Assembly: GCA_025786725.1 (NCBI GenBank)
Contig: JAHLTZ010000065.1
Location: forward strand, 1 to 64,000
Reading direction: 5' to 3'
From: Syncephalis fuscata
Lineage: Eukaryota > Zoopagomycota > Zoopagomycetes > Zoopagales > Piptocephalidaceae
Length of the DNA: 64,000 nt
Part shown: one piece after another, positions 1 through 64,000 of the stretch
Layout of the letters: every line of letters begins with the position of its first letter
How positions within the stretch are numbered: position 1 is the stretch's first letter
Program-made: the position numbers and the translations under genes
The notes under the pieces: generated by a model
Told to the model about the DNA's origin: nothing
The model's database searches: none
Seen by the model: the letters and a program-made list of their open reading frames with translations, nothing else

Positions 1-245
1 TAGCACCTAATTTTGAAACCACCAAATGGTTTTATGCTTATCAAAGACGTCGACAGACTAATCGCAACTTTATGATGGGCCAATTCAAAAAACGGACGTG
101 TCGGTTGCCGACTAGTGAGCACGCTCAAGCGGCGCTGAGAAGCGTCAATCCTTGGTATGCACTAAGGGGAAATAGAGATGCACCAGAATTGTGGTTAATT
201 TGGCATAATATATTTAATAAGAAAAATGGACACAACAAAAAGAAC
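1..245 (+). CDS. C-terminal end of an unrecognised protein (cut by window edge)
   Basis: An open frame runs from base 3 to a TGA at 243-245 and gives about 80 residues. It is basic and aromatic-rich (starts APNFETTKWFYAYQ and contains NPWYALRGNRDAPELW) and ends in a Lys/Asn-rich tail. No family was recognised. The gene begins to the left of the window, so start and exon structure are unknown. The next gene begins about 20 bases downstream on the same strand. It could be the last exon of a small basic protein, but no function should be assigned. Confidence 0.45.
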
Positions 246-265
246 TGACCTGGAAGAAACTGACT

Positions 266-1707
266 ATGCCTTCAGCACCATCGTTATTTTGTAAAGCAGT
301 TTCATTTAGTATTTTTTATGGAACACGTCGATTTGTTGTGGGTAATGTTTTTATATATACATATAGTGATGTCAAGTTAATAGATATTGGCGAACCAGTA
401 AGTAAGTAATGATTATCAATGCTAATGATTATATTAGCCATATATTAACATCAACAATAGCAAATGTAGCTGAAATGGAGGCACAGTACATTAAAGAGAA
501 TAAATCTAAAGTTTCTAATGCTTTAAACGAGCATTCTACGGGTTCATCGGCCACTACGCCTTCAACTAAACGAGAGTTTACAAAACGACGGGCTCTTTTA
601 GTGTGGCCTGTTGCTGGCAATTCACCACCTAATATCATTTATCTTAACTCCAAAATTAGGGATAAAAAAAGAATAGATATACTTAATTTGTCTACTTCTT
701 ATCATGATTGGGTACTTTTAAACACTAGCTATAGGAAAAATTCATATTACAAATATTATTTATTGATTTAGACGGAAACCAGTGGATAGAAGGTCCAGAA
801 TATGATAATTATCTCTCGCCAGCCTGTATTCAGTTTGCTTCTTACAGTCAATGTCAATTTATTATATGGACAATGATATCCAACTCTAAAAAGTCTACTA
901 CTGATTCTACGACCACCGATACTCCAAATCTACACGCTGTTGACAATGGCAATCAAGCAACACACATCCAATGGGAAGTATTTGATGCGCAAAAGGGTCA
1001 ATCTCAATGTCAAAAAATACTATCTGATCAAATCACCATTCCATATTGTCCGGACGGCGTAATTGAAGCTTTAACTTATACAGAGAAGATGTGTTTAATC
1101 ATTATATTTGACAAAGAAAATCATTTAAAACGTTTTGTAGGTGGTAAATTCAGTGCCACATTGTCACTATTTGTGTTAGGAAAGTTTTCACTGAATGCTT
1201 CAGCACAATCAATATTTGATGCCAGAGATTACGGTCGAGTATTGCCAATTGATAGTGCTGACCAAGGACGTATACTGTGGAGCAGGCTTATAAATGACGA
1301 TCGTATTACAAACTTATACAGTGAAAAGCTGATCGTTGTTCGGAATGAAGAAACATTTGATGTTTTGAATGCTCACGACGGAAGTCTACTGCGTTCAATT
1401 GCTTGTCCATATTACTCAACACTTACTCCCTTTCTTGGATCATTATGTGGATTGTTGATTCAGCACGCAGAAAAAACTGGTTTATTGATATGCGCACTGG
1501 CCGTATATACGACCCCCAACACGCCTTATTAGCAGACAAACTGAAGACGCCAAAAAATACAAGCCACTAAGACTCAGTGATACAGCACATTTATTACTAT
1601 CAAATGAAGGTAGTGTTTGGAAAGCATCTGAATATACAGTATCAAATGTTGCTATTGGTAGAGTTGATGAAAATGATAGGCGTGTATACAAAGCTTACAT
1701 GTTCTAA
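266..1707 (+). CDS. Unrecognised protein with beta-propeller-like character; two frame breaks
   Basis: Coding begins near ATG 266 (MPSAPSLFCKAVSF) and, with one or two short introns before about 450, continues through a Ser/Thr/Asn-rich stretch into a region with stretches such as VRNEETFDVLNAHDG and WFIDMRTGRIYDP, which look like propeller blades. The C-terminus reads DENDRRVYKAYMF then TAA at 1705-1707. The frame must change near 1447-1449 and again in the A run at 1552-1557. Each change equals one missing base and protein-like sequence continues on the other side, so a consensus error is more likely than decay. Splice sites around 300-450 and between 770 and 870 are uncertain. Family not recognised; an F-box/WD-like protein is only a guess. 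Confidence 0.35.
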
Positions 1708-2532
1708 ATAATAATTTTTATTTGAGAATATTTAATGTTTGGCTGTGTAATATATATATATATATTATTTATTGTAGAATAATCATGGTGTATTTATATA
1801 GCTATTGACCACAAGTACTAATATAATATCGCTGATCTATTTAATTGCCTCATTACTGTGTCGTTAGTGTTATATTAAAATATATTGGATTATTTCACAC
1901 TATTATCATATATTTATGCCTTTATTAACAATTTACTAGCAACTTAATGTGATTTGGGTATCGAATGGCTAAATTTACAATATTGGCGTAATTGAACTAC
2001 ACTTTCTTTCTATTAAATATAGAACTAGGTGGTGAGTAATATCAAAGTTTAAAAGATTCATCATCGTAGATTCATTATTCAGCTCATATACATTTTCTAT
2101 TCATTTATCATTTTTACATTGTATACTAGGCAAGTTTTATTCAAAACCATTATTTGTTTCTCATTAGCTTTACTCTGGTAAATTTTTTATTTATTTCATT
2201 CGCTGTGTTATATACTTTATAGTAGCACTAGTATTATTCATACATTGTATTTTTGTTTAAGCATACAAACATACATAAGCATACTATACTTTATCATTAA
2301 TACTCCAATACTTTACTTGTATATTTATTTAAGCATATGTAGTGCATATTTAGCTTCCAGCTACATTTCTAGTATCAATAGAGGAATGGCACTAAAGAAC
2401 ATCAAATAAAGCACTCAATATCCATATTGGATCAAATTTCTAGTAATGATTCTATTAAAACAGCATAAATAATGAAACCTTGACAACGATTTTCTAATCT
2501 TATTTCTGCTCTTTTGACTGCTTGCATTTATA
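1708..2532. other. AT-rich intergenic region
   Basis: No supportable gene. It holds a short TA microsatellite near 1752-1767 and, at about 1949-2100, one diverged member of the dispersed repeat family also seen near 53.3, 55.9 and 59.7 kb. Confidence 0.5.
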
Positions 2533-4499
2533 ATGTTGCCAGTTCGAGCGTGTCTTCGGCAGGTTTACGAATATATACACCTACCAAGATAGGTTTGAAT
2601 TACAAGAATGCTTACGTTATACGCAATTCTGGCAAGCTATCGGTGCATTTGCCAGTTTGTTTGTCAGCTCGTTCCAGTAAGTAAATGTCATCTATACTAA
2701 AAGTACAATGTATTGATTGCGTTTGGCGCAGCCACCATACGTTGCATAGGGTCAGGACCAGGACCATTTCAGCGACCGCCACTTACTGAATACAAACGAT
2801 TTAACAATGGTACGCACTGAATAGTCATAGTGTTGTTTCTGGTAGCTGATATACTCCATTGCATCAAGGTCAGCAAAAATCAACCTCACGGTTTGGACGA
2901 CATGCCCCTATGATAATAGCTGGCGGTATCATAGGTATTGGAGGCTATTATGTTACTCATTTAGAGACTGTACCAATGACGGGTAAGCTTAATCAAGAAG
3001 AATTTCTCGTATTTGTAATAGCGATATGTCTGAATAGGCCGTCGTCGATTCATGTCTATTACGCCCGAAGGTGAAAAGCAACTAGCCAAAATGTCATATA
3101 ATGGCGTGATGCAAGAAGTAAGCTGGTATACAGATATTAGCATGTAATTGTAATAATGTACTTGTATAGTTTGGAAGACATATTCTACCCTCGTCACATC
3201 CAGTAAATATTGATTAGTTTATTAATACGTGTAGATGGTGCTTATATAAATTGTGTAGGTTACTATATTTGTACGACGTGTTGCTGAGCGGATTATTCAA
3301 GGTATAGTGCTAGTACATGTATTAGCAATTGGTAGACTTATTTGTATCATAGCTAGTGGTATGACGGAATTGAACTGGGAAGTGTTTGTAATTGATTCAC
3401 CTATTCCAAATGCTTTTGTTCTACCCGGAGGCAAAGTATTTGTATTTACGGTAAGTCTTGGATAGTATAAATAATAATGATGCTAATTTACATTAGGGCA
3501 TTCTACCTATGACACAAGATGAACAAGGCATGGCTGCCGTACTTGGTCATGAAGTAAGTTGAACTGGGAATGTCAATGGCATCTTTGTTAAACACCATGC
3601 TTAGATCGCTCACCAAGTGGCAAGGCAAGTAAAGCGAGCAATGAATGATAAAATAACTTGTACTAATTGCTTGTATGCCAATGGTTATTAGACATACAGC
3701 AGAAAAAGTTTCATTTACAAAACTTATCATCATGGTAAGTGAAGCAATCTACGATAGATAAGCAATAGGCTAACTAGCAGAATAATAGTTTCAATTGTTT
3801 TTGAGTCTTTTCATCGACTCTAGTGCCGTATTTAATCAATTTTTCCAGCAAGTTGGTAAGTCAATAGTGCACACAAATGGTCGTATAAAGTATTAACAAA
3901 CTGATTAGGCATCATGTTACCGTTTAGTCGTAAATGTGAACGAGAGGCTGATCAGGTAAGTAGCAATGAGTGGCCAAAAATTGATATTTATTAAAGTATA
4001 TTATTACAAATTTAGATTGGGTAATAACAAGCAATCTATAAAACGATTTACAGCTAACTAATCTTATAGTCTTCAATTAATGGCCCAGGCCTGCTACGAC
4101 CCAACAGCAGGTAAGCATACTATTGACTAGATTGGACAATATGTTAATGATGTTTACTACACAAATTAGCTATTACGATGTGGCATGTAAGTTTGTTATT
4201 TGATTCAACTATTTTGTAATATATATATATAATAATCATTAAATTGTATATAGCGTATGAACCAGCAACAGAAGCGACAGCCAGTTCAGTATCTTAGCAC
4301 ACATCCGAGCCATGAATCTCGCATTGCTTATTTAGAGAAATGGTTGCCAAAAGCACAGGCTACTCTTTCTCGGTCTGACTGTCACGCAGGTAATTATAAT
4401 TTATGGTAGGCTAAGGTATAAAAATCTAATACTTTGTATAATTTAATAGAATTAAGTGATCTGGCCGATAGATTCCATAATGTATGGGCCCGTTGGTAG
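2533..4499 (+). CDS. OMA1: OMA1-type mitochondrial inner-membrane zinc metallopeptidase
   Basis: Peptidase family M48 (OMA1). In known members it is a stress-activated inner-membrane protease. About 14 exons joined by short introns give the characteristic order: TEYKRF, a Gly-rich membrane segment ([18 protein letters not shown]), [25 protein letters not shown], the strand region [15 protein letters not shown] with [11 protein letters not shown], then GHEIAHQVARHTAEK containing the HExxH zinc site. [15 protein letters not shown] supplies the third zinc ligand, and [11 protein letters not shown] and [10 protein letters not shown] follow. The stop is TAG 4497-4499. Exon 1 is the weak point: ATG 2533 gives a presequence-like [10 protein letters not shown] but needs a small intron or a frame correction to enter the next block. 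The intron at 3625-3691 has a GC donor; using it restores the family motif ARHTAE. Convergent with RAD2 on the other strand. Confidence 0.9.
3625..3691 (+). other. GC-AG intron in OMA1
   Basis: The donor reads AG/GCAAGT and the acceptor TTATTAG. With this GC donor the exons join as VARHTAEK, the conserved segment after the HExxH motif. The nearby GT donor would give a frame without family similarity. Confidence 0.8.
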
Positions 4500-4592
4500 T
4501 GTTTATTCTAGATTAAAACGGCCTTAAGGCTATTTAACATTAAAATTTCAATAAAGCTATAATTATTGGATGTACAATACTGATGTTATTTA

Positions 4593-7500
4593 TTAATACT
4601 TTTTACTTTTTTGCTTGTGTAACTTTGTCAATTTGGTTGACACTTCTATTTCATCATCATCATCAGTAGTTGACAGATCAGCATTTGCTTTCTTGGCTGT
4701 AGTTTTGCCAACCTTTAATTGCTTTTTTGAACTTTTGTTTAAGTGAGTGTCTGGCATCAATTTGGCCACTGCTTTACGTACACGACTACTTTTTGAGTGT
4801 TACGTAATCGCTCTTGATCAATTTTAAAGTATTGGCTAAGTTGTGTCTGTGATTCTTTCTATAAATAATGCAATTTTAATTCGCTCTACTATTTTTAGTA
4901 TCCCATTCCATTTACCTTGAATTCATTTAGACGGCGAATAATTGGCAGTAAGCGTTCATCAACCTTTTCCTGTTCCCATCCAATTTTCTTCATCAAATAC
5001 CTGCCAATCATTCGTTATTAATCCTATTTAATCAGCCTAAATCAATCAATATTTACCATCGAATGCCATCAAGATCTGGCAACTCCCATTGAAACAATCT
5101 GATGTATCATCCACTGTGGGATGTAGATACGCATCAGCTACACGCGGATCAGGAAAGTCTGCATCTAATATTATTTTATGACATATTTTACGCTAGTTTG
5201 TCCATAGCATGATCAGTACACCTTCTGTTGTTTATTCTTTCATAACTACTTACTAATCGACGTCGTGTAGCATTCTCTGTCTCTACTTCCGACGAAGAGT
5301 GCTTTCCTTCATCTGCATCGGTAATCCATTCTCGGAATGCTGCCAAACCTTGTGGTCCTTGCCATTCACTGATCACTTCCATGGCCGTCACTCGACCAAT
5401 ACCGGCCACACCACTAGTGTAATCACTGCCCAGTAGATAGGCTAGTTGGATAAGACGATCCCGTGTCAAAAACAGTTCCCGTTCCATATCTGCGGCCAAA
5501 TAGCACTCCACATGCCGATGTGGCTGAAATACATATCTATAAACGGGTGTACCATCAAATAGAAATATATCACTATCATCGGTAATTACACCATCGACCA
5601 AGCTTAGGTGAACCAGAGTTGCACACTGTGCCTCAGCTTCAGTGGGTGCCACTATATAAGGGATGCCGAATAACTGTAGCAGCTCCTGATCATTTAATAA
5701 TAATAACAATTAGTTTACAATATATGCAATATGTAAATGATTTAATGTGCAACTACTTACCATGGTTTCCTGAATCATTGAATTTGATACTTGATTCAAT
5801 TCACGATGTCTTTACGGCGTTGTTCATATAACTGCATTACTTCTCTTGCTAAATCTTGTTGTACCGTTTTTGCGTCTTGTTCTTGAGCTGTTTGACAAAT
5901 TGTGCTTGCTTTTCTGTGCTTGAGCCTCTTCATGTGTATCATTTGTTGGCTGTGGTGATATTGCACGAATAAATGGATTACTTTCAGGCAAATTTACAAT
6001 GATTTATCCGTTGAAACTATAGAATAGGATGGTCGATTTTTGGCATTGGACTTTTGCTCATTGGCATATTGTCTTGCTGTTCTTCCAAGTCTGTTATTGA
6101 CACATCCATAATATCGTCTTCCTTTAAAGAGGACTGTTTATACATTGCTGTTGAACCGGAAACTTCATTAGCCGGTGTTATCAGCTCGGTTGGTTTATCC
6201 AATTGACCAACAAGTGGCCTTGCTGATAGAAATGATGCAGATAAATCCAAGGATGACAAGTCATGAGTTGCATTTAATATTGGTTGTTTATGGTGTATCA
6301 CTGTATCGGTACTATTGGTATATACTTGGCTGGTTTGTTGAGACTTGACCTTGATTAAATCGGCAAGGAATCGTGCGTAGAATTGCCGAGCATCTTCCGA
6401 ATCTGCTGTCAAATCTATTTCAGATTGATTTTCGACACGTTGCTTTTCTGTTGCCAACTTCTCCTTTAACACGCTACACTTGTCATTTCATCGGCATCAC
6501 TTTGAAGACAACTAAAGTAGTCGGGAAAAGACGCGATACATTTCCATCAACTCGTGCCAGCCAATAACGTAATACTTGAGCTGGTGATTGACGCTCGTTA
6601 CTTGATTCATCATTATTTTTTAATAAATCAGTTTCATTCGTAATAATCTAGAAATTACCGTTAGTCATAGTAATGCCAATTAAAAATATCTTTATATTAC
6701 CGGCACTTCTTCAAAACCCTCATCGTCTTCATCGTCACTTGCATTCATATCTGTTTTCACATTGGATCTATTTTGCTCAGACGGCTCTATAGCCACTGGT
6801 TCTCTTGCTTAATCTCTATCTTTTGTTCATCATCCGATGATACATAGTCCATTTCATCGTCTTGTATATAGTCTTCAAACAGATCAATTGGCTCATCGAC
6901 ATCAATCTCTTCTTTAACCGAATTTGCTAATAATCTATCTACCATCTCATCCTCTACTTCTTTAATCTTATCATCCAACGACGATGATGCTGTTGCATTG
7001 GAAGTATCGTCAGTATTTGGTTCTGTTGCTACTGGAGCCGATCCTTGTAACTGCATTGACCAGCCGCTCCGTCCATCTTCGTTCTTCACTAACACATAGG
7101 ACCGGTTGCGATTTGATGCAATATTTGCTGATATTGACACAGCACCCATATTCTGTCCCACTAGATCCATATATTTCTGTGTTAAATCATTACGACGCAT
7201 TAACAATTTGATCTGCTGTTGAGAGAAATCAAATGCATTGTAAATAGTCACGAGTTAAGAAATAATCTATAATTATATACATACAATACTCTGACAGCTA
7301 TACATGTATAAAAGGATATGGTTGCATTGGCCGTCATTTTACGTAGACGTTGCCATGATGTTTGTCGACTATGTATTTTGGCATCTTGTAACAATTCATA
7401 TCGTATTTCCAATGGCAATGATTTGAATGCCTCTGAGTCGAAATCCAACGCTTCTGTCTATCAATATAGATCATTATTGTTAATGTTATATGTTGAATCG

Positions 7501-8372
7501 ATGTACATACATCAAATCGATCTATAAAATCGCGCATCTCTTCAGCATCATCGATTGCTCCATCTTCATTGGTATTAACAAATCGTGGATCATTTTGTTT
7601 AATCATTGAACTAGATTATTGTTAATTATGCTGTCTAATAATTTATTCTCAAATATATTTATAACATACCCAACCAATAAATCGATTGGTGGTAAGTCGT
7701 ATTCGTCTCGTTTACGTTTACGTGCCGTATCTATTTGTGGCGCACTGTTTTCAGGCTTGTCACTATTACCAGTCATATTAATATGAATGGTGACGTTATA
7801 GCAATAGCAATACAATAACATCTATCTAGACTTACGATTGAACTGCTTGCAAAGCACGCATTTTCATTTGTGCTGTAAGTAGTTGCTTCGCCGTGCGTTG
7901 AAGATTTTCTTCGGCATCTAGTTGACGTCGTTTACGGTGAGCCTATTTCATAACACAACAAGCATTCAAGTGACAGTTATTATTTGAGCGTAATAGCTAC
8001 TTTGTCTATTGCTATCTCGCTTACTATAGTACGCCGTTTGAGCTCTGGAGTAGCACCGTCGAATACAAATACCGGCTTTATGTTATGGTGCAGTAGCTTA
8101 CAAATACGCCTAAAGAAGCCAAGTAAGTGCGCATTCTCCAATGGCTTGCCCTCTTCATCCTGCATTGCTTTTAAAATTGGTGCAGCCAAATGCTTGCATG
8201 TAATTATTAAGCCACAAGCTGTAGTTAAAGAATATCGTCGTACTATTTTACTATTGTTGTTACTGTTGTTTATCAAAAGGATATCTATTGCAAGTCGTTT
8301 TCCTTGCAATGATTCCATAGTAACCTTGCGGCCAGCAGGTTCCAACAGTTGCCAAAGATCTTTGACTCCCAT
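4593..8372 (-). CDS. RAD2: XPG/Rad2-type nucleotide excision repair endonuclease, with many one-base frame breaks
   Basis: FEN1/XPG-family structure-specific nuclease; known members make the 3' incision in nucleotide excision repair. ATG at 8372-8370 begins [17 protein letters not shown] (N domain), followed by [17 protein letters not shown]. The spacer has [15 protein letters not shown] and SRQTSWQRL, a Rad2 hallmark, and a long acidic region. The I domain at about 5710-5290 is intact: [33 protein letters not shown] and [14 protein letters not shown], carrying the catalytic acidic residues. [14 protein letters not shown] and [11 protein letters not shown] follow, then a Lys-rich tail. About eleven frame breaks (near 4790, 5098, 5166-5200, 5802, 5890, 5911, 5998, 6473, 6527, 6803) each look like one missing base with the correct protein continuing. 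The N-domain segment after LAID is also unusual: an Asn/Ser-rich stretch with an uncertain intron replaces the usual SIW motif. Undercalled sequence is likelier than a pseudogene. Confidence 0.85.
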
Positions 8373-8860
8373 AATTACCACACTTGTAGGTGAAGAAAGA
8401 AGTAAAAGTTGATAAATTGAATATATACAATAACTATAGGAATGTTGATAAAAGGAACTATTTGACACTGATATGAGTCACAATTGGACTCTCATTCTTT
8501 TCAATTGATCTTTTGCTATATTCGCTATTTTACTGAAAATATGCTTTATGATAATAAGTAGCTTGGTGTTAAATAGGCTGCTATTTACTTTATCCCCCCC
8601 GCAATCGATTGTAATAAGTTGATTAGCTTAAATTGTGCTTAAATGATCATTTACAATAAATATTAATGTTGGATGTAATATTATACATGCTATAGTAATA
8701 AATAAGTATTTAATTGTATTTAAAAAATGTTAAAAAATGCGGGAGTCAATGTAGAATAACTCTTAATTTATAAATATTATACTATTTTCTAGCACAATTG
8801 AACAACAATAAATAATCATTGATATTTACTTGTGTTTTTATATCAAATGCTGAGCTACTG
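8373..8860. other. AT-rich upstream region of RAD2
   Basis: No gene seen. It contains a C7 run near 8594-8600 and otherwise AT-rich sequence between the RAD2 start codon and the first repeat copy. Confidence 0.4.
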
Positions 8861-10188
8861 TACTTTGACTTCCACATTTTGAGTCCTCAAATCAAAATTA
8901 GTTCCAATTAAAGTCAATTGTAAGAAAATGGTTATTCTATGGCTACTGTTACTGCTGTTATGCATAACAAAACACAAGTACAGTGTCTTCATTTACCTAC
9001 TTTGAAATTCATGAGGCCGATCATTGCTGCTGGCCATGCGTAGAAACATCGATCGAATATTAATAAAAGCCATTGATCGCGATTCCATATCGTCCCGCAG
9101 TTGTTGTTGTTGTTGTTACTAGGTACAGTGTGGTTTCTTGCATCTGAATAGTCTCTTCTATCGCCAATCTTGTACTGTTGCATTTTGGGCATATTTGCGA
9201 TGTAAAATACTTATTTATGATGACAAGAAGGTAGAACAACTAGTACTTCTGATGTTGACCATTGTCTTGAGCATTCTTGGTATCGACTTGGTAGGTGCAG
9301 TTTATTTGCCAACCATTAATGAAGCAAATGGCCTTTACCATATGCAATAATGATATACTGAGTGTCTTCGCCAGGAAGATCTTGTGGCGACAGTTGTAAC
9401 CAGAATATACGGCATGCCGTTGAGGTTACTTGAACAGGTGCTAATGTAAAATAAGAGAAATAAAGACTAGGGATTGAATATGTTCTTTATTGATGTTCAA
9501 ATACACATGCTATTTATATTGTTATGTTCGGCATTAGCATATAATGTATTACTGAATAGAGCAATAGGATAGTAATAAGAAAGATAATGAAATAAGTAAA
9601 TAAAAATGTGGGAATTAAAGTATAGTAGAAACATTAAAGCCATTTAATATTAAAAGTCGTTGTTATAAAACATACTGCCAATAAATTACTAAGTGTAATA
9701 GGAAATACAATCAAAGTCAATGTTTCTTAAATACAAGTTTAGTCATAGAAAGTGTCATTATTTTAATAATAAAATGCAATTATATTCTAGAAGATGGAAT
9801 AATAGACCAATATTTTATATGAATAAATAAATGGTGCGATGTTAATGCCAGCAGAAACATGCACAGTATATTTAGTACAATAGCCAGTGGTGAACCAAGG
9901 CTTTCTGATTTTTTACCACCTATTATTATAAGAAATTAAACTGACGCTGTTGCATCAACATCATAATCAAATGCAACACTTTATTGCAGATAGCATGAAC
10001 TACTATTTAATATTTATTAACACATATCGGACATTGAAAATAGTGCTGATTAATTAACACTGATTAATGCAATTGAAGTTGATATGGCACTGCTTTATAC
10101 ATAGCACTTCTTAGTAATAAAAACTGATCGACGGTTTATTATTTGAATTACGGATCTTTTGTCCCCAGTTTGAGGATGGGGATGCAAA
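8861..10188. mobile_element. TA-flanked inverted-repeat element, copy 1, with shared 3' extension
   Basis: A 762-bp unit (8861-9622) has imperfect terminal inverted repeats of about 20 bp: TACTTTGACTTCCACATTTT at the left and the complement of TACTTTAATTCCCACATTTT at the right, both including a TA dinucleotide. The same unit recurs at 22984-23710 (same orientation, 35 bp shorter through an internal deletion) and at 20616-21377 (inverted, diverged). Copies 1 and 2 also share the next 566 bp (9623-10188) almost without change, ending at GCAAAG. No transposase was recognised. A plus-strand frame at about 9180-9350 encodes a membrane-segment-like stretch that is partly preserved in the diverged copy. 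The TA ends suggest a Tc1/mariner-type, non-autonomous element; that class is inference. Confidence 0.75.
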
Positions 10189-10251
10189 GGAAAGTAGCTT
10201 ACAAATAATAAAACAGTTTATTAGCTGTTATGAACAAGTAGCTTGAGCATC

Positions 10252-11552
10252 TCAATAGCCAGCATAGTCGTCGGAAGTATTTACTTGATGATCTATAAAG
10301 AATTTACCCGAATGTTCTAGTACCGATTTATCGTCAGTAAGAGCTAGATAGACTGGCGTATCCGATCCTTCCTCTATTCATACAATTAGTTCTGGATCCT
10401 ATAATTGGTGATAACAACAATAGACTTGCCTGCACTATATGTGGCAGCCATACCCGCCATATCAGTGCGGCACCAGCCGGGGCAACATGAGAAGTAGCTA
10501 ACGTCTTTACGTGCATTATGGGCCAGAGAGCTTACATAAGCCAACACTCCCATTTTAGAAACAGCATAGGCTAATGTAGCAAATAGAAATTAGCTTTTGA
10601 AACTGAAAATCGGTTTCAGCTTACTTTGACGTGGCCATCCTTTTTCTTCAAATGTGCCATCGGTAACCGAAGCCTAATGTTTTACAATTCAATTATGTGT
10701 AAATACATCACATATAGACTGATGGTAGCTACTTACAATAAACTCGTTCATTAAAGCAGTAACAGATGCTTCTGTCTTTTTAGGATCGGTAAATCGTTGA
10801 CGCAATTGGTCCGATGATAAGTAGGATAGGCGCGCAGACTGACTTCCCAACGTAACTACACGTCCATTATGCTTAATGATCGGTAGTAAAGTGTTGGTGA
10901 TCTAGTAATACAACAATAATGGTAATTGATTCACCTATAATTTGAAATATTCATTCCATTTACTTACATTGACCGTGGCAAAGTAATTGGTGGTAATGGT
11001 TGTACGGGCCACTGTCTCATCGAATGTATTTCCTTTGTATGCTATTCGCAGCCATTGGCCAATTGATTAGTCATCACATTGTTTAGCGCTGCTCTACCCA
11101 CCTATGCCTGCATTGTTGATAAGAATATCCAGACCTATCTGTAGTGTGAGCCAGTCGTGTCAATTAAGCTGCCTCTATCTTAATTACCTCCATGCTCACG
11201 CTTGAGCATATTATAAAGATCTTGAATCGAAGTAGATTGCGTTACATCCAGCTGATAAAAACGCAGCTCTACCGGCACTGGTGATGACGATTCTGGTCTT
11301 TCGTATGTAAGCTCCTCTTTTAGCTGCTGAAGCGTAGTGCGGCCAAGCTGTTCATTGCGCGCTGTCAAGTACAGTACTAATGGCTGAGTCCATGCCGAGT
11401 ATTCGCCCTTTCCATATTCTCTAGCAATTCTACGCACGATCTCACGTCCAATGCCTTTGTTCTGGCCATGTGGGTGATTAGAGTGTCTGTAGGTGGTAGT
11501 GGCATTTTATACTTACAGCACCCGTCACAACGATAACTTTAGTAGTGGACAT
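10252..11552 (-). CDS. Short-chain dehydrogenase, carbonyl reductase (CBR1)-like
   Basis: NAD(P)H-dependent SDR of the carbonyl reductase type; the substrate cannot be told from sequence. ATG is at 11552-11550. The exons give VIVVTGA + NKGIGREIVRRIA (the TGxxxGIG cofactor site), FYQLDVTQS, LDILINNAGI, TTITTNYFATVN, the active-site YAVSK (Y-X3-K), CCPGWCRTDMAG and a C-terminal EEGSDTPVYLALTDD, all in CBR1 order. The stop TGA is at 10254-10252. Unlike several neighbours it has no frame breaks. The last intron (10429-10374) is a GC-AG intron; it is needed to produce the SAEEGSDTPVYLAL join seen in the family. It lies divergently 163 bp from URA5, so the two probably share a promoter region. Confidence 0.88.
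10374..10429 (-). other. GC-AG intron in the carbonyl reductase gene
   Basis: The donor is GCAG/GCAAGT, the acceptor is GAATAG, and the length is 56 nt. Joining gives SAEEGSDTP, a conserved CBR1 segment; no GT donor nearby does so. Confidence 0.8.
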
Positions 11553-11715
11553 AGCAAATAAAGAGTGTGGTGAACAAAAAAGATGAAGTGACGTCAGCCA
11601 GTAAAGTGCATTTTAAGTGAAAGTGAAATGATTTTCTTTCAATCCCATCAATACTTATTTCATTTTGTTTGATTTTTTACTCGTGTTCCCAAGTAGCTAA
11701 AAGAACATAAACCAA
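11553..11715. promoter_or_regulatory. Shared divergent promoter region between the SDR gene and URA5
   Basis: Only 163 bp separate the two start codons, so both promoters and 5' UTRs must lie here. It contains T-rich tracts and a TGACGTCA palindrome at 11589-11596, which matches a CRE/ATF-type bZIP site. Binding is inference from the consensus. Confidence 0.45.
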
Positions 11716-12366
11716 ATGAAGGACTACCGACGTGATTTCATTGAATTTGCCATTAAGCACAATGTGCTACGGTTTGGCGAATTCACGTTGAAATCTGGAC
11801 GGGTCAGCCCATACTTCTTTAATGCTGGCATGTTCTCGACTGGTGGTGCTCTAGCCCAACTAGGCCGGTTTTACGCAGCTGCTATTTCTGATGCATCAGA
11901 ACTGAGCTACGATGTGCTCTTTGGACCAGCCTACAAAGGCATTCCGCTGGCATGTGCCACAGCAGTTGCTCTGTACGACCATCATGCACGCGATACGCCA
12001 TATACCTTTAACCGAAAGGAACGTAAAGACCATGGTGAAGGAGGCACGTTGGTTGGCGCACCACTGGTTGGCCGTGTGCTAATTATTGATGACGTGATCA
12101 CTGCCGGTACGGCTATTCGAGAGAGCCTGGCGATTATCCGTGAACAAGATGCTGTGCCAGCCGGTGTACTCATTGCCATTGATCGACAGGAGCGTGGACA
12201 ACATAGTGCACACTCGGCTATTCAAGAACTCGAGCTGGAGCAACAGCTAAAAGTGATTTCAATTGTGACGCTTTCCGATATTATCACTTATCTAGAAGAG
12301 CAAGGAGATCAGTATACGGAAGCATTGGCTGCTATGCGACAGTATCGCACTCAGTATGGAGTATAA
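11716..12366 (+). CDS. URA5: Orotate phosphoribosyltransferase
   Basis: Fifth step of de novo pyrimidine synthesis: orotate + PRPP to OMP + PPi. A single uninterrupted 216-codon frame starts with [20 protein letters not shown]. It contains [18 protein letters not shown] (orotate/phosphate contacts), [12 protein letters not shown], the flexible catalytic loop [13 protein letters not shown] and the PRPP-binding motif [13 protein letters not shown]. Length matches the fungal monofunctional enzyme; in animals and plants this domain is fused to OMP decarboxylase, so the gene supports a fungal origin. No intron, in contrast to nearly every neighbour. It shares its upstream region with the divergent SDR gene. 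Confidence 0.96.
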
Positions 12367-15000
12367 ATTGTTGCTTTATTTAGCTAGTAAAGACTGAATA
12401 TATACAAATCATTAACTACTGTTTGATTCGGTTCTTTAGTCAGTAATGAACTAATGGTTTATAGCAAGCTGCCTCACAGCCATTACTGTTTAACTGAAAA
12501 TTGCACACAATGAAACAATGTAACAAGCGTAGCGATGACTGATTTGCTGGCTATATTGTGTTGTGTGCCAGGTATTATGAAAGAGGTTTTACGGCTCATT
12601 TTCCATAAAATAGTTGGTTATAGGTAGCTCAATCAGTTTATATTTATTAAATGGTTTATATTTCGTGCATCTTTAATATCATTAAGACCTTGGTCATCCT
12701 ATAGCAATTGCTATAAATATTTAAACTCGCGTGAGTATTACCAAAAAATACATTTAAATGTTCAATGTAGCCATGCGATTACATAAACGTATTTGTTCAA
12801 TTAAATACCAGTCCGAGTTTAATGTGAATGCATTATACCTGTCGTCTTCATATCTTCTTTCAATTGATATAGCTTTTTTGACTTTCTTATGAATTCATCA
12901 TATTTCGCAAAAGTAAACTCCTGCTTTTTTGTATTAAACAGTATGTTATTGCTATTTGCGGGAATTGGCTCAGCATTAATAAGTGGTAGTAGTCCATCGT
13001 TAAAAGCATAACAAAGTTGCCGATAGCTTATCGACAAACAAACGTGCTGATAGCTTACTAATAAACAGGTGTGCTGTCAGTTTTTGCATAGATTTGGACT
13101 GCCATTTATAATGTATTAGGTACTCGAAAATAGAAAGTTTAATTTTTGATGTATATTGATAAAATAAGACTCGAATATAGCTCAATATAGTCGGTGCAGA
13201 TTATATAGACGCTTTGATGGCTGATATAATGCACTCTGAAGCTTTGGCTTAATTATACTAATCTAAATTATGTAGATTTGGCTTGAATTTTTGTATGAAT
13301 TTATTCAAAAAAGTTGTAATTAGCGCTTTGAAGTCTAATAAATTAACAGTGGATGCGTTGAACACCAAATACGCTTTTTTAACGTATCAATGTAATAATT
13401 ATTCTCAAATGCAGTTAATAAAGAATTACTTGTTAATCCAATTGTGTTGTATGCATCGACAGAAACCAGAGGATATATATAATTGAAAATTTAGTGGGAT
13501 TTAGTAGACGTGCCATAAATATTAGTAATCGTATTTGTTATTATTAATAGAGCAATAAAATAATATAAATTGCTTACTATTGTTTTTTTCTGCTTTACAA
13601 TATAATATTTCCATTTAAATTGTTTTTATGTATGCTTCATTCACTAAATAAATAAAGATTCAATGCAATAAACTAGAGTGTATTTAAGAATAAATGCGAA
13701 TAACAAAATGATGCATATTATTCTATGCTTTAAAACATTTCTGTGGCCATATGTATTTGCAATAATTGTGTAGATTGTAGGCAATAGAACCATGCAAACT
13801 ATAATGTTAGCATATGTTTATTGCATGCAGTTATAGCTAGTACTTGTTAGAATGACACTTTTATAGTAGATATTTTACTGATATTAAATGTATACCTAGC
13901 CTAATTTCAGATCCAATGGCTTGTATCGTCTTTTCAGTTTAACAAAGTAGTTATTTCATAAATTTGTTCTATTTTCACTGGCTTTAATAAAGTTGTTTAA
14001 ATTGTGCCACTAATACATATTCATTTGCAAATACAATTAAATAGCATGGATTTCGATGATACGACAATCAGTAGTATTTCTGCTACTGTTGAATCTATTC
14101 AAGTGGAAAGATAGAATGACTAGGTTTGCCGGTCCATTTTAAATCAGTACAACTGCCGTCGATAATATAGACTTTTTTTTACTAATAAATAAACATTTAA
14201 GATATTGTAACGCTTCCAAGACTGGCTCTTGCTCCCCGTGTCAGTAGTGTCAATTATTACCAAATACAAAAACTCACCAAATCAGTACGCAGCCAACTTG
14301 CTATTTTACATATAAGTACTTACCATTAGTAACAAACAATAAAGCATTAGTATTAGTTCTACTCCAACTTTGATTTTATATTTTTATTGGTGTCTTATCT
14401 AGATTTGCAAATTGACCATTGTTGTAAAAATCACGACAGTGCACTAAATTACAATATATTAATATTGTAAATTGCAAAAACCATATAACAAAGCTAAAAG
14501 TTTATTACTAACTGTATTCTTTCGGTAAATTTTGATTCATCTTGTTTATTACTTTTGGTCAATTGCATATAATATAATTTCGTCATCTCCATTCACGTAG
14601 TTGATTTGTCTATTTATTTGTTATATAATATTCCATGGTTTATTTTCATGTTTTATTAAAAAGCGTCTTTATTCTAATTTCAGCATACTATTATTTAGCT
14701 ATATAATAATGATAGCTTTGCTACTATCCATACCAATTTATGCATATAACTTACATGATATAATCATACACATTTTTAAATTTAACTATTTAATTAATAA
14801 TTGTCATTATTGAATTTAAATAGAACATGATTATAGATATAGCAATTTGATTATAGATATAGTTAAAATGAAACCATAAGTTTATTACGATAAGCTTGCA
14901 CAGTTGAATAGAAACAACTAGATGCAAGCCTGTCGATAAAATAATGATTCCATTGGTTAAAGACTGGATAAACCGGAGCATTGGCCAAAACTTGATATAT
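12367..15000. other. Long AT-rich intergenic stretch downstream of URA5
   Basis: No recognised gene. On the minus strand 12819-13037 is a 72-codon frame (MSISYRQLCYAFNDGLLPL...) with protein-like composition but no family, neighbouring exons or confirmed start. Next to it, 13020-13080 holds short degenerate repeats of the type GCTGATAGCTTAC. The last 240 bases (about 14880-15120) probably form the 3' UTR of the microexon gene, with AATAAA on the minus strand at 14881-14886. Confidence 0.45.
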
Positions 15001-15120
15001 AGGTGGACTGGACGGCGTAGTTGTCAAATGGTCTTGCTTTTCACCGAATATATACCTAAAGTGTATTGGACTAGTGGCTTGATTGCACTACCAATGCTGA
15101 TGTCTTGAAACCATCGACCA

Positions 15121-18100
15121 TTCTGTATTTACAGATAAAGATATCATATGCCATATAATTAATGAATAAGCCATCAATATATAATGCTACTTACAGCCTA
15201 TTATTATTAAGTTATTGATGCACATAATAAATAACATGTGATTAATGGATAATCAATTAATATACAGTAACTTACAATAATCTAATGTTGATTTGTTGAT
15301 GGATACAATGCATGGCGCATAATTAGTGTATAGTCAGTTAATACAAAATACAACTTACTGCCTATTAATATTAAGTTATTGATACATAATACATTGTATA
15401 TAGTTAGCGCATGTTCAGTTAATACATAATATAACTTACTGCCTATTAATATTAAATAATTATTACAATTAGTAAATAATATAATTATTGTATAATCAGT
15501 TAATATACAGTATCACTTACACCCTATTAATATTAAACAATTAGTATAATTAGTAAAAAGCATAATTAATGTATATTCACTTAATACACAATATCACTTA
15601 CATTCTATTGATATTAAACAATTAGTATAATTATTAAAAGCATAATTAATGTATATTCGGTTAATATACAATACTACCTACCCCCTATTCATATTAAACA
15701 ATTGATACAATCAGTAAATAGCATAGTGAATGTATAGTCAGTTAATATACAATATCACTTACTCTCTATTAATATTAAACAATTGGTACAATTAGTAAAT
15801 AGCATAATTAATGTAGTCAGTTAATATACAATACCACACGGGGGACATTGCTAGCCTAGTGGTATGGCAGCGTCTCCCGAGCTGTAAGGCTTCGGGTTTA
15901 AACCCCAGTTTAAACCAATCCTTAAGTGGAAAATCCTCCCCTCCCCAGTTTTCTCTAGTAAACAGATTGCAAACCAGAAACCCAAGTAGGTCCGGAAACA
16001 AGATCTTGGCCAGAATAGCCGAAAAAAAAACAATTGGGACCAACTTCAAAAGAAATAGTGCTGTGTAGCACCATTCAAAAGAAGATGGCCCCCGCGTGGA
16101 ATCTATATGGACCGGATTTTGCGCAAAAATGTGGCAGTCCACCCGTTAATTTGGAGATGTCCAAAATAGTGGGAAGCAACGCAAATTTGACAAAATGCGC
16201 AGCGGGGGCTCACAAGCTCTTCTAATAAATAAATATATAATACTACTTACTGCCTATTAATATTAAACAGTTAGTACAATGAGCAAATAGCGTAGTTAAC
16301 GTATAGCCAATTAATATACAATACCACTTACAAACTATTCATATTAAATAATTGGTACAATCAGTAAATAGCATAATTAATGTATAGTCAGTTAATATAC
16401 AATACCACTTACACCCTATTAATATCAAACAATTAGTACAATTAGTAAATAGTATAGTTAATGTATAGTCAGTTATTATACAGTATCACTTACATCCTAT
16501 TAATATTAAACAATTGGCACAATTAGTAAATAGCATAGTTAATGTATAGCCAGTTAATATACAATATCACTTACTAGCTAATAATATTAAGCAGTTGGTA
16601 CAAATAGTAAATAGCATAGTTAATTTATAGTCAGTTAATATACAATGTCACTTACTAACTATTAATATTAAACAATTGATATAGTTATTAAATAGTATAG
16701 TTAATGCATATTCAGTTAATACACAATATCACTTACTCTCTATTAATATCAAACAATTAGTACAATTAGTAAATAGCATAATTAATGTATAGTTGGTTAA
16801 TATACAATATCACTCACTCCCTATTAATATTAAATAATTAGTACAATTATTAAATAGCATAGTTAATCTATAGTTGGTTAATATATAATACCACTTACAT
16901 GCTATTAATATTAAATAATCGGTACAATTAGTAAATAACATAATTAATGTAGTCAGCTAATATACAATATCACTTACAATCTATTAATATTGAATAATTA
17001 ATACAATCAGTAAATAATATAGTTAATGTATAGCCAATTACTATACAACTTACTGGCTATTGATATTAAATAATTGGTGCAAGCAGTAAATAGCATGGTT
17101 AATGCATAGTCAATTAATATACAATATCACTTACGGTCTATTAATATCAAACAATTAACATTATTAGTAAATAGCATAGTTACTATATAGTTAGTTAATA
17201 TACAATATCACTTACCGCCTGTTGATATTAAACAATTGGTACAATCAGTAAATAGTATAGTTAATGTATAGTTAGTTAATATACAGTATCACTTACATTC
17301 TATTAATATTAAACAATTGGCACAATTAGTAAATAACATAGTTAATGTATAGCCAGTTAATATACGATACAACAGAGAACGTTGCTAGCCTAGTAGGTAA
17401 GGCAGTGTCTCCCGAGCTGAAGGCTCCGGGTTTCAAACCGCAGTTTAAATCAATCCTTAAGTGAACCCCACCCCCGTTTATCCAAAAAAACATGTTTAAC
17501 AAGTAGGTCCGGAAACAAGACCTTGGCCAGAATAGCCGAAGAAAAACAATTGGGACCAACTTCAAGAGAATAGTGCTGTGTAGCACCATTCAAAAGAAGA
17601 TGGCCCCGCATGAAATCTATATGGGCCGGATTTTGCGCAAAAATGTGGCAGTCCACCCGTTAATTTGGAGATGTCCAAAATAGTGGGAGTAGCGCAAATT
17701 CTTGAATTATGCGCAGCGGGGGCTCACGAGCTCTTCAAAATAAAATAATACGCAATAAAACTTACGATCTATTAATATCAAGTTGTTGATAAAAACAGTA
17801 TATGGATATAATTAGTGAGTAATTAATTCATATACAATACAACTTACCTCCTATTAATATTAAGTTATTGATATATAATACATAATATATAATTAGTACA
17901 TAGTTAGTTGATATGTAATGTTACTTACTAACTATTACATCGAGTAATTGGTACACAGTGCATGACACATAATTAGCACATAGCCAGTTAATACACAATG
18001 CTACTTACCGCCTATTAATATTAAGTTATTGATATACATAGCACAGAATATATAATTAGCCAATGTTCAATTAATATACAATATAACTTACATTCTATTA

Positions 18101-18763
18101 GTATTAAGTTATTGATATACATGGTACATGGCATATAATTAGTTTATAGTCAATTAATATACAATACACCTTACGATCTATGGCATTAAGTTGTTGATAT
18201 ATGCAATACATGATATAATTAATTTATGTAATTAATATACAATATCACTTACCGCCTATTAGTATCAAGTTGTTGATACACATGGTGTATAGCATGCAAT
18301 TAGAGAGTAATTAATCAATATACAATACAACTTACAGCCTATTAATATTAAGTTATTTATACGTATAATACATGGTACATAATTAGTGCATAGTCGGTTA
18401 ATATATAATACCACTTACTGTCTATTAATATTATTTATACGTATAATACATGGTACATAATTAGTATAATCAGTCAATATATAAACTTACAGCCTATTAA
18501 TATTAAGTTATTTATACGTATAATACATGGTACATAATTAGTGCATAGTCGGTTAATATATAATACCACTTACTGTCTATTAATATTAGGTTAGAAATAC
18601 TGTTAGTAAGCATAATAATATAATATATCTATTGCTATTGAAACATACAACGACGAACCAAAGCTGGTTTATCATCCATCTTGATTGATCTAGCATTCAC
18701 TATGGCTGTAGTGGCTATCAAAGCCACAAAGACGGTACAAACGACGGCAATAGAAAGCTTCAT
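15121..18763 (-). CDS. Secreted cysteine-rich peptide encoded by 33 microexons (32 of one codon length)
   Basis: Exon 1 (18763-18649) encodes a signal peptide (MKLSIAVVCTVFVALIATTA) and a short propeptide ending LVRR, and stops in phase 1 at a perfect GTATGT donor. Minus-strand units then follow, each with an ATTAATAG acceptor, three bases and a GTAAG donor; the introns are about 78 nt. Joining 32 triplets and one hexamer, and adding two bases of the last exon (15122-15121), gives 219 nt, 72 residues and TAA. Residues 39-72 follow the Arg-Arg and hold six Cys at 43, 46, 51, 63, 68 and 72 (C-X2-C-X4-C-X11-C-X4-C-X3-C); the last residue is Cys. All introns are phase 1 and the stop codon is split by the last intron. 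A Kex2-like cut after Arg38 would release a 34-residue, three-disulfide peptide. Its function is unknown; effector, antimicrobial or signalling roles are possible. Splicing is inferred. Confidence 0.85.
15836..16225 (+). mobile_element. tRNA-derived SINE-like insertion, copy 1
   Basis: This insertion of about 390 bp is GC-richer than its surroundings and enlarges one intron of the microexon gene. Near its left end are pol III-like boxes: A box TAGCCTAGTGG (15852-15862) and B box GGTTTAAACCC (15895-15905), spaced as in a tRNA gene. The flanks AATATACAATACCAC and AATATATAATACTAC look like an aged target-site duplication. A second copy lies at 17373-17745. The body has no protein similarity that I recognise, and open frames inside it are not conserved between copies. 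Confidence 0.75.
17373..17745 (+). mobile_element. tRNA-derived SINE-like insertion, copy 2
   Basis: Same sequence as copy 1 with scattered substitutions and deletions, same orientation, also inside an intron of the microexon gene. The A-box region TAGCCTAGTAGG is near 17386-17397 and the B-box-like GGGTTTCAAACC near 17429-17440. It ends in an A-rich AAAATAAAATAAT tail. Both copies are antisense to the host gene. Confidence 0.75.
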
Positions 18764-18960
18764 GGTGTTATTGAATTGTTAAGACAAACAAATAAAAGCG
18801 ATGGTAGAGTGTGGCTGGTATAGAGTGGAGAGTAGTGCGTGTATAGCAAGAAGTGGAGTGTGGTTGGTATAGAGTGGAGAGTAGTGTGTGTTTAGTAGGA
18901 AGTAGAATGTGATGATGATATCGCAGTTGGTTGTGTATATTTTGTGGGCTATTTAAACTT
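18764..18960 (-). promoter_or_regulatory. Promoter/5' UTR of the microexon gene with a direct repeat
   Basis: On the minus strand a TTTAAATAG box (about 18949-18957) lies about 190 nt upstream of the ATG. Between them are two copies of a pyrimidine-rich 35-bp repeat containing CTCCACTCTATACCA (plus-strand positions about 18808-18842 and 18856-18890). Pyrimidine tracts like this are common in strong fungal promoters; any binding factor is unknown. Confidence 0.5.
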
Positions 18961-19087
18961 ATGACTATGTTGAGGTATTAGTATACTGTAGTATACAAGA
19001 TATACCATTGATGTGTAGTATGAACCAATAAAACAATTCAAATAATGGTTTGAGGTGCACATGTACCAATAAATTCATGGCGTGATG

Positions 19088-19556
19088 GTATGCTCCCAGT
19101 CTTGATTTCGACCTGCTTGGCATTTACACAAATAACACGGCAATTCCAATGAGCATTACATATGCGACAATGTACATCATTTTGTATTTTTTGTTACACG
19201 GTTTAACTATTTAGTGAAAGCATGATATTGTTTGGCTTTGTAAAAGCGATAATGATATCTTTGCCACCATTTTTACCATTCAGTCCTCAATATCTGTATG
19301 CATACTAAACAGCACACAACCTGCCCGGTCTTTACTTCAATCTGCTAGTCATTTGCACGAGTGCTGTAGCAGTGTTCATAATCCAGTACATATGCGATAA
19401 AAATAGACATGTTCGCCTGTATTTTTTGTTGCACAATTTAACTATTTGGTAAAAACAAGTATATTGCTTGGTTTTGTAAAAGATAATGATGTCTGTCCCA
19501 TTGCTACCGATTCAGTCCTCAATATCTGCATGCATACAGAATAGCACACAACGCTG
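19088..19556. repeat. Diverged tandem duplication of about 235 bp
   Basis: Two adjacent units, about 19088-19322 and 19323-19556, share ordered blocks: ACATATGCGA, GTATTTTTTGTT, TTTAACTATTT, GCTT(T/G)GT(T)TTGTAAAAG, and ATTCAGTCCTCAATATCTG followed by GCATGCATAC or similar and AGCACACAAC. They lie about 330-790 bp upstream of the microexon gene. No coding frame was supported. Confidence 0.7.
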
Positions 19557-20615
19557 ATGCAAAAACAAGTTAATACATCAAACTAGTATTTTATACAGGT
19601 TTTTACTGCTATACATAGGTCAGTTGTAATTTCTCAAATTATAAAGTGTATTGATTGGTACATGTATGCATTTCATTTGACACTATGCCCATTGTTATGG
19701 GGTAATCATTGTTCTAAATTTACAAATGCATCACATCCAGGCATATCATACTACATGTTGTCAACCACCATCATTCAAATGGCGGCCAATCCAAATGACC
19801 TGAAATCGACTATACAATAATTACTGTTTGCAGCATGATGCATCATGGCATTTTAAGCAATGGAACATTCCAATAAGCCATTTTTGTCATTAATTTTCAG
19901 TTGCAAACTAGATTGCATCGACTAAACTACACGCAATACAATATGCAGCCGCTGGATTAGACACAATAGAAAGTTCTAACCAAATACCAGAAATTGCGAG
20001 TGCATAATGTCAATGGATTGCATATCAATTGGTAATCATCCAAGGCCTAAGTGCTGCTTACATTTCTAAAATCACTTCTGATAAGTCAAGCAAGATAGAA
20101 TATAGAAGAACAAGCCAAAGCAGAAACCAATAGAAAACAATTGGCAGCTCAAAGATTTACTGGTTTAACCCATAGCAAATCACTATAGCTATGCTAAGCT
20201 AAACTGCATTTATCAAAAGTTGGCTGCTTTTCATGCGGCTAGAACAACAGCAACGTTAAACAGAGATAACACACAGAAAACAAAGAGTTGTAAATAAAAT
20301 TAAATCAATGAGTTTTGGTAATTAAACAACTTATCGTCGTCACTACAATTTATAATTCTGATTATTTGTACGGATAAATATTTACAATCACATTGTAGCT
20401 TCTTATATACTTGCATTTACACGATCATCAACTAAAACAACTAGTATAAGGCTTAATCTAATTATTTACCAGAGTAAGCAGCTAATATTATACATTATTG
20501 AAATAATAGAAAAACATATTAATTTATTTATTAACCATTAATAAAAAGCTATATAGCTATATATTAAAGTAAAACATTGGATTGAGCACGTAGTATTTAT
20601 ATAAGCAAGCTACTG
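19557..20615. other. Intergenic, no gene seen
   Basis: AT-rich sequence with short frames only. Nothing supportable between the tandem duplication and the inverted repeat copy. Confidence 0.4.
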
Positions 20616-21377
20616 TACTTTGATTTCTACATTTTTATTTACTCATTTCATTATCTTTTCTTATCGCTATCTTATTGTTCTATTCAGTGATACATTATAT
20701 GCTAATGCCAAATATAACAATATAAATAACATGTGTATTTGAACATCAATAAAGAACATATTCAATCACTAGTCTTTATTTCTCTTATTTTACATTAGCA
20801 CCTGTTCAAGTAACCTCAACGGCATGTCGTATATTCTGGTTACAACTGTCGTCACAAGGTCTTTCTGATGAAAACACTCAACCTATCATTATTGCATATG
20901 GTGGAGACCGATTTGCTTCATCGATAGTCGGCAAATAATCTGCGCCTACCAAGTTGATGCCAAGAATGCTTAAGAGAATGGTGAACATTAGGAACGCTAG
21001 TCGCCCTACCTTCTTGTCATCATAAATAAGTATCTTACATCACAAATATGCCCAAAATGCAACAGTACAAGATTGGAAAATAGAAGAGACCATTTAGATG
21101 CAAGAAACCACACTGACGTAGTAACAACAATAACAACTGCAAAATGACATGGAATCGCGATCAATGGCTTTTATTAATATCCAATCAATATTTCTACGCA
21201 TGGTCAACAGTAATAATGATCGATATCGTGAATTTCAAGTAGTAAAATGAAGACACTATACTTGTGTTTTGTTATGCATAACAGCAGCAACAGTGGCCAT
21301 AGAATGACCATTTTATTACAACCGACTTTAATTGGAACTAATTTTGCTTTGAAACGCAAAATGTGAGAGTCAAAGTA
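20616..21377. mobile_element. TA-flanked inverted-repeat element, copy 3 (inverted, diverged)
   Basis: Same 762-bp length as copy 1 but opposite orientation and clearly diverged. Ends: TACTTTGATTTCTACATTTT (20616-20635) and AAAATGTGAGAGTCAAAGTA (21358-21377). It lacks the 566-bp extension found next to copies 1 and 2, which supports the 762-bp unit as an independent mobile unit. The membrane-segment frame of copy 1 can be followed here on the minus strand, with several synonymous changes but also an in-frame TGA. Confidence 0.75.
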
Positions 21378-22983
21378 TAACAAAACCAAATTTATTAATA
21401 CTGCTGTATTACTATCGACTAATTTGGATCAATAAATTAATAGCGAGCTTTTTGACTGCAGCAAGCATTAAGCTCAATTATTGGCACTATTACACATGGT
21501 AATTTAAATTTACTCTATATAATAAGCATAATCTAATATCATGTTGTAATCAAGGTACATGAAGCAATATCCAATTCTCGACCTGGTATTAAGTTCGTCT
21601 ATGGCTAACTTTTATTATTATTATATTATTTGTTATTCACGCCATCTGAGATATTACATTTACTGTGTTATTGATAGGTTTAAGACTGGTGTACGAATTT
21701 CGACCTTCATCGTTGAATTTATTACATCAATCTGTAGGTTTACAGATACTTTTATTACTATACTAACTACATTCATGACTCTACATCGATTTAATACGGC
21801 CCGTCAGTATGGCAATGAATGATGTATTGCTGCTATAACTTTAGTGTAATGTTTTTAATTTTATTTAGAACTACTTTTTATCTTGAAATGAATATTTGTG
21901 AGTTTAAACCGTGTCAAACATAACTTATACCGTATCTATTGCCAACCATTAAGGTCAAATTACAGTCTGCCTTAAGCATGCCCGTCAAATAGCGACACTT
22001 TTAATTATTATCCATGTATATTGCATTATTTCAACAGCAATTTACTAACTCAATTTATACTCACGTTAACACTTTCGACTTTTCAAAATCCATTTATTCT
22101 ATCCCAAGTTTTAGTATAATACACACTTACTATAGCTCATTGTTGCTATAATGTATAAATATTGTAATAAATTTATTTTATAAATATCGTATCATTCCAC
22201 TGTATCGTTTATTCATACATTAATATGTTTATAAGCTTTATTTTCCACATTACCATTAAACCTGTCGAAATCCAAGTACACATCGTGGATTTCACTAGTA
22301 AATTGGTTTTACATTGATAATTGCACCACGCCTTTGTAATATAATATTTAACCAATTAGTTAAGCATAATATCTGCAATTATGTCAGCAGCTCTTTTTAT
22401 TTTTGCTATTGACTTGCTATTCAAACTACTGCAAAAATACGTTAAATGCCTATGAAATAATGTTGACGAAAACACTCTAATGATCGCCGGTTATACAATT
22501 CAAGTTGCTTATACAGTTTACAACCTTGGGCTGTATATGCTACACGATGAAGACAAATCCGAGTTTAGTAACGCATACTTGGTCTTTAATGGCCTGTGGA
22601 CTTTAATTTGTCAATATTGAATAAGGATACAAATTTACTAGTCGCATTGTGATCGTTATCAACAGTTGTTGTAAACCCAAATATAGCGACAAAAGTTTTC
22701 TTAAACTCCACTACCTTTTCATGCTATTCTAATAGCGTGACGCAATCCGAATACAAATCATGCTTTCAACCGATTGATAGTGTACTTTCTCCTATTATGC
22801 TCAGCATAACTACTGGGCTGATTCTAAGCAAATAGTAGTTTTAAACCGACACACTATCCATTGTAATCGTATATAAATCGACATTGATACTTGGGTATGA
22901 AACAAAAATCATGACTGTTTACCTAATTTTTAATAATTGCTATCCAGAATCCAAGTTATTGCTAGATAAATTTAATTTTATTG
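21378..22983. other. AT-rich intergenic region
   Basis: No supportable gene. Several frames of 60-90 codons exist but consist of Tyr/Ile/Phe-rich low-complexity translations without splice or family support. Confidence 0.4.
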
Positions 22984-24281
22984 TACTTTGACTCCCACAT
23001 TTTGAGTCCTTAAAGCAAAAATTTGTTCCAATTCAAGTCGCACTGTTATGCATAACAAAACACAAGTACAGTGTCTTCATTTACCTACTTTGAAATTCAT
23101 GAGGCCGATCATTGCTGCTGGCCATGCGTAGAAACATCGATCGAATATTAATAAAAGCCATTGATCGCGATTCCATATCGTCCCGCAGTTGTTGTTGTTG
23201 TTGTTACTAGGTACAGTGTGGTTTCTTGCATCTGAATAGACTCTTCTATCGCCAATCTTGTACTGTTGCATTTTGGGCATATTTGCGATGTAAAATACTT
23301 ATTTATGATGACAAGAAGGTAGAACAACTAGTACTTCTGATGTTGACCATTGTCTTGAGCATTCTTGGTATCGACTTGGTAGGTGCAGTTTATTTGCCAA
23401 CCATTAATGAAGCAAATGGCCTTTACCATATGCAATAATGATATACTGAGTGTCTTCGCCAGGAAGATCTTGTGGCGACAGTTGTAACCAGAATATACGG
23501 CATGCCGTTGAGGTTACTTGAACAGGTGCTAATGTAAAATAAGAGAAATAAAGACTAGTGATTGAATATGTTCTTTATTGATGTTCAAATACACATGCTA
23601 TTTATATTGTTATGTTCGGCATTAGCATATAATGTATTACTGAATAGAGCAATAGGATAGTAATAAGAAAGATAATGAAATAAGTAAATAAAAATGTGGG
23701 AATTAAAGTATAGTAGAAACATTAAAGCCATTTAATATTAAAAGTCGTTGTTATAAAACATACTGCCAATAAATTACTAAGTGTAATAGGAAATACAATC
23801 AAAGTCAATGTTTCTTAAATACAAGTTTAGTCATAGAAAGTGTCATTATTTTAATAATAAAATGCAATTATATTCTAGAAGATGGAATAATAGACCAATA
23901 TTTTATATGAATAAATAAATGGTGCGATGTTAATGCCAGCAGAAACATGCACAGTATATTTAGTACAATAGCCAGTGGTGAACCAAGGCTTTCTGATTTT
24001 TTACCACCTATTATTATAAGAAATTAAACTGACGCTGTTGCATCAACATCATAATCAAATGCAACACTTTATTGCAGATAGCATGAACTACTATTTAATA
24101 TTTATTAACACATATCGGACATTGAAAATAGTGCTGATTAATTAACACTGATTAATGCAATTGAAGTTGATATGGCACTGCTTTATACATAGCACTTCTT
24201 AGTAATAAAAACTGATCGACGGTTTATTATTTGAATTACGGATCTTTTGTCCCCAGTTTGAGGATGGGGACGCAAAGTAAA
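22984..24281. mobile_element. TA-flanked inverted-repeat element, copy 2, with shared 3' extension
   Basis: Nearly identical to copy 1 over its whole length, including the extension 23711-24281. It lacks about 35 bp just inside the left end. The outer ends read TA/CTTTG at the left and CAAAG/TA at the right, so the longer 1.3-kb form also looks like a TA-bounded unit here. In copy 1 the right flank is GA. The near identity of copies 1 and 2 indicates a recent duplication. It ends 99 bp before the PEX10 start codon. Confidence 0.75.
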
Positions 24282-24380
24282 ATGGATTCGATAAATCAAT
24301 TAAAACTAATGAGGTATATTGCGTAGACATCATGTGTTTAAATGTAGAATATTGTTCATTTTTCCCTTTATTTGACGAGT

Positions 24381-25926
24381 ATGCCGTCATCAGTGCCTAG
24401 TAACAATCCACACGACGCCTCTGCAAGCAGTAGCACTGGCACAGTGGCTAATGTTCAGCTTCCTCGCTTCAACATTGCCTTTCCGGTGGCTGCTCAACCT
24501 GACATAAGCAAGTAATCATGGCTCATTAATGAATCAGAGCAGCAATTAACCAACTAACCTTCACGTCTATTTAGTTCGAGCTAATCAGAAAGATCTCTAC
24601 TACCGTACTCAGTTACAAGAAGGCATAGACTATGCATTTCGTGAAGCACTTGGTAACTAAAACGATATTTAAGAAATAGCGTGTTATCTAATCTATCGAA
24701 TCTATCGTTGAATCTACAAACTAGGCACGCGTCAGTTTTTACGATATCAATCAGAAATCCGCACCTTCTCAGACTTTTTGTATTACATACTAACCACACT
24801 GACTGGTAAGGGTATCGACAATAGTATTTCTGTATATATTGAATACCTATTCCAACTAGGCTCACAAACATTGGGCGAGGAATACTGCGACTTGCTACAA
24901 GTAGACGGAAAGCGACATGTTTATCCAGACTATAAGGTAAGCATGTTAACGAGTCAGTCTTTTACATTATGATAACTTTATTGTTTGAATAGAAACGTTT
25001 GCTCTCTATTCTTCTACAGCTTGGCTTTCCCTATGCCGTTACGAAAGGAATCGATCAATTTCGCCAGCGAGTATCGGCAGCCGAGAGACGTATAGTTAGT
25101 GGCCAAAGCAATGGTTAGTTATGATTTGTTATATGGCACATGAGCATTGTCTAACTTATAAATTAAACTAAATTAAACTAAAGCGAGCCCACAAGATGAG
25201 AAATGGGCCCAGTTAGGTAGATTATGGCTGGATCAAGTAAATTGGCTTTGGAAGGTTGTGTTTCATCCTATGCATTTAGCACTCTTCTATTTTGCAGGCG
25301 CTTATTATCATTTCTCAAAGCGACTAACCGGCATTCGATATGTGAGTATAGATAATACAAGTGCTTTAGTAATAACTAACAAATGGCTTTAGATATTTAC
25401 ACGACAGCTAGCACCTAATGAAGAACCAATGGGATACGAATTTATTGGTGTGCTTATGGTAATACAGCTGATTGTACGTGGTGCCATGTCTGTGCATCAA
25501 CGTCTTACAGCCACGACAACAGATGAGTCTAAGGAGAACAGTGTTGAAGGTGTTATTTCTGCAACGTAAGTTATAATAGATAGAGATTGAAGTAGCGTTA
25601 TAACTATCAATGCTATTAATGCTATTTAGAGAAACGGCCGAACAATTCAATGAGGATAACAATAATGAGTCGATTGCTATCGGCAGTGAAGAGATTAAAG
25701 AGCAAGCCAACTGTGCACTATGTCTTGCTCCTCGACAAGAAACAACTGCAACACCTTGTGGTCATATGTTCTGCTGGCTATGTATCTGTCAATGGTGTCA
25801 AACTAAAGTACGTGTAAATGACGAGTATATTAATTGATTGCATTAACAATGATACAATAGCCTGAATGTCCACTGTGCCGTCAACCAGCACCTTTATCGC
25901 ATTTATTTGTGATCCATAATACTTAA
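24381..25926 (+). CDS. PEX10: Peroxisome biogenesis RING E3 ligase PEX10
   Basis: Peroxisomal membrane RING protein; with PEX2 and PEX12 it ubiquitinates the PTS1 receptor PEX5 for recycling. ATG is 24381. After a Ser/Asn-rich start the exons give FPVAAQPDIIRANQKDLYY, LTTLTGSQTLGEEYCDLL (the conserved N-terminal PEX domain), several hydrophobic segments, a Glu/Asn-rich linker, then a C3HC4 RING: CALCLAPRQ...TPCGHMFCWLCICQWC + PECPLCRQ. It ends HLFVIHNT and TAA 25924-25926. The first intron (24508-24574) has a GC donor, which is required to form PDIIRANQKD. About seven introns, no frame break. Convergent with BET3, 125 bp apart. Confidence 0.94.
24508..24574 (+). other. GC-AG intron in PEX10
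   Basis: The donor is ATAA/GCAAGT and the acceptor TATTTAG, 67 nt. The join gives QPDIIRANQKD, conserved in PEX10. The alternative GT four bases later leads to a stop. Confidence 0.82.
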
Positions 25927-26051
25927 TCATTTGTTAACACGTATATCAAACAGTTTATAATAAACCATTTTTGTTTATATTTAGGTTTCTTTACAATATT
26001 TCGATGCATGTCGACAGTGAAAACCATTAAAACAAGCAAGCAAATAAACAA

Positions 26052-26819
<768 letters not shown>

Positions 26820-28106
26820 AGAGAATAAGTATGTGTGTGTGTTTAAACAAAAAAGTTAATGGCGTTTCAATAAAGTGGTTGAGTATAGAGAAGTAAATAA
26901 ATATTGGTATTTTGACATTAATAATGGCAATACTTATTGATCATTTACACTATGTCATCATGAACTAAAATGATCACACTATATCCAAGTAATATGGTGC
27001 TTTTTTTAACAATAGTCAACCAAGTTTGTGTACACATATACATTTAATTATATTGCTTATTATTGTACTATAAACGGTCATTTTAGTATAAAAGATTACA
27101 ATATACGAATAATATTTATTGATAAACGTATAGTAATTACTAATATTGTTTTGAGTTGTGTTTATTAATTTGGAAATCATTTTTATGTTTATCAGTATTT
27201 TCTTTGGCTTGTAACTACTAAATAGTTTAGACAATTAATATAAATAGCGACTAAAGACCTGCAAGTACTAATTTAATGCTATTTAAAAGGGTGTTTCTAT
27301 CCATAACATGCTTCAGTAGAATGTACTTTTGGCTATGCTAATCCACGGGTGGGTTATTACGTTTTAGATTAAGCATCACAATGAAACCACTACCTTATGT
27401 AGCAATAGTTCATTGTAAACATGATAGGCGTGCATGTTTCACTTGCTAAATTGAGCAAGCTTATTTTTTTAAATTGGCATTTATTCAATATAGAAATACA
27501 GACAACTACTATCTCGTTTGTAGTGCAGAACCAATATTCCATATAGCTCCGATAAAACCATGTTGATTCAAAACTCATGACAATTACAAAAGAAAACGCC
27601 AAATTAGTATAGACATGACCGGTAAAACATTTAACCAAACCGGAAGTTAAACTCAACTGCCTTATTAGATTGATTTTAATACTAATACAAATAAGTAATG
27701 CTATGATCAATACAACGATTTCTATATTTTATGCTTAACATGATGCATGTGCTTTTATAAATGCTGATATTAATCACAGTCTCAGCTATTGATAACTACG
27801 TGTAAGCTGTTCTTTTAATTAGCAGCGCAGCATGGCATTTGCACATGCTGTTATACTCCGTTATTTACTCCGATTAGCTTTTTTGTTTGTAGCACACTTT
27901 TTTGAATTCAGACATCCTGTTCTGTGTTTCCATGCAGTGCCAAAATACATTATGGGCTATTGTGATGGGTAGTGGATTCAAGTATTGAGCAACACTAACG
28001 CTTTAATGATCAAAAGTTTAATTCTTTATTACATCCAAAACGCATAACACTGGAATGGCGCCTCGGTGAATGAAATAACATGGGTCTTTTCCTATTAACA
28101 AATATA
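26820..28106. other. AT-rich intergenic region
   Basis: No supported gene. A 106-codon minus-strand frame at 27390-27710 is hydrophobic and Cys/Tyr-rich but lacks splice, family or codon-use support; it may be chance or a relic. Confidence 0.4.
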
Positions 28107-28487
28107 TTAGTTATACAATACAGTGCAATCAAACTGTTTACTAACCGTGTATATTTTGTGATAGAAATCGGTGGCTGCTTTCATATCAGCAATGCAGCGA
28201 TAGCCTACTTTTTTGCCATTCATGGTGCCAACATTGACACAACCATCACCAGCAATTGCCCAATTATCAAGTACAGTGGTTTTCCACGAATCGTTTAAAG
28301 TTAAACCCTTTGGGTGTTTCTTGGTTAATGTAGCAACACATTGTCCTCCTGTATTTCTTCTATATAGGTGTGGTAGAGTGCCAACAGATGATTCCTTGGA
28401 GCTGATCACGGCCGAGTCGGCTCCATTGTTCCCAGCAATGGCCAGAGCAGCGGTGAAAGCAAGGCAGGCAGTGGTGAAAGTACGCAT
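28107..28487 (-). CDS. Small secreted protein with signal peptide and dibasic processing site
   Basis: Single-exon gene, 126 residues. The N-terminus MRTFTTACLAFTAALAIAG is a typical signal peptide. A propeptide follows, ending HLYRR, a Kex2-like site near residue 44. The predicted mature part (about 80 residues) holds four Cys and one WAIAGDGCVN-type motif and ends CTVLYN. No family recognised. The plan of signal peptide, propeptide, Arg-Arg and Cys-containing mature domain resembles the microexon gene, but here it lies in one exon and there is no sequence similarity. A strong TATATAAAG box lies 117 nt upstream of the ATG. Possible roles include secreted effector or defence protein; unknown. 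Confidence 0.8.
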   Translation of the reverse strand: MRTFTTACLAFTAALAIAGNNGADSAVISSKESSVGTLPHLYRRNTGGQCVATLTKKHPKGLTLNDSWKTTVLDNWAIAGDGCVNVGTMNGKKVGYRCIADMKAATDFYHKIYTVSKQFDCTVLYN

Positions 28488-28603
28488 GGTGACCGTCTAG
28501 TGGAAGTGCGTTCAGTGTAGTCGTTAAGCTTGAAAAGAACAAGTTTATAATTGAGAATTGAAGTGAGGATGCAGATATTGGGCCAAACGACACTTCAATG
28601 CCT

Positions 28604-28612
28604 CTTTATATA
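28604..28612 (-). promoter_or_regulatory. TATA box of the small secreted protein gene
   Basis: TATATAAAG on the minus strand, 117 nt before the start codon, followed by a pyrimidine-rich leader. A canonical TATA box at this distance suggests high or regulated expression. Confidence 0.6.
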
Positions 28613-28815
28613 CTATTATTGCTCGAATGGGTTGGTGCTGTAAAATGATGCTGCTTTGTTTTTCCAGTCAATTTAGAAGCGGAGCTAGTAATGTACTGCA
28701 CGTGGTAGATAGATCGCTGAAAATGCTCAGATTGATAGCGAGTGTTTTGAAATAGCCAGCATATTGTAAATCATTTAATCTTATCACAGTTCTGGTATTG
28801 CTTTCAAACCGGTCA

Positions 28816-29605
28816 AGGTGAGACGTAGTCATATACCACGTGTTTATTTAACAAATGCAAAATAAAAAATGCCACAAACGAATGATAAGAAATCACGATA
28901 GCCAATTGTGTATTTTTTAGTATTACTTGGCTTATTTGCTCTGATAATTGGTGATACAACAACGCATTGCTATAGAAAGAGACATCACATATAATGTGTG
29001 GTTGAAAGCATAGACTATTTACCAACTTGAGCTTGAAACATTTGAAATTGGCTACTGGAGGGTAAATAGTAATACAAAAGTTGATTTACCATCTCCTTGA
29101 TGCCATTGTAATGGCAAAATAAGAGTGGCAATGGCGAAACGACACGTTGCGAAAGTTGTGGTCCCAAATTATTCACGTTAACTTGAAATAATACCGATAT
29201 ATCGGCGTACATGTGCTTGATAGCAAACGTTTTGCTGCTTTGGTAGGAGGGTAAAGCGCTTTCTGTTTTAAAACCACGACTGTAAACGGGATAGCGAAGG
29301 TGAACACTGAGTTTGCAGTCTTATTTCGGTGGTCATGGCCATTTAGTTGGATGATTTTTGGTTATTGTTTCAAATGGCAAAATGCATCAATACTTTTACC
29401 GGATTGGAAATGCTGAAAAGGAAACCTGTGCATGTAAATAACGCAACGGCCAATTGTTGTTTAGCCTCATAAACGAGGTCTGAAGGGGAGGGGGAATAAT
29501 TACTGAAACCAAGTCATCTAGAATCACACAAACCTTTAGTAATAACTTGTATTGAAAACCCAAAATGCTGAAACACAAACACAATATGCCGAATAACAGA
29601 TGCAA
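28816..29605 (-). CDS. Orphan ER/membrane-type protein, exon model uncertain
   Basis: A coherent protein can be followed on the minus strand. A hydrophobic start near 29605 (MHLLFGILCLCFSIL) looks like a signal peptide. A middle exon at about 29320-29030 contains SVHLRYPVYSRGFKTES, MYADISVLFQVNVNNLGPQL and VSPLPLLFCHYNGIKEMV. A last exon (about 28970-28816) has a hydrophobic segment AIVISYHSFVAFFILHLL and ends YDYVSP and TGA. The middle exon joins to the last only if one base is missing at the GG by the donor near 29028, as elsewhere in this window. The HLRYP plus PLPLLF pattern faintly recalls PIG-X/Pbn1 (GPI-mannosyltransferase partner), but this is weak and should not be used as a name. 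Confidence 0.35.
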
Positions 29606-30257
29606 AACTTTTACACTGGTAAACCAAATTGCGTTTTATTACTATTAACTAATACGTTTTAAACCACATTTCTTATCTATTGCGTGCTCTGTTCACACTT
29701 TTACGTTAATCATATGCATAAACACAACGTGATTGTTTATTGGCTCCACTATGCTCATATGACCATAATAAATATCATCCTTGTGCCAATATGTATATTT
29801 CACGTGCTCATCTTTGTTGCTGCATGCAACTTCAATATGCTGATAGTACATTATACTGAAAACGTATAGATATTTAATTAATAAATTAATACAATCTATT
29901 AGTCATTATAGTAATGAAAAATATATAACATTCGATCAAATGTGATGTTAAAGTAATATATGAATATAATCAGTTGTGGTTTTTTAATTTCATTTAGCTG
30001 ATACACATGGGGGCACAAAACCAGTTACTGCCTGACTTACTCGTAGGTTAGTGGCAGATACCACATGAATAACAGGCTTTGGGAGTCGTCTTGTGACAAT
30101 ACTACAACTGAGTAAGGCCTTATCATGAGCGGTTGAGCTATACCTCAGTTATAAGGTAGCCAAAAGTTGATGCATCACACAGTATTCTTTTGCACGCCTC
30201 GCCTTTAATCGATCACATATATCGTTTTATTTGGCATACAATTATTTGCCGTATATT
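29606..30257. other. Intergenic, no gene seen
   Basis: AT-rich at both ends; 30000-30190 is less AT-rich but no open frame, tRNA or repeat could be supported there. Confidence 0.4.
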
Positions 30258-32269
30258 ATGACCCAGCATCAGCATATCCATTATAGCATAAATCTTTATA
30301 GTATGAATCTCGTTATTCGATTGTGGTTTGGTCTATGGTTTGTTAGCGCCGTTTGTGCTTCAGTTACATTCGAAGTAAACAATCAAACATTTACTTATCC
30401 AACTTATGATCCGTATGGTGTTCAATTGGACCCATACACCGCTACTGGCATTCTGGTGATGCCATCATTTCAACCAAATACTCAGTGTACTTTGCAACTG
30501 AATGAAACGCAGCTGGCTGCTATCAAACCAAATAGTTCATCCACACCGCCATCGTCTACGATCATAGTCATCGATGATAAAGAGGCATATGCTCATAACT
30601 GTTTAACTGTGGCCAATGTAAGTCAAAAATAGCTGTTTAAAGCATCTTGCTTATATCATAAAGACATGTCGAGTGGCTGCTCAGTATGGTCGACAGCTGG
30701 AAAAACTTGGATGGCCGTCTGTTAGTACAGCATTATACTTGCTTAGTAGAATTAAAAAAGGCGATGCCGGTGGACCTTACTCGGTGGAATACTCAAGTCA
30801 GTCATCAAGCATTCCAGACGGTAGACCTGAACTGGCCATGGCCATGGTACCATACAAATACTATGATGAAGTCAGCAGTTTGCTAAAACGAGTAAACGGC
30901 CCACTCTACGCAACAATAAAAGAAGGTAATAGTATAAATGTGTTGATTGTATTAATTCTGACACTAAATAAACAGAGACTGGCCCATGGAATGAAATGCT
31001 ATTTTCAAATGGATATCAAGCGTTTTTATGGATTGTTTTTACTATCCATACAATATTTATTTTGTGGTCATTGGCCACCATTACTTTGCTGCGGCTTACA
31101 AATAATCTATGGGCTGAATGGCGTACGTATGTGTTTATAACCGGCATCATAGCATTAACATGTAAGTACACCATAAACGTATGCAATAACAAAGCTAACA
31201 TCAGGTGTACAGTATTTACAATAACAATACCGATGGATAGTACAACATTTGCGTACAAGCAAATCCGTGGTGTTAGCGCGCTTTTGTTTAATACAGCATT
31301 TTACTTATTGTCGCTTATATGGTAAGTTTTAGAATGCACTATAATGCACAGTATATTCACTGTAGCTTTATACACATTTAGGTGCTCAATATATGTTGCT
31401 GTTACAATAAACCGCAGCGTTCTCGTCATTCGAATCATTGTTTATATTTCGCTTATTATACAGACACCATTACAAATTATAAAATCGCTGTCCTATTTCT
31501 TACCACTTCATTTTACGGCAAACTTCTGGCCTATATCCAATTATATTGGCATGTCATTGCGAATTATAGCATCATTGCTGTTTTTCTATTATGGTAAGTC
31601 ATACTAATTTAATAAGCACAAATTGTCTAACAATAGTCAAGGTTTTCATTTTATTGGAGAATAAACGAATATTCCGACAATGCGACTACACGCAAAGCAT
31701 TTACTCAAGTAAGTATGCATATATAAATGAACGAATTAGCGATTAACAATATAAATTGCTTATAGTTGAGTCGTACGGCATTTGCATGCTCGTTTGGATT
31801 TCTGGTCAATGCAAGCACCAATACAATGCCTCTTTTTTACGATGCCAGATATACAATTCCAGGAGTTGTAGCCTATGTAGTTATTGGCGTTATCAATAAT
31901 ATGGTTGGAGCAATTGTATTGCAATCAGAACTTGGCTTACGCATGCCATTAAAGATTACAAACGCCAATCAATGCAGTCACTTTTTAGATGTATTTGCGC
32001 TGTATCGTTTATGGAGGGAATCCGGTAAAGAAAACGTAGACGGTATGAGCACTCAATCGCTTAAGCATGCAAATGATAACATGGGTTCAGCGTCATTAAG
32101 CTCAACTTATCCAGCACAAATGTCCAACTCATCTAAAACTGCTGTTCAAAACAAAGAAGAAGATAGGTTTGCAGTTGCTAGTAGTTTTCTTCAAAGCGGT
32201 GGCTATGGAAATATACATCCACATTTATTATCAAGTGAAATGGAAACGATAATTGATGAAGAAGAATGA
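30258..32269 (+). CDS. Seven-transmembrane protein with luminal/extracellular N-domain, paralogue 1
   Basis: First of three paralogues in the window. Signal peptide from MNLVIRLWFGLWFVSAVCA (ATG 30258 or, better, 30303). The N-domain has FTYPTYDPYGVQLDPYTATG, a CTLQL motif, a hydrophobic strand IIVIDD, a second Cys and DAGGPYSVEY. A conserved ETGPWNEMLF leads into about seven membrane helices (first FLWIVFTIHTIFILWSLAT; last VVAYVVIGVINNMVGAIVL), then GLRMP and a hydrophilic tail ending IDEEE. About seven exons. Just after the fifth helix the frame breaks in a T4 run near 31643; one extra T would give the join expected from paralogue 3. No named family recognised. The plan of soluble N-domain plus seven helices suggests a receptor or sorting protein; inference only. 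Confidence 0.75.
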
Positions 32270-32601
32270 TTTGAATTATGATTAAATTAATTACTTTATT
32301 TAATTAATGTAATAAACAATTTAATAAAAATATAATGTTTAATATTAGTATTACGATTCAATATTATTCTTTAGCTTCTTTTTTACACATCATAATAGCT
32401 ATAACATATAAAGTAAAAGCATATTAATTACATAACTAAATAGTTTTTTGTCCTTTGAATTCAATAAATTTTATTACTATATTTGATTTGATATAATAAC
32501 ACTGTACAAATTTAGTTTCATAATTAACAGCCAAGGCGGCAGTCCTATATCTCACTTCTTTACTATCCACCCTTTTGCTTATCAGCAGTTTATTTAGTAC
32601 A

Positions 32602-35323
32602 ATGACACTGTGTGCCAACAAAGACTTTATTGTGCATCAACTTCGTATCAATTATCTGCGACATGTAGAAGATAGAACTGCTGATCGCGTGTTCAGCTTT
32701 GTCCCAGAGGAGGAATTACTGCGGAATCCGTTTATTCGGGCCTGCGACGATCCATTTGCTGAGATGGCAGTCTGTTACTCGCCCGACTTGGCCAGTGTGC
32801 TCCAGCAGCGCATGAGCACGGATTTTATGGGTCCTAATGGCCGAAGACGCTCGTCAGTACGTCGTAATCTAAGAAGCGGCTCTGTTAATCGCAATAGCAC
32901 TAGCGGACAGCGTATCAGAAATCCAACACTGGCACGACGCAATGACCGGTCCCAAACAAAAGAGCAGGAAATTGACCAGGACGAAATGGATATTGAAAAG
33001 CCCGTCAATCGGTTAGTACTAAGCAGTTGATGGATAAATTCCAAACTAAACTTAATGCTACTGTGGAATACTACTACAGCAAACCTTTATTTACGAAACG
33101 GCGAATACAACATGGTTCTATTACAACAGACGGTCAAGCTACAGATACGTCATCGCTTTCAATGGATGCAAGTGGTGGACAAGATAGGCGTAACAATGAC
33201 CCTCGAATCATAAGCCGAACAAGACCGCCTACACTTCGTCAACCAGGCTTACCGGCAGTGCCCGAAACACAGGCGCTAACTACAAATAGAGCTGATCCAG
33301 TTGTCAATTACGACATTCTTATGGATAGCAATACTGTGTCTAACACAATAAATAGCGAGCAGACTGATCTGGCCCAATCGCCATGGTCACTATCTGCTAG
33401 CAGTACACCAACAGCACAAGTTAGCAATGTTAAATCAGCGCTTACTGCCATGATCAATTTACGGCGCAGTGTTGTCAACAATCCATTGGCCGCCGAATAT
33501 GCATCAGTGGTACGTATATTAAATATAATAATATTTAGTTTATTAATTAATGTGCATATATATACTAGGGTGGTACCGGTATTGATGTTATACCACTTAA
33601 GATCTGGTTGCCGCACTCTGACGAACCAAATAAGCCAATGTCGATTTGTGTCAAGAAAGATGCCAGTGTCGAGGATGTTGTTGGTTATGTGCTCTATCAG
33701 TACGTTGATCAAAAACGCCAGCCAAGTCTTGAAGGAAAATTAAGCATTATTTTTTGGAATATGCGTATTGTTGAAGATGATGGTGAAATTGATGAGGATC
33801 TTCCCGGTATGTAACTATAACCAATTGCATAATATAATATAATACATTATTTTAATTAATGTTCATTTAGCATTGGAACGAGGACGTCAAATTCAAAAGT
33901 TCGATTTTGGCGAATTTGCATTGTGTCAAGCGACAGCAGAACAAGGTAAATAATAATATATGATGTAGCACAAAGCATCTACTTACTAATATATTGGCGA
34001 TAGTCAAGACAAATGAGCAAGCACTGCGTCTACATAAGCCAAGCAAGGCTGAACTCATTGTACCGATGATTAATACAAACGCTGTGCCATCATTCAATAC
34101 TTATGGACAAGCAGGATCGAGTACGGGTACAGGTGCCAAGGCCGATACACTCAATGCACGTTGGGTAGCCATACAGGTGCTGGTAATAAAAATACACTGA
34201 CTGTGGATACCACAAACACCGCAGCAGGACACGCATTACAAACCAAAGCATCCAATGTCAGTCTAAGACCACCGGGGACACCATCAGATGCAGGACCACA
34301 GCGTGATCTTATGATCCATTTGCATAACACGTTGATTGGTTATCATACTACTTCGATATCTGTTCAATTGAATGTGCCATTTGCCGATGTTTTGGTCGAT
34401 ATTTGTCGGCGATGGAAACTTGAACCGCGTGAATATGCGCTTAAATTTCTTGATACAAAGACAGATGTACCCAGCGAAACAACACTTGAACAGCTACCGG
34501 ATCTAACCGAACTGGCCTTAATGAAGAAAGGCAGTCGAGCCAGTGGTAAGTAATCTTACACTTTGCAGTTTATATTTTATTAAATGGCTAATTAATATGT
34601 GTATTGACTAGGTGAATTTGCCTTTTCTACACCAAGTGATCACCATCGCATATCTCGAGCCAAGCCAAAGATTAATATAACAAATGGACTACCATTTATG
34701 TATCAGGTATGGCTGGCCGTCAAATTGATTTATGCACTAGTTATAACACGAATGATTGAATAGCGATTTACGGTAACACGCCGTATGCCGATGTTAGTTG
34801 GCCGTCACGAACGAATCCTGGCAATTGATGGTGAATATATTCACATTATGCCACCGGAGAATCGTAATATGTTTGATAAAATGAAAACTACCGTAAGCTA
34901 CTAAGGCAGAGCAAGACAAATGGTAAACTAATTAGTATATCCATAGTCATCATATCATATTAGCTCTGTACTTTCGTGCAAACAGCACGGCAAAATATCG
35001 ACCAAGTTCAAGCTAGTTGTTTATCGAGATCGAGATGTCAAAACATACGATTTCGATGGTGCCACCGAGGAAGATGCTGGTAAGTGGAATAATCGATAAT
35101 ATACAATAAATTGTGAATACCAATAATTAATATAATTAATATAGTGGAGATTTGTGCACGCATTAATTTCTTAATGCGACTTCATCGTGGTGAATCGCCA
35201 TCAGCTGCGGCTATTAATCCGGCTGTGGGCGGTAAAGGTGCACCGGCCAATGTTGTTCATGCCAATTCTGGCTTTATGCTGGTACAGCGAGAAGATGCTT
35301 CGTATGACTTTCAATGGTTTTAA
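32602..35323 (+). CDS. SIN1: SIN1/AVO1, TORC2 subunit
   Basis: Stress-activated MAP kinase interacting protein 1; in TORC2 it recruits AGC-kinase substrates. ATG 32602 gives MTLCANKDFIVHQLRINYL. A disordered Ser/Arg-rich N-region is followed by the CRIM domain after AAEYASV (about 33490-33960: LKIWLPHSDEPNKPMSICV, SVEDVVGYVLYQY, NMRIVEDDGEIDEDLP, ALERGRQIQKFDFGEF). Next is a Ras-binding-like domain (about 34300-34550: SVQLNVPFADVLVDICRRW). A C-terminal PH domain (about 34690-35170: RFTVTRRMPMLVGRHERIL, VYRDRDVKTYDFDG, ICARINFLMRLH) ends DFQWF and TAA. About seven exons. One-base breaks lie near 33022 and 34163 (GGG run). Between paralogue 1 (same strand) and the convergent pseudokinase. Confidence 0.9.
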
Positions 35324-35514
35324 TTGCTTCGTCTATGTGCGCAATGCTTTGATTATTGCTGTTTTGATTATAAATTGTATTTTTTTACGATAAACAGGTT
35401 TACAATGACATCTATCTATTGATGACAAACTGCATTAACTAATTATATAGAAAGACGTAGCGTTTATTTATTTAACGTAAACTATCATATAATCAATAAA
35501 CGCTATTGTAGTAG

Positions 35515-36848
35515 TTAAGCGCGTGCTTTCTGTGATTGAGTACGAAGCTTATTGAGATATGCTCGTGGTGTTGGTCGGTCCGCGGCATCAGCACGAAGTT
35601 CCATCATCATTGGAGTCATAAAACGCAGTGGCATTTCACTGGTATATTTCCTCCATAAATCAGAAATGCCAGCCTTGATTCGAGGACGGTAATCGCATTT
35701 ATCAGAATCTGGATCTGGTTTAGTAAAACGTCTTTCGGGCAAGTTGGATCCAATAACATCAAATAAGGCTTCGCTAATAAGCCATGTATCATACTTGAGC
35801 TGATTCACTGGCTCATTATTTCTACCTTCTAGCGGAGGATACATCGGTTGATAGCAAATATGGGCTAGTTTGACTTCTTCCTTTTCCATGTTAGTATAAA
35901 CGATAGGCGCTGAGCTGCGATAGTTTCTAATTTTAATCGCTGGCTGTTTAGTCATACCACCTTCAACGCAAATATCTAGCATAATTGTTATTAGTAATTT
36001 TAGAAAAAGAGAAGTGATTATTGTTATTATGACTACTTACTGTTGGCCGAGAGACCGCCATGGAATAGTTTGACGCGATGTAGATAAGCCATACCGCTAA
36101 AGATTTGAGGGATGACAGCTTTTAAAAAGAATCGTTTTTGAACGGCAAACATCTTCTCGGTGTATTCGCGCATGTTATATTTACACTTTCTAGGCAAAAC
36201 ATAGCACTGATGCGCTTCATACTCGAATATATGTGAAGCAGTTTCGACAAATTCCCGACCGGCAGACTGTTCGGATATAAGAGTGGTTTTGGCCGCATCA
36301 AGTGCCTAAATAAATCCATGTTTATGTTAAATGGTTGTTTGATTATGCTTTTCTTGTAAACACCTACCATAAAAGCGCTATATTCTTTTTGATTACGCTT
36401 GTCCAATGGAGTACATTCGACCCGAGCTGGTACCTTATTGTATGTTGCAAGAGCATGGCGTACACCTTTCTCAACACCTTCATCCTTAAGAATAACGAGA
36501 CCGGCTTGGTTCATAGCGTTGGGCTTGCCATACGGCGTAGGATATAATGGGCGAGGTGTTCCTTCACTAAAATAAAGTGCTTAGATAATAGTTACGCTGT
36601 GTTACATTGTTTGCTTACTTGATATCCGTTACTAGGCTCTCTTGACTGGGCCGCACTATGATGTGTGTATACATATGAATTAGTAAATTGTATTGATAAC
36701 TATTAAAAGGTGCTAGCTAGCTAGCCAGTTAATTACATCTAAGAATTGAGGTGGGTCTCATTTCGGTGGCTGCTACCAAGACAATGCCAAAGAGAGCAAC
36801 CAAAATACCAACCATGGTAGCATGACTGAATCGATTTCCGCGTATCAT
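35515..36848 (-). CDS. Membrane-anchored or secreted pseudokinase
   Basis: ATG 36848-36846 is followed by a hydrophobic segment (MVGILVALFGIVLVAATEM), a signal peptide or anchor, so the rest is luminal/extracellular or anchored. Five exons. The body has a recognisable kinase C-lobe: VIPQIFSGMAYLHRVKLFHGGLSANN, where the usual HRDLKPEN loop is HGGLSANN, so the catalytic Asp is missing. IKIRNYRSS lies where the DFG magnesium motif should be. A PLEG...YDTWLISEALFDVIG segment matches the APE/helix F region (usually DxWSLG). The N-lobe is weak, with no clear glycine loop or VAIK lysine. All three catalytic motifs are therefore altered: a pseudokinase, role unknown. Convergent with SIN1; divergent from MORG1. 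Confidence 0.7.
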
Positions 36849-37548
36849 AATGACGACGTTAAAGAAATGAAAAGCTGTGTATCAAGGGTAGAAGATAGTG
36901 ATAGGCATATTGTATATCTATTACAAATATGCATCTAATATTGGCTGCCATTAAATAGTTGGTCGTGCCATCAAAAAAGAACCAGTAACGTGTTGGTAAA
37001 TCTAAAAAGTTGATATTAGCCATGCTTCAATTGCCTATTACAATACTTTTGTGATTTCCATTTATAAATCCTTTGAGCTTATTTATTACATAGTTACAAA
37101 AATGCCCTCAGTGTAATGTTTGATAGCATGGACAGGTTCTAGTGGCATATTTATTTTACTGTTATCCCAAATTAAACAAGACAATCAATAGATATTATAT
37201 TGAATTAAAACATGTATAATATAGCCGCATTTCTTTAAACAGTCATTAAAAATCAATGAATCAGTTGTATTTTTGCTAGTAATAAATTACTAAATATTGG
37301 CTCTTATTACCATAACAAATGCTATCAATCATTGAACGCGCTCTCACGCTTAAATTAATAAAGTATTTTTTTTACTAAATATAAGCAGCAATGGTTTATA
37401 GAATAGATAACTGGAAAACGCGAAAACGTGTATTGCCAATACAAAATATCAATAGCGGCAGCATGCCAGCAATAGTAAAACAAGCACTATTCAGGACATC
37501 AAATAAACTATTTGAAACACAGACGACACTTGCTCTGCTACTATCACT
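36849..37548. other. Divergent intergenic region between the pseudokinase and MORG1
   Basis: AT-rich, about 700 bp. A short out-of-frame ATG-initiated frame at 37391-37627 overlaps the MORG1 start and is not conserved; the MORG1 ATG at 37549 is preferred because the WD40 frame begins there. Confidence 0.45.
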
Positions 37549-38890
37549 ATGTCTGCCAACGCGCCCCTGCCCCTACCTAGACAGAAGCGACACACCCTTC
37601 AAGGACATCGTGGCCCGGTCAATGTAGCACGTTATACAGTTGACGGCGCGTACTGTTTAACGGGTGGACAAGATAAAGACGTTCGTTTATGGAATCCAGC
37701 TACTGGTAAATCCATTCAAAAGTACAGTGCACACGGCTGGGAGGTCTTTGACGTTTGCAGGTAAGTCGCTATTTGTGTCCACTGAATAGAAATCGTATTT
37801 CTATGCAATGCATTAACCAGTATACTGCTTTGTTTGCTACGTTAGTTCATTCGACAACAGTCGGTTTGCGTCATGCGGTGGCGACCGTACAGTATTTCTA
37901 TGGGATGTTGCCACAGGCCAGGTAACGCGTCGATGCTCGGGTCATTTACAGGTAGGTATTTTTGGCACTACTATATTAGTTATTTGTTTTGAACTAACTC
38001 ATGTTTATTAATAGCGTGTTAATTGTGTGGGATTCAACGCAGATGCAAGTGTTTTATTTAGTGGTAAGTAATATATAGCTGCTTTGTATATTAAATATAG
38101 CTAAGTGTTTGAATTTATGGCAGGCTCATACGATGCTACAGTACGTGCTTGGGATCTTCGGTAAGCAGCATAAGTATCTATCCTACTATAGCATGGCTAA
38201 TTGTTGAATGGTGCAACAGTGCTGCCTCTCGTATACCAATTCAAGTACTGAAAGATGCCAAGGATAGCGTTGCTTCTTTGGTTGTCTCGAGCCATGAGAT
38301 ACTGACTGGTTCAATTGATGGTAAAGTTAGATCATACGATCTACGTATGGGCCAGCTAAGCACGGACGAAATTGGTCGTAAGCTACTTGCAGATCTTGAA
38401 TAGCATTTATTGATATAACACTATCCACTAGATCCCGTAACTTCTGTTAATTTCACCAGTGATGGCAACTGCATACTAGTGAGCACCTTGGATGCTCGAA
38501 TACGTCTACTGATAAAGAAAACGGCAGTCTTTTAAACGAGTAAGCTTTAGATTGTATAATATGCTAGAAGACCAATGCTAAGTAACTGTGTAGCTTTACA
38601 GGCCATCAACATAAAGAATATCGACTAAGGAGCTGTCTTACTCCTATGGACACCCATGTTGTAAGTGGGTCAGAGGATGGCTCTATTGTATACTGGGATT
38701 TACTCGAGGTAGGATATCATTCACATGACAAATCTTTTAGTTGAATAGTGATATTTATTTGCATAAATAGGGCAACGAAGTGAGAAGACTGCAAGGACAC
38801 CAGCGCGTTGTCTCGTTTGTAGATGCTCATCCAAAGGAAGTGGGCCTTGTTTCTGCATCTTTTGATGGTGATGTCATTGTTTGGGAATAA
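37549..38890 (+). CDS. WDR83: WD40-repeat protein MORG1/WDR83
   Basis: Seven-bladed WD40 scaffold; known homologues act in MAPK signalling and associate with the spliceosome. Starts MSANAPLPLPRQKRHTLQGH. Blades: GPVNVARYTVDGAYCLTGGQDKDVRLWN, FASCGGDRTVFLWDV, SYDATVRAWDLR, ILTGSIDGKVRSYDLR, FTSDGNCILVSTLDARIRLL, HVVSGSEDGSIVYWDLLEG and a last blade ending SASFDGDVIVWE, then TAA 38888-38890. Eight or so exons with canonical introns. One base is missing at 38510, where CTGAT should be CTGGAT (LLDKENGSLLN). The following intron uses the acceptor giving DFTGHQHKEYRL. Convergent with 7TM paralogue 2. Confidence 0.9.
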
Positions 38891-39109
38891 ATATAATTGT
38901 ACACTAAATATGATCTGTACGCATCTGTGGTGTCAATGATTTGATAATATGTAAATATGAAAATAACATTAAAAATTAGCAATGTATGAATTGCAGTTTA
39001 TATATTGTAATAAATGTGCTTAGTAAACAATTTATTTAAATAGTTATGCGATATTAATAAAACAAAAGCAATGAACATTTATATGCAGTTCAAACATACA
39101 ATTGCTATT

Positions 39110-40910
39110 TTAAAGTCTTAGCATGTCTTTTTTAGAGCCTTGACATTTTTTTTCAAAGTTTTTTTGTATGATAGACCATGTTTGTATTCCCAGAGCACGG
39201 AAACTAAATTTGTCTGCTTCACTTTCACTTGGCATTCTTATATCGAGCATGTAGAGCAAAGCGATGGAGCGCATAGTAGGGCCGATAACTTTGAAAATAA
39301 TGCGGATGATTGCAATGGACATATGCCCATTCCATGAATCATCCAACATAAAAGTATTTGATGCACAGGAAGAAAGAAATCCTACAAAGCATGCCAAAGA
39401 AATCCGGCTTAACTAAACAATAGTAGATAGTCAGCAAAATGCCATAGAAGGTAGCAATATTGCTTACACGAAACAATGCCTTTTCGGATGCTGGATTTGA
39501 ATTATAGCTACGCTTCTTAATATAAAACATTATACCTAATAATAAAATAACAGTTTATAAGACTATTGAATAACGACAATTACCAACTTACTGAAATAAA
39601 GGAAAATAACTGATCCTGTGATTTCTAGGCTTACGATGGTGTATCGACACACAATTCGTAACTTTTGAAAAAGGTCGCTTGGCTTTACAAAGTGGTTTAT
39701 AAATTTAACGAAATAAGCAAAGGTTTGTAGGAATAGACACAAACAGATCACCATACGAAGATAGTTGATACGGCTGGTCAGCTGGACAGCCTCTTGGATC
39801 GTACACCTATTGTCAATGAGTTGGTATTGCTGTCGAATTATATTGTCTCTTCACTATACCAGATCAAAAGTACAAGGTAGAATGCAATTGTAAACAAAAT
39901 AGATCCTACTTCATAGAATGAATGGCTAACAATAGTTGTGGTGTTCATTGGTAAAAACGTGGAAATGCCTAGTATTTATATTAATAAGACAAATAAATAT
40001 TTATGCTGTGCTTACATATAGCTGATAGTATTCCAATAACAAATATACATGTGCGAATTTCAGACCGAAATCTCCTGGTGGCCATCAAATGTATAATGCT
40101 ACCTATAGACCGAAATATAAAAAATACATTAATGACAAAGAGCGTCCAGATAAATGTTTGATATCCGACGGAGAAAATAATATCATTCCATGGCCCTCCT
40201 TCTAGATATATTTCAGTTTTGTTAATTGATTTATTTTATTAAGCGTGTATAGTATCATCTCACCTTGTTGTACTTCCACCATCAATGGTGCCGTTAATTG
40301 AGATAAGACCGGCTGTATGGTTTTAAAACAGTCCTGGGGTAGCAGTGCAGTGGGAAGGGTATATTTATTGTCAGGAATGTTTGGGCTATGTGACGTATAA
40401 TCCGTAGTATGTGGTCCGCCAGATGTTCCTTCAACATTTTCGGTAAGTCCGTAGACAACAACACTGTTTGATGGCCTATCACTATTTAGCAGCCACTTGC
40501 TGTAATCGACAGCCGCTTCACATGCCTATAGTACAAAGTTAGCACAAATGTTCTTGGTGGTGCCTTTATATTGATACTTGCCTGTGACACGGTTTGGCAG
40601 CCACCACTTTGAGCAGACGACTCAGTAATTAATACGATCAAAGACGTATGGTTTGCCAAATGACCTTTCAACAAGTCTTTCCAAAATGGTGGCTTTGTTT
40701 GATTCAGTGTGCATGGTTTATCTTGTTTATAAGTGGGTGCTACTAAAACACCAGTAATATAGAATGGGTCAATATGTACAGAAAATGGATCATAGGTTGG
40801 GCACGAGTATGATGTCGTATTGTCGGTGTTAAATTTAAATAATGCATCAGTGGACTGCACAACAACAGCCAGTAGCGAAAAAGTAAACAGTGTAACTGTA
40901 TGACCAGCAT
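39110..40910 (-). CDS. Seven-transmembrane protein with luminal/extracellular N-domain, paralogue 2
   Basis: Same plan and aligned blocks as paralogues 1 and 3: signal peptide from MLVIQLHCLLF, SCPTYDPFSVHIDPFYITG, CTLNQT, LIVLITES, GGCQTVSQACEAAVDYSKWL, EGPWNDIIFSVGYQTFIWTL as helix 1, about seven helices in all, and a conserved LDIRMPSESEADKF after the last helix. It ends KKDMLRL and TAA. The signal-peptide frame joins the N-domain only if one T is restored in the T run at 40877-40881. The intron 40581-40526 is GC-AG. Seven exons or so, in the same intron positions as paralogue 1. Tandem with paralogue 3 upstream (same strand). Function unknown. Confidence 0.75.
40526..40581 (-). other. GC-AG intron in 7TM paralogue 2
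   Basis: The donor is TCACAG/GCAAGT and the acceptor ACTATAG, 56 nt. The join TVSQACEAAVDY matches the position and phase of the GT-AG intron in paralogue 1 (TVAN/TCRVAAQY), so a GT-to-GC donor change probably happened in one copy. Confidence 0.78.
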
Positions 40911-41820
40911 AGTATTTGCTACACGTTGTAAATTAAGTTATTACGACAATCAATAGTACTAATAATAGTGAACCACTTAAATCAAGATTGGTGTGTGTGT
41001 GCGTAGCTGGTTGATGTTTTGCTTGGTGTCATATAAATAAGAAAACTTTGCATTTAGCTATTAAAAGTAAGAAAATTAACTAGAGTAAAAAAGTACAAAC
41101 GAAAAAGACAATAGTGTTTAACTAAATGTCATGTGTTCAATTGCTCGGCTGTTATGAACAAATATCAACTAGCATGGGGAATTGGATTAACCGCCTAAAC
41201 TAGCGAATTAAGATTAAGATATTGTGGAGCAATCAAGTAAACTAATATTTGTAGGCGCTTTTACATGACATGCGATAAATAAACACATGATCCTCGAATA
41301 CCGGTATTGTCGTTTATGCAGCCACATAACGGGATTCGTTTCAACCACTCCAATGACCTTTGTTTCATGCAGCAAATTCAACTAGATATCAGGCATTTGA
41401 CCTTGTAGAGAATAGGCGGTCTGTTACATTGATTCAAATTAATAGTGGCTAGTCAATACTATAGGAGAAAACATACTATAATAGCTGCTAACGTAACATA
41501 CAATATAGACACTGTACTACTTGAGTGACTCGTTTGTCCAAATCATTTGAGCACAAAATACCATTGTTATACAATAGTAAAGGTCGCTTTGAATGACGTA
41601 CTCAGATACTTTTAGCATTGTTGCCAGTAGATGAGCATCAATGAATGATGCAAGTAACATGTATCATGCTGGTTTCACTGCATCCCTATATTACATGCTG
41701 CATGCGTAAAGCGGTTAAAACACGCTGCACTACTGTTTTATGAATAATTCAGGTGATTGAAAATAGACATTTACTGAAAACTACAACTGTGTAATAGCTA
41801 TATAATAACGGACACATAAT
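40911..41820. other. Intergenic between 7TM paralogues 2 and 3
   Basis: No gene seen. Contains a short TG-rich stretch near 40990-41000 and no supported frames. Confidence 0.4.
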
Positions 41821-43754
41821 TTATTGCACAGATGATGGTTTTAAATATGTAGATGGGTGTTTTAAACCCAGGGATTGTAGGAAATATTTGAAAATATTAG
41901 ACAGCCTTATGGCATCACTGTCCTCTTCACTGGGCATACGGATGCCTACTATGTAGAGTAGAATCCCTGAACATACAGTGGACAGCAGACTATCTATAAC
42001 CAATCGGGTAAAGTGGCTATAAACTTCATAGTTCATTGCAGTATACCTGCCGATGATTTGGTTAATAAGCTCAAGTAGCATGACCGCAAAAGATGCAGCG
42101 GATATGTTGCTTAGCTGCATCATCAATACCATTAAAAGTTAGAATAGATGTCATCTGTGCACAATAACACTAACCTTGGTCAGTGATTTAAACGAATCCT
42201 GGTTAATAATATACTCTTCTCGCACATCATAAAAATATATTCCTATATTTAATATATAAATTAAATTATACTATGCGTGTTTTAACTCTCTTACCGTAAT
42301 ATAAGAATATTAACGCAATGCATGATTGCAAAAACATTAAAATCTTAAAGGCTACTTCAATATAGGCCATTTCATATTTTGATTCAAAGAAGTGTAAAAT
42401 AAATATAGCAACCACTATAATTGCTTGCATGGAAAAGACAACGTGCGATATAATCTTGAGTGCATTGGTTCGGCGTTCCATTTGAATAACTGCTTCTATT
42501 GAGGACCTGTAGAACAACTAAGTATCACATGGAATTATAGGCATCTGTTTATAATCTTACCATACTGTCAATAATATGTAAAATGCCACATTAAAAGAAA
42601 ATTTACTAATCAAAACGGCAAGTTCTCGTATAAAACTTCTTTGTTCTGCCATGGAATGCACGATTATACCTAGAAATAAGTTAGCATTTTAGCCATGCAT
42701 TCATTAGTTCGTTTATACTTACAAATGACATATAAAATGGCGATAGTAAATAGAAATGTGCGTATATTTAGCCGGACTTTGCCATACAATACAGTAACAG
42801 CAAAATCAAATAATGCTTTAAAGATAAAACATACGTTGAACACAGCAAATGTCCAAATAAATATTTGATATTTTGTTGAAAAAATAAGATCATTCCATGG
42901 TCCTGCCTCTATAATATACATATGCTTATGTGTTAGTACTTATATATACCCATACCCATACCATTAAAGGGAAAAACAAAACTAAATATATTTTACCTTG
43001 GATAACCGTTAATATGGGTAGTTTGTCTGTTACATCTAACCATTCTAGCAATACGTTACGTCCGGAAAGTGGCAATAATGAAATGCGTATTTTGCGGTTT
43101 TCAGGCGGTAGTGGGATAGTATTGGATGCATATGGTACTGAATACGGGCCACCTGGATCACCGGTAATATTATTGCGTAACAAATAGAGCGATGCTTGTA
43201 TAGGTGCTGCCACGTTTGTGTTGTACCACTCGCTATATTCAGCAATAGCATGAGCCGTCTACATCCATATCCATATAAAAATTAACAACACAGACTAACG
43301 TGCACTTGTTCATTATATCTTACATGGCCCACTGTTTTGCATTTCGCTTCTTTACTTTCAAGTTGATCCACTACTAGAATAGAGGCTGAAATATTATAAA
43401 TAGACAAGTTACGTATATTATTGGAAATGACTGATAAATCCTCAACAAAGCTACATGAGCTATGTTTATCAAATTTGGGCTTTAAATTAGACCAGTAACA
43501 TTGTAGGGCTTCATTTGAACATTAAATGGATCATACGAATTATAGTAATGTGTATGATTGGAATGAGTAAAGCTAATCAATCCATCAATTGATTGAATTA
43601 GAAATATTAAAATAAACAATATGCTATAATGCCTAGTAGTAGTAGTAGTTGTTGTTGTTGTTGTGATATTGATGATGGTGGGTAATCGAACCATGCTGTG
43701 CAATGAATGTAATGTTGTTTTTAATCGATCATCGATCAACGACGACGAATACAA
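41821..43754 (-). CDS. Seven-transmembrane protein with luminal/extracellular N-domain, paralogue 3
   Basis: Third paralogue. Upstream ATG 43754 or, more likely, ATG 43694 (MVRLPTIINI). A run of ten Thr encoded by ACT/ACA-type repeats precedes the hydrophobic signal HYSILFILIFLIQSIDG. N-domain: YYNSYDPFNVQMKPYNVTG, CSFVEDL, ILVVDQ, CKTVGH, ITGDPGGPYSVPY. Helix 1 follows EAGPWNDLIFSTKYQIFIWT. It ends after IVGIRMPSEEDSDAIRL with KPSSVQ and a stop. One missing base near 43488-43491 (CT/AATTTAAAG) restores the N-domain frame. Intron positions agree with the paralogues. It shares the XXGPWN and GIRMPS blocks with the other two. Confidence 0.75.
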
Positions 43755-44143
43755 GAATGCAAAAATGGAAAAATAGCAAACAATGTAAATGTTTAAACAG
43801 TGCTTTATTTAAAAGGTAGTGGCACTCAACGCGTGTGTGCATGTGTGTATATACGGAGTAATACTGAGAAACAATTATTTCCATTTTGCATCACTATGTT
43901 TAGAATAACTTGAATCTACACAAGCAACAAGTTTAGTAGATTGACCCTTTAGTACTGGTTTTTAAAACATCTATTTTTTACTTGTCATTGTTTTAAAAAT
44001 AATTTTCTATTAGAAGCTTACTATCAAACAACGTTTAGCTATTATATTTGAATAATTAACCGTTATTTTAATGATTGCTGTATACATTAATAGCTGATTT
44101 TTATAATTTAATCATTGTTTTATTTACTTTTCTAAAAGCAAAA
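43755..44143. other. Intergenic, 3' side of the Lon gene
   Basis: AT-rich, with a short GTGTGT tract near 43830-43850. No gene seen. Confidence 0.4.
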
Positions 44144-47100
44144 CTAGTCTATGTGCTTTTCAGATGGCGTAGTTAGTGTCTCCCATGAACGTAGTTGCCA
44201 TGCGTCAGGCTCAACTAGACCGAGTAGAGGCGGTATCTGCTCGTACCATTCAACTGGGACGCCACGAACACCTTGTTTTACGTTATGCGGCAATTCATCC
44301 CAATCTGGCTGATTGCCCGCGGGAAAGATAACCGTATCAACACCGCTACGTTTCGCGGCAATGGTCTTCTCCTTAAGGCCACCAATCTTCAACACCTTAC
44401 CGGTAAGTGTTAGTTCACCGGTCATAGCAATGGTGGGCGGCAGTGGCTTATCCAGTGCTAGTGATAGCAGCGAAGAAGCCATAGTAATACCCGCCGATGG
44501 ACCTACAAAACAAATAAACTACTTAGTATACCACGCTACTCAATAGCAATTCTACTGCTTACCATCTTTGGGTGTTGCACCTTCGGGTACGTGTAAATGA
44601 ATTGATGCCCGTTCAAAAAAGTTATTTTCTGGAAAACGGCGAATCATTAAATTCTTTACGAATGTATAAGCAATAGTACTGGATTCGCGCATCACATCGC
44701 CCATCTGTCCTGTCTTGGCCAGTCCAGGCTTATTATCGAGCGCGGTCAGTGCTGTCTCCAGGACCGATTCAATATAGAGCACCGAACCACCCATACTTGT
44801 CCAAGCTAGACCCATAACGACACCAGGCGGTGTTTTATCATACAGTCGATCTGATGTAAATAATGGCGGTCCTACGTAATCTTTAATATTGTCACTTGTA
44901 ATTCTTTGGTGCACGGAACTCGGTACGGCCATCGGTGCCGATTTAGTCGTCTCTTTGCCACTTCCTTTCGCTGTTTCTTCAGATGAAGGTAGCTCGACGC
45001 TGTGATCTTTAACAATCTGCAGTGCTGCTTTGCGGTATACTTTCTCAATGTGCTTTTTAAGATTACGTACACCACTTTCACGACAATAGGCTCTAATAAG
45101 TGTATCGATTGCATCGGGTGTCAATTCAACATCGACATTAGCTAGACCGGCCGATTCACGCGCCACTGGTGCCAAATACTTTTCCGCAATGGCTGCCTTC
45201 TCTTGGGCAATATAGCCAGACAATTGAATTACCTCCATACGATCGAGTAATGGACCAGGAATAGTATCAAGTACATTGGCGGTACAAACGAATAGCACGC
45301 GTGATAAATCAATAGGTACATCCATATAATGATCCATAAAAGCGTCATTCTGTTCAGGATCTAGCATTTCCAGCAGTGCCGATGCCGGATCGCCTTGATG
45401 TCCTCTACCAATTTTATCCACTATAAATCACCAATTAACATTTATATATATATATTAATATCTGTCTTTACCTTCATCAATTAAAATTAACGGATTTTCT
45501 GTCTGTACTTTCTTAAGTGCTTGTACTGCTTTGCCGGGCATAGCACCAACATAAGTACGCCTGTGACCTTTAATCTCGGCCACATCAGTAAGACCACCAA
45601 CGCTAAATCGATAAAACTCGCGTGATAGTGCCCGTGCCACCGATTTACCAATTGACGTCTTACCCACACCAGGTGGACCAACCAAACAAAGTATTTTGCC
45701 TTGTACAGTACCACGTAACTTGCCAACCGCAATAAATTCCAAAATACGATCTTTCACATCCTTTAATCCATAATGATCCTCGTCGAGCACTTGTACTGCA
45801 TGCGGTATAGAAAAGTTCTCTGGATTACGCTGTCCCCATGGCACTTGAGTAATCCAATCAAGGTAGTTACGCGTCACATTAAATTCAGAGGACACTGGTT
45901 CTAGTTGAGCCAGTTTGGCCATTTCTTCATCAAATACTTTACTGACAGCTTCGGGCATCGCCAATTTACTCGCCCGCTCACGGAATCCTTCCAGCAATTT
46001 ATCCTTGCCATCCGACTCGAGTCCCAATTCCTTTTTGATGCCTTTAAGCTGTTCCATTAAATAGTATTCACGTTGTCGTTTCTGTATCTTCTGTTCAACT
46101 TCCTTGCTGATTTTACTTTGCAGTTGCGCATTAAGTAGTTCCTTCTTCAGCACCGTTAACGACTTTTCCATACGCGATTCAATCACTGGACTTTCTAGAA
46201 TAGATTGCAACTCGGCCGGCTCACCCGCTGATACCGCCGCCGCAAAATCTGCCAATCTGCCTGGCTCTTCAAATATATTGGCCGCAGATTGTGACATACT
46301 AAAACTAGCAATCTGATCTCTAAATAGCGGATTGAGTGTAGCAATATCTTTAAATACTGTCACAATCTCTGATGTAATGGCCCGTATTACTGGATTACGT
46401 CGATTATATGGTTCATCGTGTATATTCATCACATTAGCCACTGTCACATCATAATCACGTAATAGAATATCTGGTGAAAATGGATGCGGTGTTGTACCTT
46501 CTCCTTCTCCTTCTCCTCCTTCTTCCTTTTTAACTTCAGATACCATTAATTCATCATTGGTTGTTGTTGTTGTATCATCTGCTTTAATAGTCGCAGTGGG
46601 TATCAATTCTCCTTCTCCTTCAGTCACTATAGGTGTTGACTTTTTAACATCTTTATCTAAATTAAAATGTGACTGATTCAATTCAGTAATACGAATACGT
46701 CGATGTGGATAAATCACCATCGTCATAGCATCGTCATCTTCAGTACTACTACCACTTCCATCCGAGTCTTCATTCTTATGTTCAGTTGAACTACCACCAG
46801 TACTACTCGTTGAAGGGGGCATTAGACTAGTAATTTGAGCAAATACACCCACTCTATGGATCTGATTAATATCGGTCACTACATCCACATCTGCTTCATC
46901 TTCACGAAGTAGAAATGCCCCAATATATGGCTGTCCCCGTTGCATCAATTCCTTTACCGCTGCCTGTACCGCTTTATTACGAATCACTACAGCTTTATAG
47001 AATCCAGGAAATAGTGGTCGACCTGTGACGGGCAGTGCCAATACACGTGGATATTCTTCTGGTACCGTTGGACGGCGTAGCGTAGTTTCCAATACATCAA

Positions 47101-47626
47101 CCACGCGTTGAAGTGACTCTACTGGTGAATCGTCATCACTTTTACCGCCTTTCTTTCCACTATTATCGCCATCATTATTGCCATTCTCTCCTGAAGAAGG
47201 CGGTGCCGAAGAAGAAGAAGAAGAGCCAGCAGGTGGCTTATCGTCGGAATCGTCTTTATTCTTGGCCCAGTAATCTGGTCGATTAATTGCTGCATTGGCA
47301 TTGAGGGCAAGTATATCTTGCGGTATCAACGAGTGAGGTATTGTAGTTATGCCGCGTATTGAAGGTGCAAGACTGGCTGGTCGACGGGTCATCGTCGCTA
47401 TCCTATTTAGATCATTATAATGTTTATAGGTATAACGAAATGTGGACTGGTTAAAAGATCGCCTATAGATCTGACCTGTTTGTAATAGTCGCTCTCGCGA
47501 TCTATACAGTGCTCGAGTAATCATACTAATGGGCCCGATGCCTTGTAACCATACAAGTGGCGTAATACCAGTACAAAGATAGTCGATGGAATCAAGGTAA
47601 TAATTGCGCGAAAGGGTGAAAGTCAA
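44144..47626 (-). CDS. PIM1: Mitochondrial Lon protease (ATP-dependent, serine-lysine dyad)
   Basis: Matrix AAA+ protease for misfolded proteins and mtDNA maintenance. The first ATG (47626) gives a long leader; the internal [14 protein letters not shown] (about 47524) begins a better amphipathic presequence. After an Asp/Ser/Gly-rich low-complexity insert come the N-domain ([20 protein letters not shown]), a second acidic insert, the coiled [20 protein letters not shown], the AAA+ core with Walker [23 protein letters not shown], and Walker B LILIDE + VDKIGRG completed across an intron. The catalytic Ser is in KDG + GPSAG, also split by an intron, and the Lys in [14 protein letters not shown]. 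Three exons. Large, but free of frame breaks, in contrast to RAD2. Confidence 0.96.
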
Positions 47627-47885
47627 ATAAAAGAATACGGCTTGAATATGACGACATAATTCGGGAAAGTTAAATCAATGGATATTCCAAATTAAGTAAC
47701 TATAATTAATATTAATTAATTAATTAAATAATTTGTTATAAGTAATGTGTATTTTATTCTACCCATAACACACTGATTAAATAAAAGATAGAAATGATTC
47801 AACAAAAGTGATGGGGTTTATTTAATGCACTGTTAATTGTATGTGTATAATAATAATAATAAAAAGTAATGGTATGGTAATAGTA

Positions 47886-50800
47886 TTAGAAAACATTGAC
47901 TAGGTTGTGCATTAACTGTTCAAGACGCTAAAGTAATAATAATCAGTCATTAGTCATTATATCTATCTATCTATCTAATACTCATTCGACTTACCTGGTC
48001 GAGTGATGACAGTGTATCGGCATTACGTGCAAATAGATTGGCTACACGTCGACCTGCATTCTCGGCTTGAACTTGTGTGCGTTCATCAGCAGTGGCTGGA
48101 TGAGTTAATCTTAGTAAATCGGCAAATCCACCGGTACCAAAGAGTGCATTCTCCGCCAATGATGGCAATACCGGTGATCCAGCAGCCGGTGTCGTATGCG
48201 CTGTACTAATCGATCGGGTCGATGATAAGTAACTATCGGCTGAATCAGCTCTATCTGCCACCATTGTAGCCGCTACAGCTGCAGACACTGCTGTTGCTGT
48301 TGCTGTTGTAGCAATGTTGGCCGTATTAATAGTAGTAGGTGTGGTCGGCGAAGTAGCACCATCGATACTACTTACACCACCAATACCACTAATACCACTA
48401 ATAGATGGTGGCCCTCCTCTACTAGGGAAGGGATCGGTGAAACTGCGTTCTCTAGATACTATCACGGTGGGCGAACTACTACCAGAGGGGGCAGTTGTGG
48501 TGATAGTGGCCTTGACTAGCACTAGAGGCTCTACGGGCGGCCATTAAAGCAGCCGGTGGTGGTGCAGTAGGTGGGGCAATACCACCAAATACATTTCTCA
48601 CTGCCGATGATACATCAGGTCGCCGTCCACCGGCCAATTGAGAAGTACGACGTGATACGATACCATCATCAGAAGTAGAGATGGCCAATTTAGGTGATCC
48701 AAGGGCAATAGCATCATTAATAGATAGGCTAACTCTTTTACTATTGCCACTGCTACCACTGCCCCCATCATCACTGGCAAAACTAAGTCGCTTTACTTGG
48801 GCATAAGCCCTTTGTGTATCCGGATCAGAGCCAATAGAGTCACGACAGGATGAATACCGATCACTGCCTGTATCCGATCCAATAACCCAGCTATCAACTC
48901 TAGGTGTTGTTTTACGTGCTGTACGGGTCTGTGTTGCATCATCGTCTGAATAGTCGGCTGGTTGATCAAATGTCTCTTCGTCATATTGATCATATTGATC
49001 ATACAAATCCATCATATCAACATCATCAGGATTATTAGAAATGCGTCGTTGTATCGGTTTAGTAATAGTAATATTTTGTTGTTGTTATTATTGTTATTGC
49101 CGTCATTGTTGTTATTAGTGGCTTGTAAACTTGTTCGTTTACCTTGTATACTCGTTCGTTTACCACCGGCACTTAATCGCTTTTCACTCTTGGGTGTAAT
49201 AGGTGGCGGTGCTTGTGATATCGAAGATCGACGGCTATTACTGGCTGAATTGGGCAGACCAGTACCATTAACTGTAATCTGTGGTACATTCACTGATACT
49301 GTATCTGTACCAGTAGTAGTAACACTATTATTACTATTCTGTGGTGATAAAGCAACACCGAAACGATACGTATAAACACCACTGCCTCCTCTTAATACAA
49401 AAAGGCATTCTCTTCCCGTCCTGTATTACATCCATCACACAAGTATTCGGGGGCATTGGCTCATCTGTTATAACACATCATTAATACCAATAACACTAGT
49501 ATAGTCTATCGCTTACTTTGATGATTGTGGGATAGTATGACGTGGAAATTACCCGTATCTTGTAAAGAGAATTGCTGTTGCGCTAGATTGGCCAAATCAG
49601 CTATAGTAGAGGCCGTCTCTACACCAATGACTTCAAATATCTCTCGTGATCGATCGTCTTCATTGGCTAGTGCAACACCACCATGTTCATTATTAATAAC
49701 ATGGGCCACTACTTTAACAAATATTGCTTCAGATACAGTACGTGGTGTATCGGCCGCAGGTGTGGTTGGGTGTCGATGTAAGTAGAATCTAAATATATCA
49801 TCATGACCTGTATGATCGTGTACATCCTGTTCCGTCAATCCCATTTGATGTATAATGCCACTAATAGATGCTGTAGATGATCTCATACCACCACCACTTA
49901 ATCGTTTAACAGTAGCAAGTGACTGAGATCTAACAAGTTGAAGTACAGCAATTGGATGATCCTCGTCATTCAATCGATAATCACCTAAATAGATATTAGT
50001 ATCCATTGTATGATTAATTGGTTAGTTATTGGTTAATAGACCTACCCGATCCTTGGGTGACAATACTGATGTAGTAGTCACTATATTGTTGATCCTCTAG
50101 TTTGAATCGACGTACTGCCTGTCGTACCATGGCGGCTGCGGTGGTCTTGTCAGTGACAACAACATTCTTATAGGGGGGTGCTAGAGGTAGATTGCCGGCA
50201 AACACACGTAATACACACGCTGATGGATATTCAGCCATTTGTGGTGATAATGCATCAACATAGTCACCATAGGGATCAAATGACGCATTACTGTCTAGTT
50301 CAGATTCTGTCCAGGAAAGCGGTGTTGATACTTGTTCATCATCGTTATTTGGATCATAACTGCCACTCATTTGATCCTTTAATGAATCATCAGAGACACG
50401 TTTATTACGACGTGACCAATCTCGTCGTTTAAGTCCCTTCTCTTCTTGTTCATTCTGTCCAGCCATTGTATCTTCATCGCCACTCAACAATACCTCTTCA
50501 TTCTCTGGATCTTCTTCACCTGTTTCCAGTGGATCTGAACTGTAAATCTCTAGTTCATCTTCACTATCGGCATCTTTAATAAATTCAGTAACTTGGGCCA
50601 GTTGCGCATTAAACTTAACGCTTAAGCCACGAGGGGCCCGTCCACGCCGACCACCACCGGCAGCTGATGGATGCGAGTCATCTTTACTAGGCAGTAGTAG
50701 TTTGACATTACGGCTACGATTGAGACGCGATAGTCGTTCATAAGGTGTTTCTATATTCTCGGCTGGTATATAGCCTACTGCGCCATCATCCTCTGTACGG

Positions 50801-51414
50801 ACTAGCCACCAATACGTATTACTGTCATCAAGTAGCTGCAACCGTGTATCACGCCGTACAGTTAACTGTCCTTCTTGGGTGGCATCAAATCGATAGAGGG
50901 CATACACATGATCGAAGCTAATATCTTCATCCGGTGTCTTGGGTGTAGATAGACCGGATTCTTCTCCAGAGTCATCAAAGTCCTCTGCCAAATCACCTTC
51001 TTCATCGTATAATTCCATATCATCCTCTTCTGATGGATATGATTCATCCATATCAGAATGATCATTGTAAGCATGTCTACTGCTATCGTCGGTGTCATCG
51101 GCATAATAGGCCTGATGTACACCAGTATCCTCTAGTTCATAGTAGCCTTGATCCATGGTGGGTGTATTAAGGCCGTCATCCTCGATATTGCTATTATGAT
51201 TTGTATAGGCCGTATGCGATTGTGATTGCACGTCAAGTGTTTGAATAGAGACCCGTGCAGGCTGTATAGTCACTTGATTGACTGATTGTTGCATATTATG
51301 CTCTCGTTCAAGTTGTTGTTGACGGACAACGCGTGCATTCTCTTTGGCGGGTCGTTTGCGTGATGCAGACGCTGCCGCCGTATCAATAGTCAGATTGGGC
51401 CGACGAGCCATCAT
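47886..51414 (-). CDS. SH3 and Ras-association domain signalling/polarity protein
   Basis: ATG 51414 begins MMARRPNLTIDTAAAS. An acidic region precedes an SH3 domain (about 50910-50720: HVYALYRFDATQEGQLTVRR...WWLVRTEDDGAVGYIPAENI) followed by ETPYERLSRLNRSRN. Then a disordered Asp/Glu-rich stretch and a Ras-association domain crossing the first intron (YKNVVVTDKTTAAAMVRQAV, IVTQGSG + DYRLNDEDHPIAVLQLV). The C-terminal half is Ser/Thr/Ala-rich and disordered, ending in an amphipathic exon SSLDQ + RLEQLMHNLVNVF, TAA 47888-47886. One-base breaks at homopolymers (C5 near 49455, T5 near 49404, A4 near 49077) and one unclear break near 48515 interrupt the third exon. The SH3 with its C-flank recalls fungal polarity proteins, but I cannot name the family firmly. 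Confidence 0.75.
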
Positions 51415-51998
51415 TGTGCACCAACACTATTACAACTATGACGACAATTCACCCTAACAATCCACTGGCCCGTAAAACTATGTATAGATAGGTGTATATA
51501 TGTATATATGTATATATATATAAAAAGTAGTAGCTATCAGGCGTGGTACAAGTAACTAGGTGGTAATAGTGAATAGTGTAAAGTATTGAAAGAGATGAAG
51601 CGGTAGTTGAATAAAATGTCAAGGCAAAATTGAAACACACACATGTACAGTAACAAAACGGTAACACATGCACGGATAAGTAACAGAAACAAGTACAGCA
51701 ATGGATCTGTGTTGTTAAAGGCCACTTTGTCCTTATAAGACTTGTCTGTCTGTCTGTCTGTGTGTATGTGTGATATGTAACAGATAATAAAAATTTTAAT
51801 GAAGAAACAAAGGTGGCATCAAAAGTCACACCCGTGCTTTCAAGGAATGAGAAATAGGAATCGATAAATAGTATTGCAAAGTCCGCTGCCATGCCACATA
51901 AAGTATATTTATGCTAAATAGACTACAGTACCATTTAAAGGAGTACACTAACATTCAATTCCATTTATTTAATAAATATACAAATAGATTGTTTATAT
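51415..51998 (-). promoter_or_regulatory. Upstream/leader region of the SH3-RA gene, pyrimidine-rich
   Basis: On the minus strand this is C/T-rich with microsatellite-like tracts (ATATAC repeats at 51490-51525; GTCT repeats near 51744-51760). A 147-codon minus-strand frame lies here but translates to Thr/Tyr/Cys low complexity and is probably leader sequence, not a protein. Confidence 0.45.
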
Positions 51999-52860
51999 TT
52001 AAGCGTTCATAATGGCTTGGCTTGTTTTCCATAGACGATAGATTCTTAAATGGTCTTGTATTTTCTCTTCTATGACTAACTCAACGGCAGTCAGTGCTGC
52101 CCATCGTTCAGCACATCGTCGTATCGATGCTGCATCCTCCCAATTAATAAAATATATATCATTGCCACTATTGTTGTTGTTGTTGTTCTTGGCTGTTACT
52201 GGTGATTTAGTAGATGAAACTTGCCTATACGGTACAACTGGTGACAATAGTTGTTGTTGCCATCGATGTTCATGCATGTAACCATTCACAATATTGTTTA
52301 TCCACTTACGTGCCACCTTGGGCCGTACACTAACAATACCTACCAGTTCCCTCTCCTCTTCTTCCACTATTACTTTCTCCTTCTGCTTGCCTATTTTGCC
52401 CCCTAATTGACCTGATCGTTGTGGCGGTGGTTGAGGTGGTGTGTTGCACCACTAATATTGCCATTACTACTGATGTGCTCTGTAGCTACGATGGACCAAT
52501 TTTGAGTATTGATTTGAATTTGTTGCATAGTAGCAATTTGTTGGCTTTGTTGTCGTCCAATACGGCGCAATTCACTAATTGTTTGTTCCAATTCAATCAT
52601 TTGGCGACCTACAAGTGTTTCTAGCGTATTGATCTGATCAAGTAGTAAAGATTGAGCAGTGTCTATGCTACTGCTAGTTTGAGCTAATAAGGTATTTTGG
52701 GACGTGTACCCAGTGTTGTTGTTGTTGTTTGTTGACAAGCGGTTCTAGTAATATAAAGTTGTTCGGCTATATTAGCTGCAGCGTTTAAACAGGCTATAGA
52801 TCGTTGGTGATCGCGGGCATAAGCATCACACTGACCTAGTAAATGAGCCAGTTGTTGCAT
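51999..52860 (-). CDS. Unrecognised coiled-coil protein
   Basis: ATG 52860-52858 gives MQQLAHLLGQCDAYARDHQR, then a helical region (SIACLNAAANIAEQLYIT), an Asn run, a long heptad-rich coiled coil (QSLLLDQINTLETLVGRQMI, LEQTISELRRIGRQQSQQI), a Pro-rich linker (TPPQPPPQRS), a charged segment and a helical C-domain (WEDAASIRRCAERWAALTA, EEKIQDHLRIYRLW). It ends SQAIMNA and TAA. Two one-base breaks (near 52740 and 52430) are needed to connect the blocks; no intron is required. The heptad block slightly resembles Abl-interactor (WAVE complex) N-regions, but that is not enough to name it. Confidence 0.5.
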
Positions 52861-53253
52861 CACAATACTACTGTTGGTGTCATTGTGTTTACCGTGTTTA
52901 AAGAAAGAAAGAAAAAAATAGTGTTAATTATTGCCTATAAATACTTACGTGATTATCTATTATACAGTGTATATATGTATGTACGCCTTTGATATATATA
53001 ATCAAAATACTAGGCCAATGGAAATAAGTCTATTTATTAATTACTTACTTTAATAGACACATATTAATTGTTCAAATGCCATTTATATAGTCAGATTGAT
53101 TATAAAAAAGTTATTGTTTAATAAGCGACTTTTATAATAATTATATTAAATTTATTTTTATTTTATTCATTTATTCTATTAAACCAAATATTCAATCTAT
53201 TGAACATAAGGACAAGTGGCAAGTTTATTAATCATTACATCGTTACATTATAG

Positions 53254-53502
53254 TATGATTTGAAGTCAAATGACTAACATCTAATAACATCCAATCTATT
53301 GAACATAATGATGGGTAGTGAGTAACATCAATCATCAAATACTCAGCATCATAGATTATTATCCAGTATGCATATATCCACCATTTACTTATATCATTCT
53401 ATGATATACTAGACACATTCTATTGTTTATATGTTTCAACACACTTCACTCAGTCTACTTGTTGTGTTATATGCACCATAACTTTAACATTGTTTTATAT
53501 GC
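53254..53502. repeat. Dispersed repeat family, member b
   Basis: Shares with 55800-56034 an almost identical block including TATTGAACAT(A/G)ATGATGGG, CATCATAGATT and a 100-bp stretch with ATATACTAGACACATTCTAT. More distant members are at 1949-2100 and 59649-59770, sharing the GTGGTGRGTRA core and the preceding TGATTTGGG-type block. Confidence 0.7.
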
Positions 53503-55799
53503 CTTCTCACCGTGCATTTATTAGTTTATATGTCATTTTATACTCGTCCATCCATGCTCTATCCAAAACTATTTTCATTTTTGTTCTAGCGTTATTATTA
53601 ACAACTGTCAACTAATGTCGCTCATTGATCATGCATATATGCTCAGTAACTATACCACTGCTGTCCATACTTTTTACTTTGTATATTCGTTTTATTATCC
53701 AGTAAATACGCGCTAGCTATTACCGTTGTCTGTTTGGTTCTAGCACCATTATTAGAAAAGTTCACGCAAGTTGCTTATCTGCTCATGCATATATGCTCGA
53801 TAGCTTTAACAAAGCTAGTTGCCTTTTTAATTAGCATAGCTGATAGCTGTTATGCTATTTTACCGTACAGTTACTATGCGCTATCAATAACTACTGCCAG
53901 CTTGACGCCAGCTTTAATATTGACAAGTTTGACTTGTTTCGCTTAGTCATTCCTTCCCAAGGCGCACTATAGCTTTAATGCTGCTATTCATACAATTACT
54001 TTTGGTATTTATTTGCTCCATATTATTGTATGCTTAATGGCTATGCTTTATTTGCAGAAGCTATACGTTCCTTGTTAGCTGTTTGTTTCAAAGTTTAGCT
54101 CTGAGCACTTCTTTTACTTATTACACACAAACGCGCAAGTATAATAACCTTCTTACACTGCTAATGCTCTTTTTGCTGTTTTCCAGTGCTGATATGTTGC
54201 AATGGTATGAGACGAGCCAGTGATGAACTGGTATAAGCTATTACACCAAATAAAGCTTGTTATTACAAAATAGATATTCACTATGGGTGTTGTGTATACG
54301 TGGTTTAAAAGTGTCGTATAGCTTATTGCAGAGTAATCATGTATTGTGCTATAGCTACTTGAGCATAAGGACAAAGTGTACGTATATTTACGATGTGGCC
54401 GTAGACAGTGCTGGTTACTCTATTCGACGCAATTAAAAGCAATAATAAACTTGGCCAAAAATAATTTGCCCTAAGATCTTATTAGATGGATTGCATTAGT
54501 ATTCAACATATAAGCCATTGGTATTTACTGTAACTACAAGCTTGAAGCTGATCTCATTTAGCTGCTTTGAATGCTGCCTAGATGATCAGCATTGTTTAAA
54601 ATAAAGCCATACTTGATATTGCCAAATAAACGGACTTACTATGTTATTTGTAAAGTTTAGCATATATCATTTTTACGCTTAATCGGTTAAGCCGTGTAAT
54701 CTAGATTTAATCCACCAGCTTATCGCGTTGTAAAAAGCTTGCCAATATTAATGTTCAGACAATATAATGACAGTAATAAAGACTCTTTTGCAATAAGTGT
54801 ACAAGAAAATACACGGTTTAATACATATTACACTAATAGTTACATGCACTGAAGATTCTATTGGAATGTTTGTAGCTGCTTATACGGAAGACTAAGAGCA
54901 ATTGCGTAGTACATTGGTCATAGGCGGTTTTAGACGACTCATGTTTTATTACGACATTTTCCACAACTATCACAATACATAAGCTGGCTTTACCGCTCCT
55001 CCGAACCAACACTGCACCTTTATCTTCTCTTTCTACTCTTTACCACTCGATATACGCTACACTCATTCGCTCTTACTGCCATTTGTTGTCCAATATGCTT
55101 TGCACTCGCTAGACGTCTAATGATTACAAGATCACTGCTGGTTGCTGCTATATGTACTAAGGTCGGTAAACGGGCGTGGGAGGTGCGATGCAGTTGTGCC
55201 TTTTGGCTATGAAGCACTGGATATGCAGTGTTCTAGAAGCTATATATCACGCAGTGTGTACTCCAGCATGCTGTAGAAGGCGCTTGTCTGCACATAGTTG
55301 ATTGGTCTTTTGTATAGTAACATTGGTACGCTTACCGTGTGTTTGTTTGCGAGGTTGCCTTGCTGAGTATCTGGCTGTTGAGGCGACATAAGGTTTGCGC
55401 TTGAAGATATCTGATATCTGATGGTGCAGAGCAAATGTTGTTTGGACAACCACTACTTATTGCGGTGTAGTCAAGCAGCAAACATCATTGGCACATATGG
55501 CTCATCTCGTTTACTGACCCTCTTCAATAGATATAGATTTAAGCGATATTTAGATTTGGCAAGAACAGGGCCACAATATGCTGTACAGTCATCCGGTTTG
55601 TACTAGTCTATCATTATTTATGTATTTCTTTGTTTAAATAAATAAATGTAGCATTTCTTATTTATTAACATACTACTATTAGTTGCGTTCATATAAATAC
55701 AGACATCTTCCCTTTAATAATAGTACTAGTTGTTTCTGCTATTGTTATTACACTGATAATAAACAACCTATTAATCATTGAATGTGCTTTGAAGGCAAA

Positions 55800-56034
55800 C
55801 GATTAAATTTGATGCATCCATGCAGTTGAACTAAACAATTGCTTTATTGAACATGATGATGGGCGGTGAGTGATGTCAATTATCAAATACTCATCATCAT
55901 AGATTTATTATCCAATACTATTATATATCATTCTATGATATACTAGACACATTCTATTGTTTATATGTTTCAACACACTTCACTCAGTCTACTCGTTGTG
56001 TTATATGCACTATAACTTTGACACCGTTTTGCAT
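55800..56034. repeat. Dispersed repeat family, member c
   Basis: Copy of 53254-53502 lacking about 25 bp in the middle (the CATATATCCACCATTTACTTA part). Flanking sequence differs, so this is a dispersed and not a segmental copy. Confidence 0.7.
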
Positions 56035-58453
56035 ACTCTATATTTTATATCTATTCTGGTATATCCTATTCTATATAAACAAGTTGCAAGCTGCTTAAAG
56101 CCGGTATTCATTTGACTCTAGCGTCATTAATAGTAATACTTAACCTATCGCGCTTATTGGCTGTTGGCTTATTGAACTATAGCACTATAGCTTCAATGCA
56201 TTACTCACGCCTCTCTGTTATATATTCATTCTATTATAATGCATTCCATTATATAGCACCTAATATATACTCAAAACTGTCGTCTATTTGTCAATAGTTT
56301 TATTGTTTACAAATTCTAATTCAGTTGGATTATTGAGCTATATGCGCTATAGTTTCACCGCTATCACTCATGCCTTTCCTTTGTATATTCATTCTATTAT
56401 ATGTAATTCTAGTATATAGTATTGCAGTTTATTTGGAACTGTTTTGCCGTCCGGCGTTAGCTCTGCTCATTATGGTTTTTGTTTATCTCGCTCATTTGTT
56501 CATGCATATATATACACTATAATGTTAATACTACTATTTACACACATTTGTTTTGTTTTGTTTTTGTCTTATATCGTTGCATAGTCTAATAGCTAGCATT
56601 ATTGGTAAAAGTTGCTTGCTTGTCGCTAGCTGTATTTGTTAAAAATTCAACTCTACTGCTTCTATTGCTTATTGAGTGTATGCATAGTAACTTTATCAAG
56701 ATCATGTATTATTTAAAGTAAATCTAGCTATTGCAGGATGAGTGTTGGCCAAGGATGTAGCATATATATAAGTATTATAATTATCCTATATTGTTTATTG
56801 AAAAGTAATCACAGTGTTTTATAGCTATTCAAGCATAATAATAAAGCACAGACACAGTAGCAATAGAATCGGTAATAATATAGCGCGATGCACGTTGATT
56901 ATTAATTCACTACATTACAGCGACAGTTAAGGCAATTTGCATATTACTACAGTATACATAGCGTAACAAGCATATGTTGTTTAGAATACAATGTCAGTAA
57001 ATTATAGATATGCTTGGGCATTTGAGATTAGTAAGCAAGCTGAATGTTTTGGCATAGTATCAACCGATACGGATGTCAACGCGTTCAAACAGCTAAGTCC
57101 TTAGTGCGCAATAGATTACTGATCGCCAGACAACTTGTAATTTATGCTGCAGCACTTGAAGCGGTCGCACTTTTACTTAGAATGTTGCCGAGTATAGCTA
57201 CGTGTACAATTAGATATATATATACATTACTATTTGTCGTATTCTGCCAAGTACTTGTGCAATACTGTGTCTAGTATGTCTAGTAAACTACAACCATACC
57301 TACCGAGTACACTGATATACACATCCATGCATGTATTTTACATATAGCAAAACCATCAGCTATTTATAATGTAAAACAACAAGCTATTACAAACTGTTGT
57401 AGTAGTGAACTGGCTACATAAGCTAAATGATATGTATCTGCATCAGTAACAAAACTACGGTAATTACAACTCACTTACCAACAAACCACCTTTAAACCAA
57501 GTTTCAATATAAACGTGCTGTATAAAGCATTGGCATTGTTTATGGTGTTAAAAGTATACAGATATACTAGAATATAAATCAATCAAATAAGTAACGAAGC
57601 AATTGTATAAATAAAATACACTGTATGTTATGAATATTAAATATATACAAGTGACTTGAATAAACACCATTATATGTTATTACAGCTACATGTATTGTGT
57701 AAATGATTTGCTATTGCTTCAGCCGTGTACACGCGTTATTAATAGGCGCTATTAATACGCGATAGGCATGGTGGTGGCGTATTTATGAAAAGTAAACACA
57801 AGACCACGTGCTTTGTCTATTTGTTGTTGTGATCACGCCATCCAGTTTATCGGACTATTTACCGGTTTAGCAAGGTGTACACGGACCATTTGATATTATG
57901 TCCGATGCAGGCCTGTTTTGGTTAGTGAGATTGCATTAAGCTGCATGAGTACAGGAAGATGCTACAAGTTGTGTATACAGCTACTCAATACAATAAACGA
58001 TAATACAAAGTATTGGATGTGAGTGTAAGATAATTAAGTAACGATTTACTATGTAAAAAGCCGCGCAAAATCAATCTGTAGTGTTCTATAACGCTTTCTG
58101 TTTATTTCCTTTCACAACTCTGTTTACTTACTTACTACATTGCTGTAGTTTTGTTGTTATTGTTTATAAATTGTTTATTAAAGGTAAGCAAGTGTTGCGT
58201 TTGCGCTGATTAATGGATAGTGCTATGACTGCTGCACCAAGTTGTTTTGTTGCGTAACACTTTGCACTGTGCATGCTTTGCTTGTTTACTTATTCAACCG
58301 CGTATTGCATCCTTGGCACATGCATAAATCATCTACCTAATTAAACTGAATAGTTTGGTTGGTTATGCTGCGCTCGCACTTGAGTTTTATATGCTAGCTA
58401 CATGGTATTGATTATCTGTTATGTGCGCTTTGCTATAGCTTAAGTAGTTCAAT

Positions 58454-59024
58454 ATGACTACTTCATGTCATACACGCGGCGGCATAATTGCTGCCACCTT
58501 ACCTTTGCGCGTTCAGAAACGCACCTTTTCTGAGACACATATGGCGCAAGGTAACAAGACGGTCTTGAAAAAGGCCCGCGTGACAAAGTCCGTATCGGAT
58601 CGGATACTGACTTTGTCAACACCAGTCTTTGCTGGACCTACGTTCAGCTTTTCTGCCCATTACTACTGCTTAACTGGGGTGTTTACGAGACAGCCCCAAT
58701 GGATGGTGTTGAGGCAGTCGATGCCTTCACCTTTGGCTCGCATTACAGCTCGCCCAGCGGTGCTGCTGACGAGGCAGTGCCAATGGATGGTGTCGAATAC
58801 ACCAGCAAGCGTCAACCTGAAAAGCAAAGGCATGCAAAAACGGGGCAGCTTTCAAAATGGCAGCTCCAAAGCCGCGCCGTCACGGTGTTGTGCGCGGCAC
58901 CAGTGACCAGGTTCAGGCAAGTACAAGTAGTAATGCGGCGGGGAAACAGCCGGCAGTTCAAGAAGTGGCTATTCGGCGGCCACAAATCCGCCTTACCATA
59001 GACGGAAAAGGCGTACTCCTATAA
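58454..59024 (+). CDS. Orphan basic, low-complexity protein in a GC-richer island
   Basis: A GC-richer island in AT-rich surroundings. From ATG 58454 (MTTSCHTRGGIIAATLPLRV) the frame can be followed with two one-base corrections (G run near 58675; A5 run near 58838) through two copies of the motif APMDGVE/VPMDGVE, a Lys/Arg/Gln-rich part and AAPKPRRHGVVRG to a C-terminus RRPQIRLTIDGKGVLL and TAA 59022-59024. About 190 residues, Ser/Arg/Lys-rich, probably disordered. No family recognised. Base composition unlike its flanks could mean recent origin or transfer, or simply that it is the only gene here. Confidence 0.45.
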
Positions 59025-59086
59025 AGTACGGTAAGTAAATGTATCAATCAAATAAAGCAATACTAATACTACTTTAGATACCATTG

Positions 59087-59230
59087 TAATAAGGCGGGGC
59101 CAACAGATAAGCGGCACTGTACACCGGGCTCTGTCGTTCAACTATAGAACTTGACAGGGACTGGGAACAGTAGCCACTTGTCGTTTTAATGGGCTAGCCA
59201 CTTTTGCCGAATCACATTTTGTTTTATTTT
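59087..59230 (+). repeat. Dispersed element, copy A (downstream of orphan gene)
   Basis: Shares spaced blocks with 61688-61820: GGGC(C/GG)A...TAAGC, CACCGGGCTCTGTCG/AACCGGGCTTTGTCG, AATGGGCTAGC and ATAAATCAGT/ATAAAATCAGT, in the same order and spacing. Both copies begin shortly after a small coding region. Nature unknown: old coding exon, SINE or structured 3' element. Confidence 0.5.
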
Positions 59231-59648
59231 GTTTTATAAGCTTTGTACTAATAAATCAGTTTACAATCACTTATTACAAATTAATACCAATACTAATGTT
59301 TAGACAACAACTATTTAGGCAATAAAATACAACACCACTTCTGGACTATTAATCGATTTAAATTAATAGATCATTTATTGTAAGTAACATATTAATGAAT
59401 ATTAATATTTACATCCAATTAATACTGTTTACTAGATTTACAACAACTGGAAACTACTGTATTACTTTGTACAAATATATAATCGATTGACGAGTACAAA
59501 GAATTATTATGCGATATTTATATTTGATTTATTTGAACAATTGGCAAGCTATACTGTATAGTAATAGCAAGTATATAACACTTTCTGTTGCTCAATTGCA
59601 TTTAGCACTACATAATTTGCCTCTATAAGCAATTTATTATTCATTTAG

Positions 59649-59770
59649 TATGATTTGGGATTGAATGGATAAATTAATCATATTTATTTATTGATATAAA
59701 ACTGAGTGGTGGGTGACGTCAGTCATTAAAATACTTGCCATTACAAATTCATCATCCCTGTCACTATGCA
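59649..59770. repeat. Dispersed repeat family, member d (diverged)
   Basis: TATGATTTGGGATTGAATGG followed by the GTGGTGGGTGACGTCAGTC core and TTCATCATCC, matching the order of blocks in members a (1949-2100), b and c. Confidence 0.5.
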
Positions 59771-60879
59771 TATGTTTTATATAAATACAGCATCTTCTCA
59801 TTGCATAGCTATTATATTGCATATAGTTATCTCTCATAGCAGCTATTTTATATTTAAGACTATTTTCAGTCGACCGCTGGTTTCTTTTGCTCGTTACCCT
59901 ATATACACACACACAATAGCTCTCTTACTATTATTTATAATGCCATCATTATTTGGCAGTATTAATATATTGTCTATTTCAAAATAGCTATGCATTACTT
60001 TTACAAATGCTCAAGCATAAGGACTAAATATAGACAAACCAAAATAGGATTATCAGTAGTGGTTGTCATAGTGTGGCATAATCGTCAACGTTTACAACAC
60101 AATAATAATTAACTGCTTTCATTGCTGCATATAATAGCAGCTCGATTTAACAGCAAACGGCAAATAATAAATATTCAAATTAACTATAGCTACTATATTT
60201 AATACAATTAGTATTTGCCTAAAAGCGTGCCTGTTCAATTGGTATTAACGTTCATTGTCGTTATTTGGGGCTTGAAGTACTATCAACCATACGGTACAGA
60301 TTAATGAGCTATTAACAGCATTCATTAGCCATACCATGTACAGCCTAAACTCGATTACACATGTTACCTAATCATGATACTGCACAGGCATACTTGCATC
60401 CAAGTAATAACAATACTGTGTAGCACCATATAATGCCAACGTTACCTATATGCTAATAAATATATGCTATATCGGTATTGTACATAATACATTAGTCTTA
60501 TTAGTGCTTTGACACAGCATATTAATTTTTATAGAGCAATTTGTGTGTAGCGACACAAACAATACATTATCCATCATACAATTGCTTTCTTTTTGCTTAC
60601 AACAAACCCACTGCTGTTTTATTGTTTAACACTATCTTTTAACAAGCAAGTAATTGAGAATACACATATATTGCCTTTATAATTGCTGCTTGTTGTGTGC
60701 ATTTTGATTTGCGCCGTATACTTTTTTATTACTTGTATATAAAGTGCTGCTTAGCGGTTTGGACTTTTGTTTGCAATTGTAGCCGCGTTTTTGTTATATA
60801 TATTATTAACATAATGTTAATTGTTTGCATTTTGTGCATATTAGTATACTAAATCCATGTATTTATAACTAACAATCCA
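59771..60879. other. AT-rich intergenic region
   Basis: No gene supported. Confidence 0.4.
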
Positions 60880-61295
60880 ATGCATTCGAGCCTCGCAGAG
60901 TGTCATTGCTGCGCCACAGAACAACAATGGTTACTTATGACAATAACATGTACACTGTTAGTAGTCAGGTAACTGCTTATATACAAAAAATTTAGTGTTT
61001 AAATTTGATTAATTTATCTGTACACAAGTATTATTGTCACCACTGGTGTGTATGGTTAGTGGCTGACCAGGCTAATGCAAACTGTTGCTAAGCCGTCACT
61101 TGAGCATGCAGCAATTGAGGAGCGACTGAATTATAACCATGTAAATACCAAAATATTGCATGTAGGTGCATTTATTATGCTTTTAAATTATATGCTAATA
61201 TGTAAACCATAAAATCATAGACAACAGTTGAGATCATTACTCGACTAGCGGTCGATATGTTTGCGGTGATGTTACCTCCAACTGGTCAAAAATAA
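60880..61295 (+). CDS. Small orphan membrane protein, three exons
   Basis: Exons 60880-60968, 61071-61140 and 61221-61295 total 234 nt and join in frame to 77 residues and TAA. It has a Cys/His start (MHSSLAECHCCATEQQ), one hydrophobic segment (WLLMTITCTLLVV), then SLEHAAIEERLNYNH + TTVEIITRLAVDMFAVMLPP. Introns have GTAACT/CCAG and GTAAAT/ATAG ends, like those of the confirmed genes. No family recognised. Agreement of three open exons with two phase-compatible introns is the main support; chance cannot be excluded in this AT-rich region. Confidence 0.4.
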
Positions 61296-61386
61296 TTTTG
61301 AAAGGGGAATACAAACCGACCTGTAAAAACGTTAAACTGGCGATGTTTGTGCCACAATATATGTAAACATCGCTAGTGTCAATAAT

Positions 61387-61588
61387 ATGCTGTGCAACGA
61401 CACAGTTACAATCGGCAGCAACACTATGCAGTTGTCGCTAAACAATAAGGTAGGACGGCTGCCATCAAGACATTCTCTGTTTTCTCTTCTTCGTATTTCC
61501 TTTCACATCCATCGCACATTACTTTTTTTTCTTTTTTTCTTAGCCAGACTACTCCTATCAAAGAGGTAGAATACACAGATGCCTATGA
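61387..61588 (+). CDS. Possible tiny two-exon gene
   Basis: ATG 61387 opens 21 codons (MLCNDTVTIGSNTMQLSLNN...) to a GTAGGA donor. A 94-nt intron with a strong T-rich tract (61530-61543) leads to CCAGAC and a stop at 61586-61588, giving 35 residues. Another frame of the second exon stays open longer (to about 61668). Unrecognised and weakly supported. Confidence 0.25.
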
Positions 61589-61687
61589 TCTGGCACCGGT
61601 GCAACAAAACACAATCATAAGTAATAGTGATTACAGCATAGCAATATTAATAGCATAGCAATATTAATAGCATACTTAATTGTAAAT

Positions 61688-61820
61688 AACAATAGTTTGG
61701 GCGGACCAAGTAAGCCGTGGCAGTAAACCGGGCTTTGTCGATTCTAATTATACCTCGGCAAAAACTGAAAACAATTACTGCTTACTCTCAATGGGCTAGC
61801 TTATTCTGGCCGTGGCTGAA
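61688..61820 (+). repeat. Dispersed element, copy B
   Basis: Counterpart of 59087-59230 (see there). A 60-codon frame crosses it here, but copy A has an in-frame TGA in the aligned frame. Confidence 0.5.
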
Positions 61821-64000
61821 TGTTTGTATTAGCAATTCTAGCTGTTACAATAAAATCAGTGTTAAGTACAAAGAACCAACTAGCAATGCAAACAAATAAT
61901 AACAATAATAATAGTACATCATTTTCATTCACTGCAACACAATAAAAATTAAAATAAAAAAATCCAAATTAAACAAGTATCACGATGTATAAACTATAAA
62001 CGTTATGCTAACAAGCAAACAATTAGAGCATTAGACACTGCGAAATATATAATGTATTATTATAATGTAACACGTAAATATTTGCAAAAAAGAGCTATTT
62101 CTAATTAGTGTATAAATAGTTATATATAGCAATAATGGCAACCTTGAGTAAAGTAATGTGGCATATCATGCCGATGGTTTTAGCATTTATATTTAATCTA
62201 GCCAAAAACCTTTACCAAATAACATAAACTACGCAACAGCTATCTCGTTGATTTGGTTTGTATAAATATGCCCCGTATCTATTCCATGTTAAATCCAGTA
62301 TATTGGTTTATTGCATTCAATGGAATCTACTTTATCTAACTATGATTAATGAACATTGGATAGCCCTAAATAGTATTTGTATAAACAATAGGTTTTTTGT
62401 TTGGTAAAGTACCATCTTTACAAATAAGCTGGCGAGACCAGGTATTATATGATACCGAGTTGTCTTCAGTTTTGAAGCATTCATAGTTAGACTATCGCCA
62501 ATTGATGCAATCATTAAACTACTCATAACCGCTACAATGCTTTAACAGTATACTATGGCAAGACAAAGACGAAGAAAATGTACATAAGTTAAATAATGAA
62601 GTAAAAAAGACTGCAACAGCAATGGTAATGACGATGTTTATTGATTACGCTGTTGCAGCACCAAGAGTAAGAAATAGTGGTTTGTGTAAATAGTGTTGAT
62701 ATATATATTAACTATAACTATACAAAGTATTGTTATTGTTGATTGTAATCAAAAATACGTATTGATAGCCATTACATATAGGCTATGTTCAATATTCTAA
62801 TGCTATTCATATACTACTAATGATAATTAATAAACCAATTATACTATTAATCATGCTGATCAGGCAACATAAATACGTGACCAATAATGATGATGATGAA
62901 TCTTAATATAAATACATTAAGAACGGCAGGCATTACCACATAAATTAACGTTAACAATTAACAATTGACTATGCATTAAATAACTGATTAATTAACATAC
63001 TTTTTGGTTAGTATTTGTGTAGGCTTATATTGTCAAAATGGCAAAGGGGACTGTTACAGCCTTTTTGATTGATCAAGCAATTTTCATTGATTTTTAGTTC
63101 CATCATTAATTTAGCTAAAAGTATTTAATGCCATTTATTATGGCCGCATAGTTTTAGGGCATCGATACATATAAATGATGTATTCTTAAAAAATTATGCA
63201 AAAGTACTAACAGCTAAAAAGTGCTTGAAAATATCATTTTTTGGGACAATATTGTTGCTTCTGCTTGTAACATCTTTCCGTGATTTTTCAAAAATACATA
63301 ATTTATATGTATCAGTGCCCCAAGATTATGCAATTGTAATAAATTTATTGTGTATTTATAGCTATATTATTAATGGAATTAAAAATTAGCGAAAATTGCT
63401 TAATCAATCAAAAAAGCAGCAATAATCTTTTTTGCCATTTTGGTAATAAAAACACACAAATACTAATCAAAAGCTGCATTAATTAGTCAGTTATCTAATA
63501 AACAGTCAATTAGATTTTTGTTAGCACTTATTAATTTTTCATGTTGCCTAGCTAGTTTTGTTAATGCCATGGCTGGTCTATTAACATTGATTAGTAGCAT
63601 ATGATTAGACATTACAATATTGACACTATTGATATACAATAACTATTAGCATGTATTTGATTACAATGAATAGTTATAGAAATAGTATCAATTGATGGTG
63701 CTACATGTGCATTAACATATATCGCAACAATTGCATATTGCTTGACTATATTGTTTGCTAATACAGCAGCCAGTATGTACAACTTATTAGCGTATTAGCA
63801 TTAGCCACTAGTAATGTAGGCTGGCTGTTACCGATAATACTGTAAGCATACTAGGCAGCAGTTTTATACTCGTATTTATTACTGATGAATGCTAGTGTTG
63901 TTGTTGCTATGTATCACTAGATGCGTATGTATATAAATATCAGCTGTCTGATATGGCGTTTATATTGTAATATTAACAACAATGCTAGTAGTGATTACTA
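61821..64000. other. AT-rich region, possible decayed coding near 62270-62700
   Basis: Mostly featureless AT-rich DNA. Around 62380-62660 plus-strand fragments such as FGKVPSLQISWRDQVLYD, LDYRQLMQS and KKTATAMVMTMFIDYAVAAP look protein-like but lie in changing frames with a TAG between them; no gene model could be built. Confidence 0.35.

Follow-up and report, generated by a model that had tools for sequence, protein, structure and literature searches.

How finely can a coding sequence be cut by introns? The question is raised by a locus in a 64,000-nt stretch of DNA (the window) from Syncephalis fuscata (Zoopagales), a mycoparasitic fungus. A sequence-only reading had proposed here a minus-strand signal-peptide exon followed by 33 units, 32 of which carry an exon of exactly one codon and the remaining one an exon of 6 nt. 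We re-derived this arrangement at exact coordinates (Table 1) and looked for related genes in the 28.95-Mb Syncephalis fuscata assembly covered by all genome-wide scans.

Structure of the window gene

Exon 1 consists of 38 codons and one base, and ends at a GTATGT donor; a TACTAAC-like sequence is also present there. The donors of the 33 microexons that follow are GTAAGT in 30 cases and GTAAGG, GTGAGT and GTAGGT in one case each, and the terminal exon completes a split TAA. Introns of about 78 nt had been described. In 32 of the 34 the length proved to be 69-80 nt, and the two exceptions, of 466 and 485 nt, each contain a dispersed-repeat insert. When joined, the array reads ...LVRR YSYSCDQCVRDQCDPNSWKITRWFCKREWCSNYC followed by a stop. 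The 34 codons past exon 1 are free of stops and include six Cys, one of them the last residue, and Arg-Arg lies just ahead of the mature part, in agreement with the earlier description. Inspection of the sequence indicated a signal-peptide-like N-terminus of the precursor, with MKLSIAVVCTVFVALIATTAIVNA as the predicted signal peptide and its cleavage point placed in the same way.

The introns are tandem copies of one another, about 81 bp apart and 70-82% alike. This could be explained by an ordinary minisatellite within one large intron, its AG-NNN-GT spacing being inherited from the founding unit and meaningless, and equal spacing alone is indeed expected by descent. However, direct joining of exon 1 to the terminal exon gives T + AA, an immediate stop after RR, so that skipping of the array would leave no mature peptide. 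A minisatellite also leaves unexplained the stop avoidance, Cys excess, codon-column diversity, peptide conservation and uninterrupted relative described below. Permutation, phase and homology tests led us to reject both the skipped array and the minisatellite, and we regard the latter as extremely unlikely. Excision of the intervening segments from DNA, or their bypass in translation, would also account for joined coding, with nothing specific in its favor. Against it, the intervals are bounded by canonical spliceosomal sequences (GTAAGT or GC variants, TAG), and the GTATGT donor of exon 1 is accompanied by its TACTAAC-like sequence; we consider such a process extremely unlikely.

Neither Rfam (gathering thresholds) nor a tRNA scan gave a hit in the window. 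Introns were sought for comparison in the Lon gene and none were found, the match being one uninterrupted piece. The window gene is flanked by a repeat of ~690 bp (512 genome candidates, 40 scored). This repeat at first suggested that the window gene is cargo of a mobile element. The idea was dropped, as the repeat lies in either orientation close to genes of this family and element borders could not be demonstrated.

Table 1. Coordinates of the features of the window gene and its surroundings
Feature	Position	Strand	Remark
Upstream region	18764..20500	-	~70-92% identity, common to many fetched family members; upper bound approximate
Exon 1	18649..18763	-	ATG, predicted signal peptide MKLSIAVVCTVFVALIATTAIVNA, short propeptide, RR site, codon 39 base 1
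Microexon 1, ACA	18574..18576	-	
Microexon 2, GCT	18491..18493	-	
Microexon 3, ACA	18419..18421	-	
Microexon 4, GCT	18336..18338	-	
Microexon 5, GCG	18253..18255	-	
Microexon 6, ATC	18175..18177	-	donor GTAAGG
Microexon 7, AAT	18092..18094	-	
Microexon 8, GCG	18009..18011	-	
Microexon 9, TTA	17929..17931	-	
Microexon 10, GAG	17848..17850	-	
Microexon 11, ATC	17766..17768	-	
Dispersed-repeat insert	17377..17737	.	in 466-nt intron 12; putatively SINE-like; ends approximate; aligned to second insert
Microexon 12, AAT	17297..17299	-	
Microexon 13, GCG	17216..17218	-	
Microexon 14, ACC	17135..17137	-	
Microexon 15, CCA	17054..17056	-	
Microexon 16, ATT	16978..16980	-	
Microexon 17, CAT	16899..16901	-	
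Microexon 18, GGA	16818..16820	-	donor GTGAGT
Microexon 19, AGA	16737..16739	-	
Microexon 20, TTA	16656..16658	-	
Microexon 21, CTA	16575..16577	-	
Microexon 22, GAT	16494..16496	-	
Microexon 23, GGT	16413..16415	-	
Microexon 24, TTT	16332..16334	-	
Microexon 25, GCA	16251..16253	-	
Second dispersed-repeat insert	15837..16223	.	in 485-nt intron 26; ends approximate
Microexon 26, AGA	15763..15765	-	
Microexon 27, GGG	15682..15684	-	donor GTAGGT
Microexon 28, AAT	15602..15604	-	
Microexon 29, GGT	15521..15523	-	
Microexon 30, GCA	15440..15442	-	
Microexon 31, GCA	15359..15361	-	
Microexon 32, ATTATT	15276..15281	-	sole 6-nt microexon
Microexon 33, GCT	15195..15197	-	
Terminal exon	14863..15122	-	AA of split TAA, then family-conserved 3' region; lower bound approximate, the extent of DNA similarity and not a mapped transcript end

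Coding constraint across the arrays

Searching the genome with the first 27 bases of exon 1 gave 193 matches, and exon 1 is 76-92% identical to 39 other matches that were scored. The window gene thus belongs to a large family within this genome, intronless members included. The 3-nt spacing is specific genome-wide: ATTAATAG-N3-GTAAGT occurs 1,727 times (reversed control 0), compared with 3 occurrences of ATTAATAG-N4-GTAAGT (control 1) and a single one of ATTAATAG-N5-GTAAGT (control 0). In regions L009-L028 (n=20), TAATAG-N(L)-GTAAGT with L from 1 to 15 was found 189 times at 3 nt, once each at 1 and 14, and at no other length. An exact fit to the motif is seen in 44% of parsed microexons; dividing the 1,727 exact occurrences by this fraction extrapolates to roughly 3,900 one-codon exons in the genome.

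Sixteen array genes were parsed. The parser required a GT or GC donor and an AG acceptor but not the full consensus; TAG/CAG acceptors and GT[AG][AG]GT donors at sites flanking 3- or 6-nt exons served to train its site models, and exon length was unscored up to 12 nt. Parser settings were altered after results were seen. The first setting, which did not admit GC donors, lost codons in L020, L021, L022, L024 and L028. A looser one called a 59-nt exon in L017 and, in the window gene, a 26-nt exon that lay in a repeat insert and brought an early stop. The final setting penalized exons longer than 12 nt; it merged units of L017, which was therefore taken from the first parse and later re-located. 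When GC donors were allowed in this homology-free parser, L024 gained the C-x2-C-x3-C spacing seen in P0121, an intronless relative. L014 (minus), which is damaged, was left out of all final counts and L016 out of the coding counts; L029 and L056 were too short to reach the terminal exon, and L001-L008, L030-L055 and L057, overlapping other loci, were also left out.

The 327 microexons obtained comprise 316 of 3 nt, 10 of 6 nt and one of 1 nt, so that 326 are frame-neutral (a multiple of 3), with runs of up to 37 per gene; exon 1 ends in phase 1 in 16/16 genes. Across 315 units, donors are GT in 98% and GC in the remainder, and all acceptors are AG. Donor positions +1 to +6 are 94-100% conserved, and the most variable of the 83 unit columns are the three exon columns, flanked by invariant AG and G.

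Taken by itself, the window gene gives modest coding statistics: among 20,000 shuffles of microexon order 1.7% were stop-free, 8% had at least six Cys and 0.4% had both. Pooling of 15 genes gave one internal stop in 326 codons (shuffle mean 20.7, minimum 8) and 56 Cys (shuffle mean 27.3, maximum 42), values reached by none of 5000 order-shuffles. Exactly six Cys are present in seven of the eight genes with at least 19 microexons, and five in the remaining one.

Might the arrays be decayed copies of intronless genes, out of use? One exon of L016 measures 1 nt, and L014 (minus) combines a 2-nt exon with a frame shift in exon 1, damage showing that some family copies are decaying; repeats have also been inserted into introns of the window gene. 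Those inserts, however, spare the microexons, in 15 of the 16 genes the joined frame stays open up to at most 4 bases short of the terminal exon, or further, and the donors are conserved as described above. Disuse of the arrays as a whole is accordingly very improbable.

Paralogs and intronless relatives

The peptides of the window gene and L017 align with a score of 105, while the best shuffles reached 56 and 63 (0/5000 as good in each case), and their Cys spacing is conserved. Of 32 introns compared between these genes, 19 match best elsewhere than at the corresponding place. In L021 and L022 the introns are near-identical and the difference amounts to eight complete units, in frame.

The joined product of an array was matched by an uninterrupted gene. 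Intronless C104 is 54% identical over 35 aa to the 35 joined microexons of L024 (E 7.7e-6). Their protein score of 109 compares with a shuffle maximum of 48 (0/5000 as good), in a test repeated on the mature part, and the nucleotide score of 33.5 with a shuffle maximum of -16 (2000 shuffles). As C104 has no Arg-Arg at which to cut, the target in the nucleotide test was its reading frame minus the first codon, for observed and shuffled sequences alike. L024 also resembles the intronless P0121 (75, shuffle maximum 54; 0/5000 as good), and L028 matched intronless relatives weakly (2 and 24 of 5000 shuffles as good). Similarity to P0121 was not clear for the window gene, L025 and L020 (585, 738 and 107 of 5000 shuffles as good, respectively), and searches of the genome for uninterrupted relatives of their mature peptides, run without a positive control, found none. 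In the intronless genes L027 and L059, an uninterrupted TAA is followed by the same 3' sequence as in the window terminal exon.

The permutation results, the conservation of the L017 peptide and the intronless paralog strongly support the interpretation of the window locus, as far as it can be made from DNA, as a spliced gene of single-codon exons for a small, putatively secreted, Cys-rich peptide, as had been proposed. Among seven family precursors, Pfam gave nothing above cut-off (six without a family, L025 with one below cut-off), and a PDB search with the window peptide gave no match. An alignment-free AlphaFold model of P0121 was weak (mean pLDDT 66), with short helices, and was set aside. 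Conotoxin-type superfamilies have a conserved signal peptide and propeptide followed by a hypervariable Cys-rich mature peptide; the family resembles them in this precursor layout.

Every unit begins and ends in phase 1, so that any subset could be skipped in frame, and the microexons, while real, could be used combinatorially to give a peptide library from each gene. Lengths that are multiples of 3 in 326/327 cases would suit this. Schistosome microexon genes (MEGs) are reported to make variants in such a way (PMC5825161), and stochastic splicing of a dual-specific site tandem array is described for human polyubiquitin (PMC10809524). But Cys spacing is kept between the window gene and L017 and largely kept between L024 and C104, the latter alignment contains single-residue gaps only, with no block absent, and the six Cys of seven in eight long arrays point to full inclusion as the selected product. 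We consider combinatorial use unlikely.

Proposed splicing of one-codon exons and its implications

Overall, the data make it very probable, to the extent that genomic sequence can tell, that this is a family of split peptide genes spliced stepwise by intron definition with full inclusion, the product probably being secreted. The precursor would consist of a conserved signal peptide, a short propeptide, in most cases closed by a dibasic (Kex2-type) site, and a mature peptide that is hypervariable and mostly Cys-rich. In array-type members this mature part would be cut into one-codon, rarely two-codon, phase 1 exons set apart by ~78-nt introns copied in tandem. The earlier reading called for the splicing machinery to achieve definition of a 3-nt exon over 30 times within a single transcript. 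Exon definition is probably the wrong mechanism, because three bases between the 3' and 5' splice sites leave no room for it. Stepwise intron definition fits better. Each intron is equipped with a strong GTAAGT donor and an acceptor of the TTAATATTAATAG type; on removal of one intron the previous exon would grow by three bases and come to lie directly before the next donor. Full inclusion would then yield the mature peptide, the last intron splitting the stop codon or directly preceding it. Tandem gain and loss of intron-plus-codon units would change the peptide in whole codons. The product, if secreted, would probably act against the host or against rival fungi.

Serial one-codon exons had no precedent among the matches listed in a search of open-licence PMC titles and the beginnings of abstracts. 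In schistosome MEGs, short symmetric exons (6-36 bp) are described as making up ~80% of the coding region; the products are secreted or exposed, and exon skipping leaves the frame intact (PMC5825161). The exons here are likewise symmetric, but almost all are shorter (3 nt); the tandemly repeated introns, the occurrence in a fungus and the mostly Cys-rich mature peptides also set the family apart. Exons of the aphid bicycle genes are longer than one codon. Those genes are reported as fast-evolving putative effectors with ~17 exons on average, many of them unusually small one-phase internal exons starting at codon position 2, and megacycle as having more than 100 microexons (PMC9168663). Exon 1 ends in the same phase here and 326/327 microexons keep it, in a different organism and protein family. 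In recursive splicing, adjacent intron segments are removed stepwise and a 3' site almost touches the next 5' site (PMC8605326, PMC10809524). Unlike such ratchet points, where acceptor and donor are juxtaposed and nothing is left, AG and GT in the arrays are separated by three bases and one codon would be left per step. Exons of 1 nt have been validated in plant APC11 and VPS55 (PMC8831610) and a 3-bp exon was reported in Drosophila homothorax (PMC7392893), which indicates that spliceosomes can include exons of this size. Those microexons are isolated, whereas here up to 37 are consecutive in one gene.

The gene L024 has a public model, P0122, consisting of exon 1 and two 3-nt exons and then reading into an intron. 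It is the sole public model of such a gene that could be checked and is wrong past the second microexon; fungal peptide repertoires may for this reason be undercounted. A bolder view takes the ~3,900 one-codon exons extrapolated above as a codon-by-codon gene system in which peptides evolve by whole intron-plus-codon units. Since each of these units is frame-neutral, a single transcript could then give rise to many different Cys-rich peptides, a combinatorial library. We offer this view tentatively, as less likely than not.

We know of no match for an intron at every codon, repeated tens of times within a transcript. Confirmation in RNA would make this an extreme of gene splitting, and one that a single genome shows in many genes. 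The arrays would then serve as a natural test of how 3' and 5' sites three bases apart are dealt with by the spliceosome, and of whether intron definition can keep to a strict order. They would also show that short secreted peptides can evolve by duplication and deletion of single codons with the frame unbroken.

Structure of the window gene

The sequence-only reading had placed a gene of 33 microexons at 15121..18763. Re-derivation of exon 1, the 33 units of three or six bases and the terminal exon showed that both its coordinates and its description of the gene were correct. The units that follow exon 1 have the general form TTAATATTAATAG-NNN-GTAAGT, and the microexon is three bases long in 32 of them and six in one. 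When joined, the exons would encode YSYSCDQCVRDQCDPNSWKITRWFCKREWCSNYC, after which a TAA is split by the last intron. Introns of 69-80 nt make up 32 of the 34; the other two, of 466 and 485 nt, owe their length to copies of one dispersed repeat, one in each, and the microexons are untouched.

A repeat of about 690 bp is found in the window in both orientations and near many fetched family genes, with 512 candidates across the genome (40 scored). It may be a mobile element around which the peptide family spreads.

Features of the window and of other family loci
Sequence	Feature	Position	Strand	Remarks
Window	Exon 1	18763-18649	minus	encodes MKLSIAVVCTVFVALIATTAIVNARSIKMDDKPALVRR plus one base; ends at GTATGT donor
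Window	Terminal exon	from 15122	minus	begins AATGGTCGATGG
Window	Two direct repeats of 49 bp	18804-18901		88% alike; probably within 5′ untranslated region
Window	Conserved upstream region	18764-20500		stretch of over 1 kb preceding exon 1, conserved in many fetched family members, far beyond expected promoter need
Window	Repeat of about 690 bp	20594-21286
Window	Repeat of about 690 bp	23043-23716		inverted
Window	Repeat of about 690 bp	8953-9628
L012	Second family terminal exon	2561-2444		no exon 1 recognised at search threshold
L014	Family signal exon	1835	plus	runs into long uninterrupted Pro/Ser-rich frame, not a Cys-rich peptide
G000:C2	Exact motif units	520293-522764		241-1,125 bp apart vs usual 81 bp

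The family in the genome

Genome-wide counts were taken over the assembly of 28,950,602 bases in 299 contigs. The 27 bases that open exon 1 are matched with at most three mismatches in 193 places (reversed control, 0), and a protein search with P0121, an intronless public protein model of the family, scored at least 150 places. Among 5.8 billion proteins (E up to 0.01) the family has two matches, both annotated in Syncephalis fuscata; the best match of the Lon gene of the window is a Syncephalis pseudoplumigaleata protein (83% over 75% of the query). We examined 26 exon-1 places in fetched loci: 16 have an array reaching the conserved terminal exon, two an array that runs off the locus end (L029, L056) and eight an uninterrupted mature part (two each in L018 and L019, L014 plus strand, L023, L026 and L027). 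Damaged copies are L014 (minus) and L016. Another, more diverged gene may lie near the second terminal exon of L012.

The set of arrays parsed was 16 genes, with L058 added and the damaged L014 (minus) dropped. Using a splice-chain parser that did not favour multiples of three among lengths 1-12, but whose site models had been trained on the flanks of 3- or 6-nt exons and whose settings were altered after first results, we obtained 327 microexons: 316 of 3 nt, 10 of 6 nt and one of 1 nt. The intron after exon 1 is in phase 1 in every one of the 16 genes. The 343 introns have a median length of 78 nt, and division by three leaves 0, 1 and 2 in 141, 72 and 130 of them.

Genome-wide, ATTAATAG-N3-GTAAGT has 1,727 matches (reversed control, 0), the same motif with N4 three (control, 1) and with N5 one (control, 0); the related six-base pattern ATATTAG-N6-GTAAGT has 70 (control, 3). 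Since the exact N3 motif is fitted by 144 of the 327 parsed microexons, extrapolation suggests that about 3,900 microexons may exist in the genome. Either the widely spaced units in contig C2 form another type of array, or the other units of this array miss the exact motif.

Coding constraint and relatives of the joined reading

Judged from the DNA, the joined microexon reading is under coding constraint. Microexon order was shuffled within each of 15 genes (L016 excluded), which keeps composition and breaks junction-spanning codons. Joined in their own order, these genes have one internal stop in 326 codons (5000 shuffles: mean 20.7, minimum 8) and 56 Cys (mean 27.3, maximum 42); the stop is L012's own early one, immediately before the terminal exon. 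Without the near-duplicates L013 and L021 (298 codons) there are 1 stop (shuffle mean 18.2, minimum 9) and 49 Cys (mean 24.1, maximum 36). The two alternative phases were compared in one earlier parse, in which Cys made up 55 of 340 mature residues: one has 4 stops and 1 Cys, the other 25 stops and 9 Cys. Against the first, which also has few stops, Cys is the better discriminator.

Exactly six Cys are present in seven of the eight genes with at least 19 microexons and five in the eighth (L028); Cys is absent from L012 and L058 and present in the other 13 of the 15 genes. Across the 83 columns of aligned units, entropy peaks in the three exon columns (1.81, 1.93 and 1.94 bits; next 1.80). Relative to the last junction, the start of the stop codon lies between -4 and +2 bases in 13 of the 15 genes; in L021 and L022 it lies at +14.

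The strongest grounds for the predicted joining are matches to a paralog and to uninterrupted relatives (L017, C104, P0121). The window and L017 peptides align gap-free over 33 residues, and their six Cys all coincide (score 105 vs shuffle maxima of 56 and 63; 0/5000 each), even though for 19 of 32 introns compared between the two genes the best match is not at the corresponding place. In a protein search of the genome, the peptide joined from the 35 microexons of L024 matched stop-free DNA at C104:2896-3003 and C212:181925-182032 (both 54% over 35 residues, E 7.7e-6). The DNA of C104, an uninterrupted family member, continues in step with the joined codons of L024, and NYPYPS is common to both; scores were 33.5 for nucleotides (maximum -16 in 2000 shuffles) and 109 for protein (maximum 48 in 5000). 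Family resemblance covers only about the last 52 of the 103 bases fetched before the C104 ATG, as a reverse-transcribed mRNA copy might give. L024 is also similar to P0121 (75 vs shuffle maximum 54), which is uninterrupted in two identical genome places. P0122, the public model of the L024 gene, can be derived letter for letter from the L024 DNA: it consists of exon 1 and the first two microexons and then runs on past the third donor into the intron. Uninterrupted relatives were absent for three of the four array peptides searched against the genome (window, L025, L020), and shuffle-tested alignment gave no clear similarity of these three to P0121; similarity of L028 to intronless relatives is weak.

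Change in the arrays, and their probable splicing and product

L013 and L015 are near copies. The introns of L021 and L022 are almost identical and L022 has eight additional complete units; the predicted peptides differ by eight codons in frame and have six Cys each. Introns are alike within an array while codons differ, which suggests that an intron and its codon are duplicated or deleted together as one block and that the codon then diverges.

We file the Syncephalis arrays with microexon genes, at a one-codon limit of which we know no earlier description. Among the literature matches listed, titles and abstract starts held no description of serial one-codon exons. Bicycle genes likewise have many small one-phase exons beginning at codon position 2 (PMC9168663). 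The exons of schistosome MEGs are 6-36 bp (PMC5825161), against mostly 3 nt here. Single 1-nt exons are described as validated in plants (PMC8831610), and a 3-bp exon is reported for Drosophila homothorax (PMC7392893).

Three bases separate each 3′ splice site from the 5′ splice site after it, a distance at which exon definition would be hard to imagine on steric grounds. Exonic positions beside a donor normally help U1 pairing; in the aligned units donor positions +1 to +6 are 94-100% conserved and the exonic positions are free. With strong signals of its own on each intron, ordered intron definition is the simplest model: each splicing event would lengthen the previous exon by one codon and bring the next donor right up against it.

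The expected product is a precursor that carries a signal peptide and usually a dibasic site as well (exceptions are L011, with GR, and C104, with neither this nor Arg-Arg), from which a mature peptide of about 9-39 residues would be released. Syncephalis is described as mycoparasitic (PMC10386755), and for such an organism it is a reasonable guess that the peptide acts on host or rival fungi.
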